DNA of 53,426 bases from Zetaproteobacteria bacterium CG_4_9_14_3_um_filter_54_145 (GTDB taxonomy: Bacteria; Pseudomonadota; Zetaproteobacteria; Mariprofundales; Mariprofundaceae). The position numbers were made by a program, and so were the translations under genes. Under the pieces are notes generated by a model. It ran no database searches. It was not told the DNA's origin and was given only the letters and a program-made list of their open reading frames with translations. Positions 1-53,426 of the stretch are shown in pieces; positions within the stretch are counted from its first letter, which is position 1, and the number at the start of each line of letters is the position of its first letter. The DNA is taken from positions 1-53,426 of the forward strand of contig PFXI01000050.1 of the NCBI GenBank assembly GCA_002791575.1, in the 5' to 3' direction.

Positions 1-87
1 TCATCAATGCCAAGTATCTGTTGGTATAAATGCTTGTCTCTCATTAACCAAATATAGCTGATTCTTAGATTTTACCCACACAACTTC

Positions 88-690
88 GTGAAGCGCCGTA
101 TTTTCTTTGTTGCGCTGTTTTCCATGCTGGCAAAAATGGCCAAAGCCGATGGTAAGGTCACCGCACAGGAGGCCGACCTGATCAACCATCTGGCACGTAC
201 ACAAATAGAGATGGATAGCGAAGACCGGAAAGCCGCAGCTCTGATTTTCAAAAATGCTCTGGATGATGACTTCACCATCTATGACTACGCCAAACAATAT
301 CGCCAGATTGCCGGCAACACCCAGATGTGTGAAATGGTTTACCGCCTGTTATTTGCAGTGGCTTACGCCGACAACGATCTGCATGTCGAGGAGGATGCGA
401 TTCTCAGGGAAATCCCCTCTCACCTTGGACTGGACAGTGCCCAATACCAGATCTTCAAGGAGGAGTTCCATGGTCAACATGCCGATGTCAGCGAGTCCTA
501 CAAGATTCTCGGTTGTGAGCCAGCCAGCAGCGACAGTGAAGTGAAGCGCGCATATCGCAAGCTGTGTATGGATTACCACCCCGACAAAATTGCGGCCAAA
601 GGACTGCCTGAAGGTTTTATGAAATTTGCCGAGCAACAGATGCACCTGATCAATGACGCCTATAAAACTATCATGGATCAACGTAAATAG
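88..690 (+). CDS. DjlA-like co-chaperone: TerB domain plus C-terminal J domain
   Basis: A 200-residue protein with an N-terminal helical TerB/DjlA-like region (about residues 10-125, with the phrase KADGKVT) and a C-terminal J domain (about 135-200) carrying the HPD motif that stimulates DnaK ATPase. Classical DjlA has an N-terminal membrane segment of about 30 residues; here an in-frame stop at 55-57 lies just upstream, so the product looks soluble. The start is GTG at 88 with no clear Shine-Dalgarno, and no in-frame ATG lies upstream after the stop. Only 87 bases precede the gene in the window, so a membrane-anchor portion lost by frameshift further upstream cannot be excluded. The general J-protein role is secure; the DnaK client is unknown. 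Confidence 0.8.
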   Translation: MKRRIFFVALFSMLAKMAKADGKVTAQEADLINHLARTQIEMDSEDRKAAALIFKNALDDDFTIYDYAKQYRQIAGNTQMCEMVYRLLFAVAYADNDLHVEEDAILREIPSHLGLDSAQYQIFKEEFHGQHADVSESYKILGCEPASSDSEVKRAYRKLCMDYHPDKIAAKGLPEGFMKFAEQQMHLINDAYKTIMDQRK

Positions 691-984
691 GCTTTACACA
701 CTTGGAATAACGGCCGGCCATCGTGTTCTATCCACCGTGAACCACTGCTTTTCGCCGGCCCCGGCAAGTTAGCCTCTTTACCCGCTGTGTGGCTTCATGC
801 TTGACACATAAAGTCATGAAATTTAAAGGGTAATTATAATCACTAAATTATAGGCATGTCATGTGCATGTCACGGCAATGTAATCATACAGCGCATATAC
901 GCCATTTCATCCACCGACTTATCCACAGCCTCTGTGGACAGTGCTGAGATACCCTTTGTTTTCAGCATGCTAGCCTGCTCAGGC
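691..984. other. Intergenic region without a recognised feature
   Basis: This stretch lies between the DjlA-like gene and the end of the convergent nitrilase gene. It holds AT-rich tracts around 820-850 and a TTGACA at 801-806, but no -10 at proper spacing. I see no convincing terminator, RNA or small gene. Confidence 0.5.
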
Positions 985-1800
985 CTACATTTTCCTATGC
1001 TTCAGGCTGGGCAGGATGTTACGAATGTGTGTAATGCGGGCGGATGTCAAATCAGCCATGATCACGCCCGTGCCCTCTTCCTGCAGCGCTATCACCTCGC
1101 CCCACGGATCAATGATCATGGAATGCCCCCACGTCCTGCGTCCATCTGCATGTCCTCCCCACTGGGCTGAAGCCAGCACATAACACTGGTTTTCGATCGC
1201 GCGGGCACACAACAATGTCTGCCAGTGCGCTCGCCCTGTCTGCTCGGTAAATGCAGCAACTACACACAGGATATCGCATCCCACATCGGCATAGTGGCGG
1301 TAGAGCTCAGGGAAGCGGATATCGTAACAAATCGATAAACCGACATGAAAAGCACCCAGTTCAACAGCACATGGATACTCGCCTGCCACAACAGTTGCCG
1401 ACTCGCAGTAGGATTCACCACCGTCCAGGTCCACATCAAACAGGTGTATCTTGTCATAGATAGCACACATCCGCCCGTCGGCAGTAAAAACAGGGCAGGC
1501 ATTACGCAATTTGCCTTGCCCCCCCTGCAGTAGCGTGCTGCCGCCGACAATCGCCATACGGTGCGTGATCGCCTGCGCCGAAAGAAAGGCCAAGACTGTG
1601 GATTGCTCCTGCGGCTCGGCCAGCATCTGCTTATCGCTTGGGCTTGCGCCCATCAGGGAAAAGTTCTCGGGCAGAACAGCCAGCTCGGCACCGGCTGATG
1701 CCGCCTGCTGCAGCAGGAGCGATGCCTGTTCCAGATTCGCCTCCCTTTCGGCGACGGAGTTCATCTGTATGCATGCAACACGCATGCCGGCACTAGACAT
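985..1800 (-). CDS. Carbon-nitrogen hydrolase (nitrilase superfamily, Nit2/omega-amidase-like)
   Basis: An approximately 270-residue cytosolic amidase of the nitrilase superfamily. All three catalytic residues are visible in their usual contexts: Glu in LPENFSLMG, Lys in DKIHLFDVD and Cys in CYDIRFPELYR. This pattern is typical of the Nit1/Nit2 branch, which deaminates omega-amides or repairs deaminated glutathione; the exact substrate cannot be read from sequence. The chosen ATG at 1800 overlaps the 3' end of the upstream DUF4438 gene by 8 bases, suggesting translational coupling. ATG at 1785 (protein beginning MRVACIQMN) is an equally good family start. A longer frame exists upstream but would run deep into DUF4438, so I rejected it. 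Confidence 0.88.
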   Translation of the reverse strand: MSSAGMRVACIQMNSVAEREANLEQASLLLQQAASAGAELAVLPENFSLMGASPSDKQMLAEPQEQSTVLAFLSAQAITHRMAIVGGSTLLQGGQGKLRNACPVFTADGRMCAIYDKIHLFDVDLDGGESYCESATVVAGEYPCAVELGAFHVGLSICYDIRFPELYRHYADVGCDILCVVAAFTEQTGRAHWQTLLCARAIENQCYVLASAQWGGHADGRRTWGHSMIIDPWGEVIALQEEGTGVIMADLTSARITHIRNILPSLKHRKM

Positions 1801-2674
1801 AACGACCAATGCGCTTGATGGCACCGAGATTGGCATCATCACTGAGTACCGGAACCAGTTTATCATCGCAGGCGCTGATCAGCGTCATCATGCCCGGACC
1901 GTGGCCTGCCAGTGGCGAATCGGAATGAATCACCACACCGATGGTGATTGAGCCCTTGCGATACGTACGTCCATAACGGTTATCGTGATCCAGTACCGCC
2001 ACAAAATCACCAAAGCGCAACCGGCTCATACCGTGTTCGCTGACGGTCTCCTCGTCATGGCAGAGGATGTCATAATCTCCCGTTGTCACCGACAGTGCAC
2101 CGATGCCCGAACCCATGGCGTGACCGGGAACAATGACATGTACCGGCACATCGATGCGCCCGTCCGCCCTCTCCTTCAGCCCCCATACATCCAGCAGGTC
2201 GGGATCCAGGTTGTATATATATACACCCGGATGATCGATCAGGCGCAAGCCCTGCCCGTGACCGCGAATGAGAAACTTGTCCTCACACGTAAGCTTGTCG
2301 AGCGTGCTATCCGGAAAATCAATCATCAGATGATCCACACCGCCGTGATGCCCAAGCACAGTACCCATCTCGCCTTTCGCCTCACCTGAAACGACACGCG
2401 CCTGATTGCCACAGCAGGCCATGAACTGATAACCGGCCTCCACCTTGCGATTCTTATGACTCAATGTGGTCGATACGCCCGGCTCAATATGCTCACCGGC
2501 CCAGCCGAATACCGAGTCTCCGATTTTCACGTTATAGGTAATGCCGCCGGTAGACGGCCAGGCAAAGATTTCGCCGGCGGCCCCCACTTCAAACGGTGCC
2601 CATTGATGAGCAGGCGCAACACTCCCCTGCACTGCCGTCATAATCAGTTGTTCGCGATTGGTCTTTAAACTCAT
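1793..2674 (-). CDS. DUF4438 domain protein
   Basis: A 293-residue protein that I recognise as the DUF4438 family: an acidic, glycine-rich soluble protein with phrases such as GWAGEHIEPGVS, IRGHGQGL and a C-terminal SDSPLAGHGPGMMTLIS. The family has no established activity. The start at 2674 is preceded by AGGTG with a spacing of about six bases; a longer frame to 2743 lacks such a site. It shares an operon with the downstream nitrilase-family hydrolase, with overlapping ends, so the two may act on the same amide-type metabolite. That pairing is an inference from position only. There is no signal peptide or membrane segment. Confidence 0.8.
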   Translation of the reverse strand: MSLKTNREQLIMTAVQGSVAPAHQWAPFEVGAAGEIFAWPSTGGITYNVKIGDSVFGWAGEHIEPGVSTTLSHKNRKVEAGYQFMACCGNQARVVSGEAKGEMGTVLGHHGGVDHLMIDFPDSTLDKLTCEDKFLIRGHGQGLRLIDHPGVYIYNLDPDLLDVWGLKERADGRIDVPVHVIVPGHAMGSGIGALSVTTGDYDILCHDEETVSEHGMSRLRFGDFVAVLDHDNRYGRTYRKGSITIGVVIHSDSPLAGHGPGMMTLISACDDKLVPVLSDDANLGAIKRIGRYV

Positions 2675-2925
2675 TTTATCACCTGTCTCTGCTGTAGAAG
2701 TCCTCTGTACACCGGTGCGTTGATCAACACTGGAACGTGACATTATATGTTGATTCTAAAAAAAACAGAAGCAGAGAACAGTCGAACACAGCCTGCGCCT
2801 GCCAACCTATCTCTACTTCTGGAATCTCAATCATTTAACTGTGGCTTACTCCCCTCTATTGGCACTATATTTGCTGTTCATTTTTATTCGATGAAGGTTT
2901 GGGGTTAATGGCGAGGGGTCAAAAT

Positions 2926-5574
2926 ATGGACAAGCGCACAAACAAGGCCGCAACTGATATTGATCTTGATACAACAATACCCTCCTATTATGTAGGCATT
3001 GGGGCATCCGCAGGTGGTCTGGAAGCGATCGAAGAGTTTTTCAAGCATGCGCCTACCGATACAGGCATGGGCTTTATTGTTGTTCAACATCTATCCCCGA
3101 CCCATAAGAGCTTGATGGTTGAACTGCTTTCCCGCAATACCGATATGCCGGTACTGCGTGCCGAAGATGGCATGAAGGTGAAGCCTAACTCCGTCTATCT
3201 GGTTCCACCCAATCATAATCTGAAGATTTTCCATGGCGCCCTGCTACTGGATCAGCAGGATCACGACCGCGGTTTAAACCTGCCCATTGATATCTTCTTC
3301 AAATCGCTGGCGGAAGACCAGGAGGACAAAGCCATTGCCATTGTCCTGTCGGGTACAGGCAGCGATGGTGCACGCGGTATTCGTACCATCAAAGAGAAAA
3401 TGGGCATGGTCATGGCTCAGGATGCAGACTCGGCCAAATTTGACGGTATGCCAAAAAGCGCCATTGCTACCGGCATGTGTGATTTCATTATGGCAGCTGT
3501 CGATATGCCTATGCAGTTAATGACCTTCGCCAAACACCCCTACGCCAGCCGATCCGAGCTCTCCGGCACCATTAAATCCGACGAAGACGGTTTAACCCGC
3601 ATCTTTTACCAGCTACGCGACAAAACCGGGGTAGATTTTACATTTTATAAGCCCAGTACCCTGCTGCGCCGCATTGAGCGCAGGCTGCTGGTCAATCAGT
3701 TACATTCGCTCGATGATTATGTTCATTTTATGGAGTCCAATTCAGCCGAAGTGATGACCCTGCATCGGGAGCTGCTGATCGGTGTAACCAACTTCTTTCG
3801 CGACCGCAGGGCTTTTGACCTTCTAGAAGAGACGTATCTTCCCGAACTGATTCGTCAACGCCGCGGCAGAGAGTTCCGTATCTGGGTGGCCGGTTGCTCT
3901 ACCGGCGAAGAGGCCTATTCGCTGGCAATCCTCTGTCGCGAACTGATTGAAAAGATGGGTATAGCGGTAGATGTGAAAATATTTGCCACCGATGTAGATA
4001 GAAATGCCGTTATAAAAGCGGGTAATGGTGTATTTTCAGACTCTATTGCAGCCGATATACCATCGAATCTGCTGGCAAAATATTTTTCCCATCAGGACGA
4101 CTCTTATCACATTACCCGCAACATTCGTGAAATGGTTGTCTTTGCTCAGCAGAATCTGATCAAGGATCCGCCGTTCACCAATATGGACCTGATCACCTGC
4201 CGCAACTTGCTGATCTACCTGCAGCCTGTTCTTCAGCGCAAGGTCATGGAGTTGTTTAACTTCTCCCTGAGACATGAAGGCATACTGTTTCTCGGCGCCA
4301 GCGAGACAATCGGGGATATGAGCAACTACTTTGAACCGCTACACAACAAGTGGAAACTCTATCGCTCTCGCGGCAAAAAGAATGTAGGCGCAGTCATTAC
4401 CGATCCGGTAGCCATGATGCAACGGCACGAAGCCCTTCATGAACATGCAAATTTTCCGCCCAGCATTCGCCACCATCATGTGCAGGATCACGAACGCATG
4501 CTGGAACGCCTGGTACAGTCAATCGCCGGCGACTATCTGCCGCTGGCACTGGTTGTGAATGAACAGCTTGAGCTGCAATATATTGCAGGTGATACCGATG
4601 GATTCTTCAAGCTGCCATCCGGCAAGGTACAGAACAATATTGCCACGATGGCCATCAAAGAGCTGGCGATTCCGATTTCAACAGGTATCCAGAAGGCATT
4701 CAGTAAAGAACAGGATGTGATCTACTCCAATATCAGCATCAGGCACCGGGATACCACAGTACTGTATGATATGAAGGTGAAGCTGCTACCGAAGAAACAG
4801 GGCCAGCTACCGCTTGCCGGCGTATTTCTCATCGAGAACCGCGTACTTCCCAGAATTGAAATTGGTGGGGATGCAGCTCAAACATATGACGTCAGCAAAG
4901 AAGCCCAGCAGCGCATTGTGGATCTGGAGCAGTCCCTCCAGTTTCATAAAGAGAACCTGCAGGCCACAGTGGAGGAGCTGGAAACCTCCAACGAGGAGTT
5001 ACAGGCGACCAACGAAGAGTTGATGGCCAGTAATGAAGAGCTGCAAAGTACAAATGAAGAGCTGCAATCGGTGAACGAGGAGCTTTATACGGTCAATGCC
5101 GAATACCAGAATAAAATCATTGAACTGACCGAATCAAATAACGATCTGGAGAACCTCAATGCCAGCACCCAGATTGCGACCATCTTTCTTGATGAAAACC
5201 TGAATATCAGAAAGTTCACACCGATGTTTTCACGCATCTACAAAATTATCAGCTCAGATGTGGGCAGACCGTTCAGCCACCTTTCGCACCTCCTGCTGGA
5301 TGTGAATCCCCTGAAGCTGATTGAACAGGTACTGAATAAAAACAATCATATTGAACAGGAAGTCGTCACAGATCAGGGCGACTGTTTCCTGATGCGCATA
5401 CAACCCTACCACATTGCTGCAGGCATCTTTTCAGGGGTCGTGCTCACATTTATTGATATTAATGCCTACCATGCAGAACACCGACTGTTGCAGTCTGTAC
5501 TCGATACCATGCTGGGGATGCCATTATCATCATTGATGAAGAGGGCAACATCCATCAATGTAACCCTGCAGTAA
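2926..5574 (+). CDS. CheB-CheR fusion chemotaxis-type methylesterase/methyltransferase, frameshifted near its 3' end
   Basis: Domains in order: CheB methylesterase (about 20-200) with catalytic Ser28 in GIGASAGG, His55 in VVQHLSPTH and Asp147 in GTGSDGARG; CheR methyltransferase (about 215-480) with the SAM motif [14 protein letters not shown]; a Glu/Asn-rich coiled coil (about 660-740) of repeated [10 protein letters not shown]-type heptads; then PAS domains. ATG at 2926 follows AGGGG with 7-base spacing; the longer frame starts at a TTG at 2899. The frame ends prematurely at 5574. The second PAS domain continues in frame 3 from 5517 and finally in the original frame to a TGA at 5842-5844 that overlaps the next gene. 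Such fusions feed sensory adaptation or PAS-kinase signalling. No receptor genes lie nearby. Confidence 0.9.
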
Positions 5575-5844
5575 ACACGATCTTCGGTTACACAAAAAGT
5601 GAAGTAGCAGGCAAGAATATTGAGCTGCTTATCCCCGCCGGACCCGATCGCACTCACCATAGCGGATATATCAAACATTACCTGCAGACAGGTGATGCAA
5701 AGATCATCGGCATCGGGCGCAAGGTAAAAGCATTGTGCAAGGACGGGACAATCCATAGATGTACACCTCTCGATCAGCGAAGTAAAAGAGGGCGAGCGGC
5801 GATTCTTCACTGCCGCCATGCGTCATCTGGTGGGTGGAGAATGA
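5517..5844 (+). pseudogene. Displaced C-terminal PAS segment of the CheB-CheR fusion
   Basis: Read in frame 3 from 5517, the DNA encodes a well-formed PAS core ([30 protein letters not shown]). After about 5754 the original frame resumes with DVHLSISEVKEGERRFF and ends HLVGGE at TGA 5842-5844. Two single-base changes explain this: one base missing in the GGGG run at 5514-5517 and one extra C at 5753-5754. They compensate, so the intact ancestor would be about 972 residues. The restored stop overlaps the next ATG as ATGA, which supports this as the true gene end. The cause could be sequencing error or recent mutation. Confidence 0.8.
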
Positions 5845-7940
5845 GCCCTACGGAAAATATACGCAAAGCCGGCTTACAGTTTGCTGAGCTCGAGAGAAAG
5901 GCCAAGAACCTGATCAATAGCCGTCAGGGCCCGGAGGCGGATCATAAAAGCCTGGACGGTGCGAGAGACCTGATTGAGCAACTGCAGATCTATCAGGCGG
6001 AGCTGGAGATCCAAAATGAAGAGTTGCGCGATGCGCAGCAAGCGTTGCTGACATCCCGCAACAGACTCTCCTACCTCTACCATCAGGCCCCGGTTGGTTA
6101 CATCTCGGTGGACAAGAACGGATTCATCCGTGAAGTGAATCAGCGCCTGCTTAACATGTTGGGCATGACCATGGATGCGTGCCTGAATAAACCATTGGTA
6201 AATTTTATTCTCGATAGTGACCGAGCTATCTTTTTAGGGCGTTTTCGGGCATTTTTTGATATGCCAAAAGGCAAACACATGGAGATTTGCCTGCAAAAAA
6301 GCGACAAATCGGCACTCTATGCACTGCTGGAAGGTCGACTGGCCGAGGATATGCCTGACTCAACAGCCAACGATAAAGAGTTCATGCTACTCACGATTAG
6401 CGATATAACTGCCCGCAGGGATGCCGAGGCCAATCTGCGGCTAGCAGACAAAATCATCCATACTGCGCAGGAAGCGATTTTAGTTACCGATGCACAGGGT
6501 ACGATTCTGAATGTAAACCCGTGCTTTGAGAAAACCACCGGTTATACTAAAGATGAAATTATCGGAAAAAATCCGCGGATACTTCAATCCGGACGTCAGA
6601 ACAGCTTGTTTTATAATGTCATGTGGAAGCAGGTGCTCAACACCGGCTGTTGGCAGGGCATAGTCTGGAATAGACGCAGGAATGGTGAAGAGTATGCAGA
6701 AAAGCTGACGATCAATGCAATTTATGGTGATCGCAAGGAAGTAACCCACTATGTGGGTGTATTTACCGATATCACCGATCAACTCGAGCTGGAAGAGAAA
6801 CTGCGCCAATCGCAGAAAATGGAAGCAATCGGCACGCTGGTAGGTGGCATTGCCCATGACTTCAATAACATGCTGGCCGGTATTGTTGGCAACCTCTATC
6901 TGGCAAAGAAAAAGTCGGATAAGCAGGCCGAACTCATTCCCCATCTGGAAGTTATCGGCACCTTAAGTGACAAAGCTGCTGAAATGATTGCACAAATGCT
7001 TACATTCGCGCGCAAAGGCATCGTTCAAATGAAGCCGCTCGCCCTGAATCACTGTATTAATGAGATTCTGACCGGCGCTGGCTGGGTAAGCATCCCTGAG
7101 AACATCCGACTGAATATCAATCTTTGCGAGGAAGATCTGGTCATTAAAGCGGATCAAACGCAGATACAGCAGCTGGTGATCAATCTGTTAAGCAACGCCC
7201 GCGATGCACTGGCAGGTCAAAGCCAGCCGGCCATAGAGACACATCTGACCAGATACTGCCCTGACAAATTCTTCCTGTTAGAGCACGATCTTGCCAATGG
7301 TGTGGAATTTGCCCATTTAACAATATCGGATAATGGCTGCGGCATCGATAGCGAACAATATGCACGCATTTTCGAACCGTTCTACACAACAAAAGAGGCG
7401 GGCAAAGGCACCGGTCTGGGTCTGGCCATGGTGTACGGGGCCGTGCAAACCCATGGCGGCGTTATTCAGGTAGAAAGCATTCAGGGAGGAGGAACCAGCT
7501 TCCATCTGTACCTACCTTTAATTGATATGGTTCTGAATGATAACAGGGATGCTCCTCTTCAGATGGCTGCGGGCAAGGGTGAAATCATTCTTGTGGCAGA
7601 TGACGATGCTGTTGTGCTTGATGTAACAACTGAAATTTTAGCCAACCACGGTTATCGCATTCTACAGGCTGATGACGGCCGCAATGCATGGAATCTGTTT
7701 GAATCCCATTTTGCCGAAATTGATCTTGTCATACTGGATATCATTATGCCAAACATGAATGGCGATGAGGTCGCTGAAAAGGTTCGTCAACTGCGCCCCG
7801 ACATCCCGATCATCTTTGCTACAGGCTATGACAGACAGCACGTGTTGTCGGGCGATAACGAACTGGAAAACAGCACGGTTCTCAACAAGCCCTTCCAGTA
7901 CGATCATCTGAGTCATCTGATGAGAACACTGCTGGATTAG
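5841..7940 (+). CDS. Cytoplasmic hybrid histidine kinase (PAS-PAS-HisKA-HATPase-REC)
   Basis: A 699-residue soluble kinase: N-terminal coiled coil (about 40-75, [15 protein letters not shown]), PAS (about 75-195), PAS with PAC (about 205-320), HisKA with phospho-acceptor His339 in [11 protein letters not shown], a HATPase domain with DNGCGI and GTGLGL boxes, and a C-terminal receiver with acidic DDD and phospho-acceptor Asp in LVILDIIMP. The start ATG at 5841 overlaps the restored stop of the CheB-CheR fusion (ATGA) and follows GGTGGAG; a longer frame from 5733 only reads back into the displaced PAS segment. The pair probably forms one signalling pathway. The stop overlaps the convergent aat stop. 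A close paralogue lies at 9104-11113. Confidence 0.92.
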
Positions 7941-8551
7941 GATATCAGCACGAGAAACAGCTCTCTGGAGATCTCCCGCGCACCAAGGCTGGCCAGGTGA
8001 TCGGTATGAAACTGGCTATCGATCACCTTCCATTTTTCGCGATGTGCATGCTCAACCAGATGCGCCAGCGCCATTTTTGAGCCGTCACGCTTGCAGCTGA
8101 ACATTGATTCGGCAAAAAACACCTGTTTGTGCAGCACGCCGTACAGACCACCAATCAGTATCCCTTCGTCCCAGACCTCAAACGAGTGGGCTATGCCCAG
8201 CTCATGCAAAGAACTGTAAGCCGTCATCATCTCCGGCAGGATCCATGTGCCATGCTCCCCCGCTCTGGGAATATGGGCACACAGCTCAATCACCGCGGCA
8301 AATGCCTCGTTACAACTGCAACGATATCGGGGCTGTTTGAGTCGGCGCAATAGTCGCCGGGAGCAGTGAAATTCATCGGGAAAGAGCACCATGCGCGGAT
8401 CCGGTGCCCACCACAGTATCGGCTGCCCCTCACCATACCAAGGAAAGATACCCTGCTCGTATGCCGCCAGCAGCGTGTGCGGCTCAAGATCACCACCGAT
8501 GGCTAGCAGACCATCCTCATTCGCCTGTGACGGGGGCGGGAATGTAATCAT
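7937..8551 (-). CDS. aat: Leucyl/phenylalanyl-tRNA--protein transferase
   Basis: Aat transfers Leu or Phe from charged tRNA to N-terminal Arg or Lys of proteins, creating N-degrons for ClpS/ClpAP. The 204-residue protein has family hallmarks: GGDLEP near the N terminus, YEQGIFPWY, WWAPDPRMVL, GTWILPEMM and SMFSCKRDGSKMAL. Length is typical or slightly short. ATG at 8551 overlaps the stop of the upstream lipoprotein gene as ATGA, so translation is probably coupled. Its TAA overlaps the TAG of the convergent hybrid kinase by two bases, leaving no room for a terminator between them. Confidence 0.95.
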   Translation of the reverse strand: MITFPPPSQANEDGLLAIGGDLEPHTLLAAYEQGIFPWYGEGQPILWWAPDPRMVLFPDEFHCSRRLLRRLKQPRYRCSCNEAFAAVIELCAHIPRAGEHGTWILPEMMTAYSSLHELGIAHSFEVWDEGILIGGLYGVLHKQVFFAESMFSCKRDGSKMALAHLVEHAHREKWKVIDSQFHTDHLASLGAREISRELFLVLIS

Positions 8552-9063
8552 CGGTGGATTGTCGCTTTTTTCAAGTTGAGGACCAGCTTGCGATTGATCA
8601 CATTGATCAGCATCTGCACACGCCTGGCTTTGCTCGCTGTAGCCATGGAGCCTCCGGCACCGTTTTCCGAGCTCAATTTCCAGCGCTGCTGCAATACGCC
8701 TGCCCGGCTCAATGTGACGCTGACCGCAAGGTAGTCAGGTTCAGCAACCGGAAAGAGCAACAGTGTGACCAATCCGGACCGCAGATAGAACTGCTCGAAG
8801 CAGATATCCAGATCGGTAGCCGCAGCAGCATTGAGTAAACCAGAGCGCTCAAGTGTGCGTGGCAGTGAACTGCGTAAACGCTTGCTTGCATAAGCAACCA
8901 GTTCAGGCTCCATCTCGTGCTCACCCGGATCACATTCGCCGCCAACATTATGCAGGTGAACAGGCTGATCCTGCCGATTCTTCTCTGGCACAGGTGGCTT
9001 TGCAGTGCACGCTGTCAGCCATAGCGTGCTTACGCAGGCCCACACCACTGCTCTGCTGATCAT
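8548..9063 (-). CDS. Putative lipoprotein of unknown function
   Basis: The chosen start at 9063 gives a 171-residue protein beginning MISRAVVWACVSTLWLTAC, a signal peptide ending in a lipobox (LTAC), followed by a Pro/Lys-rich linker. The mature part has a region with SVTLSRAGVLQQRWKLSSE that looks like a small beta-rich domain. I do not recognise the family; some periplasmic lipoproteins that bind other envelope proteins look like this. The longer frame to 9231 only reads back through the upstream kinase gene and has no signal peptide. It lies 40 bases downstream of the hybrid kinase and overlaps aat by four bases, so all three may share a transcript. Confidence 0.7.
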   Translation of the reverse strand: MISRAVVWACVSTLWLTACTAKPPVPEKNRQDQPVHLHNVGGECDPGEHEMEPELVAYASKRLRSSLPRTLERSGLLNAAAATDLDICFEQFYLRSGLVTLLLFPVAEPDYLAVSVTLSRAGVLQQRWKLSSENGAGGSMATASKARRVQMLINVINRKLVLNLKKATIHR

Positions 9064-9103
9064 GCCCCAACACTCACTTGGTGAGGTGAAACCCGGCCAA
9101 CCA

Positions 9104-11113
9104 TCAATGACACAGTAGCTGGTAAATATCCTCGGAGAGTTGCTGAATTCTGAACGGTTTCTCACACAGCACGCTGTTATCGATATTGCGCACCTCGCGG
9201 ATGGTCTCTTCATCATCATGCCCTGTGGCAAACATCACCGGTAAAAAGGGCGATAACAGTCGCATGCGTCTGGCGACTTCACGGCCGGAGAGTCGCGGCA
9301 TCACCATATCCAGAATTGCCAGTCGCAATTCTTGATGATGCTCTTCAAACAGGCGCAGGGCCTGTGCCCCGTCGGCTGCCTGCACTGTACGGTAATTCAG
9401 CAAGGTGAGCGTTTCGACAATGGCTTTACGAATAAGATCGTTGTCATCGGCAACCAGCACCAGCTCACCATGGCCATGTTTCAGGCCGGCTTTATTAATG
9501 CTACCCACAACCTGTTGATGGTTCTCAACCAGCGGCAGATAGAAATGAAATGTCGTACCCTCATCCGGCACGGACTCCACTTCGACCACGCCTTCATGCT
9601 CTTCAATACATCCGAAGACCATAGACAAACCGAGGCCTGTGCCACGACCGGGTTTCTTGGTGGTGAAGAACGGATCAAAAATACGCGCCATCGTTTCAGG
9701 CGTCATACCGGTGCCATTATCACTTACGCTCAGACAAACCATAACCTCATGATGCATCTGCAGGTGACGGTTGATGAAAGCCTGATCGGGCACATAGCGC
9801 TGCAGGCTGATCGTGATCTTTCCATCTTCGCCGCCACCAAGCGCATCGCGGGCATTATTGAGCATATTCATCAACACCTGTTGCAGGCGCCGGACATCGC
9901 CCAGAACAGAAAGCTTCTCTTCGCACAGCCTGAGCTCAAAGGCCACATGCTCCGGAATGGAGACCCGCAGCAATTTAAGACTTTCATGCAGCATGGCATT
10001 AAACTCAAACGTCTCCTTTTCTCCCGGATCATCACGCGAGAAGATAAGCAGATCTTTCAGCATATCTGAAGCCTGGTAACCCAGCTTCTCGGTCATATCC
10101 AGACGTTCCATTAATTTTTCGCGGTTATCAGCCTCTTTACGGGCCATGTACAAATTCATCAACAGACTTGCCAGCATATTGTTGAAATCATGAGAAATAC
10201 CACCGACGAGTGTGCCAATCGCTTCCATCTTCTGGGCTTGTCTGAACTGAGCCTCCAGCTTTTCATACTTGCTCATGTCCTGCTGGATAGCTGTATAGTG
10301 CTCGATTTTTCCCTGCTCGAATACCGGCACAATCGTCATCAGGGCCGGATAGTGCGTACCATCCTTTCTGCGGTTGGTAATCATACCTTCCCAGACCTCG
10401 CCGGAACGGATCGTACTCCACAAGGCATGGTAAAAATCCGCATCATGCTTGCCACTGTTAAGCAGGGAGAGCGACTTTCCCTCTATCTCTTCCCTGGTGT
10501 AACCATTGATCTGTTCGAAAGCAGGATTGACGTACTCCACCCGTCCGGAGTGATCTGTGATAATAAATGCTTCAGCCGACTGCTCGACAGATTGCAGCAG
10601 CAGCTGCAGGTGCTTGTTGTCATGCTCCAGCTCACGGGTTCGTGCACCAACCCGCTCCTCCAGCTGCTCATTCACGCATTGCAGCTCACGCTGCAGCGCA
10701 ACCCGCTCGGAAATATCACGCAGCATGCCCTCTTCGCCAACAGCTTGTTGCTGTTCATCAAACAGCACCTGCGCATTGGCTGACACATAGACGATATGAC
10801 CATCATGATGAACCACCTCCAGCTCAAAACCGGCAACAGAGCCAAGCTGTTGCAGCTGTTCGAGATAGCGTGTTCGATCTTCGGGATGACGAAAAAGGAG
10901 TGCTACAGGCCGCCCTATCATTTGCGTACAATCATAACCGGCAACTGTAGCGATTGAGGGACTAATCTCGGTGATATTACCGTCCATATCTGCACTGTAA
11001 TAGACGTCATGCATAGCATGAAGCAGTCGATCATAGCGAGCCTGGCTATCTTTGTGCTGTGGTTTCTGCGGCGCTGCCGACTGCCCGTGCAGTTGCTGAC
11101 TGAGCAATTCCAT
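9104..11113 (-). CDS. Cytoplasmic hybrid histidine kinase (PAS-PAS-HisKA-HATPase-REC), paralogue of the kinase at 5841
   Basis: A 669-residue soluble kinase: PAS (about 28-140), coiled coil (about 140-175, NEQLEERVGARTRELEH), PAS/PAC (about 175-285), HisKA with His308 in GGISHDFNNML, HATPase with DNGTGM and GTGLGL, and a C-terminal receiver with ADDND and the acceptor Asp in LAILDMVMP. The H-box context and domain order match the kinase at 5841-7940, so the two are likely paralogues separated by the lipoprotein-aat pair. AGGAG lies just upstream of the ATG at 11113. No membrane segments, so the signal is probably intracellular, such as redox, oxygen or a small ligand, but PAS ligands cannot be inferred. 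Confidence 0.92.
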   Translation of the reverse strand: MELLSQQLHGQSAAPQKPQHKDSQARYDRLLHAMHDVYYSADMDGNITEISPSIATVAGYDCTQMIGRPVALLFRHPEDRTRYLEQLQQLGSVAGFELEVVHHDGHIVYVSANAQVLFDEQQQAVGEEGMLRDISERVALQRELQCVNEQLEERVGARTRELEHDNKHLQLLLQSVEQSAEAFIITDHSGRVEYVNPAFEQINGYTREEIEGKSLSLLNSGKHDADFYHALWSTIRSGEVWEGMITNRRKDGTHYPALMTIVPVFEQGKIEHYTAIQQDMSKYEKLEAQFRQAQKMEAIGTLVGGISHDFNNMLASLLMNLYMARKEADNREKLMERLDMTEKLGYQASDMLKDLLIFSRDDPGEKETFEFNAMLHESLKLLRVSIPEHVAFELRLCEEKLSVLGDVRRLQQVLMNMLNNARDALGGGEDGKITISLQRYVPDQAFINRHLQMHHEVMVCLSVSDNGTGMTPETMARIFDPFFTTKKPGRGTGLGLSMVFGCIEEHEGVVEVESVPDEGTTFHFYLPLVENHQQVVGSINKAGLKHGHGELVLVADDNDLIRKAIVETLTLLNYRTVQAADGAQALRLFEEHHQELRLAILDMVMPRLSGREVARRMRLLSPFLPVMFATGHDDEETIREVRNIDNSVLCEKPFRIQQLSEDIYQLLCH

Positions 11114-11248
11114 CCCCCTCTCCTGTCTGTGTAGCGATCCGGCAGTTTTTATGCCGTAGATGGCTGAGAAGTCATCATGGCTTTATCTATGCAAACTTCC
11201 CGCAAGATCTGAAACAGCCGCGTGCTTCTTCGCAAACACATGATTGAT

Positions 11249-11284
11249 AACCATGTATCGGCAAAAACATGCCGATACATGGTT
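11249..11284. terminator. Perfect 14-bp inverted repeat (hairpin) between the kinase and the fructosamine kinase gene
   Basis: AACCATGTATCGGC (11249-11262) and its exact complement GCCGATACATGGTT (11271-11284) flank an 8-base loop. It sits about 70 bases past the stop of the minus-strand gene at 11355 and 135 bases before the kinase start. There is no U tract on either strand, so it may be a transcript-end stabiliser or an operator rather than a classical terminator. Confidence 0.5.
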
Positions 11285-11354
11285 CATATTACTGTGACCT
11301 GACTCACAATGCACGCCTAAAACCACTTCCTGCAGCCGCTGCAGCATGAGCAAT

Positions 11355-12200
11355 TCAGAGATCGGCAAGCAGGCAATCCATCATCGTTTCAGCCTGACCG
11401 GCATAGCTACCGCCGAACATATTGGCATGATTAAGCAGATGATAGAGGTTGTACAAGCCTTTACGCCGCTCAAAACCTTCAGCCAGTGGCCATGCATGGC
11501 GATATGCCGCATAAAAATCAGCATCAAAGCCGCCGAACAGCTCGGTCATGGCAATATCCGTCTCCCGGTCACCATAGTAGACCGCAGGATCAAACAAAAC
11601 CGGCTCCCCTGCCCGATCAAAACCCCGATTGCCACCCCACAGGTCTCCATGTAAGAGCGATGCCCGAGGCGAGTAGCCGGAGAAAAATAGTGCCAGATCG
11701 GATTGCAACCGCTCCCCCTTCTCAAGCAGTGAACTGGCAGCACCATGATCTCTGGCCAGGTTCAACTGAACACCCAATCGCTGATCACGGAAAAAATCTA
11801 TCCAGCTGTCGCATTGCCTATTGATCTGCACGCTTGAGCCGATGGTGTTATTGCGATGCCAGCCGAACCGGCCTGAACAACAGCGGTGCAGGCTGGCAAG
11901 TTGCTCACCGAGCCTGGCCTGAGATGATCCAGTCTGCGCGTAGAAGTCGATCTGCTCGGTCACCAGAAAAGCCTGATCACCTGATATGCCATAACAAACA
12001 GGATGAGGTATGCGCACGGCACCCGCACCGGCCAGCTCCCGCAAGCCATCTGCTTCAGCCGCAAACATCTCCAGCCTGGAGGCGCGATTACATTTGATGA
12101 AATAGTTGATTGGATTTCCCGCACTACGACCGCGCAGGCAGAAGGCTTTACTGATACTGCCGCCACCTGCGTGATTGAGACCAAGCCATTCAAACGGCAT
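11355..12200 (-). CDS. Fructosamine kinase family protein
   Basis: A 281-residue kinase of the fructosamine/ketosamine-3-kinase family, which phosphorylates glycated amines and so starts protein deglycation. The catalytic loop HGDLWGGN and the following metal-binding segment FDPAVYYGDRE are clear, as is FLVTEQI near the hinge. The frame remains open upstream of ATG 12200 with plausible family sequence (LFRADVVRAIATATS) but no ATG or GTG, so the true start may be a rarer codon or the protein may be about 15 residues shorter than usual. No Shine-Dalgarno precedes 12200. It follows the DUF2062 gene with a 55-base gap and is probably cotranscribed. Confidence 0.88.
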   Translation of the reverse strand: MPFEWLGLNHAGGGSISKAFCLRGRSAGNPINYFIKCNRASRLEMFAAEADGLRELAGAGAVRIPHPVCYGISGDQAFLVTEQIDFYAQTGSSQARLGEQLASLHRCCSGRFGWHRNNTIGSSVQINRQCDSWIDFFRDQRLGVQLNLARDHGAASSLLEKGERLQSDLALFFSGYSPRASLLHGDLWGGNRGFDRAGEPVLFDPAVYYGDRETDIAMTELFGGFDADFYAAYRHAWPLAEGFERRKGLYNLYHLLNHANMFGGSYAGQAETMMDCLLADL

Positions 12201-12255
12201 GGATGTGGCAGTAGCAATCGCGCGGACTACATCCGCCCGAAACAGATCGGTGCTA

Positions 12256-12786
12256 TTAGCTGAAGCTGGAGAGTTGATGTTTGTGACGGCGGCGCCAGCG
12301 CTTTAGCACCATGGTTCGCCATGCCAAACGCATACCGACATAACCGGTCGCGGCGCTGACTACGCCGAGCACAAGACAACCCAGCAGAAACGGTTGCCAT
12401 GCCGATGCCAGCCCGGAGTTGAGCCACTCCAGCGACAGGTCATCAAAGGTGAAATTTCCTTTCGGTACATTCAATATCCATGCGCCTAGCAGATAGGCCA
12501 CGTAAAAAATGGGTGGCATGGTCAGCGGATTGGTTAACCAGACCATGGCCACGGAAATCGGCAGGTTGCCGTTAAACATGATAGCGCCACCGGCCGCCAG
12601 CACCATCTGGAACGGAACGGGGACAAAAGCAAAAAACAGGCCGACGGCAAAAGCGGTGGCTACAGAGCGACGGTTCAGGTGCCACAGGGAGGGCTTGTGC
12701 AGCAGATTGCCGAAGCAGCGCAAGCACTTATGCGTGCGAATCGTCTCGTGATTCGGCATGTGGCGCATGATGAACTTCTTCGGCAT
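12256..12786 (-). CDS. DUF2062 family membrane protein
   Basis: A 176-residue protein with about three to four hydrophobic segments (for example VATAFAVGLFFAFVPVPFQ, then the WLTNPLTMPPIFYVAYLLG signature typical of DUF2062, and a C-terminal LLGCLVLGVVSAATGYVGM). It ends in a basic tail. The family is found in inner membranes and is sometimes fused to glycosyltransferases, but its role is not settled. It begins about 180 bases from metG on the same strand and precedes the fructosamine kinase gene. A palindromic CRP/FNR-type site lies about 40 bases upstream of the start. Confidence 0.8.
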   Translation of the reverse strand: MPKKFIMRHMPNHETIRTHKCLRCFGNLLHKPSLWHLNRRSVATAFAVGLFFAFVPVPFQMVLAAGGAIMFNGNLPISVAMVWLTNPLTMPPIFYVAYLLGAWILNVPKGNFTFDDLSLEWLNSGLASAWQPFLLGCLVLGVVSAATGYVGMRLAWRTMVLKRWRRRHKHQLSSFS

Positions 12787-12827
12787 GGCTCAATATTGCT
12801 ACCAAAAATCAGCATTGACAATCTTTG

Positions 12828-12841
12828 GTGATTCAGATCAC
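12828..12841. promoter_or_regulatory. Candidate CRP/FNR-family operator
   Basis: GTGATTCAGATCAC is a perfect palindrome with GTGA-N6-TCAC geometry, as in CRP-family sites. It lies about 41 bases upstream of the DUF2062 start. A possible -35 (TTGTCA on the minus strand, 12816-12821) is adjacent. No regulator gene is in the window, so this is a candidate only. Confidence 0.3.
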
Positions 12842-12969
12842 GAAAGATCCTGCTCCCACATTTCGTTTTTCAGTTGCGGGAAACAATGAATGTATTACAA
12901 CAATGCAATACGTTCATCAATTAGTTTATTTATTTCAATAGGATATAAAACATTGGCTAAACCGATTCA

Positions 12970-14505
12970 TTACTCCATGCGCGGGAAGATTGGTTGCGGT
13001 TTGGCGCACTGGTGTCCGGCCTTGAGCAGACCCCATCCACCATGAGCGGAGAAGGATAGTTCCTGCTGTAGCGCTTCACCTTGAATCTGGCCCAGCATCG
13101 ATGCCATCTTGCCCGGCATAAAAGGTAAGAGCTGAAGTGCAACCAGACGCAGCGTCTCTACCAGGTGATAGAGCACCGTATTCAGGCGTGCATCATCACC
13201 CGCCTTGGCCAGTGCCCATGGTGCATTCTCCTCGACATAACGATTGCCATGGCGCACCACCAGACTGATCCGCTCCAGTGCCAGATGAAATGCCTGCTTA
13301 TCCATATGCGCGGCCACATCACGCTGCATCCCCTCCACATCGGCAATCAACGCCCGATCAAGCCCCTGCTCATCACCGGGCTCGCCCAGTACGCCATCAC
13401 GATATTTATTCAGCATCGCCAGTGAACGATTGAGCAGATTACCCACATCATTGGCCAGCTCCGAGTTATAACGCTGCTTCATGGCAGTGAATGAAAAATC
13501 GCCATCCTGACCAAAAGGTACTTCACGCAGCAGAAAGTAGCGGATGACATCGGCATCATATTGCGCCAGCAAATCGGCAGGACGCAGCGCATTGCCCTTG
13601 GACTTGCTCATCTTTTCGCCTTCTACCGTCCACCAGCCGTGAGCAAAGATGCGCCCGGGCAACGGCAGGTCCGCCGCCATCAGCATGCATGGCCAGTAGA
13701 TCGCATGAAAGCGCAGGATATCCTTACCAATCAGATGCACATCCGCAGGCCAGTGCTTCGGCAGTTCCTGATCGGGAAAACCGAGTGCCGACAGGTAATT
13801 GGTCAGCGCATCGATCCAGACATAAATGACATGCTTCTCATCACCGGGTACGGGTACGCCCCAGGAGAAGGTTGTACGCGATACAGAGAGATCGTTCAGG
13901 CCCGACTCGACAAAGCGCAGCACCTCATTGCGGCGTGAAGCCGGTGCAATAAAATCGGGATGAGCATTGATATAATCAATCAGGCGATCCTGATAGGCGC
14001 TCAGGCGAAAGAAATAGGACTCCTCCTGCACCTTCTCCACTGCTCGATCACAATCCGGGCAGTGCTTGTTATCCCAGCGCTCAGCATCCTTGAGCTGGGT
14101 TTCCGTCCAGTAGGTCTCGCATGGCACACAATACCAGTCTTCGTAAAAATCCTTGTAAATGGCTCCGGCATTTTCCAGACGGCGCCACATCGCCTGCACG
14201 CCACTCTTATGGCGTTCGGAACTGGTTCGGATAAAGTCATCATTACTGATGGCCAGATCCGGCCACAGGGTCTGGTAGCGCTCAACCACCTGATCGGCCA
14301 ACTCAATCGGTTCAATACCGCGTGCTTCGGCAGCCTGCTGCACCTTCTGCCCATGCTCATCCACACCGGTCAAAAAGAAGACATCGCGACCAGACATACG
14401 CTGATATCGCGCCAGTACATCAGCAGCAATAGTGGTATAGATGTGTCCCAGATGCGGCTCATCATTCACATAATAAATCGGTGTGGTTACGTAATAGCTT
14501 TCCAT
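12970..14505 (-). CDS. metG: Methionyl-tRNA synthetase
   Basis: MetRS charges tRNA-Met. The class I signatures are HLGH (residues 18-21, in EPHLGHIYTT) and KMSKS (in EGEKMSKSKGN, near residue 300). A zinc-type knuckle is visible as CVPCETYW and CPDC (about residues 125-150), and the WIDALTNYL and HLIGKDILRFHAIYWP segments line the active site. At 511 residues it is the short form without the C-terminal tRNA-binding/dimerisation domain. The start ATG at 14505 gives the canonical MESYYVTTPIYYVN N terminus. It stands alone, with gaps of about 170-180 bases on each side. Confidence 0.97.
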   Translation of the reverse strand: MESYYVTTPIYYVNDEPHLGHIYTTIAADVLARYQRMSGRDVFFLTGVDEHGQKVQQAAEARGIEPIELADQVVERYQTLWPDLAISNDDFIRTSSERHKSGVQAMWRRLENAGAIYKDFYEDWYCVPCETYWTETQLKDAERWDNKHCPDCDRAVEKVQEESYFFRLSAYQDRLIDYINAHPDFIAPASRRNEVLRFVESGLNDLSVSRTTFSWGVPVPGDEKHVIYVWIDALTNYLSALGFPDQELPKHWPADVHLIGKDILRFHAIYWPCMLMAADLPLPGRIFAHGWWTVEGEKMSKSKGNALRPADLLAQYDADVIRYFLLREVPFGQDGDFSFTAMKQRYNSELANDVGNLLNRSLAMLNKYRDGVLGEPGDEQGLDRALIADVEGMQRDVAAHMDKQAFHLALERISLVVRHGNRYVEENAPWALAKAGDDARLNTVLYHLVETLRLVALQLLPFMPGKMASMLGQIQGEALQQELSFSAHGGWGLLKAGHQCAKPQPIFPRME

Positions 14506-14675
14506 GCGAGCAGTCCCATATAGATGTAAGTTTTGCGCACTCTAACCGCAGGGCCAGCTAATGACAGAGCAGGCCATACGCAGACCGCTCCACGCATGCA
14601 TAGCCATGCGGCCACTGTGGTTCTCATACGGCTCGCCATGGCTATATTTCGGCGTAAATAACAGGGAGAAAACAG

Positions 14676-15236
14676 ATGAAAAAGTGGATCAATATAGCCA
14701 TAGCAGCACTGACACTGACACTCAGCCTGCCGGCGTGGGCTGACGGCTCTCATTATATCGGTGTGGGTGCCGGCGCCATCAACCTCGGCAACGGCCTGTC
14801 AAAAAAAGCCGTGTTCGGCAGCTATCTGCAGATCGGTCACCACTTCAGTGAATACTTTGGTGCAGAGGTACGTCTGGGGGCTACAAGCAGCTCAACAGGG
14901 GATCTGCCGGCCCGGGCAAAGCAGCGTATCGATTTTGTAGCCCATTACCTGAAACCGCAGTATGCATTGAGCAGTGACCTGACTGCTTATGCGCTGCTGG
15001 GATTTGCCGTAGTACACAGTAGTTATCAGGCTGCAGGTGGTGCAAAACAGAGCAAGAATCGCATTGGCTATGCTTACGGGCTCGGTCTCGATTACCGGCT
15101 CAATGATGACTATTCGGCAGGGATGGAGTGGTCACATATGCTCAGTAAGCCGAAAAACAGCAGTGCCACGATCGGCACAAGCTTTAAAGGTCTGGAAGCG
15201 AGCCTGTTCACTGCGGCCGTTCGCTACCACTTTTAA
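14676..15236 (+). CDS. Small outer-membrane beta-barrel protein
   Basis: A 186-residue precursor with a Sec signal peptide (KKWINIAIAALTLTLSLPAWA) followed by alternating amphipathic strands and a terminal aromatic (VRYHF), the signature for BAM-dependent insertion. The size and strand pattern fit an eight-stranded OmpX/opacity-type or OmpA-like barrel without a periplasmic domain. AGGGAG lies 8 bases before the ATG. Function cannot be assigned beyond an outer-membrane location. The gene is monocistronic and ends at the shared hairpin terminator at 15261-15297. Confidence 0.82.
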   Translation: MKKWINIAIAALTLTLSLPAWADGSHYIGVGAGAINLGNGLSKKAVFGSYLQIGHHFSEYFGAEVRLGATSSSTGDLPARAKQRIDFVAHYLKPQYALSSDLTAYALLGFAVVHSSYQAAGGAKQSKNRIGYAYGLGLDYRLNDDYSAGMEWSHMLSKPKNSSATIGTSFKGLEASLFTAAVRYHF

Positions 15237-15260
15237 GATGTAATGATGGGGTTCTAATAT

Positions 15261-15297
15261 AAAGGCAGGCTTCATGATACGGATGAAGCCTGCCTTT
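15261..15297. terminator. Bidirectional hairpin terminator between the barrel gene and erpA
   Basis: AAAGGCAGGCTTCAT (15261-15275) and its exact complement ATGAAGCCTGCCTTT (15283-15297) enclose a 7-base loop. Both arms end in A/T runs, so the hairpin can act on either strand for these two convergent genes, although the U tracts are short. Confidence 0.75.
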
Positions 15298-15303
15298 AGC
15301 AGA

Positions 15304-15666
15304 TCAATAGCCGGCGTTAGAACAGCCGGCGGCACCCGTATCGGATGGGGTAAATGATTTGCCGCAACCGCAACTGGATGCCGCATTGGGGTTGCGGATG
15401 ACAAAGGACTCACCCTGAATACTTGTTTGATAATCGATCTCCGCACCCTTGAGCAGGTCCAGACTCATCTGATCTACCAGCAGGCGTACACCGTTGGATT
15501 CAATCACCGTATCATTCTCTTTGATCTCTTCATCAAAGGTAAAGCCGTACTGAAAACCGGAACAACCGCCGCCGGAGACAAATACGCGCAGATTTAACTG
15601 CGCATTATCGCTTTCCATTAAGCCATGTACCTTCTGTGCTGCTGCTTCAGTAAGAACAACTGACAT
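15304..15666 (-). CDS. erpA: Iron-sulfur cluster insertion protein, A-type carrier (ErpA)
   Basis: A 120-residue HesB/IscA/ErpA family carrier that delivers Fe-S clusters to apo-enzymes. The three ligand cysteines are present: Cys35 in [12 protein letters not shown], and Cys99 and Cys101 in SSCGCGKSF. Sequence around [11 protein letters not shown] and the standalone location (not in an isc operon) favour ErpA over IscA. The protein has an extra C-terminal tail of about 15 residues ([15 protein letters not shown]) with an additional Cys. GAGGTGG precedes the ATG. Such a carrier would serve the Fe-S proteins suggested elsewhere in the window, including the RlmD-like and QueG-like proteins. Confidence 0.9.
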
Positions 15667-15842
15667 GATTCACCACCTCGTCTGGCAGGCACTCTGTGTT
15701 AAGTGCCATGCATTCGCTTTCGGGTCATGCGCAGAGAAACATACCGCAATAACCGAGCGTAATCATCGGGTATTTGTCGGGTTTTGGCAAGTTGGCGCAT
15801 TTCGCCTCTTGTCAGCTTGGCGCACATCACAAGAATGTAGCC

Positions 15843-16799
15843 ATGTTTTCCATCTTCCGATCAACCGGAATCACCTGCTACCTGTTGCTTATGCTCACTG
15901 CTTGCAGCGGCCAGTCCGATGTCCACGACACCCGTTTTCTGATGGGCACACTGGTTGAGTTTACCGTCAGCGATAGTGATCAGGCGGTCGCCGAACAGGC
16001 GATTACGGCCGCCGCCGCTGAAATGCAACGCATTGAAGATACATTCACCATCTACGGCGACCTGCCCAATGCCGTCAAGGCGTTCAATCGTAGCCCGGTG
16101 AATATGCCGGTAAGCCTGCCGGATGAGGTCAGCCGGGTATTGGCCGTGGCACTGCATGTACAACAGCAAAGCGGAGGCGCCTTCGATCCGGCACTGGGAG
16201 GTATGAATCTACTGTGGGGCTTCTCCTCCGATCCCCCGCCCGACTCGCCACCTGCAGCTGCGGCCATTGAGCAAGCACTACCACCGGCCCACTGCATTGA
16301 ACGTCACGGTAGCCAGTGGTTGCGCACAGACAGTCGCTGCCTGCTGGACTTCGGCGGCATTGCCAAGGGCTATGCCATCGACCGCGGCATAGCACTGCTC
16401 AAAGAGCATGGCATTGCCAATGCCATTATCAATGCCGGCGGCGATCTGCGTCTGATCGGTGAGCACCATCATCAACCGTGGAAGATTGGCATCCGGCACC
16501 CGCGCAAACCCGGTGAAGTCATCACCAGTCTGGCCCTGCAAGGCGACAAGAGCATCGTCACCTCAGGTGATTACGAACGCTTTTTTATCTATAACAATAT
16601 TCAGTATCACCATATTCTGAATCCGGTAACCGGCTGGCCTGCAACACAATACCAGAGTGTTACCGTTATCGCCCCCACAGCCATGCTGGCTGATGCCTGG
16701 AGTACGGCCCTGTTCATTGCCTCCTCTTCCGTGCTGCCCGCTACGCTGTCGGTGATGCGCGTGGGTCGCGACGGAAAAACAGTCGGCACACTGCAGTAG
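15843..16799 (+). CDS. apbE: FAD:protein FMN transferase (ApbE lipoprotein)
   Basis: ApbE covalently attaches FMN to threonines of proteins such as Na+-pumping NQR and RNF subunits, on the periplasmic face. The chosen ATG at 15843 gives an N terminus MFSIFRSTGITCYLLLMLTAC with a lipobox; a longer frame from a TTG at 15774 lacks support. Family motifs are clear: NAGGDLRLIG, HHILNPVTGWPA and the metal-binding DAWSTALF. At 318 residues the length is normal. No NQR or RNF genes are in the window, so its target is elsewhere. With the N-type ATPase and NhaA it may hint at a sodium economy, which is inference. Confidence 0.92.
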   Translation: MFSIFRSTGITCYLLLMLTACSGQSDVHDTRFLMGTLVEFTVSDSDQAVAEQAITAAAAEMQRIEDTFTIYGDLPNAVKAFNRSPVNMPVSLPDEVSRVLAVALHVQQQSGGAFDPALGGMNLLWGFSSDPPPDSPPAAAAIEQALPPAHCIERHGSQWLRTDSRCLLDFGGIAKGYAIDRGIALLKEHGIANAIINAGGDLRLIGEHHHQPWKIGIRHPRKPGEVITSLALQGDKSIVTSGDYERFFIYNNIQYHHILNPVTGWPATQYQSVTVIAPTAMLADAWSTALFIASSSVLPATLSVMRVGRDGKTVGTLQ

Positions 16800-17014
16800 C
16801 AAATGTTTTGATGCCATGGGTATGGCAGCAAAACATGCGATCGTGGTGACTATGTTACGGTAAATCGGCAGGGGAGCCAATTTGCACACCTTGCACCCAA
16901 AGGTTCAGGTCATGGCCTGCATGATGTAATCAGGATATATTGGACTCCTCCTGGTGCACACATCCAGCAAGTCATCCACAATCGCCTGCAACTTCGCTAC
17001 ACTGCGCCGCCTTT

Positions 17015-17040
17015 AATAAGCATGAACAATAAGCATGAAC
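17015..17040 (+). repeat. 13-bp tandem direct repeat upstream of prfC
   Basis: AATAAGCATGAAC occurs twice, head to tail, at 17015-17027 and 17028-17040. Each copy holds an ATG, giving spurious upstream starts in two frames before the real prfC start. Confidence 0.85.
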
Positions 17041-17057
17041 AGTTTGGAGCTATGCGC

Positions 17058-18638
17058 ATGAGTTTGAACAAGGAAATCCAGAAACGGCGAACATTCGGCA
17101 TTATCTCACATCCGGATGCCGGTAAAACGACGTTGACCGAAAAACTGCTGATGTTCGGCGGTGCCATCCAGATGGCCGGTGCCGTCAAGGCGCGCAAGGC
17201 CACCCGCCATGCCACCTCCGACTGGATGAAGATCGAGCAGGAGCGCGGCATTTCGGTTGCTTCCTCCGTAATGAAGTTCAACTACCGCGATTTTGAAATC
17301 AATCTGCTGGATACACCCGGCCATCAGGATTTCTCCGAAGATACCTATCGCGTGCTGACCGCGGTCGATTCGGCCATGATGGTGATTGACTCGGCCAAGG
17401 GCGTGGAGCCACAAACCGAAAAACTGATGGAGGTGTGCCGCATGCGTAATACCCCCATCGTCACCTTCATCAACAAGATGGATCGCGAGGGGCAGGAGCC
17501 GCTGGATCTGCTGACCGAAATTGAAGAGAAGCTTCAGATCGAGTGTACACCGCTCTCATGGCCGATCGGCATGGGCAAATCATTTCGCGGCGTATACAAC
17601 CTGTTCAAGAAAGAGCTGAACCTGTTTACCGCCGGCATGGAGACAGCCGATTTCGAAACCATTCATATTGAAGACCTGAATGATCCGAAACTCGACAATA
17701 TCCTCGGCCATCAGGCCGATGAGTTACGTGCTGATATTGAACTGCTGGAGGGTGCTGCCGATCCGTTTGATCTGGATCATTTTCTGGCCGGCAGCCAGTC
17801 GCCGGTATTCTTCGGCTCTGCGATCAACAACTTCGGTGTCAAAGAGCTGTTGGATGCCTTTGTTGAGCTCTCCCCTGCCCCCGGCCCACGTGAGGCAATG
17901 GAGCGCACGGTTGCTCCGGACGAAGAGGATTTCTCCGGTTTCTGCTTCAAGATTCAGGCGAACATGGATCCGGCCCACCGTGACCGCATCGCTTTCTTCC
18001 GTATCTGCTCTGGCCATTTCGAGAAGGGTATGACGGTACGTCATCACCGCATCGGCAAGGATATCAAGATCCCCAACGCCACGATCTTCATGGCGCAGGA
18101 TCGCTCCCATGTCGAGGAGGCCTATGCGGGCGACATCATCGGCATTCACAACCACGGCACGATCAAGATCGGTGATACATTTACCACCAGAGAACCGCTA
18201 AAATTCACCGGTATACCGAACTTTGCACCGGAGATGTTCCGCCGTGTACGCCTGAAAGACCCGATGAAGCGTAAACAGCTGCACAAGGGGCTGGTGCAGC
18301 TCTCCGAGGAGGGAGCCGTACAGATCTTTAAAACCCTGCTGGGTGGTGATTACATTCTGGGTGCTGTCGGCGTATTGCAGTTCGATGTCACAGTCGAGCG
18401 GCTGAAAACAGAATACCGCGTCGATGCCGATTATGTGGGCACTGATTTTCAGGTAGCGCGCTGGGTCACCTGCAAGGATGAGAAAAAAATGGCTGAGTTC
18501 CGTCGCCTGTTCGAGATGAATTTGGCAGAAGACGGTGATGGCTTTCTGGCCTACCTGGCACCAAGCCTGTGGAAATTGAATTATACCGTGGAGCAGTGGC
18601 CGGATATCATCTTCCACAAGACACGGGAACATATTTGA
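17058..18638 (+). CDS. prfC: Peptide chain release factor 3
   Basis: RF3 is a GTPase that releases RF1/RF2 from the ribosome after termination. Translational-GTPase motifs: G1 [16 protein letters not shown]2 around [11 protein letters not shown]3 [15 protein letters not shown]4 NKMDRE. The RF3-specific continuation ([45 protein letters not shown]) excludes EF-G or BipA. I choose ATG 17058 because GGAG at 17046-17049 has 8-base spacing to it and the protein (526 residues) then matches family length; the frame starting at 17022 depends on the tandem repeat. It is monocistronic. Confidence 0.96.
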
Positions 18639-18769
18639 TCAAAGCGCGACAGCCAGGAACCCCGGACTCTTTACGGTAACGTTGTTATTGGTTTTGTCTT
18701 TCCTGAACCACATTGCTAGTATGCGTATAAAGGCATGATTAGCCGAAATATATAAAAAAGGTGATTCCC

Positions 18770-18946
18770 ATGAATGTAGATCAGCATTTGAAAGTAGCGC
18801 AGTGGCATATTGAACAGGCCCGTTTGCATGCAGGTACCCAGCACAGCTGTGGTTGCCCGGTCAACGAGCACTACCAGAAAATTATCGATGAAGTCGAAGC
18901 CGGCAAAGCCATCGAAGAAGAGCTGGTTTGTTCAACCGAGAAGTAA
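18770..18946 (+). CDS. Small Cys/His-containing protein of unknown function
   Basis: A 58-residue soluble protein, MNVDQHLKVAQWHIEQARL at its N terminus, with a central CGC pair (HSCGCPVNEHYQKI) and one more Cys near the end. The ATG at 18770 follows AGGTGA with good spacing, and a strong intrinsic terminator lies immediately downstream at 18973-19000. These two signals make it very likely a real, monocistronic gene. The His and Cys positions could bind a metal, but I do not recognise a family. A plausible promoter (TTGTCT 18694-18699, TAGTAT 18718-18723, spacing 18) lies upstream. Confidence 0.75.
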   Translation: MNVDQHLKVAQWHIEQARLHAGTQHSCGCPVNEHYQKIIDEVEAGKAIEEELVCSTEK

Positions 18947-18967
18947 ATCTGCCTCACCGCTGATTTG

Positions 18968-19000
18968 AAAAAGCCGCCCCTTTCGGGCGGCTTTTTTTTT
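18968..19000 (+). terminator. Intrinsic terminator after the small Cys protein
   Basis: GCCGCCC (18973-18979), a 5-base loop, GGGCGGC (18985-18991), then nine T residues (18992-19000), with A residues upstream extending the stem. A textbook rho-independent terminator. Confidence 0.95.
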
Positions 19001-19165
19001 ATACCTTGCAGACACGTGACGATCATCCCGGGATGAACTACTGAAAAGGCTTAAGTCTCAGTTGCAATCAGTACATGTTGCTGGTTGAAATGGTCTCGGT
19101 TCTGTTGCCACGAAACTCAAATTAGAACTCATATTTATCGGTCACAACCAGTCTTCGTAAAACAT

Positions 19166-19173
19166 GCTATACT
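19166..19173 (+). promoter_or_regulatory. Extended -10 promoter for the receiver gene
   Basis: TGCTATACT contains TGn-TATACT, an extended -10, with the start codon about 24 bases downstream. No good -35 is seen, as is usual for extended -10 promoters. GCTATACTC recurs upstream of the small gene at 49560. Confidence 0.45.
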
Positions 19174-19196
19174 CTGACGATTGAATGGGAGCGATA

Positions 19197-19655
19197 ATGT
19201 TTCATGTGGTTGATGATTCCGAAATCCTTAGAGAAATGCTTGTTGAAATGATTGAGAGTCATGGAAGCACTGCAATACCCTTTGCTAGCGCATTAGAATA
19301 TCTCGAATATGTCCGATCAGATCAGTTCAAACCACCCAGTGCAGTAATAACTGATGTACACATGCCACACATGAGTGGCTATGAGATGATGGAGCAGGTG
19401 CTAGCCATCAACCCATCCATCCAGTTTGCGGTATTGAGTGGTGAACCAAATATTCCCAGTCGCTACAAGGATAAGGCCTGCCTGTTTCTCGAAAAACCAT
19501 GTGCAGGTCATCAAATTCAGAAAATGATTCATATATTCAAGCATTGTGAGTCCAATGCTCCTCCATCCCCGGGTATCGACGACACCCAGTTTTGCGATCG
19601 TGGAATATTTGATTTGTCCTCTTCCTGCAGCTGCCCGAAACAAAGCTGCGGCTGA
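19197..19655 (+). CDS. Single-domain response regulator with Cys-rich tail
   Basis: A 152-residue protein: a receiver domain (about residues 1-120) with the acidic pair in VVDDSEIL, the phospho-acceptor Asp in ITDVHMPHMSGYE, a switch Ser in VLSGEP and the conserved Lys in LEKPC. No DNA-binding or enzymatic output domain follows. The last 25 residues are Ser/Cys-rich (SSSCSCPKQSCG), which is unusual for a receiver and could bind metal or form disulfides. ATG 19197 is preceded by GGGAG; the frame from 19185 adds only four residues without a Shine-Dalgarno. No partner kinase is adjacent, so the cognate kinase is unknown; the orphan hybrid kinases in the window are candidates. Confidence 0.85.
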   Translation: MFHVVDDSEILREMLVEMIESHGSTAIPFASALEYLEYVRSDQFKPPSAVITDVHMPHMSGYEMMEQVLAINPSIQFAVLSGEPNIPSRYKDKACLFLEKPCAGHQIQKMIHIFKHCESNAPPSPGIDDTQFCDRGIFDLSSSCSCPKQSCG

Positions 19656-19775
19656 CTTCGTCTATATTCTCAGGGCTGATAAAAGTTATTCGCTGAGCAG
19701 ACAATCAGGCGCCCGCCCCCCCCTGAGCATCATGCCTATAATCCGAAAGAGGTATAATGCTCACCAACGTTACAT

Positions 19776-21119
19776 TCAACTACAGCCCCGTGTAGCAACA
19801 AACCGGATGTATAATAAGCCAAGCGTTGCAGAGATAACCGAGGCGAACAAAATAGATGTTTTCGCGCTATGCAGATGCAGTGGTTGCGCATCAAACCCCA
19901 GCGTGGCTATAAACAGGGACATCGTAAAGCCAACACCGGCTATCAGTGAAACCCCTATGACATGGTGAAGATTAATACCCTTCGGCAAACTGCCGATTTT
20001 GTATCGCAGCCCAAGCCAGCATACACCTGAAATACCAACCAGTTTACCAACGACAAGTCCGGTAACGATGCCCAACCCGATCGGATGTTGAAGGCTTTCT
20101 ATAAATGAGCCCGGACTGAATGCCACGCCGGCATTGGCCAGTGCAAACAGTGGCAAGATAAACAGTGCTACGGGTAAATCCAACACATCTTCCCAGCGAC
20201 GCAGAGGTGTACTGGCGTGTTCCGCATACTCACGGATCTTTTGCACTTGATCATGATCCTGACGACTACCGAGGACATCCACCTGACCTTCATGTTTTTG
20301 CATTGCATTAATTTTATTTTTAGTTTTATCCAGTAATTTTCCAGGAGCCAACAACGGTCGCGCAGGTATCGTCAATGCAATCGCGACGCCGGCAAAAGTG
20401 GGATGTATGCCGGATTGAAGCATCGTCCACCAAGCGGCAACCCCTACGATAATATAGAAAACGGGTTGGCGTACACCTGCATAATTGGCCGCCACCAAAA
20501 AAGCGATCAACGTTAATGAAGTAAACAGGAAAGTTACCGATATCTGCTGCGTATAAAATAGTGCAATCACCAGTATGGCGCCGATATCATCGACAATGGC
20601 GAGACCAACGATAAAAGCTAACAGACCGGCAGGGATATGTTTTCTGACCAGGGTCAGTACACCTAAGGCAAAGGCCGTATCTGTCGCCATCGGGATACCC
20701 CACCCAATCTGTGAGTCAAAAGACCAGTTGAACAAAGAGTAAATCACGGCCGGACAGACCATGCCACCTACAGCGCATGAAATAAGCATACGTCGATTTT
20801 TTGGTTCAGCGAGGTCTCCTGCAAGTACTTCCCGCTTAATCTCAAGTCCGATGAGAAAGAAAAATATGACCATCAAACCATCATTAATAATGTGCTTGAG
20901 TGAAGCTTGCAGCTCGATATCACCGACAAAAAAACCAACCGGTGTGTGTACCAGATTCAGGTAGGTGGAAACGTAATCTGAATTTGCCCACCACAGAGCC
21001 ACGATCGTGGCTACCAGAAGAAACAGACTGGATGTCGTCTGCGCACGTATGAAGTTTGAAAAAGGAGATTGAATATTATTCAGGCCGCGCTGCAATATAT
21101 TATTTGTATCATCACTCAT
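19776..21119 (-). CDS. nhaA: Na+/H+ antiporter NhaA
   Basis: NhaA expels Na+ in exchange for protons across the inner membrane. The 447-residue protein has the family fold with about 12 hydrophobic segments and the key acidic residues: Asp147 in MATDTAFALGVL and the ion-binding pair Asp177-Asp178 in LAIVDDIGAILVIALFYT. A hydrophilic insert of about 55 residues (about 265-320, rich in Lys, Asp and Glu) lies between two helices and makes it longer than E. coli NhaA (388). Inserts of this kind occur in some NhaA proteins and may act in regulation. Monocistronic; it is convergent with the receiver gene. It would support sodium homeostasis alongside the N-type ATPase. Confidence 0.96.
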   Translation of the reverse strand: MSDDTNNILQRGLNNIQSPFSNFIRAQTTSSLFLLVATIVALWWANSDYVSTYLNLVHTPVGFFVGDIELQASLKHIINDGLMVIFFFLIGLEIKREVLAGDLAEPKNRRMLISCAVGGMVCPAVIYSLFNWSFDSQIGWGIPMATDTAFALGVLTLVRKHIPAGLLAFIVGLAIVDDIGAILVIALFYTQQISVTFLFTSLTLIAFLVAANYAGVRQPVFYIIVGVAAWWTMLQSGIHPTFAGVAIALTIPARPLLAPGKLLDKTKNKINAMQKHEGQVDVLGSRQDHDQVQKIREYAEHASTPLRRWEDVLDLPVALFILPLFALANAGVAFSPGSFIESLQHPIGLGIVTGLVVGKLVGISGVCWLGLRYKIGSLPKGINLHHVIGVSLIAGVGFTMSLFIATLGFDAQPLHLHSAKTSILFASVISATLGLLYIRFVATRGCS

Positions 21120-21264
21120 TTAGCAAACCTAACCGTATTCTATTAAGAATGTATTAGATATTGTCCAACAGTCGTAACCCCCACATCAGATTCGCTACAA
21201 GTAGGGGCAGAACTCCTTTTGTGCGTGTTTCCCCGTGGACTCCACAATGTGCGGTGTAAGCCAG

Positions 21265-21307
21265 AAAAAGGCCGTCGCACATCTCATTTGCATGGATGTG
21301 CGACGGC
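21265..21307 (-). terminator. Intrinsic terminator downstream of the OmpA-family gene
   Basis: GCCGTCGCACATC (21271-21283) and GATGTGCGACGGC (21295-21307) form a perfect 13-bp stem with an 11-base loop. Read on the minus strand it is followed by a run of five T residues (AAAAA at 21266-21270 on plus), about 45 bases past the stop at 21353. Confidence 0.93.
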
Positions 21308-21352
21308 TCTTCAGGTTCTGTATTTTTTGTGCCGCGATAGAGCGGAGCCGTG

Positions 21353-22495
21353 TTATTCGACTCTGCGCCTTGTATCGACCTCAACCTCGACACGGCGATC
21401 CGGTGCCAGGCAGGTGATCAGCGCATTACCGCTCGTGCCCTGACAGTCGCCCGGCTTGGTCATTGGTTCAGATCCGTCGACGCCACGGGCCGTGATCTTA
21501 TCGGCAGGGATACCGGCCTCGATCAGATAGTTTTTGACCGCATCGGCACGTCGCTCGGAGAGTTTCTGGTTGTATGCATCAGTTCCGATCCTGTCGGTGT
21601 GACCGGTAACTATGATCTGTTCAAAGCGTGCGCCCTTAAGCTCTTCAACAAAGCTGTCGAGGCCCCGTTTGCCCTGAGGGCGGATGGTTGATTTGTTAAA
21701 GCCGAACAGGGAGTCGTCGGCAGAATCTGCTGAAAATATCACCTTCTTCGGTGCCGGAGCAGGAGTGGTTACAGGCATCGGTGCAGGCGTTTCGGCAACT
21801 GGCTGTGGTTCCGGCTCAGCTTGTGCCACTTCTCTGCTCCCGGTGCCGAAACGATAGACAAGGCCGGCCGAATACAGGTCGATATTGTTATTCCCGCCGA
21901 TAGGGTCCTTGATGCGATAGCGCTCTGCCTCGATGCGCATACCTAACGATGGCATGAAGTCATACTCGAGTCCGCCACCAAACTTGTAGTTCCATGCCTT
22001 CTTGTTGGTTGCAGTTACGGCTCTGGTGCCGGTGAAGGTATCACTGGCCTTGGCGTAGGTCAGACCAACCCTGCCGAATGCAGAGAGTGCTTCGTAGAAG
22101 GGAATTATGCCAACCATATCAAGGTTCACGCCTTGCGCCTTGAGATCACCGTTGAGTGTTCCTGCCGGCGCCGTAATCGATGTAAAACCAAACCGCCCCA
22201 GATCGAAATAGCCAGTTTCAAGGGCGAAGTTTTCATTGAACTGATAACCGCCAAAAGCTTTCCAGCCGAAGCCGCGATTGTCCTCATTAATCGATGTCGT
22301 GGTCACGCCTGGTCCATTGGCTTGAGCAGCGATTTTCGAGCTGTTAATCTGGGAAATCGCCTGGCCGGCACTGGCACCGAGATACCAGCCTGTATCCCCT
22401 ACCTCCGAACCCTCTGCTGCCATGGCATTAGGGCTACTGAAGGCAGCGCATCCAACAAGACCCAATATCCCTACGGTTTTCAAAACTCTCTTCAT
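21353..22495 (-). CDS. OmpA-family outer-membrane protein
   Basis: A 380-residue precursor: signal peptide (MKRVLKTVGILGLVG to about residue 27, AMA), an N-terminal eight-stranded OmpA-type barrel (about 35-215, with LYSAGLVYRFG closing it), a Pro/Ala/Glu linker (about 220-255), and a C-terminal OmpA peptidoglycan-binding domain (about 265-375) with TGHTDRIGTDAYNQKLSERR. It tethers the outer membrane to the wall and may form a pore. GGAGG lies 6 bases before ATG 22495. A Cys pair in the C-terminal domain (CQGTSGNALITC) probably forms a disulfide, as in other OmpA proteins. Confidence 0.93.
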   Translation of the reverse strand: MKRVLKTVGILGLVGCAAFSSPNAMAAEGSEVGDTGWYLGASAGQAISQINSSKIAAQANGPGVTTTSINEDNRGFGWKAFGGYQFNENFALETGYFDLGRFGFTSITAPAGTLNGDLKAQGVNLDMVGIIPFYEALSAFGRVGLTYAKASDTFTGTRAVTATNKKAWNYKFGGGLEYDFMPSLGMRIEAERYRIKDPIGGNNNIDLYSAGLVYRFGTGSREVAQAEPEPQPVAETPAPMPVTTPAPAPKKVIFSADSADDSLFGFNKSTIRPQGKRGLDSFVEELKGARFEQIIVTGHTDRIGTDAYNQKLSERRADAVKNYLIEAGIPADKITARGVDGSEPMTKPGDCQGTSGNALITCLAPDRRVEVEVDTRRRVE

Positions 22496-23028
22496 ATATC
22501 CTCCAAAGTTACCTGTTAGCAAAGTTAGCAGCCCATCAATAATACCGTCGGCATGCCTGGGCATGTGTTTCCAGGAACTTCAGGATCGGAAACCGGATCA
22601 CAGCGATGCTCAAGGAATTCAAAGGTTGCTTTGGGGCACTATCCATTGGTCATGGAAAGCGGTCTGTTCGCTAACGCACGAAAAAGACCGTGAGTGTGGC
22701 ATAAAGTCACAACTACGTGACGAATTCATCCCATGCGCGTAATGGCACGAAACGGGAGTAATACAATGTGTAGAAATATAGTTCTGTTGATGGCGCTGCT
22801 GATACCGGCGTTCGGCCATGTATGGCTGTGAGGTGAAACTTCAGGGATCATCATGATGACGTATACCACTTGACCATGATGGAACGATCACGATCATGGT
22901 AGAGGTGATAAGCATGATCGTAATCACCACGATTGATCTCTACTTTTTGGCGGGACTGGAGGCTTGGGGCCTACTATTGATGCAATTCAAGAGCAATTCC
23001 GGAAACCCAACTACTTCATGCTACTGAA
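22496..23028. other. Intergenic region between the porin gene and atpG
   Basis: The first 260 bases hold the upstream region of the OmpA-family gene. The remainder carries the possible decayed His-rich gene described at 22766-22936 and a short palindromic stretch (CCATGAT...ATCATGG, 22874-22899) that might terminate the ATPase transcript. I see no clear intrinsic terminator with a U tract for the atp operon. Confidence 0.5.
22766..22936 (+). pseudogene. Possible decayed gene for a small His/Asp-rich lipoprotein
   Basis: ATG 22766, preceded by GGGAG, opens a hydrophobic signal-like peptide (MCRNIVLLMALLIPAFG) that stops after 21 residues. Reading on in shifting frames gives GCEVKLQG, DHHDDVYH, DHDG and finally HDHGRGDKHDRNHHD with a stop at 22934-22936. 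At least four frame changes are needed, so this is either a badly decayed metal-binding lipoprotein gene or chance, because CATGAT repeats read as Asp/His in one frame anyway. Confidence 0.3.
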
Positions 23029-23916
23029 TCAGTCGCTTGAACTCAGCGCTTCAAAGCCTGAGATAACATCGAACAACTCCTCGTCAATACCACTCTGCCG
23101 CAAACGATGAAACGTTCGGTTAAGCTCTTCCTGCAGTTCATCGATATTCTTTTCTGCACGCTGCATGGCGGCCAGACGACTGGCATTTTCACTGGCCAGC
23201 GATTCTGCACACGCCCGAAATATCGTAACAAACAGATATTCACGCACCAGTGCCCGTAAGGTTCTCTCCCTGCTATGCATCACCTCTGGCAGGTTTTGCG
23301 TCGGCCAGCGAATCGTAGTCAGGTGCTGTAACCATATGTCATCCAGCGGCAGCAACTGCTGACTCGCGGGAATATAAATTGATCCGGCTTCGGGGCGGTT
23401 ATGAAACAGGTAAACCTGTTCAATCAGACCCTGTTCACGCTGCGCCTCCACTTCGATCAGAATCTGCCCTACCAGTGGTGTAATCGCATGAATCGAATTT
23501 GGCAGGGTAAAGCCCGCCATCGGTTGCAACTGGGTTTCCGCAAGGCGCGACTCAATGCGTAGCCCCACCGCCCAGACAATTTTTTTACCCGGCAGTTGTT
23601 CCAGCGTATCAACAGCGTATTCCACCATGGCCTCATTAAACTGACCGACCAGGCCCTGATCGGAGCCAAATATGATGGCCGCAATCGCAGGCTGCTTTTG
23701 CTGGTTTATTGCCGGCATCACAGCCGGTGATCTCTCCTCCCGGAAACAGGCGGCGAGCCCCAGTTGAACCGTTCGGTAATAATCATCCAGCGAGCGCACG
23801 GTATTCTCGTACTGGCCGATACTCGATGCCGCCATCGCTTTCATGGTGCGCACCACCGATTCAAGCTCTTCTGCACTGCCTATCTTGTGACGCAGACTGG
23901 CGACGCTATCACTCAT
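23029..23916 (-). CDS. atpG: N-type (alternate) F1Fo ATPase, gamma subunit
   Basis: The 295-residue central-stalk subunit of the alternate ATPase. The N-terminal helix ([31 protein letters not shown]) and the C-terminal helix ([28 protein letters not shown]) form the coiled-coil rotor shaft, as in all gamma subunits. It is shorter in its conserved regions and more divergent than housekeeping AtpG, as expected for the N-ATPase type. Last gene of the atpDCQRBEFAG order; ATG overlaps the atpA stop as ATGA. Confidence 0.93.
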
Positions 23917-25532
23917 AATGTCTCTTGCAGTGACGACTCAGGGTGAAAGCTCGCAAGTGCATGGCTTGCAATCCTGATCATCAAAGCCCGATCTTCTTCA
24001 CTCAACTTTTTAGCGGTCTCAAAACGCGCACACACCTCGGCAGGTATTTCTGCAGCGGCCTCACACACGGCCTGCTCGGCCCCACGCATCTGCTCAAGCG
24101 CTACAGCATCAAACAGCTTTTCCGACAGCGCCAGTAACACGGCAATCTGTTCAGCCATCGAAACCGGAGAGAATTCCGGCTGCTTCAGGCAGGCGCGAAT
24201 GCGTCGCCCGTGTGCGATAATGTTTCGAGTGTTATCATCCAACCGGGCACCAAAGCGGGCAAATGTTTCCAGCTCTTCGAACTGCGCATAGGCGAGCTTA
24301 AGATCGCCAGCCACAGCGCGGTAGGCTGCACGCTGGGCCTTACCACCGACACGGGAAACCGATTTGCCAACATCAACCGCGGGCAATACACCCAACTCAA
24401 ACAACGATGGTGACAGGTAAATCTGGCCATCAGTAATAGAAATCAGATTGGTTGGAATATAGGCGGAAATATCCTGCGCTTCGGTTTCGATAATCGGCAG
24501 TGCCGTCATCGACCCGCCGCCGAGATCCGCGCGCAGATGTGTGGCACGCTCCAGCAGGCGAGAATGAATATAAAAAATATCGCCCGGAAAGGCTTCCCGA
24601 CCGGGTGGCCGGCGCAACAATAACGAGAGCTCGCGATAGGCACGCGCATGATGGGTCAGGTCGTCATAGACCACCAGCACATCACGTCCCTGTTGCATAA
24701 AATACTCGGCGATACTGGTCGCGGCATACGGTGCCACGTAAGCAAGTCCGGGCGGGTCATTGCCTTCGGTCACCACAACGACTGTGTATTCCAGTGCCCC
24801 CTGCTCGCGCAGTGTGGCAATCACCTTGGCGACCCCCGAGGCGCGCTGACCAATGGCGCAATAGACACACAGCACATTCTTATCACGCTGGTTGAGTATG
24901 GTGTCGAGCGCGATCGCTGTCTTGCCGGTCTGACGATCACCGAGAATCAGTTCACGCTGACCGCGACCGACAGGAATAAGTGCATCAATCACCTTGATGC
25001 CTGTCTGCAGCGGCACAGTGACCGGATCACGGTCCAGTATAGACGGTGCAGGACGCTCAACCGGCAGGCGTTCACTGGCAACCAGTCTGCCCTTACCATC
25101 CAGCGGCTGACCAATGGGATTAATAATGCGCCCGATCAGACCATCGCCCACCGGTACATCCACCACATGCCCAAGGCGCTCCACTTCATCGCCCGCCTGT
25201 AAGGCCCAGTAGTCGCCAAGCAGTACCACGCCCACTTCATCTTCATCGACATTAAAGGCAATGCCATAAATATCGCCGGGAAATTTAAGCACTTCTTCAA
25301 AGCCGACACCGGGCAGACCGGATACTTTGGCAATGCCTGTCGCGATACTGGTAATTACGCCCACCTCTCGCGGCGTGAGTTGCGGCGAAAAAGATTCACG
25401 CGCCTTGCTTAGTCCTGAGAACGCATGATCGAATACATTTTTCAGGTGGTCACCATTCAGGTTATCACCTTTCAGAAGCTCGCCCTTTGAGCTGTCGCTG
25501 CTTTCTTTTTTAGTGCCCACTGTGATCGACAC
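23913..25532 (-). CDS. atpA: N-type (alternate) F1Fo ATPase, alpha subunit
   Basis: The 539-residue non-catalytic hexamer subunit. It has the P-loop GDRQTGKT (residues 198-205), the [21 protein letters not shown] region and [12 protein letters not shown], all typical of alpha. The N terminus is long and polar ([18 protein letters not shown]), unlike the membrane-facing N terminus of housekeeping alpha that docks onto delta; this fits an N-ATPase, where delta is fused into AtpF. The start is GTG at 25532, overlapping the end of atpF by 23 bases; a second GTG 15 bases further in is an alternative. Confidence 0.95.
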
Positions 25533-26340
25533 CCTCTGGCGTAATCGTCGCCATATCTGCCGGAGCAGGCCCCTCTGTTTCAGATCTGTTTTTCAGCAGG
25601 TCATCAACACGCTGTGCCAGTGAACCCAGATAATCAGCAATACTCCAGGCTATCTTGCGTCCATCAGCGCTGAGCTCAATGCCGCTGACCAACCCCGGCA
25701 GGGTGTCGAACTCGATCTGCTTCTCTTTACCCAGCATCTCCCCGATGGCCGTTTCAATAGCCGCTCTTTGTTGCGCGGACAGCGCGAAGGCGGTGCGTAC
25801 CAGCAATGTACCGGATGATTTTTTAAACGCCGATGTCAACTCGGTGATTTGTGCCGTGCTCAGCTCACGCAGACGATCAAGAAATATTTCCGTCATACGT
25901 TGTTCCAGACTTATGTCGGCAAGATCAGATAGGGTCTTGCGGGCAATCGCAAATACTTCTTCGCGAGTACTGCGACTGAGCTCTTCATTCAGACTATGCT
26001 GCTCGTTTCTCAACGCCTGCTCCAGTCTGACACGCAGATCCTCAGCATCCTGGCGTGTCGCATCAAGCAACTGCGCGCGTTCGACTTTCGCCGCTTCCAG
26101 CACCTCATTCATCTGTGTGTTGCGCTGCTGATCGAACGCCTCATTTTTCTGCTGATAGGCTTGGCGTTGCTTCTCTGCTTCAGCTTCCTTGGCATCAGCA
26201 TCAGCTATTTTGGCGGCGATGCGTTTCTCCCGCGCATCAATCGCGCCAAGGATTGGCTGGTACAAAAACCGCTTCAGCAACCACACCAGGATGAGGAAGT
26301 TGATAACCTGCGCAATGACGGTAAACCAGTCGATGAGCAT
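25510..26340 (-). CDS. atpF: N-type (alternate) F1Fo ATPase, fused b-delta subunit
   Basis: A 276-residue peripheral-stalk subunit. One N-terminal membrane helix ([21 protein letters not shown]) is followed by a long charged coiled coil (about 30-140) and a C-terminal globular part (about 150-250; [24 protein letters not shown]) that resembles the C-terminal half of the delta subunit. Standard AtpF is about 155 residues, and this operon has no separate atpH, so b and delta appear fused, as is characteristic of N-ATPases. It lies 3 bases after atpE. Confidence 0.94.
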
Positions 26341-26343
26341 GGA

Positions 26344-26625
26344 TTATTTTCCTGCGGCCTGAGCGATAACCTGGTTCCAGAACGGATTGGCAAAAATCAG
26401 GATCATCGACACCACAAAGCAGTAAATAGCGGTGGATTCGATCATCGCCAGACCGACAAAAAGCGTGCGCGTGATGGTGGCAGAAGCATCCGGCTGCTGT
26501 GCCAGCGAGGCCAGCGCCGTTGCCACTGCCTTGCCTTCACCCAGTGAAGGCCCGATCACACCGATGGCAATGGTCATGCCAGCGGTGAAAATTGATACCA
26601 TCGCAATCATAGTTACACTATCCAT
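26344..26625 (-). CDS. atpE: N-type (alternate) F1Fo ATPase, c subunit with two carboxylates
   Basis: A 93-residue hairpin of two membrane helices that forms the rotor ring. Helix 1 contains GVIGPSLGEGKA with Glu30; helix 2 contains GLAMIESTAIYCF with Glu63, Ser64 and Tyr68. Glu63-Ser64-Tyr68 match the positions of Na+ ligands in known Na+ c-rings, and the extra helix-1 Glu is the hallmark of N-ATPase c subunits. Na+ coupling is the usual prediction from these residues. However, at least one N-ATPase ring has been reported as proton-specific, so ion choice should not be taken as settled. Confidence 0.95.
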   Translation of the reverse strand: MDSVTMIAMVSIFTAGMTIAIGVIGPSLGEGKAVATALASLAQQPDASATITRTLFVGLAMIESTAIYCFVVSMILIFANPFWNQVIAQAAGK

Positions 26626-26656
26626 AATATCTCCGTTAATCGTTGTCGTTGATGTT

Positions 26657-27388
26657 TCATGATCTGCTTACCGATTCGGTTTTATCTTCAGTTGCCTCTT
26701 CCGGTCCATTTTCCGGTTTTGTGCTGCGCACACGTGTTGCCGCAGCAATGTAAACCGTGGCCAGAATGCTGAAAATGTATGCCTGTACCATGCCGGTCAG
26801 TAATCCGAGCGCACTCATAATGATCGGGAAAATGAACGGCGTAATGGTCAACAGGATGGCCAGTATCATCGTGCCGCTCATCATGTTGCCAAACAGGCGC
26901 ACCGCCAGCGCCAGCGTGCGCGAGATCTCGCTGATGATATTGAACGGCAACATGATAATCGTTGGTTTCATGTAGCCGCGCAGGTATTTACCGACTCCAT
27001 TCTCTTCGATACCAAACATCGGTACGGCCACAAACACGCAGATCGCCAGCGCGGCGGTGGTCGAGAGCGAACCGGTCGGTGGCTCATAGCCGGGAACAAT
27101 CGTGAACAGGCTTGCCATGGCGACAAAGAGAAACAGGGTTCCCAGAAAGCCGAGGTACTTTTGCGGATGTTTCAGCCCCACCTCTTCGATCTGCTGATTA
27201 ATGCCGGTGACAATCATCTCCAGCAGATTCTGCCAGCGTGAACGCTGCAACTCTGTGGACAGTTTGCGGGTAATCATTTTTGAACCGAGCACCAGCACCA
27301 GCATCAGCCCCCAGGTAAAAACAATAGTGGCATTGAGTTTGAAAAAACCCATGTGCCAGTAAATGATGTTGTCTGGACTAAGATTCAT
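26657..27388 (-). CDS. atpB: N-type (alternate) F1Fo ATPase, a subunit
   Basis: A 243-residue membrane subunit that with the c-ring forms the ion channels. It has five to six helices and the essential stator Arg, Arg164, in LALAVRLFGNMMSG. The C terminus is a polar tail (PENGPEEATEDKTES). ATG 27388 overlaps the atpR stop as ATGA. The gap of 31 bases to atpE is the largest in the core operon. Confidence 0.95.
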   Translation of the reverse strand: MNLSPDNIIYWHMGFFKLNATIVFTWGLMLVLVLGSKMITRKLSTELQRSRWQNLLEMIVTGINQQIEEVGLKHPQKYLGFLGTLFLFVAMASLFTIVPGYEPPTGSLSTTAALAICVFVAVPMFGIEENGVGKYLRGYMKPTIIMLPFNIISEISRTLALAVRLFGNMMSGTMILAILLTITPFIFPIIMSALGLLTGMVQAYIFSILATVYIAAATRVRSTKPENGPEEATEDKTESVSRS

Positions 27389-27690
27389 AAGCTGCCTGCC
27401 GTCATACTGTTATCAGACTGATCCGATCTGCGCGTTAGCCGGGTGATGATGATGCGTGCGATAATAAAACCCAGCAGGCCCACAAGTAAGTGCTGCCAGT
27501 TATCGCCCAGAATAAAATAGAAGCCCAACACAACGACTCCCGTTCGCAGGAACATACTACTTATCATCAACAGCGCCACCTGCTTGCTCGATTCGATTTT
27601 ACGTACCGTCCACCACAGACCCGCGAAAAAAAACAGACCTAGCAAGGCTCCTGCAAGTAAAGAAAACAGCAGAGAGATAAATTCATTCAT
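27385..27690 (-). CDS. atpR: N-ATPase-specific membrane subunit AtpR
   Basis: A 101-residue protein with three hydrophobic helices (FISLLFSLLAGALLGLFFFAG, VALLMISSMFLRTGVVVLGFY, LLVGLLGFIIARIIITR) and conserved Arg residues inside or beside them. AtpR is found only in N-ATPase operons, between atpQ and atpB, and has been proposed to interact with the c-ring glutamates during assembly. ATG 27690 follows GGTGAG; the longer frame starts at a GTG four codons upstream. It overlaps atpQ by 8 bases. Confidence 0.92.
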   Translation of the reverse strand: MNEFISLLFSLLAGALLGLFFFAGLWWTVRKIESSKQVALLMISSMFLRTGVVVLGFYFILGDNWQHLLVGLLGFIIARIIITRLTRRSDQSDNSMTAGSL

Positions 27691-28016
27691 GATTATTCTC
27701 ACCCTCGTCCTGATGAATTTCCCTGTCTTCCTTTACAATCCATCGCCATGCATTAAAGCAGCCCAGGATCAGACCGACCGCCAGCAGCGCAAGTGTCCAT
27801 GAATGCTCGCCCGGATAACTTTTATCAATCCACAGTCCGAGTGCCGTACCAAGCAAGGTTGGCATCGCCACCGACCAGCCAACCAGTCCCATCATGCCTA
27901 AGCCGGCCCACACGGTTTTAGTCACATGCCGTTGCGCTTTGAGCTTGCGTGCTGCCATATCGCCGACCTGCCGGCTGAATTCGGTTTTGCCCGGCCGCTG
28001 ATCCATGTCCGGTTTT

Positions 28017-28024
<8 letters not shown>
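27683..28024 (-). CDS. atpQ: N-ATPase AtpI-like assembly protein (AtpQ)
   Basis: A 113-residue protein with a hydrophilic N terminus and two membrane helices (WAGLGMMGLVGWSVAMPTLLG and WTLALLAVGLILGCFNAWRW), with the GLWIDKSYP loop typical of the AtpI family. AtpI-type proteins aid c-ring assembly. The chosen ATG at 28024 overlaps the atpC stop as ATGGATGA; a longer frame to 28135 simply reads through atpC out of frame. Confidence 0.9.
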
Positions 28025-31214
<3,190 letters not shown>

Positions 31215-31222
<8 letters not shown>

Positions 31223-33608
31223 CCTGCCATTTCCACTTGAGAATTTCCGGCATATCTTCGCCATACATTTCGATGTAGGCCTTATGGTCGAGCAGCTTGT
31301 CGCGCAACATCTGTTTTGCATAAGCAGCACGCGAACCCAGGCTTGGTACCCTATCGATAACATCACCAGCCAGATGAAAACGATCGAGATCATTCAGTAC
31401 AGCCATATCAAAAGGCGTCGTTGTGGTACCGTTCTCTTTGTAACCACGTACATGCAAATTCCTGTGATTGCTGCGGCGGTAGGTGAGTCGATGGATCAAC
31501 CATGGATACCCGTGATAAGCAAAAATGACAGGCTTGTCTTTGGTAAACAGCACATCGAAATCATTGTCGGAAATGCCGTGCGGGTGCTCACCCGGCGGTT
31601 GCAGGGTCATCAGGTCGACCACATTGATCACGCGAATTTTCAGATCCGGAAACTGCTGGCGCAGTAGTGTTACAGCTGCAAGCGTTTCCAGTGTCGGTAC
31701 ATCACCGCAGCAGGCCATGACCACATCAGGATCACCGCCCTCGTCGTTACTGGCCCAGGTCCAGATCCCCAGCCCGGCGGTACAGTGTTTAATCGCTGAC
31801 TCCATATCCAGCCATTGCAATTCAGGCTGCTTACCCGCAATGATGACATTGATATCATCGTGGCTACGCAGACAATGGTCGGTCACCGATAACAGGGTAT
31901 TGGCATCAGGTGGTAAATAGACGCGGATGATCTCAGCCTTCTTGTTGACCACCACATCGATAAACCCTGGATCCTGATGACTAAAGCCGTTGTGGTCCTG
32001 CCGCCAGACGTGCGATGACAACAGATAATTCAATGAGGCAATGGGTCTGCGCCATGGGATGTCACGCGCCACATCAAGCCACTTGGCGTGCTGATTGAAC
32101 ATCGAATCAACGATATGGATAAAGGCTTCATAGCAGGAGAAGAAGCCATGCCGCCCGGTAAGCAAATACCCTTCGAGCCAGCCCTGACACTGGTGCTCAC
32201 TCAGCATCTCCATCACCCGGCCATCAGGCGCAATGTGTTCATCACCGGGTAATATCTCTGCTGTCGAACAACGGTTGGTCACTTCGAACAGTGCGCCCCA
32301 GCGATTCGATGCGGTTTCGTCCGGACTGAAAACACGAAAGTTGCGTGCTTCACTATTGAGCTTCATCACATCGCGAATGAATTCGCCCTGGGCGCGCGTC
32401 GATTCGGCTTTGACCTCACCCGGGTTTGGTACACTCACCGCATAAGCGCGAAAGTCCGGTAGTCGCAGATCACGCAGCAACTTGCCGCCATTGGTATGTG
32501 GATTGGCACCCATGCGCCGCTCCCCTTTTGGCGCCAGTTCAGCCAGTTCAGCAATCAGCCCGCCCTGCTCGTTAAACAGCTCTTCAGGTCGGTATGATTT
32601 CATCCACTGTTCAAGGACTTTTATATGCTTTGCCTGTTTGATAAAATTGGTAACCGGAACCTGATGTGCATGAAAGGTGCCTTCGACCTGTTGACCGTCG
32701 ACGAATTCGGGGCCGGTCCAGCCTTTGGGAGAGCGCAGAATAATCATCGGCCAGCGTGGTCGCTTTGTGAATCCATGTGCTCGCGCGTCACGCTGAATAA
32801 GTTTGATACTTGCTATCACACTATCCAGTGTCGCGGCCATCAACTGGTGCATGGTTTCCGGATCATCACCCTCGACAAAATACGGTGTATAACCGTAGCC
32901 CCGAAACAGCGCTTCCAGTTCATCGCGGGGGATCCGCGCCAGTACGGTGGGGCCGGCGATCTTGTAGCCGTTCAAATGCAGAATCGGCAGCACCGCACCA
33001 TCATGCACCGGGTTGAGAAATTTATTGGAGTGCCAGCTGGTTGCCATAGGCCCGGTTTCCGCTTCACCATCACCGACCACGCAGGCCACCAGCAGATCGG
33101 GATTATCGAAGGCTGCGCCATAGGCATGTGATAGCGCGTAACCCAGTTCGCCACCTTCATTAATGGAACCCGGTGTTTCCGGCGCGACGTGACTGGGAAT
33201 GCCACCGGGAAATGAAAACTGGGTATCCAGCTTTTTCATACCCGCCTCGTCCTGGGAGATATTTGGATAGACCTCGCTGTAGGTCCCTTCAAGATACGTA
33301 TTGGCCACCAGTCCCGGGCCACCATGGCCGGGACCGGTGACATTCACAATACTCAGGTCATATTGCCGGATGATGCGGTTAAGATGGACATAAATAAAAT
33401 TGAGGCCCGGCGTAGTACCCCAGTGCCCCAGCAGACGCGGCTTGATATGTTCAATGGTAAGCGGTTTTTTCAGCAGAGGGTTATCATACAAATAGATCTG
33501 GCCGACCGACAGATAGTTAGCCGCACGCCAGTAAGCGTCCATCTTGCGTACAACATCAGGCAGCAACGGTTTGTTCGTACTCTCGGGCGTTTTCGTCTTG
33601 CTGGCCAT
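31215..33608 (-). CDS. xfp: Phosphoketolase (xylulose-5-phosphate/fructose-6-phosphate)
   Basis: A 797-residue thiamine-diphosphate enzyme that cleaves Xu5P (and often F6P) with phosphate to acetyl phosphate and GAP (or E4P). Both family signatures are present: [14 protein letters not shown], and [16 protein letters not shown] for ThDP/Mg2+ binding; [12 protein letters not shown] supports the assignment. Length is normal. AGAGGA precedes ATG 33608 by 8 bases. It is the first gene of a likely 10.6-kb unit that continues through DUF2254 into the N-type ATPase. Acetyl phosphate can yield ATP via acetate kinase, but that gene is not in this window. Confidence 0.96.
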
Positions 33609-34015
33609 CAGCAGGTTCCTCTTGATTGCTTTATCCCGGAAGCCCGCAAACAGACTTCGCCATCATCAGTGTTTATTTGGTGCATGATACAAACAGCAAC
33701 CGGTTTTCTGTGGAAATAAGATCCGTATGTTGCACACTGGATTTTTCCTCTGTCTCAATGCCAGCAGACGCCAATAGGCTATAAATCTGTGACTCACCGC
33801 TACTTCTGCTGATACCGCTCTTTTTCGTTCAACGCTTTCTCCTGTTTTCATGTTTGCCTTTGCACCATCAATTCAACAGCTGCTCAGCAGTAACCCCGGT
33901 GATCATGTTAGCTGCATTGGCATCACACATTTTCAACTATACTGTTTATATATGAATATATGACAAAATAACAGCGCCGGTCGTGCTCATCATCCGCAAC
34001 TAAAAAGAACAACCA
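33609..34015. other. Intergenic region upstream of phosphoketolase, likely carrying the operon promoter
   Basis: The stretch has an AT-rich block (33935-33975) with TTGTCA and TATAGT on the minus strand spaced by 19 bases, a weak promoter candidate for the phosphoketolase-DUF2254-atp unit. A 61-codon frame at 33666-33851 has a modest Shine-Dalgarno but a composition unlike a real protein; I do not call it. Confidence 0.4.
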
Positions 34016-34219
34016 TCAACTGCCACCCTGTTTGCTCGGCAGAGACTTTCCATATATGTGGTGGATTTTACCCTCAGCTTCTAACCAATCGTACAACTGA
34101 CAATCCCCTTCGAAGCCGCGTTGCTCTGAAAGAAAGTAAGCTGCTGTAGAGATCCTTTCCCTGAGCTCTTCAGGATTGTGTATAGCACTCTTGTTTGCGT
34201 TACCTGTTGTTTTAGACAT
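34016..34219 (-). CDS. DUF2934 domain protein
   Basis: A 67-residue protein matching DUF2934: a helical segment LRERISTAAYFLSEQRGFEG followed by QLYDWLEAEGKI. The family is common in proteobacteria and often sits near stress or carbohydrate genes, but no function is established. ATG 34219 follows GGAG with 6-base spacing; a longer frame to 34255 lacks such a site. It lies between prs and the phosphoketolase gene, with about 120 and 400 bases on each side. Confidence 0.75.
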   Translation of the reverse strand: MSKTTGNANKSAIHNPEELRERISTAAYFLSEQRGFEGDCQLYDWLEAEGKIHHIYGKSLPSKQGGS

Positions 34220-34337
34220 TCGGACTCCATTCTGATCTGGCTGGAAGCTGACCAATCTTTATAAGCTATACCTAAGCACGATAATAGATAGGAGCCGCCC
34301 TCAGATATTGTAAGCTGCTAATGCTCAATGGTGATGC

Positions 34338-35228
34338 TTACAGGCAGGCAGTTACGCCCTCGGCCAGAAGCGGGGCCAGGCTGATGACATTGCTCGGGTG
34401 ACTGATGCTGTCGGTGCTCCAGATGGCATCAAGCTCTGCTGCCTGCAATCGTTGCCACGCATCACCGGCGAAGAGCGCATGGGTGATGATCGCAGATACC
34501 GATGCGGCACCTGCAGCCTTCGCGGCAGCGGCCGCAGCCAGCAGCGTACGGCCAGTACTGGCCATATCATCCACCAGCACAATATGGCGACCGGCAAAGG
34601 TAATATCATCAGGCAGGCGAACGGATACATTGCTGTCCCCGGTACGCAGCTTCTCCGCCACGGCCACATTAAAACCGCGCCCGGAGGCAATGGCATCCAC
34701 CCACTGCTGCGACTCTTCATCCGGCCCCAGCAGTAAGGGCTTGTCGATGCAACTTGCGATGAAATCGCCCATCAGGGCGGTAGCCGAGAGTGCCACTGCT
34801 TTGGCTGCCGGAACCGCGTGCTTCAGCTGATGCACGCGGTGCAGATGCGGATCGACCGTGATAACAGCATCAAAGGCATCGGCCAGCAACTGACCGATCA
34901 CCTGCTGGCTGATCGCTTCACCGGGGTGAAATGCCGTATCCTGGCGCATATAGCAAAGGTAAGGCGCTACCAGTATCAGCCGCTTCACGCCGTTGGTGCG
35001 GGCAGTAGCTGCCGCCAGCAATAACTCAATCAGCTTCTCATTCGGTTGATTCAGGCTGCAGAAGATCACAACCTGCTCCGGCAGCGGAACAGGCACACTC
35101 ACCCGACTCTCGCCGTCCGGAAAACGGTGCAACAGCAGATCGGCTGCGCGCACGGATTCATTAATGGAGAGTGCAGAAGCCAAAGCCGAGGCGGGCCCTC
35201 TGTCTGCGGGAAAATTCAATACCAACAT
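34338..35228 (-). CDS. prs: Ribose-phosphate pyrophosphokinase (PRPP synthetase) homologue
   Basis: PRPP synthetase transfers pyrophosphate from ATP to ribose-5-phosphate. The 296-residue protein has HRFPDGESRV, LVAPYLCYMRQD, TVDPHLHRVHQ and the PRPP-binding loop VLVDDMASTGRTL. It is about 20 residues shorter than standard Prs and more divergent, typical of the secondary Prs found next to archaeal-type AMP/thymidine phosphorylases. AGGAG precedes ATG 35228. It starts 24 bases after the phosphorylase gene, so the pair is probably cotranscribed and shares ribose phosphate intermediates. Confidence 0.92.
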   Translation of the reverse strand: MLVLNFPADRGPASALASALSINESVRAADLLLHRFPDGESRVSVPVPLPEQVVIFCSLNQPNEKLIELLLAAATARTNGVKRLILVAPYLCYMRQDTAFHPGEAISQQVIGQLLADAFDAVITVDPHLHRVHQLKHAVPAAKAVALSATALMGDFIASCIDKPLLLGPDEESQQWVDAIASGRGFNVAVAEKLRTGDSNVSVRLPDDITFAGRHIVLVDDMASTGRTLLAAAAAAKAAGAASVSAIITHALFAGDAWQRLQAAELDAIWSTDSISHPSNVISLAPLLAEGVTACL

Positions 35229-35252
35229 AACCTGCTCCTCCCACCCACTCGT

Positions 35253-36800
35253 CTACAGCGCCGGAAAATAGCGCGGTGCCGGCGGCACATCACCGATCGT
35301 GAAACCGTCATCCCTGCCGGCCAGATCCATCGCAAATTCGAAATCGGATGGGAACTCGGCGTGGATACGATAGAGCGGCTCACCCGCTTTCACCGCATCC
35401 CCCAGTTTCTTGAACAGATCCACACCCGCGCCCTTGTCCATCGGCGCACCGGCCAGGCGGGCGATACGCGCCATCTGCAGATTATCTATGGCCACCACAT
35501 AACCACTCTGCTGCGCCGGCATCTCCTTAACCAGAGCGCCCGGTTTCATGGCTGTCTTATTCATACCCTGGGCGGCAATCAGCGCCTGCATCTTTTTCAT
35601 AGCCCGGCCGGTCTCCAGTATGTCACGGGCAATCGCATAGCCCTGGCCGCCGCGCACATCCGGATCAAATTCGAGGATACGACCGGCAAGTCTAAGCGCC
35701 TTCTCGCGCAGGTCGGTTGGTGCGGCAGGATTATTCTCCAATACCAGAAGCACATCGCGCGCTTCGAGTACCGGCCCGATACCGCGTCCAATCGGCTCTT
35801 CGCCGTTGGTGATCACCACCTCCAGATTCAGACCCGAGCGATCACCGACATATTCGAACATCTTGCGCAGGCGCAGCGCGTCATTCATGCCGCGTACCTT
35901 GGCGGTTGGACCAACCGGAATATCGATCAACAGATGGGTACAGCCGGCAGCAATTTTCTTGGAGAGGATCGATGCCACCATCTGACCGGGCGAATCCAGC
36001 GCCAGCGGGCGCTCGACCGAGATCAGGATATCATCGGCTGGTGCCAAACGTGCAGTGCCACCCCAGGCCAGACAACCACGCTCATGCCGCACGATCTCGC
36101 GCAAGCGCTCAAGGCTGAGCTGGACATGAGCAAGTGTCTCCATCGTATCGGCCGTGCCGGCAGGTGAGGTGATGGCCCGGCTGGATGTTTTCGGAATCAA
36201 CATGCCGTGCGCGGCAATAATTGGCACCACGAGCATCGTGGTACGGTTTCCGGGAATGCCGCCGATGCAGTGCTTGTCGGCAACCAGCGGCTCGCCCCAG
36301 TCCAGTCGCTCACCGGTATTGACCATGGCCTGCGTCAGGTAGAGGACTTCATCCCGCTCCATGCCGCTTTCACTACAGGCCACAAGAAAGGCCGACATCT
36401 CCATGCGTGAGTAACGGTTATCCACCACATCCTGCATAATGCCGGTAAAATCAAGCGCGGTCAGATGCTCGCCTGCAATCTTGCGGTGTACAGCATTGAG
36501 CGAGTTCGGCGGTGTGGCGTGGGAGACACAGACGGTCTCACCTTCGGCCAGCCCCAGTTGCTCGAAGGCTTGCTCGCTCAGCCCCAGTTCATCCACAGCC
36601 ATGATGCACCCATCATTGACCACATTCAGTACGGCAAGCAGTTGTTGATCCATGGCCGTGCTATTGACCTGCACCTTGGCCAGCGCCTGAAATCCTTCCG
36701 CACGATAGATCGGGCAGTCGCGATGCAGATAGGCGACATTCTCCTTATAGGTATCAATGCCCACACGGCGCAGTTTGAGATGGAAATCGGGTATATTCAT
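35253..36800 (-). CDS. AMP phosphorylase / archaeal-type thymidine phosphorylase family protein
   Basis: A 515-residue phosphorylase of the DeoA/TrpD-like fold, of the archaeal type with an extra N-terminal domain (about 1-85). Key elements: [40 protein letters not shown] (phosphate-binding), and [13 protein letters not shown]. In archaea this enzyme releases adenine from AMP to give ribose-1,5-bisphosphate. The bacterial branch is usually annotated thymidine phosphorylase; substrate is uncertain. AGGGGG precedes ATG 36800. The adjacent PRPP synthetase suggests a nucleotide-salvage role centred on ribose-bisphosphate or PRPP. Confidence 0.9.
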
Positions 36801-36921
36801 GATCGCCCCCTGCGCTCAGATTAACCGATTCAGAGACGCAAGTCGATGACCCGCAAACAGTCCACCGTTCTCCATGCGCTGAAGCTAAAGCCCAGCCATT
36901 CCAGCCGGCTGCAGGCGTTCG

Positions 36922-38412
36922 TTAATCCAGCAGCTGCACATGGGCCAACCCCAGAAGGCTGCCATCAGCGCGTGGAATAAAGTTACCGATGCGAGGCCCG
37001 TACACGGCAATGACTGGATCGTACCATAATGGGATATAGACCATATCCGCCTGCATTTGACGCTCTGCCTGCGCATAGAGCAGCTTGCGCTGCGACTGAT
37101 CTGCAGTTGCCGCTGCCCGGTCCAGCCACTGATCCATGCGGCTGTTTGCGTAGCGACCACGGTTAGACCCATGTGGCGGCCACATTGATGAGTGCAGAAT
37201 CCAGCGGTAGATATCCGGATCACTGATGCCCACCCAGGAGAGCGAGAAGACCTGAAAATCGCCCTGCTTAATGCGGGCATAAAAACCGCCCCACTCCAGT
37301 GATTCGATATGTACATCGATGCCAATCTGCCGCCACATGGCGGCAATGGCCGTGGCCAGGCGCAGACGCGCCGGATCCGTGCTGGTGCGATAGTTCAGTG
37401 AAAAACGCATACCATTGGCTGCGCGTTTCATGCCGGCTCGATCCAGCAGGGCTTCGGCCTGATGTGCATCAAACGGGGTGGCCGGCAGTGGTGTTGCCGC
37501 CCAGTGACCCGGTGCCAGTACCGTTTCAGCCAGCACCGGCAGATCGGCAAACAACGCCTCTTTCAGTTTATTGCGATCCAGCGCCAGTGCCAGTGCGCGG
37601 CGGACATCCAGCGCCGCAAGCCGCTCATCCTGCAGATTCAGCCCGATATAGGAGAAAGTTGTCGACGGGCGTGTACGTATCGTCAAGGTCGGCTGCTGAC
37701 GCAGATAGGGCAGCAGCTCTGCAGGCAGGTCGTTCTGAATAAAATCGAGCTCTCCCCGGCTCAACTTAAGCAAACGCGTAACCGGATCCTTCACCGAGGC
37801 AAATTGTATCAACGGCACCGCTGCATGCGCATCCACCCGCTCCAACGTCAGACCGTGCTGGTTCCACACCCGCAGCCTGTAAGCCCCACAGCCTGTAGTT
37901 GAGCGTGCCTGTTGCGGCGCAACGGCCAGAGCTTTGGGCAGGATACCGATATTCAGCCGCGGTAGCAGCGAGGCATCGGGGTGATGCAGGTGAATAGCAA
38001 CCACATCGCTGCCTTCGGCCTCCACACGTGCCACCGCGGCAAAGCCCGCACGCAAGGGGCTAGTCAGTTGCGGATCCAGCACTGCCGACAGTGTCGCCAC
38101 CACATCGGCTGCTGTCAGTGCACTGCCGTCGGAAAAATGGAGACCGGGCTTGAGCCTGAATCGCCATAACAACGGCCCGGAGTGCTGCCAGCTGACCGCC
38201 AGATCCCCCTGTAGATGAAAGTGCTCATCCAGCCGTAGCAGACCGCGATGCAACAGCTCCTGCACCCGCGTTGATGCGGCATCCGTGGCAAAGCGAGGAT
38301 CAAGTGTGACCGGCATCTGGGCCAGCCCCACGCATAAGAGCCCCTGCTCCCGTTGCTGCCCATGACAGGCCATAAGCAGCAGGCATGTCAGCAGAGCGAG
38401 CAGTAGTTTCAT
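36922..38412 (-). CDS. ABC transporter substrate-binding lipoprotein, family 5 (oligopeptide-type)
   Basis: A 496-residue lipoprotein starting MKLLLALLTCLLLMAC, with a lipobox and a typical family-5 fold: PVTLDPRFATDAASTRVQELLHRGLL, HFSDGSALTAADVVATL, and a C-terminal YIPLWYDPVIAVYG. It would capture peptides or similar solutes in the periplasm, but no permease or ATPase genes lie beside it. ATG 38412 overlaps the stop of the upstream methyltransferase as ATGA. Its coupling to an RNA methyltransferase is odd and may only reflect shared expression. Confidence 0.9.
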   Translation of the reverse strand: MKLLLALLTCLLLMACHGQQREQGLLCVGLAQMPVTLDPRFATDAASTRVQELLHRGLLRLDEHFHLQGDLAVSWQHSGPLLWRFRLKPGLHFSDGSALTAADVVATLSAVLDPQLTSPLRAGFAAVARVEAEGSDVVAIHLHHPDASLLPRLNIGILPKALAVAPQQARSTTGCGAYRLRVWNQHGLTLERVDAHAAVPLIQFASVKDPVTRLLKLSRGELDFIQNDLPAELLPYLRQQPTLTIRTRPSTTFSYIGLNLQDERLAALDVRRALALALDRNKLKEALFADLPVLAETVLAPGHWAATPLPATPFDAHQAEALLDRAGMKRAANGMRFSLNYRTSTDPARLRLATAIAAMWRQIGIDVHIESLEWGGFYARIKQGDFQVFSLSWVGISDPDIYRWILHSSMWPPHGSNRGRYANSRMDQWLDRAAATADQSQRKLLYAQAERQMQADMVYIPLWYDPVIAVYGPRIGNFIPRADGSLLGLAHVQLLD

Positions 38413-39674
38413 CTGCGCTCCCACATAGTCAGCGATTCAACGTGGCCAGCATAGGTAAACAGATCCAGCGCCTGCAATGCTTTGAGCCGGTACCCCTGCT
38501 GTTGCAGGATCGCCCCGTCTCTGGCCCCTGCAGCCGGATCACACGAAACCATGATAATCTTTTTCGGCACAAGCCGGGTCATACTACTGCAGATACGCTT
38601 TGCACCGCGCCGTGGCGGATCGATGATCATCAAATCAGCACCGATATAGGCCTCCAGATCAAAATCCTCAAACAGATTCGCCTGCGCAAAACGGGCCCTG
38701 ATGCCCAGCGCTTTGGCATTGGCGGTTGCCGCACGCACGCTGGCCGGATTCAGCTCCGCCCCGAACAGCTCGGCTCCTGTGGCAGCAGCCAGAGGTAACG
38801 ACAGGTTGCCGATACCGCAGAAGAGATCGGCAATACGGCGAACCGGCCCGCTCCACAGCCGGATCAGATCAATCAGCTGGCGGTTGCCCGCCTGCTGCCC
38901 CTGCACAAAATCGTCAGGTCCGACAGTGAGCATAATATCGCCGGAGCCGGCAGGCAGAGCATCATGGAACTGTTTTGCCGGTCGGGTCAGCGGTCGGGTA
39001 ATCCCCTCATAACGCCACCACCACTGCATAGGCAAGCCGTTATCCAGAGACTCCTGATAATCACGTAAATCCGGTAAGTTGCCCGACTTAAGCTCCAGTA
39101 TCACATGGATACCATCGCTCAGTTCAACCGCCTGTACTGCCTCAACATCATCGTTCAGGACAGGCCGCAATAGTGCGTGCACAGCGCTCAATGCCGGTGT
39201 CAGCACCATACAACGCTGGTGGCGTATCACCCGGTGGCTGGCATGGGCATAGAAACCGGCAAACAAGCCCTGGGCATCACTGCCAACCACCCAGCGTACC
39301 CGTCGCCGTGATGCAGGCGCAGGCATTGAAGCCGGCGTCCATAGCGTATCCGGCCGTATCAATGCTGCGAATGCATCACGCACCCACTCCGACTTCAGGG
39401 CCGCATGCGCATCCGCGGCCAGAAACTGCAGCGCACAACCGCCACATGCATCGGCTACCGGACATGGTGGCGCAACGCGTGCGGAACCTGGCTCAATCAC
39501 CTGTTCAATTACGCCGCGCAGTACACCGCGTCGCTTCTGCAGTGGCGCTACGATCAGCCTGTCGCCGGTAACGGCATTGGGCACCAGCATCGTCTGATGC
39601 CCTGTACGGACAACTGTCTCACCACCGGGCAGAATGCACTCAGCTACGCCGCTGATCGGCTCACGCGTTGTCAC
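38409..39674 (-). CDS. Class I SAM-dependent RNA m5U methyltransferase (RlmD/TrmA family)
   Basis: A 421-residue enzyme. The N-terminal part holds a 4Fe-4S motif (CPVADACGGC with a later Cys in HQRCMVL) as in RlmC/RlmD. The C-terminal methyltransferase domain has the SAM motif ADLFCGIGNLSLPLA, IIDPPRRGA and the catalytic Cys in MVSCDPA. The likely product is m5U in 23S rRNA, but RlmC, RlmD and TrmA-like activity cannot be told apart by eye. ATG 39674 overlaps the midA stop as ATGA. Confidence 0.9.
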   Translation of the reverse strand: MTTREPISGVAECILPGGETVVRTGHQTMLVPNAVTGDRLIVAPLQKRRGVLRGVIEQVIEPGSARVAPPCPVADACGGCALQFLAADAHAALKSEWVRDAFAALIRPDTLWTPASMPAPASRRRVRWVVGSDAQGLFAGFYAHASHRVIRHQRCMVLTPALSAVHALLRPVLNDDVEAVQAVELSDGIHVILELKSGNLPDLRDYQESLDNGLPMQWWWRYEGITRPLTRPAKQFHDALPAGSGDIMLTVGPDDFVQGQQAGNRQLIDLIRLWSGPVRRIADLFCGIGNLSLPLAAATGAELFGAELNPASVRAATANAKALGIRARFAQANLFEDFDLEAYIGADLMIIDPPRRGAKRICSSMTRLVPKKIIMVSCDPAAGARDGAILQQQGYRLKALQALDLFTYAGHVESLTMWERR

Positions 39675-40813
39675 AGCTGATCCAGGTGATCGAACTGACG
39701 CAGGTAGGCGGGTTTATCACCTGCAACATCTATCGATTGCACCAGCAGCTTGAATACCTCCCCCATACCGAAGGGCAACAGCATACGTTTGGCATGCGCC
39801 AGCAAATGCATGCTCTGCGCGTCGGATTGCGCAGCAAGCTCCTGGATAAATGCCTGCACCGATGGCGACTGCGCAAGCCAGCCCCCCTGTGACATCCATA
39901 GTAGCGGCTGCATGCCTGCCTCCCTGCCCGCCTGCGCCAGTGCCGAAAAATCGACATGGGCGGTAATATCGCGACTACCGGGCTCGGTAAGCACCTCTTC
40001 AACCGCCGTGTGTTCAAAATGCGCCAGCAGCGTACCTTCGCCGCGACCGGGGCGATAGTACTCCTGCCGCGAATAGCCGTAATCCAGCGTCAGGATAAAC
40101 CCGCGCGGCACCACGCGTGCCAACGACTGTTGCCATGCAGCAAGGCCCGGATTGAATTCACTGATATAACCGTCCGGCCATGCACTGCTGATGGATTCGG
40201 GTATCTCTGGTACTGACTGCATGGGCTCTGTGCTATAGCCCCACGCCAGAGCGCCATCCGGTTGCCTGATCACGCCGCGCTCAAAATATTGACCCTGATG
40301 ATAACGGAAAGAGCGTACGGGGAAGGCATCTGGCAATTCATTGCTGAACAGAACAGCCTGCTCACAGGCATCGAGGCTATCCAGTGAAACATGAATCTCG
40401 ACCGCATGGCCCCGCTCGCTAAACAAGGCACGCTGCCTCTCGCGCAGAGCGTGACTGCGCTCAACCGATACGATGCGCTGAGGTACAGTGATCGGCATCT
40501 GCACAAGAATATCGAGCACCGATGCCAGCAGCTTGCCACTGCCGGAGCCCTGCTCCAGTAGTACCCAATGTGCCGGCTCCCCCATCTGCTGCCAGCAGTT
40601 GAAAATCAGATCGGCAAAACCGAGTGACAGCCATGGCCCCAGTTCGGATGCCGTGACGAAGTCGCCCGTTTCGCCGAAAACCGTTTTCGCTTCATAATAA
40701 CCCAGCTCCGGCTCATACAGCGCAGCCTGCATAAATGCATCGAAGGGGAGAAAACCGCCTGCAGCGGAGATATGAGAGCAAATGATCTGCTCCAGTTGAT
40801 GATGCCCTGTCAT
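39671..40813 (-). CDS. MidA/NDUFAF7-family class I SAM methyltransferase
   Basis: A 380-residue protein. Motif I is LLEQGSGSGKLLASVLDIL, followed by NELPDAFPVRSF and LTLDYGYSRQEYY, characteristic of the MidA family. In eukaryotes the homologue dimethylates an Arg of a complex I subunit during assembly; the bacterial target is not established. ATG 40813 follows GGGAGAGG with 8-base spacing; a GTG at 40831 gives a longer frame. It overlaps the downstream RNA methyltransferase by four bases and is divergent from trxA. Confidence 0.88.
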   Translation of the reverse strand: MTGHHQLEQIICSHISAAGGFLPFDAFMQAALYEPELGYYEAKTVFGETGDFVTASELGPWLSLGFADLIFNCWQQMGEPAHWVLLEQGSGSGKLLASVLDILVQMPITVPQRIVSVERSHALRERQRALFSERGHAVEIHVSLDSLDACEQAVLFSNELPDAFPVRSFRYHQGQYFERGVIRQPDGALAWGYSTEPMQSVPEIPESISSAWPDGYISEFNPGLAAWQQSLARVVPRGFILTLDYGYSRQEYYRPGRGEGTLLAHFEHTAVEEVLTEPGSRDITAHVDFSALAQAGREAGMQPLLWMSQGGWLAQSPSVQAFIQELAAQSDAQSMHLLAHAKRMLLPFGMGEVFKLLVQSIDVAGDKPAYLRQFDHLDQL

Positions 40814-40877
40814 AGTTGACGCCTCTCCCACCTCGGACTAACGTATCGAACATTACATACGACAACGAGGAACTCAA

Positions 40878-41210
40878 ATGTCTTCAGATTTAATCATTCA
40901 TGTCAGCGACGAAAGCTTTGATGCAGATGTTTTAAAGGCATCCGGCCCTGTGCTGGTTGATTTCTGGGCTCCATGGTGTGGCCCGTGCAAACAAATCGCG
41001 CCGATTCTGAACGAAGTTGCCGGCGAGAAGCAAGGTCAGGTCACCATTGCAAAAATCAATATCGACGATAACCCGAACACACCGGGCAAGTACGGTGTAC
41101 GCGGTATCCCCACACTGATGCTGTTTTCCGGCGGCAATGTGCAGGGCACCAAGGTCGGCGCTGTCAACAAGGCAAAGCTGATCGAGTTCATCGACGAACA
41201 TCTGTCTTAA
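40878..41210 (+). CDS. trxA: Thioredoxin 1
   Basis: A 110-residue cytosolic thioredoxin with the active-site WCGPC at residues 33-37, the cis-Pro loop GIPTLMLF and the buried Asp in VDFWAPW. It reduces protein disulfides at the expense of thioredoxin reductase. GAGGA precedes ATG 40878, and a strong terminator follows at 41229-41261, so it is monocistronic. It faces away from the midA operon. Confidence 0.97.
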
Positions 41211-41228
41211 CCGCTCATTCTTTCGATC

Positions 41229-41261
41229 AAAGGCAGGGGGTTATCCCCTGCCTTTTTTTTT
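41229..41261 (+). terminator. Intrinsic terminator of trxA
   Basis: AAAGGCAGGGG (41229-41239) and CCCCTGCCTTT (41245-41255) form an 11-bp stem with a 5-base loop, followed by a run of T residues to 41261. Confidence 0.96.
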
Positions 41262-41313
41262 GCTTTATCGCGTATTGGCGGGAGATGAACTAAACGATCA
41301 GAATCAAAAACCT

Positions 41314-41471
41314 TTCACCGCAGAGGAAAAGCAAAACAACATAAGAGAATAGTTATCATGCCGTGACACGTTATTGCGCATGAATATCCGGGTTCATCAG
41401 AGAAGACGTGCAGAAACCATATTCAAAATACTTCGTCTTCCCCCTGCGTCCTTTGTGTCCTCTGCGGTGAA
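41314..41471. repeat. Inverted CCTCTGCGGTGAA repeats, possible small mobile or interspersed element
   Basis: TTCACCGCAGAGG at 41314-41326 is exactly inverted at 41459-41471 (CCTCTGCGGTGAA), 132 bases apart. The right copy extends as CCCTGCGTCCTTTGTGTCC just before it, a degenerate tandem of the same CTGCG/TCCT phrase. The whole lies in a 397-base gap (41211-41607) that otherwise holds only the trxA terminator. It resembles the widely scattered ACCGCAGAGG-type repeats of many environmental bacteria. Confidence 0.5.
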
Positions 41472-41607
41472 TGGCTTTTACCCTCGCATTTGAACTGGCT
41501 GAATTGGCAGTCTGCTAGTAGTGATCAGGGTACAAACTCAGGCATGCATAGGGATATTTCCAGCTAATCCGCGAAGAACTTCTGTTTACTGTACGGCTGC
41601 GACTTGA

Positions 41608-42618
41608 TTAGCGGGGTTCATGCTTCTCGCTCAACTGGATGGTCATCGACGGATTGTTGCGGCCACGCTGCAGGTTTACATACACATCACTGCCGGCAAC
41701 AAAGACACCGCCGAATTGTGAGAGCGGATGACGGACAATGTTGTGCAGCTTACGCCCGTCCCATGCCCACAGCGTCGAAGGAGTGGTTTGATCGGTAATC
41801 CACAACCAGTGACGCGTGCTATCCCAGGCCAGATCATCCGGATGCATAAGCGCCTGATTTTCCAGCCAGGAGTCGACGCGTGGCATACTGCCTTCATCGT
41901 GCAGTTGAAGAATACGGCCACTGCCGGACTCAGCCAGCAACAACGTACCATCGGGCAGCCGTTCAATATCGCGTATGGCAGCAAAAGCTGTCGCTTCCAG
42001 CTTGCGGGCCATGGCTGTCGCCGCATCCGGAGTGACCGTTAACCACCCCTTCTGCCGGTGATAAACCGTCAGCTTGCGATTTTTCAGTTCCAGTCGAAAC
42101 AGACTGCCTGTCGCCGCCGCATCCGCGAGATAGGCAAAGTGCCCATCTGCAGAAAATGCCATAGCGCGATGATTGAATTGCCCGGCAAGGTAAAAGGGTG
42201 ACAGTGAGGCGTGGCTGCTGCTTGAATCGACAGGATCAACACGCTGATCATCAGGAAACTGATCCGGTTCGGCCATGCGCCAAATCACCCCTTTCGGGTC
42301 ATCTTCGGCCACCCATAGTGATCCGTCCGGCGCGAAACTGATGCCATTGGCGTTGCGCATGCCCTGCACCAGAATATGGGTACGACTGCTGCTTAAACGG
42401 ATGGCGATCACGCCTGCCTGCGTACTGAACTCGCTGCGCTCTCCGCAGACATATAACCACTCCTTTGACGGCGAAAGCGCCATCCTGGTCGGGGTAATGT
42501 CCTTCCACGCGCTCAGCGAGCGATAGGACCAGCCAGTTGCCAGCTGCATACCTGCGCTATTGGTATTGCAGCCGCCCAGAACCAGCAGGATCAAAGCCAT
42601 GATGCGAACGTATGTCAT
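41608..42618 (-). CDS. Putative beta-propeller lipoprotein (NHL/SMP-30-like)
   Basis: A 336-residue protein with an N-terminal lipobox (LILLVLGGC) and repeated blade-like units, for example MALSPSKEWLYVCGE, ISFAPDGSLWVAEDD, MAFSADGHFAYLADA, DIERLPDGTLLLAESG, LAWDSTRHWLWITDQ. This is a six-bladed propeller of the SMP-30/NHL or strictosidine-synthase type, probably anchored in the outer membrane. Ligand and role are unknown. ATG 42618 and ATG 42600 are both possible starts, with weak Shine-Dalgarno signals. Monocistronic, convergent with trxA. Confidence 0.8.
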   Translation of the reverse strand: MTYVRIMALILLVLGGCNTNSAGMQLATGWSYRSLSAWKDITPTRMALSPSKEWLYVCGERSEFSTQAGVIAIRLSSSRTHILVQGMRNANGISFAPDGSLWVAEDDPKGVIWRMAEPDQFPDDQRVDPVDSSSSHASLSPFYLAGQFNHRAMAFSADGHFAYLADAAATGSLFRLELKNRKLTVYHRQKGWLTVTPDAATAMARKLEATAFAAIRDIERLPDGTLLLAESGSGRILQLHDEGSMPRVDSWLENQALMHPDDLAWDSTRHWLWITDQTTPSTLWAWDGRKLHNIVRHPLSQFGGVFVAGSDVYVNLQRGRNNPSMTIQLSEKHEPR

Positions 42619-42776
42619 TGGCCAAAGGTGTACCGATCTGCGGATGCGGGCAAGTATCTTTATTCTGCAATTGCTTATCCCGTTGATTCACTTCATTCTC
42701 GGTGGCCGTCAGTCAAAACGACAGATACGCAGGTGCCCCCTTGCTCCCAGCAACGCATCTGACCAGGAGAATACCC

Positions 42777-43181
42777 ATGTCCCGCCCTCTTAAAATATTC
42801 ATGCGCGGTAAAAGAGTCGGCCTTTTGCAGGCTGTTTTACACCGCATGGGCTATCCCATGCAGGATCAGAATGGGCTCTTCGGTGTACATACGCGTGATG
42901 CCGTCAAGGATATTCAAAAGCAACGTGGGCTTAAGCCGACAGGTGAATTGGATGATGCCCTGTTTCAACTACTGCAACTGGGTACTGCTCCGCAGGTAAC
43001 AGACCAGGGTAGTACAACAACTGCCGCCGCACCACTACCCGAACCGGGCTGCGATCAGGAGCAGTTTGATGCACTGGTTCGGTTGCTGCTGCGAAAAGGT
43101 GTCATTGAAGCGGGCGAGCTGGAGGCGGAAATGAGCAGAGCCTGCCCTGCCCTTCCGCCTTGTTGTGATACTACGACCTGA
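42777..43181 (+). CDS. Peptidoglycan-binding domain protein
   Basis: A 134-residue protein whose first 70 residues form a PG_binding_1 domain (VGLLQAVLHRMGYPMQDQNG, FGVHTRDAVKDIQKQRGLKPTGELD). The remainder is a Thr/Pro linker and a helical segment ending in Cys residues (ACPALPPCC). No signal peptide is evident, which is unusual for a wall-binding domain; it may act in the cytoplasm or use another export route. ATG 42777 is preceded by AGGAG with 7-base spacing. It overlaps the next gene by 17 bases. Confidence 0.82.
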   Translation: MSRPLKIFMRGKRVGLLQAVLHRMGYPMQDQNGLFGVHTRDAVKDIQKQRGLKPTGELDDALFQLLQLGTAPQVTDQGSTTTAAAPLPEPGCDQEQFDALVRLLLRKGVIEAGELEAEMSRACPALPPCCDTTT

Positions 43182-43677
43182 GTTCACCACCCATCTGGCC
43201 GAGCGTCTGGTTACCGGCGAGAGCATCAACCTGATCAGCCCGCACGGACAGGGACGCAGGCGCACACTGCAGGATTTGCGCAGCCTGATGCCCGCATCTC
43301 TACCCGTTCAATATATTGATTTGCGCTTGCATCAGGATGATCTGGAGGCAGTCATCTGCGCCTGTTTGAAACAACAGGAGCAGGGCCTGCTGATCCTGCA
43401 CAACTTTAATCTGCTGCAGAACCATGATCTTATTTCACAACTCAATGCGATCAATAAACTCAATCATATAAGTCTGTTATATATTTCTGAAGATAAAACA
43501 CTTCAAGATTTACTGGCGGCGGAAAGTGTACATCTCCCCCCGCTCAGCAGTTGCCAGATGGTGGCTGAAATCAAACGCAGGAGGCTGGATCCGGATGCCT
43601 GCACAGTTGAACAACTGCTGAGTGATCCGGCACCATACACGGCGCTGACCACCCTCACTGGGCAGAGAGTCGACTGA
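43165..43677 (+). CDS. Degenerate ATPase-like protein coupled to the peptidoglycan-binding gene
   Basis: A 170-residue protein, starting at GTG 43165 inside the end of the previous gene with no Shine-Dalgarno, so translation is probably coupled. The opening INLISPHGQGRRRTLQDL resembles a Walker A loop of ExeA/ORC-type AAA proteins but lacks the Lys (GQGRRR for GxGK[ST]). GLLILHNF occupies a Walker B position without its acidic residue. ATP hydrolysis is therefore unlikely. ExeA-type proteins combine an AAA domain with a PG_binding_1 domain in one chain; here the two parts seem split and decayed. The family is not recognised with certainty. Confidence 0.6.
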   Translation: MILRPEFTTHLAERLVTGESINLISPHGQGRRRTLQDLRSLMPASLPVQYIDLRLHQDDLEAVICACLKQQEQGLLILHNFNLLQNHDLISQLNAINKLNHISLLYISEDKTLQDLLAAESVHLPPLSSCQMVAEIKRRRLDPDACTVEQLLSDPAPYTALTTLTGQRVD

Positions 43678-43683
43678 TCACCA

Positions 43684-44061
43684 TCAGGTATGCAGCAGTG
43701 CTGCAGCCACCTGCTCCGGGAAACTGCGCGTATCAACCGGTTTGGCTATATAGCCTGTAAAACCCCGCTCCAGAATCTTCTCCCTGTCGCCGCCCATGGC
43801 ATGTGCCGTTAACGCGATGACAGGGATCTCGATCGCCATAGCCTTGAGTTGCGCCAGTACCTGATAACCGTCCATATCCGGCATCTGGATATCCAGCAGG
43901 ATCAGGTCCGGCAGTGCATCCGCCATACGCGCAAGAAATGGTTCGCCAGTTGTATCGGTAGTGACCTGTGCGCCATGCGCTTCCAGTAGTGCTGAAAACA
44001 GCATCAGAATCGTGTCGTTATCATCCAGCACAGCAATTTTCTTACCTGATAGAAGGCTCAT
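43684..44061 (-). CDS. Single-domain response regulator
   Basis: A 125-residue CheY-like receiver: acidic pair in VLDDNDTIL, acceptor Asp in LILLDIQMPDMDGYQ, switch Thr in IALTAHA and Lys in YIAKPVD. Its sequence style (MGGDREKILERGFTGYIAKP) is that of receivers attached to hybrid kinases. ATG 44061 overlaps the stop of the giant hybrid kinase as ATGA, so it is almost certainly made with it. It has no output domain. Confidence 0.93.
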   Translation of the reverse strand: MSLLSGKKIAVLDDNDTILMLFSALLEAHGAQVTTDTTGEPFLARMADALPDLILLDIQMPDMDGYQVLAQLKAMAIEIPVIALTAHAMGGDREKILERGFTGYIAKPVDTRSFPEQVAAALLHT

Positions 44062-47000
44062 ATAATGATCAGGCCCCCGTTTTTCTCATACGCCAGTTTA
44101 TTTTTTCCGGCCGCTTTGGCTTTACCGATACGGGCGTGGCATGTGGTAATCAACTTCTCAGGTGTATCGCCATCTTCAGGATAAAGTGCAATCGCAGCAC
44201 ACGTGGTCAGACCTGGCTTATCCAGCCCCTCTTCACCCGGAAATGGGTAAGCCTCAATCATATTTTTCAGACGGTTCACCACCAGCAGTGCCCCTTCGAG
44301 CTCCGTGTGGGTTAGAATCATGGCAAATTCGTCCACCCGGTGACGGGTGGCAATGTCCGAGCCTCTGAGGTTATTCATCAGAAAGCTGCCTACCTTGCGC
44401 AGTGCAGCATGCACATACGCCTCACCGGCCACCTCGCTGAAGCGGGCAAAACCGTCCAGATCAAACACGACACAGGCCATCTTCTCGCTGTTGCGGCTTG
44501 CACGCGAGATCTCCTGGTCCAGACGAATCTGGTAATAACGGTGGTTGAGCAGGCCAGAGATATTATCTTTCAATCCCGCCTGATGCGGATAAATACTCTC
44601 GACATGACGGATCTCATCCAACAGCTGTTCGCGGGTAAAGGACTCCTTGCTGACACAGTCCTCAATATGCCCCATCAGGCGCACACGCTCTGCCACTGCC
44701 AGCTCCTTGGCGGTAACAACAATAATAGGAATGTTCTCTGTGCGGGGCTGCTGCTTCAGTCGCTCGGCCACCTCGAACCCGTCCATACCGGGCATCATCA
44801 GATCAAGGATAATGATGTCCGGCTCGACTGTTTCAGCCAGATGAATTCCCTCCGCCCCACTGCTCGCCGTATGCACCCGGTAACCCTGAGCTGTAAGCGT
44901 GGCCATATAGAGCTCTCGAATATTCTCTTCATCATCAATAGCCAGCACATGCATAGTCCTGTTCTTGCGATGAATCCCTTTGCTTAATGCCCCCAGTTTG
45001 GATGCGAGCAGCTCGCGATTGATAGGCTTGGCCAGATAATCGGTGGCACCGAGCGCGATACAGAGCTCCTCATTCTCGGAAACGGTACACATGATCACCG
45101 GTATATCCGCTGTCTCCGCATCCAGCTTGAGCTCCTGCAGGACCTCCCACCCATCCTTACCCGGCATCATCACATCCAGCAGAATCAGGAACGGACGTTT
45201 CTTGCGCACAAGCAGCAGTGCATCTTCGCCATTCATGGCATGACAGACCCTGTAACCCGCATTGGAGAGATAAAGGGTACTGATCTCCAGCGAGTGAGCA
45301 TCATCATCAACGACCATAATTAACGGTGCATCCGGAGCAACCGGAAGCGGCTTGTTATGAATCTGCTGCAGCACTACTTGTGTATCGACTGCCGGCAGGT
45401 TTGGTAGAACTGGGGGCTTTTGAATGAGCTCGACCGGCAACGTGAAGACAAAGCAGCTGCCTTCTCCGGGCGCACTCTGTACGGCTATCGAGCCGCCGTG
45501 CATTTCAATCAGCTTCTGGGTCAGCGTCAGCCCCAGTCCTGTTCCTTCATAATTGCGCGAGTGCGATCCGTCGGCCTGTTCAAACGGACTGAAAATATTC
45601 GCCTGATCTTGCGGGGAGATACCGATCCCCTGATCATGAATGGCGACAGTGAGTCTTGCATAGCTCTCCTGCCTGTCATCTGTACCATTGTTGTAATCAA
45701 CAACGATTCTGACCTCACCGCCCTGAGGGCTGAACTTGATCGCATTCGAACAGAGATTGTAGAGAATCTGTTTAAATTTTGTGCGATCCAGATGAATCCC
45801 CGGAATGGCAGCATCTACCTCCAGACTCAGCCGAACACTGGTCTTTGTCGCGTACCCCTCTAACACCAACTGGATCTCATCGAGCAGATCAGCGACATTA
45901 ATCTTCTCAAGTTTAAGGCTCATTTTGCCGGCCTCAATCTTGGCCAGATCGAGAATACCGTTAATAAGCTCGAGTAGATGTTTCCCTGAGATATTGATAT
46001 TCTTCAGATACTTGGTCTGGGTTTCATTCAATGGCCCGACATAACCGTCAATCAGAAATTCGGAAAAACCATTGATTGAGGTCAGCGGCGTACGCAACTC
46101 GTGCGACATATTGCTGATAAACTGGGATTTGGCCTGATTTGCACGAATCAATGCCTCGTTGGTAGAGGTCAGATCGATCGTACGTTCCATGATCCGCGCT
46201 TCCAGATGTGCATTTAACGATTTCAGCTCGGCCTTTTCCTGTTCTATGACGTGGAACAAGCGGGCCTTCTGGATGGCATGTGCAGCCTGATTGGCCAGTA
46301 GATCGAGAAAGCGCAGCTGATTCTCATCGTAATCACGCGGAGAAAAATCATTCACATAGAGTATACCGACAACTTCACTACCCAGGGCCAGTGGCACGGC
46401 AACCAGTGCCTGTACCCCTTCATCGGTCAACATGGCATTGAGCGTAATCACCTTGGATGCAACCACGTCCGCTACGACAAACGGTTTTTGATCGTTAAAT
46501 ATGCGCTCTGTCAGCCCGCCTTCCCTGACTATCCATGGTTCCTGTCGATCAAACGATGTGGAGAAACCGGCTGATGCGTAGAGCGAAAGAGATCGCGTCT
46601 CCTTGTCATAGAGAGAAACCGTGCCTGCCGGTGATCCGGTTACCAGCATCGCTTCCTGCAGTACCAGCCTAAGCATTCTTGAGAGACTGTCGCTGGTGTT
46701 AAGCTGACGCCCAACACGATCAAGCTTCTCGAACTCGCTCAGCATCTGCTCAATCTGATCTTTTTCCCTTTTACGTTTGCACATCTGGTCGTAGAAGAAG
46801 CGGGCGGCCTTCCCCTCCATAATCTCTACATCCGATGATAAACAGAGGCGCAAACGTTCTGAAACATCACTGGAACCGGTTACATTGATCGCCATATCAC
46901 AGGCTGGGATTTCTTCAATGGTATGAAAGATCGGAATCGACAGTATCCCGGCCCGCTTCAGTGCCGGCGCATCCACGCGCGAATCGACAATAGCGACAAT

Positions 47001-47093
47001 GTTGATATCACTATCTTCCTGCAGTACCTGCAACAGGGCTTCGCCTCCGCGTCCCGCTCCAATAACAACAATCCTGAACAGATCCCCCCCCAT
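44058..47093 (-). CDS. Rossmann-GAF hybrid histidine kinase with two receivers and a degenerate GGDEF domain
   Basis: A 1011-residue cytoplasmic protein. Domains: Rossmann-type nucleotide-binding region (about 1-105) with GAGRGG at 12-17 and an AIVDSR acidic strand end; coiled coil; GAF (about 130-280); HisKA with His331 in SNMSHELRTPL; HATPase with HDQGIGI and GTGLGLTL; REC1 (about 580-700, Asp in ILLDVMMPGKDG); REC2 (about 705-825, Asp in IILDLMMPGMDG); GGDEF-like domain (about 840-1005) with the signature degraded to RVDEF. The ATG at 47093 shares one base with the preceding stop (TGATG) and follows AAGG; the frame starting at 47129 lies inside the previous gene. The cyclase is probably inactive. 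Sensing of a dinucleotide by the Rossmann part is an inference. Confidence 0.9.
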   Translation of the reverse strand: MGGDLFRIVVIGAGRGGEALLQVLQEDSDINIVAIVDSRVDAPALKRAGILSIPIFHTIEEIPACDMAINVTGSSDVSERLRLCLSSDVEIMEGKAARFFYDQMCKRKREKDQIEQMLSEFEKLDRVGRQLNTSDSLSRMLRLVLQEAMLVTGSPAGTVSLYDKETRSLSLYASAGFSTSFDRQEPWIVREGGLTERIFNDQKPFVVADVVASKVITLNAMLTDEGVQALVAVPLALGSEVVGILYVNDFSPRDYDENQLRFLDLLANQAAHAIQKARLFHVIEQEKAELKSLNAHLEARIMERTIDLTSTNEALIRANQAKSQFISNMSHELRTPLTSINGFSEFLIDGYVGPLNETQTKYLKNINISGKHLLELINGILDLAKIEAGKMSLKLEKINVADLLDEIQLVLEGYATKTSVRLSLEVDAAIPGIHLDRTKFKQILYNLCSNAIKFSPQGGEVRIVVDYNNGTDDRQESYARLTVAIHDQGIGISPQDQANIFSPFEQADGSHSRNYEGTGLGLTLTQKLIEMHGGSIAVQSAPGEGSCFVFTLPVELIQKPPVLPNLPAVDTQVVLQQIHNKPLPVAPDAPLIMVVDDDAHSLEISTLYLSNAGYRVCHAMNGEDALLLVRKKRPFLILLDVMMPGKDGWEVLQELKLDAETADIPVIMCTVSENEELCIALGATDYLAKPINRELLASKLGALSKGIHRKNRTMHVLAIDDEENIRELYMATLTAQGYRVHTASSGAEGIHLAETVEPDIIILDLMMPGMDGFEVAERLKQQPRTENIPIIVVTAKELAVAERVRLMGHIEDCVSKESFTREQLLDEIRHVESIYPHQAGLKDNISGLLNHRYYQIRLDQEISRASRNSEKMACVVFDLDGFARFSEVAGEAYVHAALRKVGSFLMNNLRGSDIATRHRVDEFAMILTHTELEGALLVVNRLKNMIEAYPFPGEEGLDKPGLTTCAAIALYPEDGDTPEKLITTCHARIGKAKAAGKNKLAYEKNGGLIII

Positions 47094-47458
47094 CAGGCTA
47101 CCTTTGCGGGCAGGTACTGTTTTACACACCGCAGAATGTGGGGGATATCAAACGGCTTGCTGATATAATCCGTGGCACCGTTGGCAATCGCCCTGTCGCG
47201 CTCATCCTCTTCCGGCAGAGCACTGACCAATACGATGGGCAGATCCTGACCGTAGCGTTCACGCAGCTTTTCCAGCACCTGATAACCGGTCATGCCCGGC
47301 ATGGTAATATCCATCAGCACCAGTTCCGGGCATACATGTTCCGTCAGTGCCAGTGCCTTGATACCATCTGCAGCATCGCAGACCGTGTAATTGGCGCTTT
47401 CCAGCACAGCAACCTGCATCTCCCGAACGATGTCATTGTCATCAACAACAAGTATCAT
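47093..47458 (-). CDS. Single-domain response regulator, first gene of the kinase operon
   Basis: A 121-residue receiver: acidic pair in VVDDNDIVRE, acceptor Asp in LVLMDITMPGMTGYQ, and Lys in YISKPFD. ATG 47458 follows GGGAGAGG; a TTG four codons upstream would extend it. It starts the three-gene unit receiver - giant kinase - receiver. Having receivers on both sides suggests a phosphorelay with more than one output, perhaps with the kinase's own REC domains as intermediates. Confidence 0.92.
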   Translation of the reverse strand: MILVVDDNDIVREMQVAVLESANYTVCDAADGIKALALTEHVCPELVLMDITMPGMTGYQVLEKLRERYGQDLPIVLVSALPEEDERDRAIANGATDYISKPFDIPHILRCVKQYLPAKVA

Positions 47459-47674
47459 GGCCTCTCCCAACAGAATGTCTATCGCATAAAACGCCCGGCT
47501 CTTTAGTTATTTCACACGCATAAATCACAGGATCGGCCACATTCGGCCCAATCCGGTTTGTCGCTTAACAGGTGACCACATCAGTGCAAGTGAGACGGTA
47601 AATAACTCGCGTGCAATCATATACTAACAACGAATAGCAATAATGCTGCCACCCCGTGTCTGACAGTGATCCAG

Positions 47675-49036
47675 CTAGCGGATGGAGGTCATCACCTGTG
47701 CCAGAACGGATGCGCCGGCAGCGATCTGCTCATCGCTGCTGTACTCCGAGGCCGAATGACTGATACCGGCCAGGCAGGGGATAAAGATCATACCTGTCGG
47801 GATGCTGCCCCCATCGCTGCGCTTCTGATGACAGATGACCGCGACATCGTGCCAGGCGCCGCTCGGCAGGTGCGTAAAACTTGAGTGCTGACTGACGCAG
47901 CACTCGGCAGTGATCCTCTGTATATCCAGATCCAGAACAGGGATGCCCCGGGAACAGGAGATCTGCTCGATTTCTGCCCGGATATGAAAGGATTCAGCCA
48001 GCTGCTGAACAAGCGCCTGCGCCCGGGTATTGAATGCATCGGCAAGCTCGGCCGAACAGCTGCGGATTTCGTGAGAAAAATAGGCAAAACCGCTGACCTT
48101 GGATACCGCCTGAGCGTGAATCAGCGGGAAGCGCTGGTTGTGATCCGCGTGACTGTTCACAACGCCAATGGTCTGGATAATGGCTTGTGGTGTTTCCGGG
48201 TAGTGCGCATTAAACTGCTCTACCAGCCTGTCCAGCTGCACCAGCATATGAGCCATCGCCATATGTGCATCCTTGCGATGCGGCGTCCCCATTGGTGTAG
48301 CTCCGGAGTGATCAAAAGCACCGGTCAAGCGAATCCAGTTGCGGATTGAGCCGCGAAGACCGGTAACAATACCGATATCGCGCTGGCTGCTCTCCAGTAC
48401 ACTACCCTGCTCGATATGCAGCTCGATGTGCGCGGCAATGGCATCGCGTTCCGCATCTGAAATGGTGGCTTTGGCAGCACGGATATATGCCGGATCGGCA
48501 TGTTGGGCATTCATCGCCTGTGCCAGTGAACTGCCGCCGTATTTGCAGTCCAGTACGGCCGGATTGAGCTGGCCGAATGCAGCCCACGCACCGAGTGAAG
48601 CCGTGCCGAATGCAGCCGATTCTTCACCCCGCCAGACCCGCAGCCGCAAGCCATGGTGCAGTGGCCAGCCATGCTGATGCGCCGCGACAAGTACGGACAG
48701 GCCGGCGACAACGCCGGCAACCCCGTCATAGTTACCGCCGCCGTCAACGGTGTCGACATGCGAACCTGTCTCTACCCAGCGGGAGAATGTACCCGGCGTT
48801 TCAACGATCAGATTTCCCACAGCATCCAGACGGCAGCACAATCCAGCGGATCTGGCAGCCTGCTCAATGTAGCAAATCGCTGCTGTTTCAGCATCGGAGT
48901 ACGCCGGTCGCAAAAATCCCTGTGTGCGGTCATCACCGATAGCGCCGATTCGGTGAAGGGCAGCAAAATGGGTGGCAATCACGGTCGGGGAGATAGTAAA
49001 TGTGTGCAATTCGGACATCATGCGATCATAGCGCAT
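47675..49036 (-). CDS. M20-family Zn amidohydrolase (hydantoinase/carbamoylase, allantoate amidohydrolase type)
   Basis: A roughly 453-residue enzyme. Metal and catalytic elements: GSHVDTVDGGGNYDGVAG (His and Asp), RGEESAAFG (catalytic and metal Glu), HIELHIEQG (His/Glu), GSIRNWIRLTGAFDHSGATPM, HLPSGAWHDVAVI and GMIFIPCLAGISHSASEYS. These identify the Zn-dependent N-carbamoyl amino-acid hydrolase/allantoate amidohydrolase group; substrate is not resolvable. HLPSGAWHD departs slightly from the usual GAGHD. ATG 49036 lies only 2 bases after AGGAGG, so ATG 49021 or 49018 are alternatives. No purine-degradation genes are adjacent. Confidence 0.9.
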   Translation of the reverse strand: MRYDRMMSELHTFTISPTVIATHFAALHRIGAIGDDRTQGFLRPAYSDAETAAICYIEQAARSAGLCCRLDAVGNLIVETPGTFSRWVETGSHVDTVDGGGNYDGVAGVVAGLSVLVAAHQHGWPLHHGLRLRVWRGEESAAFGTASLGAWAAFGQLNPAVLDCKYGGSSLAQAMNAQHADPAYIRAAKATISDAERDAIAAHIELHIEQGSVLESSQRDIGIVTGLRGSIRNWIRLTGAFDHSGATPMGTPHRKDAHMAMAHMLVQLDRLVEQFNAHYPETPQAIIQTIGVVNSHADHNQRFPLIHAQAVSKVSGFAYFSHEIRSCSAELADAFNTRAQALVQQLAESFHIRAEIEQISCSRGIPVLDLDIQRITAECCVSQHSSFTHLPSGAWHDVAVICHQKRSDGGSIPTGMIFIPCLAGISHSASEYSSDEQIAAGASVLAQVMTSIR

Positions 49037-49254
49037 AGCCTCCTGGGAACAAGACAGAGAGTCAGACTTCAGGCACCCATGAACGTCAGAAAGACACCAA
49101 TGTGTCAGAACGGCAGCATTTTCCCCGTCAAACAAGCCGGGGCACACGACTGCCCACAGCGACAGATATGTTTAAAAATATAGACAAATCAAGCCACACA
49201 GTTGTGCTCACGATTCTGGCACCATATATGCTCTAACATCAGTACATAGCTCGT

Positions 49255-49414
49255 TGTAGTGACATTGTGGTTTATAATTCTGGGCCGATGCGTACTGAAC
49301 GGGAGCTTGTCTATCGCGGTTGTGTGAATCCCTTTATGGGGATACCTGATATCGGGATGCGGCACCCACCTTAACGTTAAGGGTTCAGTCATTGTAAGCC
49401 ATAATGTCAGTGCA
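49255..49414 (+). ncRNA. ssrS: 6S RNA
   Basis: 6S RNA binds sigma70 RNA polymerase in stationary phase by mimicking an open promoter. Here GACATTGTGGTTTATAAT (49261-49278) pairs along its full 18 bases with ATTGTAAGCCATAATGTC (49391-49408) as the terminal stem, with only G-U wobbles. Inside lie ACTGAAC/GTTCAGT, the CGCGGTT segment, and CACCCACCTTAACGTTAAGGGTTCA, which closely follows the conserved CACCTTGAACCAAGGGTTCA region of enterobacterial 6S RNA. Ends are approximate. The TATAAT at 49273 is part of the stem, not a promoter. A hairpin terminator follows. Confidence 0.8.
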
Positions 49415-49429
49415 ACGATCATTCACGAG

Positions 49430-49464
49430 AGACCTGCCCTCCCCCCTCCCCCGGCAGGTCTTTT
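49430..49464 (+). terminator. Intrinsic terminator downstream of 6S RNA
   Basis: GACCTGCC (49431-49438) pairs with GGCAGGTC (49453-49460) across a C-rich 14-base loop, followed by TTTT. The flanking A49430-T49461 pair extends the stem. Confidence 0.85.
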
Positions 49465-49515
49465 CGTTTCTGCCCGGTGACAAAACAGCAGAGGCGCCAG
49501 AGCCTTAAAAAACGC

Positions 49516-49521
49516 TATACT
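49516..49521 (+). promoter_or_regulatory. Candidate -10 element for the small gene-globin operon
   Basis: TATACT in GCTATACTC, the same octamer-plus as at 19167-19174, lies 39 bases before the start at 49560. No clear -35 is seen. Confidence 0.35.
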
Positions 49522-49559
49522 CCCGCACTGCATTCGTAACAGTGCCAAAGGAGAGATCA

Positions 49560-49736
49560 ATGTTCATCAAAATCGACAAAAAGACGCTGGAAGAGGAGAT
49601 CATCAATAGTGAAGAGATGGTTGAAGTACTCGAGCATGATATGAAACCTGTATTTGTCGATGATGCCTTGATGGATATGGTCACCAGTGGTTACGTCCAC
49701 AGAAGTGCATCCGCCATATACAGGTATAAGGCCTGA
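49560..49736 (+). CDS. Small acidic protein of unknown function, upstream of the globin gene
   Basis: A 58-residue protein: an acidic helical half (KIDKKTLEEEIINSEEMVEVLEH, in part) followed by a segment ending in SGYVHRSASAIYRYKA. It is preceded by AAAGGAGAG with good spacing to ATG 49560; the longer frame to 49542 adds six residues without a site. No known family is recognised. It lies 9 bases before the two-globin gene and is probably cotranscribed. A partner or regulator role is possible but unsupported. Confidence 0.65.
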   Translation: MFIKIDKKTLEEEIINSEEMVEVLEHDMKPVFVDDALMDMVTSGYVHRSASAIYRYKA

Positions 49737-49745
49737 GTTTTTCGC

Positions 49746-50657
49746 ATGCATAACAACGTGCCGGCTCTGCACAGGCAGCGAAAACTGGTTCACGATTCGA
49801 TTGAGTCCATGCAAAGAGAGGGTGAAAGCATGCATGCGCTTAGCTCGAAATTCTACACCCGACTCCTCCAGACCGATCCGACGCTGGGTGATATATTTGA
49901 TGGCAGCCCCGTCACCCTGAATCGAAAATTCAGTAATATGATTGCTACCTTCAAAAATCTCAAACACCTTGAAATGATTACACCGGCTATTGAAAGCCTG
50001 TCCAAACGCCACCTTGCCTACGGCATGCAACCAGCACACCTGGACAGCTTTAAAGCGGCACTGATATTCGCGCTGGAAAAGCAACTGAGAGATCGGTTTA
50101 CTGATGAGCTGAAGCAGGCATGGAACAACTGCTATGATGACGTGGCCGTCGTCATTCGCCGGGCAGCCAAGGCCCACCCCGAGCTATTCCGGGCCGCCAG
50201 CCCCAAACAGCATACGCACTACGATATGAATCTGCTTGCCGATATCGGCGGTGCCGACGTTGTAAAACAGGTACTGGCACGTTTTTATGGCATCATCTTT
50301 GCAGATGCATGGCTCGGCCAGTTCTTCTACGGCAAAAGCAAGACCGGCCTGACCAATAAACAGAGCAAATTTATGGTCGCGGCATTCGGAGGCCCCAACA
50401 CATATGAGGGCGAGCCACCGGCGCTGTCGCATATGCATATGTATATTACCGAAGAGATATCCCTCCTGCGCGAGAAAATGCTGCGCCAGGCAATTAGCGA
50501 TCAGGGGTTAGGGATCGATATTGCCGAGCGATGGCTGAGCGTCGATCGCTCATTCTGGCATTCGATTCACAAACAGTCGGTGGATGAGTGTGTGACCAAA
50601 TGTTTCGGCCAGGCTCCCGTCGTTGTAAAAAAACCGGAAAACTATCAGCCGCAGTGA
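49746..50657 (+). CDS. Two-globin fusion protein (single-domain globin plus truncated haemoglobin)
   Basis: A 303-residue soluble protein. The N-terminal half (about 10-150) is globin-like, with the proximal-His region LSKRHLAYGMQPAHLDSF (His89) and LKQAWNNCYDDVAVVI matching the F-G-H helices of bacterial globins. The C-terminal half (about 165-290) fits a truncated haemoglobin: DIGGADVVKQVLARFYGIIF, FGGPNTYEGEPPALSHMHM (His229 as likely proximal ligand, His231 nearby), and ERWLSVDRSFW. Fusions of these two globin classes are unusual. The likely roles are oxygen or NO binding or sensing, with no reductase domain attached. Starts at ATG 49746 with a weak Shine-Dalgarno, probably coupled to the small gene upstream. 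Confidence 0.8.
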   Translation: MHNNVPALHRQRKLVHDSIESMQREGESMHALSSKFYTRLLQTDPTLGDIFDGSPVTLNRKFSNMIATFKNLKHLEMITPAIESLSKRHLAYGMQPAHLDSFKAALIFALEKQLRDRFTDELKQAWNNCYDDVAVVIRRAAKAHPELFRAASPKQHTHYDMNLLADIGGADVVKQVLARFYGIIFADAWLGQFFYGKSKTGLTNKQSKFMVAAFGGPNTYEGEPPALSHMHMYITEEISLLREKMLRQAISDQGLGIDIAERWLSVDRSFWHSIHKQSVDECVTKCFGQAPVVVKKPENYQPQ

Positions 50658-50949
50658 GAGCAGTGCGGACAAAACAGCGGTATCAATGCATATCCCCTCA
50701 CCCGCCATATCAATGGCTACTGCCAATCCCCGCTGCCGGTATAGAGCAAAACCGGTCAGGACCCGCCAGCCAACAGCACGGCGTGTATCGGAGATCGCAG
50801 CTGACGATGTCCATCATCTGCTGAGTACCATCTGAACGGCTTTTCGGCCCGGGTTGCGTGCGAAACCAAAGGTAATTTGTTGAACGTGGCAAATGAGAGC
50901 TGATACTCCTCCCGGGCCAATACGGCAAAGTGAGCATCTGCTGCGCTTG
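50658..50949. other. Intergenic region with no recognised feature
   Basis: This lies between the converging globin and QueG-like genes. I find no convincing terminator hairpin, RNA or gene here; the minus-strand frame at 50710-50937 has no start signal or recognisable composition. Confidence 0.45.
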
Positions 50950-51666
50950 TTACCTGCGTCTGTAGTTGCCTATCGTTTCCAGCGAGCGCCCATAGTGGTA
51001 TGCGATCTGCTCCGGCTCATAGCGTGCCACTGCCATGACCGGGCAGGCAGTACGGGCAAGGCAGCTCATAGCGCAGCGCGAGCCCGGCTTAAGTCGCTCA
51101 TCCATACAAGCCTGCAACGGAATTTCGCCAGCCGACGACACCACCGGACAGGCCGCAATACAGGGCTTCTCCATGCAGGAGTCACACGGTGATGCACCAT
51201 CCATAACCAGCGTCGGTGTAAAGGCAGTATCGGCCAGCACTGCGGCGCGGTAGGCGAACCATGATCCCCAACGGGCATTGACACCGATCCGGAACGGGGA
51301 TGCATGATGCCAGCCGGCAAGCTTTCCCAGCTGTTGCAAAGGCAACGTACCGGGCTGTAGCGGATAGAGCAGCCGATAGCGGCTGGCGGGATTCTCTTCG
51401 TCAAAATAACGGCTAACCGTATCGACTGAAAAGCGGTCGATTGGATGCTCACCGGTGAGATCCCCGGAGTCTGCAATAGCCTGCCACAGATCCCGACCAC
51501 CATGTGCAAAGAGCAGCAGCTGGCGATACCCGGCAACAGGCTGTTCGGTATCAATAGCCGCCAGCAGATCTGCAGGCAGCGCACACAGATCAAACACAGC
51601 CTGCAGATTCAGGCCATGATGCGCGAGTATCGCGCTGTCGTTCGGATGCACGCCATCTGTTTTCAC
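50950..51666 (-). CDS. QueG-like 4Fe-4S ferredoxin domain protein
   Basis: A 238-residue protein. The middle resembles epoxyqueuosine reductase (GWHHASPFRIGVNARWGSWFAYRAAVLAD). The C-terminal segment holds a cysteine cluster CDSCMEKPCIAACPV, followed by CAMSCLARTACPV, fitting two 4Fe-4S clusters. It is much shorter than QueG (about 350-380) and lacks an obvious corrinoid-binding N-terminal domain, so true QueG activity is doubtful. GTG 51666 is preceded by AGGGAG; the longer frame to 51843 only reads through the upstream gene. It lies 13 bases after the pseudouridine synthase gene. Confidence 0.78.
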   Translation of the reverse strand: MKTDGVHPNDSAILAHHGLNLQAVFDLCALPADLLAAIDTEQPVAGYRQLLLFAHGGRDLWQAIADSGDLTGEHPIDRFSVDTVSRYFDEENPASRYRLLYPLQPGTLPLQQLGKLAGWHHASPFRIGVNARWGSWFAYRAAVLADTAFTPTLVMDGASPCDSCMEKPCIAACPVVSSAGEIPLQACMDERLKPGSRCAMSCLARTACPVMAVARYEPEQIAYHYGRSLETIGNYRRR

Positions 51667-51679
51667 TAGCACTCCCTGC

Positions 51680-52609
51680 CTATTGCCGGTTGATGCAGGC
51701 AGATAGATGCAGTGATGATTCAAACTGAAGTCCAGTGCCCGATAGCGGATCCGTGAAGGCAAGTTTCTTTGCCAGCAGCTGCAAGGGGCGGGAGTAATCG
51801 GGCGTGTCAGCCTTCGGTTGCAGTACCGGATAGAATATATCATTCAGTATCTGTGACCCGATCAGTCCCATATGCAGGCGTAACTGATGCGTTTTACCGG
51901 TTAACGGTGAAAGCGAAAAACGGGCGATCTCTGCGCCGGTCTCCAGCATGGTAATCTGCGAGCGTGCATTGATTTCACCCGCCACATTGTGGCGCAATAT
52001 CCACTGGCCACTGGCTTCTATGCGGCTCTCTACCAACCATTCTCTGCGGTTTGTATCCATCGGCAGCGATGCAATGGCTTCATACTGTTTGTCGATACGA
52101 CCCTCCCTGAACAAGGCGAAATAGCAGTGCCGTGTTGCAGGCTTCTTGCTGAATAAGACCAGCCCGGCCGTATCGCGATCCAGTCGGTGTACAGGCACCA
52201 GCTCCCGGTTGCCTGTTCTGTTCACCAGGCGGTGCAGCAGACACTCATTCACCGCTGTGCCACTGGGTGTAACCGGCATAAAGTGCGGTTTATCCGCCAG
52301 CAGAATCTCTTCATCTTCGTAGAGAATCCGCTCATGAAACGGGATGCGCGGTTCAGCCTTCACTTCACGGTAATAACTCAGCCGTGCATTGATGCGGTAT
52401 GGGGTGGATTCGTCGACAATCCTGCCCTGTTCATCAGCCATTTTTCCTCTCTGCATGCGCTCCAGCCAGGTAGCTCGATCCACGCGGGGAAAACAGTCAA
52501 CCAGAAAATCCAGCAGCACCGGCAGCGGCTGAGGCAATCGCGGCAGTGTAATATAAGAAGGCTTCGGCGACTGACTGCCAAAGATATAGTGCTCGTCCTG
52601 CAAGCTCAT
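51680..52609 (-). CDS. RluA-family pseudouridine synthase
   Basis: A 309-residue RNA-modifying enzyme. The catalytic Asp lies in VHRLDRDTAGLVL, with HFMPVTPSG and LTGKTHQLRLHM completing the active site. There is no S4 domain within the protein; the separate S4-like gene immediately upstream (52606-52818) may supply a related RNA-binding function. The position modified in rRNA or tRNA cannot be told from sequence. ATG 52609 overlaps the S4 gene stop as ATGA. Confidence 0.9.
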   Translation of the reverse strand: MSLQDEHYIFGSQSPKPSYITLPRLPQPLPVLLDFLVDCFPRVDRATWLERMQRGKMADEQGRIVDESTPYRINARLSYYREVKAEPRIPFHERILYEDEEILLADKPHFMPVTPSGTAVNECLLHRLVNRTGNRELVPVHRLDRDTAGLVLFSKKPATRHCYFALFREGRIDKQYEAIASLPMDTNRREWLVESRIEASGQWILRHNVAGEINARSQITMLETGAEIARFSLSPLTGKTHQLRLHMGLIGSQILNDIFYPVLQPKADTPDYSRPLQLLAKKLAFTDPLSGTGLQFESSLHLSACINRQ

Positions 52610-52818
52610 GCCAGCCGGATACGTATCTGCTCATCCCCGAAGGCCACGATATCGCCGGCAACAATCTTTTTCCTTTTGCGTGTTTCCACTTCGCCGTTCA
52701 CCCGAACCAGCCCCTCGGTGATCACCCGGTTGGCCTCACCGCCACTGGCAACCAGAGCTTCAAACTTCAACAGTTTATTGAGCTCAATCGGCTCACTGGT
52801 AATCTCCACGTCTCTCAC
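52606..52818 (-). CDS. S4-type RNA-binding protein (YbcJ-like)
   Basis: A 70-residue protein with the S4 fold: LNKLLKFEALVASGGEANRVI, GLVRVNGEVETRKRKKI and GDIVAF. YbcJ-type proteins are small RNA-binding factors of uncertain role. It starts at GTG 52818 preceded by GAGAGGCG with 7-base spacing. It overlaps the pseudouridine synthase gene by four bases, so the two are coupled. Confidence 0.88.
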   Translation of the reverse strand: MRDVEITSEPIELNKLLKFEALVASGGEANRVITEGLVRVNGEVETRKRKKIVAGDIVAFGDEQIRIRLA

Positions 52819-52821
52819 GGT

Positions 52822-53145
52822 TTATCGCCTCTCAAATGTTGAACAACTGCTGTACACGAACATACGGGGTCGAATGATCCCCCGCCACAACGCCGGCACG
52901 GCACGGATCATATATCCCTTCCGCATTAATTCTATCATCGAAATACGGGCGTCATTTACATCGCGCGCATTCCGGAATCCAATCCGGCAGGATGATCGCG
53001 GAAAAACGCTACGCCATGTAAACCATCGCTTAAAGCCACATGAGCACAGGGTCGCTGCACTCTGCTCCAGCATATGCGACACTTCGGCCACATCTTCACA
53101 ATGACGATTCACAGGGATTGCCGATGATACGGTTGATCCTGACAT
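52822..53145 (-). CDS. Uncertain open reading frame
   Basis: This frame (stop at 52822, ATG at 53145 giving about 107 residues; longer to 53223) ends 3 bases before the S4 gene. It lacks a Shine-Dalgarno, has an Arg/Cys-rich composition and no recognised family. An alternative frame in the same region reads INAEGIYDPCRAGVVAGDHS with a stop at 52832-52834, which looks more protein-like but is cut off upstream by a TGA. The stretch may be a decayed gene or non-coding. Confidence 0.25.
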   Translation of the reverse strand: MSGSTVSSAIPVNRHCEDVAEVSHMLEQSAATLCSCGFKRWFTWRSVFPRSSCRIGFRNARDVNDARISMIELMRKGYMIRAVPALWRGIIRPRMFVYSSCSTFERR

Positions 53146-53185
53146 CGGGGCATGGCAAGCTGAATCCGGATGCAGAGGAGGATGA

Positions 53186-53377
53186 ATGGGTGACATAAAA
53201 ACAGGGCGATACAGACATTTCAAAGGCGGAGAGTATGAAGTGGTCGCTATAGCACATCATTCCGAAACGCTGGAGAAGATGGTGATCTATCGCCCGCTCT
53301 ACGCCGACACGGGCATCTGGGTAAGACCCTATGACACTGCTGTCCGGTTAAACATTGATCAGGCTCAGTTGGTTTAA
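53186..53377 (+). CDS. DUF1653 domain protein
   Basis: A 63-residue protein matching the whole DUF1653 domain: GRYRHFKGGEYEVVAIAHHSE, EKMVIYRPLYAD and WVRPYDTA. This compact beta domain is common and of unknown function, though sometimes found with nucleotide metabolism genes. AGGAGG lies 4 bases before ATG 53186. The first 38 bases run antisense to the uncertain frame at 52822. Confidence 0.85.
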   Translation: MGDIKTGRYRHFKGGEYEVVAIAHHSETLEKMVIYRPLYADTGIWVRPYDTAVRLNIDQAQLV

Positions 53378-53426
53378 ATTTTCAGTTGGTTGTCGTTTTG
53401 GTGGAGGCGATTGTTTCATCACTAAT

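Follow-up and report, generated by a model that had tools for sequence, protein, structure and literature searches.

Does a CheB-CheR gene whose last PAS domain changes reading frame twice within 240 bases record real mutations, errors in a draft sequence, or a frame change that the cell uses? We examined this question in a window comprising the whole 53,426 nucleotides of contig 60 (C60) of a draft genome, G000, which totals 2,852,407 bases in 124 contigs. The CheB-CheR ORF as it stands contains PF01339, PF03705, PF01739 and PF13596, with its CheB, CheR_N, CheR and PAS domains all in one frame, and 482 of 708 positions in the part compared are identical to the protein of G001, a genome of the same genus. 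The ORF leaves the ancestral frame after residue 863, so that the final 19 of its 882 residues are foreign (Table 1).

Table 1 Features of the CheB-CheR locus and other frame-broken loci of G000; positions are those of the window unless a locus is named
Feature	Position	Strand	Remark
CheB methylesterase-CheR methyltransferase-coiled coil-PAS_10 ORF as it stands	2926..5574	+	882 aa
First frame change, GGGG	5514..5517	+	by spacing, two surplus bases fit better than one missing
Core of the last PAS domain	5517..5753	+	frame set back one base relative to CheB-CheR; PF00989
TAA stop of the CheB-CheR ORF, within the PAS core	5572..5574	+	
Second frame change, CC	5753..5754	+	one surplus base fits
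Final PAS strands, CheB-CheR frame regained, ending in TGA	5755..5844	+	TGA inside ATGA
PAS-PAS-histidine kinase-response regulator, intact	5841..7940	+	699 aa; ATG overlaps the ancestral stop
Other frame-broken loci, as judged by eye	L076:13537, L116:18354, L110:14223, L140:5562, L140:8829, L151:2327		

Reading frames of the last PAS domain

Between the two sites, the frame next to that of CheB-CheR is open and encodes a PAS core, which a profile search matched to PF00989 at C60:5508-5762 (45.9 bits, E 1.1e-11). From 5755 the CheB-CheR frame resumes with IDVHLSISEV...LVGGE and closes at a TGA (5842-5844) that overlaps the ATG at 5841. To this extent, the arrangement is as given in a preliminary description of the locus. 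Each segment was translated in all frames and compared with the last 115 residues of the G001 orthologue, using 2000 shuffles; frame 0 of segment 5517-5753 scored 86 and frame 1 of segment 5755-5841 scored 46, neither being reached by any shuffle (0/2000 each), while the remaining two frames of each segment scored within the shuffles. The two sides therefore match one intact relative in different frames, as is characteristic of a frameshift-disrupted gene, and the C-terminal PAS domain of the window copy is encoded but split over two frames, unlike that of G001 and G015. An antisense ORF of 117 residues on the minus strand (5466-5819) was rejected as a real gene, the plus-strand PAS match accounting for this stretch.

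Read through both sites, the protein has 971 residues (863+79+29, from the coordinates) in comparison to the actual 882, in agreement, as a net figure, with the loss of about 90 residues proposed earlier; the frame changes affect 108 PAS residues. The frame of the PAS core stays open from 5463 to 7940, through the kinase, and a mechanically called kinase ORF begins at TTG 5733, yielding 735 residues rather than the 699 obtained from ATG 5841, which is the false N-terminal extension that the same description had foreseen. In G001, the kinase gene lies directly after the CheB-CheR stop, and the orthologous kinase has 695 residues.

Base count at the two sites

The preliminary description held that one base is missing from the GGGG run, that one C is extra at the second site, and that the two shifts compensate each other. 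The extra C was borne out by alignment, in which a direct join (one surplus base) scored 768 vs 759. At the first site, the direct join of TML to DAIIII scored 768 vs 757 with one extra residue, so that two surplus bases explain the sequence no less well than one missing base. Through a loose-motif scan of 1.06 Mb of G000, six PAS starts were matched, the window's own among them, and the other five showed, as judged by eye, the direct-join spacing without an extra residue. The sequence thus appears to favour a total of three surplus bases, two in the G run and one C, over one missing and one surplus base, a preference that depends on one gap cost and falls short of proof. Nor can the changes be called compensating: the frame kept by the ribosome meets TAA 5572, and then more stops, before the second site, and the second frame change therefore cannot rescue the first.

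Neither site lies in an unusual repeat within the 1.06 Mb sample, the longest exact matches being 14 and 12 bases against a random median of 13. The joining of sequences at a repeat during assembly was accordingly rejected for both sites within that sample.

Conservation and constraint in the genus

A protein search of 23 genomes of the genus, G000 included, returned matches of E 1e-100 or better in seven. The orthologues of G001 and G015 (69-70%) are single open frames of 992 and 987 residues, and the last PAS domain is continuous in both (2/2) of the orthologues long enough to show the region, so the suggested alignment with homologues does reveal the PAS continuation. The nearest orthologue, in G016 (84% amino acid identity), is interrupted near residue 600 by an insertion sequence, whose transposase start resembles DDE_Tnp_1_assoc (PF13808) with 29.1 bits over 37 residues, the family cut-off being 32.3. 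The end of this element (L062:15873-16159, G016:C76) has 34 matches in G016 and nine, 79-94 bases long, in G000, and no matches in G001, G015 or G011. A paralogue of the same genus (L044, 847 residues) stops after PAS_10, and the shortened layout therefore occurs naturally.

Between G001 and G015, a single pair of close genomes, the last 110 residues gave dN 0.032 and dS 0.059 (dN/dS about 0.53), whereas the other 810 residues compared gave dN 0.010 and dS 0.065 (dN/dS about 0.15). The last PAS domain thus diverges faster than the remaining protein in this pair. Between G000 and G001, identity is 24% in the PAS core vs 67% in the coil and PAS_10 part (126 of 188 positions).

Frame-broken loci in the genome

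An ab initio survey, combined with reading by eye, recovered seven frame-broken loci in the sampled 1.06 Mb (1,059,484 bases) of G000, the window gene counted. The first 692 kb gave 34 candidate rows; 14 translations were read besides the window gene, and the 19 other rows were dropped since the antisense strand scored higher. A further 367 kb, surveyed with the antisense filter built in, left 10 rows, three of which were N runs (L140:6258, L150:11077 and L152:5285). Survey rows that were neither broken loci nor N runs were ordinary junctions, shadows or unclear. We take the other six broken loci, from their translations or, for L076, from Pfam, to be a PAS/HD-GYP sensor, a Tll0287-like sensor followed by a GGDEF-like ORF, a PAS histidine kinase, an ExeA-like ATPase, a pyruvate formate-lyase-like gene and an oxygenase-like gene. 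By our reading, most of the shifts seen in G000 sit in short base runs, not in long homopolymers. A homology-based frameshift survey with proteins of relatives was too insensitive, missing the window gene itself, and its two pairs (in L068 of G000 and L064 of G001) were left out of the count.

Simulated shifts were recovered by the detector at 92/150 (61%) in G000, 89/150 in G001 and 48/150 (32%) in G011. In 340 kb of G001, the survey returned five rows, all with a higher antisense score (the translation was read for one of the five) and no clear break, and 320 kb of G011 gave zero rows; at the rate of G000, about three breaks would be expected in these two samples. The contrast between G000 and its sister genomes is weak, because recovery in G011 is low. 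Corrected for 61% recovery, G000 carries about 11 broken loci per Mb, which we regard as ordinary for a draft bacterial genome. With seven such loci in the sample, the window gene is therefore not exceptional.

Within its 13 kb, the sampled contig L140 (G000:C18:20001-33282) has two frame breaks, one of them inside a 29-base stretch common to L147, along with two N runs, and is probably poorly assembled. Elsewhere, L155 (G000:C107:12974-13324) encodes a multi-PAS protein in which one PAS domain is interrupted by an in-frame TAG.

Origin of the frame changes

On balance, we lean slightly towards genuine mutation of a domain under weak constraint: the dN/dS values indicate such constraint, the nearest orthologue is itself cut by an insertion sequence, the two sites are without unusual repeats and the window is without an N run. 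In a CheB-CheR-PAS-PAS protein, two small indels would have thrown the final PAS domain out of frame, and a stop inside this domain would now end the protein, leaving CheB-CheR-coiled coil-PAS_10 with a 19-residue foreign tail. The product is likely an 882-residue protein without the last PAS domain, which presumably still works, and the kinase would have its own start at ATG 5841.

Two base-calling or assembly errors, with the real gene intact at 971 residues or one more and adjoining the kinase via ATGA, form a serious competitor, to which we give somewhat less than an even chance. The assembly is a draft whose sampled 1.06 Mb contains 12 N runs and six other broken loci, of which two are in the N-bearing L140 and one of these in a repeat. 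Two indels within 240 bases of an otherwise well-formed PAS core could mark a poorly read stretch, and the apparent excess of indels in G000 over the sister genomes, a weak contrast, is what error would give. However, the window's 53 kb contig contains no N run and no further clear frame break was seen in it, and neither site lies in an unusual repeat within the sample. The short contigs and small N gaps also resemble an assembly from short reads, where indel errors of a single base are uncommon, and the broken loci that could be recognised all appear to belong to gene types that are usually dispensable. The earlier proposal of two sequencing errors or recent mutations thus named the right pair of explanations, although its count of one base lost and one gained is not supported.

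Programmed -1 frameshifting at G GGG, producing a CheB-CheR-PAS-kinase fusion with the kinase in the same frame, is very improbable. The PAS-core frame is indeed open as far as the end of the kinase, GGG could plausibly re-pair after a one-base backward slip, and the genus contains CheB-CheR-like ORFs 1617 and 1632 residues long; by our arithmetic, however, a 29-codon open stretch would arise by chance about once in four. The shift site is not conserved, the orthologues needing none and G001 lacking GGGG there, and the site has no standard slippery heptamer. The downstream fold, in a model that leaves out pseudoknots, had a z of -1.54, with 13/200 shuffles as stable, and even the fusion would lack the end strands of the PAS, as these are encoded in the other frame, so that the domain would not be rebuilt.

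That the kinase truly starts upstream, with the PAS core forming its N-terminus, fits the shared open frame, but it is scarcely credible given that the frame lacks ATG, GTG and TTG between 5463 and 5733 and that the orthologous kinase begins just past the CheB-CheR stop. We regard as equally remote a real and used pair, in which this lineage drops or swaps the last PAS domain through the frame changes and slippage at GGGG gives a small share of the CheB-CheR-PAS-kinase fusion.

Comparison with known systems

The window copy shares domain order and sequence with CheB-CheR-PAS fusion proteins, with a kinase gene directly after it, and differs in the two frame changes within its last PAS domain, which G001 and G015 encode in one frame. 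It resembles an ordinary frameshift-disrupted gene in its small indels, its premature stop and its intact orthologues elsewhere, and differs by having two indels in 240 bases that together add up to a multiple of three, being unremarkable in other respects. A limited literature search found no account of such a frame-broken CheB-CheR gene. A broken gene end or a draft-sequence error is an ordinary kind of event and no new mechanism. At most, the locus indicates that the last sensor domain of this CheB-CheR protein is loosely conserved across the genus.

Annotation pipelines flag such disrupted genes as 'frameshifted'. At this locus, automatic annotation would shorten one signalling protein and lengthen the next, and the label 'compensating pair' would mislead annotation of the CheB-CheR gene.

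PF00989 matches number 122 in G000 (2.85 Mb) vs 91 and 97 in two related 2.5 Mb genomes. At the start of the window, positions 67-96 share about 30 bases, as seen by eye, with sequence flanking an N run in L150 (5679 onwards), in the manner of a repeated element's end, and these shared bases are probably the other end of an insertion sequence.

Follow-up and report, generated by a model that had tools for sequence, protein, structure and literature searches.

A globin fold alone is a poor ground for assigning O2 or NO handling to a protein. HGbRL of Methylacidiphilum infernorum, which combines an HGbI-like globin and a Roadblock/LC7 domain in one chain, has been described as a putative globin-coupled sensor; the Methylacidiphilum genome also holds an MglB-MglA-like pair at a site other than that of HGbRL (PMC4476040). 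In the literature searched, this protein is the only one for which a globin has been proposed to feed a Roadblock/small-GTPase system, and globins go unmentioned in the 2014 survey of prokaryotic small GTPases (PMC4316618). Composite haem proteins of another kind, the lPHCtX cytochrome-truncated haemoglobin fusions, occur in cable bacteria (PMC11976967).

The window, i.e. the whole stretch of 53,426 nucleotides analysed here, is contig C60 of the 2.85-Mb genome (G000) of a marine iron oxidiser. It carries a gene which a preliminary description had read as one chain joining a bacterial single-domain globin to a truncated haemoglobin (trHb), without reductase or sensor domain, and as a rare mixed fusion possibly involved in O2 or NO handling. 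Judged by the genes around its homologues, signalling together with a Roadblock/small-GTPase system is better indicated than O2/NO handling. The features of the locus are the following.

49560..49736 (+): small gene of 58 aa, conserved in 21/74 family genomes, ending just upstream of the fusion.
49746..50657 (+): SDgb-trHb fusion gene, 303 aa, with an ATG start and without internal stop.
49758..50180 (+): N-terminal 3/3 single-domain globin, HGbI-like, about residues 5-145, from Pfam, PDB search, model, Foldseek and alignment.
50010..50012 (+): codon of His89, predicted proximal F8 of the first globin, conserved in 23/23.
50181..50228 (+): linker, about residues 146-161, a low-confidence stretch of the AlphaFold2 model.
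50229..50570 (+): C-terminal truncated haemoglobin, group 1-like, about residues 162-275, from Pfam, PDB search, Foldseek and alignment.
50430..50432 (+): codon of His229, predicted proximal F8 of the second globin, present in every fusion and stand-alone relative compared.
50571..50654 (+): conserved C-terminal tail DECVxxCxGQxPxxxKKP with Cys282, from the homologue alignment.

The presence of two globin classes in one chain is borne out by Pfam, PDB search, AlphaFold2 and Foldseek alike. Globin (PF00042) matches residues 62-135 (E 2e-11, 44.8 bits, cut-off 22) and Bac_globin (PF01152) residues 165-254 (E 4.5e-14, 53.1 bits, cut-off 21). In the PDB sequence search, HGbI (Hell's Gate globin I) is the closest solved relative of the N half (E 6.4e-11), and the C half matches Paramecium trHb (E 3.9e-10) and M. 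tuberculosis HbN (E 1.2e-8). Structure prediction, which had been suggested as a check, folds both halves as globins: the AlphaFold2 model, built with 23 homologues as input, contains two separate helical globin folds (mean pLDDT 86), the relative placement of which is uncertain given a pTM of only 0.61, and its Foldseek matches include 1dlw (target TM 0.93) and HGbI 3s1i (target TM 0.84). The N half has the 3/3 fold, His F8 and Phe CD1 of single-domain (F-type) bacterial globins, and the C half has the PF01152 match, His F8, Tyr B10, Gln E11 and Phe CD1 of group 1 truncated haemoglobins. The chain consists of these two domains only, as previously stated: Pfam found no FAD/NAD reductase domain, which would define a flavohaemoglobin, and neither Pfam nor the model contains the covalent transducer of a globin-coupled sensor. 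Each half belongs to a known globin class, and the mixed architecture is undescribed in the literature searched, where no 3/3-2/2 bacterial globin fusion was found; many subscription papers lie outside that coverage, and absence is unproven.

Helix positions were assigned by alignment to HGbI, VHb and HbN. Across the 23 full-length homologues, the first half has invariant Lys61 (E10), Phe62 (E11), His89 (F8) and Trp126, together with Phe51 at CD1 (22/23), and the second half has invariant Tyr181 (B10), Gln206 (E11), His229 (F8), Arg242, Arg262, Trp263 and Cys282. In the window protein, E7 is Leu in both halves (Leu202 in the second). The C-terminal tail, in which the invariant Cys282 is located, has CxxxC in 15 of the 23. 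The invariance of His89 agrees with its earlier designation as a plausible proximal ligand. For the second half, either His229 or His231 had been put forward; the former is retained in 23/23 fusions and in 28/28 stand-alone relatives of the C half, and the latter was rejected because 22 of those 28 relatives have Arg at position 231. Both haem pockets are apparently intact, and the fusion would be expected to bind haem. The possibility that the first half is a flavohaemoglobin remnant was rejected, since the residue pair Tyr(G5)/Glu(H23) is missing: in the alignment, flavohaemoglobin-type Glu(H23) occurs in 0/23 and Tyr(G5) in 2/23 homologues.

The family and phylum, GTDB contigs and, at a later stage, one gammaproteobacterial order were scanned, which yielded 23 distinct full-length homologues including that of the window. 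A search for the same architecture, as had been advised, thus retrieved 22 further full-length proteins with 38-52% overall identity, so the fusion is neither an assembly artefact nor a chance join. With five later loci, one of them partial, the fusion loci number 28. By record name, the hosts fall into Mariprofundaceae (Zetaproteobacteria) and Ghiorsea, the Methylococcales (Methyloprofundus among them), the Thiotrichales (including Thiomargarita and Venteria) and further Gammaproteobacteria; most belong to iron-oxidising, methanotrophic or sulfur-cycling lineages. The architecture is indeed uncommon, being present in 14/74 genomes of the family Mariprofundaceae (one copy cut by a contig end) and, within one gammaproteobacterial order, in 6 of a sample of 201 genomes (one copy partial). 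In a tree with 30 stand-alone trHbs, the C halves form one clade (100/99.6), which led to the rejection of independent fusions, and L021, L022 and L023 share a branch with the window protein (99/91); the main groups recur in the N-half tree, where fewer branches are well supported. The C-half clade and the matching N-half groups indicate a single, old fusion event, most likely passed on as a unit.

An all-against-all comparison of the flanks revealed recurrent families beside the fusion, namely Roadblock/LC7 proteins, a Ras/Arf-type GTPase, an ABC1 kinase, a calcineurin-like phosphoesterase and unknowns. Pfam assigns the Roadblock family (PF03259) and the Ras/Arf-type GTPase; against the PDB, the Roadblock profiles match MglB (E 4e-5) and CvnB5 (E 3e-12), the MglC-like profile matches MglC weakly (E 0.001), and the GTPase profile matches SEC4 (E 3e-14) and MglA (E 1e-11). 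This cassette, found in homologues and in the window genome, therefore comprises a Ras-like GTPase with a nearby Roadblock/LC7 partner, as in MglA/MglB-type systems. A DUF2621-like match of one cassette protein fell below the cut-off and was ignored. Cassette genes lie at most about 10 kb from the fusion in 12/28 loci (L022, L023, L028, L029, L030, L031, L032, L036, L076, L078, L081 and L128). MglA-like GTPase and/or MglB/MglC-like Roadblock genes are found within about 10 kb in 11/28, and in L128 the phosphoesterase is the only cassette gene near the fusion. In L022 and L023, which belong to the branch of the window protein, a Roadblock gene ends directly upstream of the fusion. The remaining 16 loci, including the window, have no nearby cassette gene, and several are on short contigs. 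As a control, the surroundings of eight stand-alone trHbs related to the C half, in most cases several kb of flank, held no cassette gene. As a separate observation, an NAD-dependent epimerase/dehydratase-like gene lies downstream of the fusion in L031 (at 8879) and L034 (at 7678), overlapping its end by 4 nt; in L034, this gene is itself fused to a MoxR-type AAA ATPase.

Fusion and cassette are associated by co-occurrence as well as by neighbourhood. The GTPase is present in 13/14 fusion genomes of the family against 23/60 fusion-less ones (Fisher p 2e-4) and, outside the window's genus, in 12/13 against 9/38 (p 2e-5), p-values which are indicative only and overstate independence because the genomes share ancestry. 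A similar GTPase is encoded in 9/9 gammaproteobacterial fusion genomes tested, a count covering fusion-bearing genomes only.

In the window, the fusion stands alone behind the 58-aa gene and a 6S (SsrS) RNA-like locus at 49248-49422 (+), a full-length match of 34.5 bits, under the Rfam gathering score of 46.4, which is followed by a terminator-like hairpin. Farther upstream, 44058-47129 (-) encodes a hybrid histidine kinase in which a DapB-like Rossmann domain at the N-terminus is combined with GAF and GGDEF domains and two receivers. The 58-aa gene had been suggested as a partner of the globin, an idea that does not hold up: in the fusion-bearing genomes G263, G230 and G023, it is on a different contig from the fusion, and, being elsewhere unlinked to the globin, it is probably not part of the globin system. 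It was also considered as a remnant of the Roadblock gene which occupies that place in L022 and L023, and this was rejected for want of convincing similarity; a weak exonuclease/S30 match was below the cut-off and ignored.

The window genome has its cassette on another contig, C54 (L090 5940-9700), where the Roadblock, phosphoesterase and GTPase genes are accompanied by those for a protoglobin (PF11563, E 8e-21) and for a di-iron protein of the ODP type (PF19583, E 8e-73). As fusion and cassette are not adjacent there, their link in this genome rests on the homologues. Within the window's genus, an ODP lies less than 5 kb from the GTPase in 8 genomes and protoglobins do so in 3; L133, like L090, has an ODP and one or two protoglobins inside the MglA/B/C-like Roadblock/GTPase cassette. 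Both families are established O2 binders, so that O2-binding proteins of unrelated folds recur in the cassette.

These data give about an even chance that the fusion is a gas-sensing input (O2 or NO) to the Roadblock/GTPase switch, a reading based on the Rosetta-stone logic of HGbRL, the linkage, the co-occurrence and the parallel ODP/protoglobin inputs. The fusion would be a soluble two-haem sensor with one haem b per half, in which O2 (or NO) at one or both haems would change the conformation of the globin pair. The change would be relayed in trans to the MglB/MglC-like Roadblock/LC7 proteins, presumably by physical contact, and these would then set the nucleotide state of the MglA-like small GTPase, and through it perhaps cell polarity, behaviour on surfaces or some other output of a host that must keep its position in an O2 gradient. 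We infer the ligand, the contact with the Roadblock proteins and the output alike.

In the main rival explanation, unlikely yet a serious contender, the fusion would act as an NO dioxygenase or O2-reducing enzyme with two haems, supplied with electrons by a ferredoxin/FAD/NAD reductase that is a separate protein. Without exception, the second half carries the distal residues Tyr B10 and Gln E11 as in HbN, a pair which suits NO dioxygenation too and counts against the sensor, as does L028, where the fusion is directly followed by a gene (4831-6432) for a 533-aa chain of 2Fe-2S ferredoxin, FAD/NAD reductase and another trHb. However, L028 is the only annotated locus in which a reductase adjoins the fusion. 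The enzyme reading is also favoured by a reductase of this kind in the window genome, where it adjoins a pair of trHb genes (L132 1187-3113, contig C26), an arrangement shared by many family genomes and likely a dedicated globin reductase operon of Mariprofundaceae. Against that reading, the reductase pairs with other trHbs within the family. The lack of flavohaemoglobin-type Glu(H23) in 23/23 and Tyr(G5) in 21/23 first halves likewise speaks against the enzyme and was counted for the sensor.

A purely incidental linkage, in which both elements would be accessory genes that gather in variable regions common to related genomes and the globin would act alone, appears improbable. The 16/28 unlinked loci and the shared ancestry of the genomes, several linked loci being close relatives (Ghiorsea group), weigh in its favour and against the sensor, but distant branches are linked too (Methylococcales L028, L128 by the phosphoesterase alone, and L076 from another family), fusion and GTPase co-occur even when unlinked, and other O2-binding proteins sit in the same cassette. 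Least probable of all is an O2 buffer or carrier protecting or feeding microaerophilic metabolism, without enzymatic or signalling activity: it is in keeping with the lifestyles of most named hosts and with the proposal that globins control intracellular O2 in iron oxidisers (PMC3770913), but it leaves the repeated Roadblock/GTPase linkage unexplained, and many family members carry other trHbs only.

The sensor reading, if true, would add a new input class for bacterial Ras-like switches and explain, in a form open to testing, the way in which iron oxidisers living in gradients sense O2. By tentative extension, microaerophilic iron oxidisers and methanotrophs might possess an MglA/B/C-like switch for which the two-globin fusion, protoglobin and di-iron ODP serve as interchangeable O2-binding inputs, so that O2 or NO would be coupled directly to cell polarity or surface behaviour, replacing a two-component or chemoreceptor route.

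Among known systems, HGbRL likewise ties a related HGbI-like 3/3 globin to a Roadblock domain without reductase, but it has one globin with the Roadblock domain in the same chain, whereas the present protein has a trHb as its second domain, with the Roadblock proteins encoded by genes of their own. The N half shares the fold, F8 His and E10 Lys of HGbI and Vitreoscilla haemoglobin, and differs in its E7 Leu, E11 Phe, missing Glu(H23) and fusion to a trHb. The C half has the 2/2 fold, Tyr B10, Gln E11 and His F8 of group 1 trHbs such as M. tuberculosis HbN and Paramecium trHb, from which it is set apart by the extended conserved tail with invariant Cys282 and by its junction to a 3/3 globin. 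As in lPHCtX, a trHb domain is joined to another haem protein, but the partner in lPHCtX is a periplasmic multihaem cytochrome and not a second globin class. Lastly, the cassette resembles the MglA/MglB/MglC polarity system and the actinobacterial conservons (Cvn) in combining a small GTPase with MglB-/MglC-like Roadblock proteins, and departs from them in its globin and ODP as apparent inputs, its ABC1 kinase and its calcineurin-like phosphoesterase.
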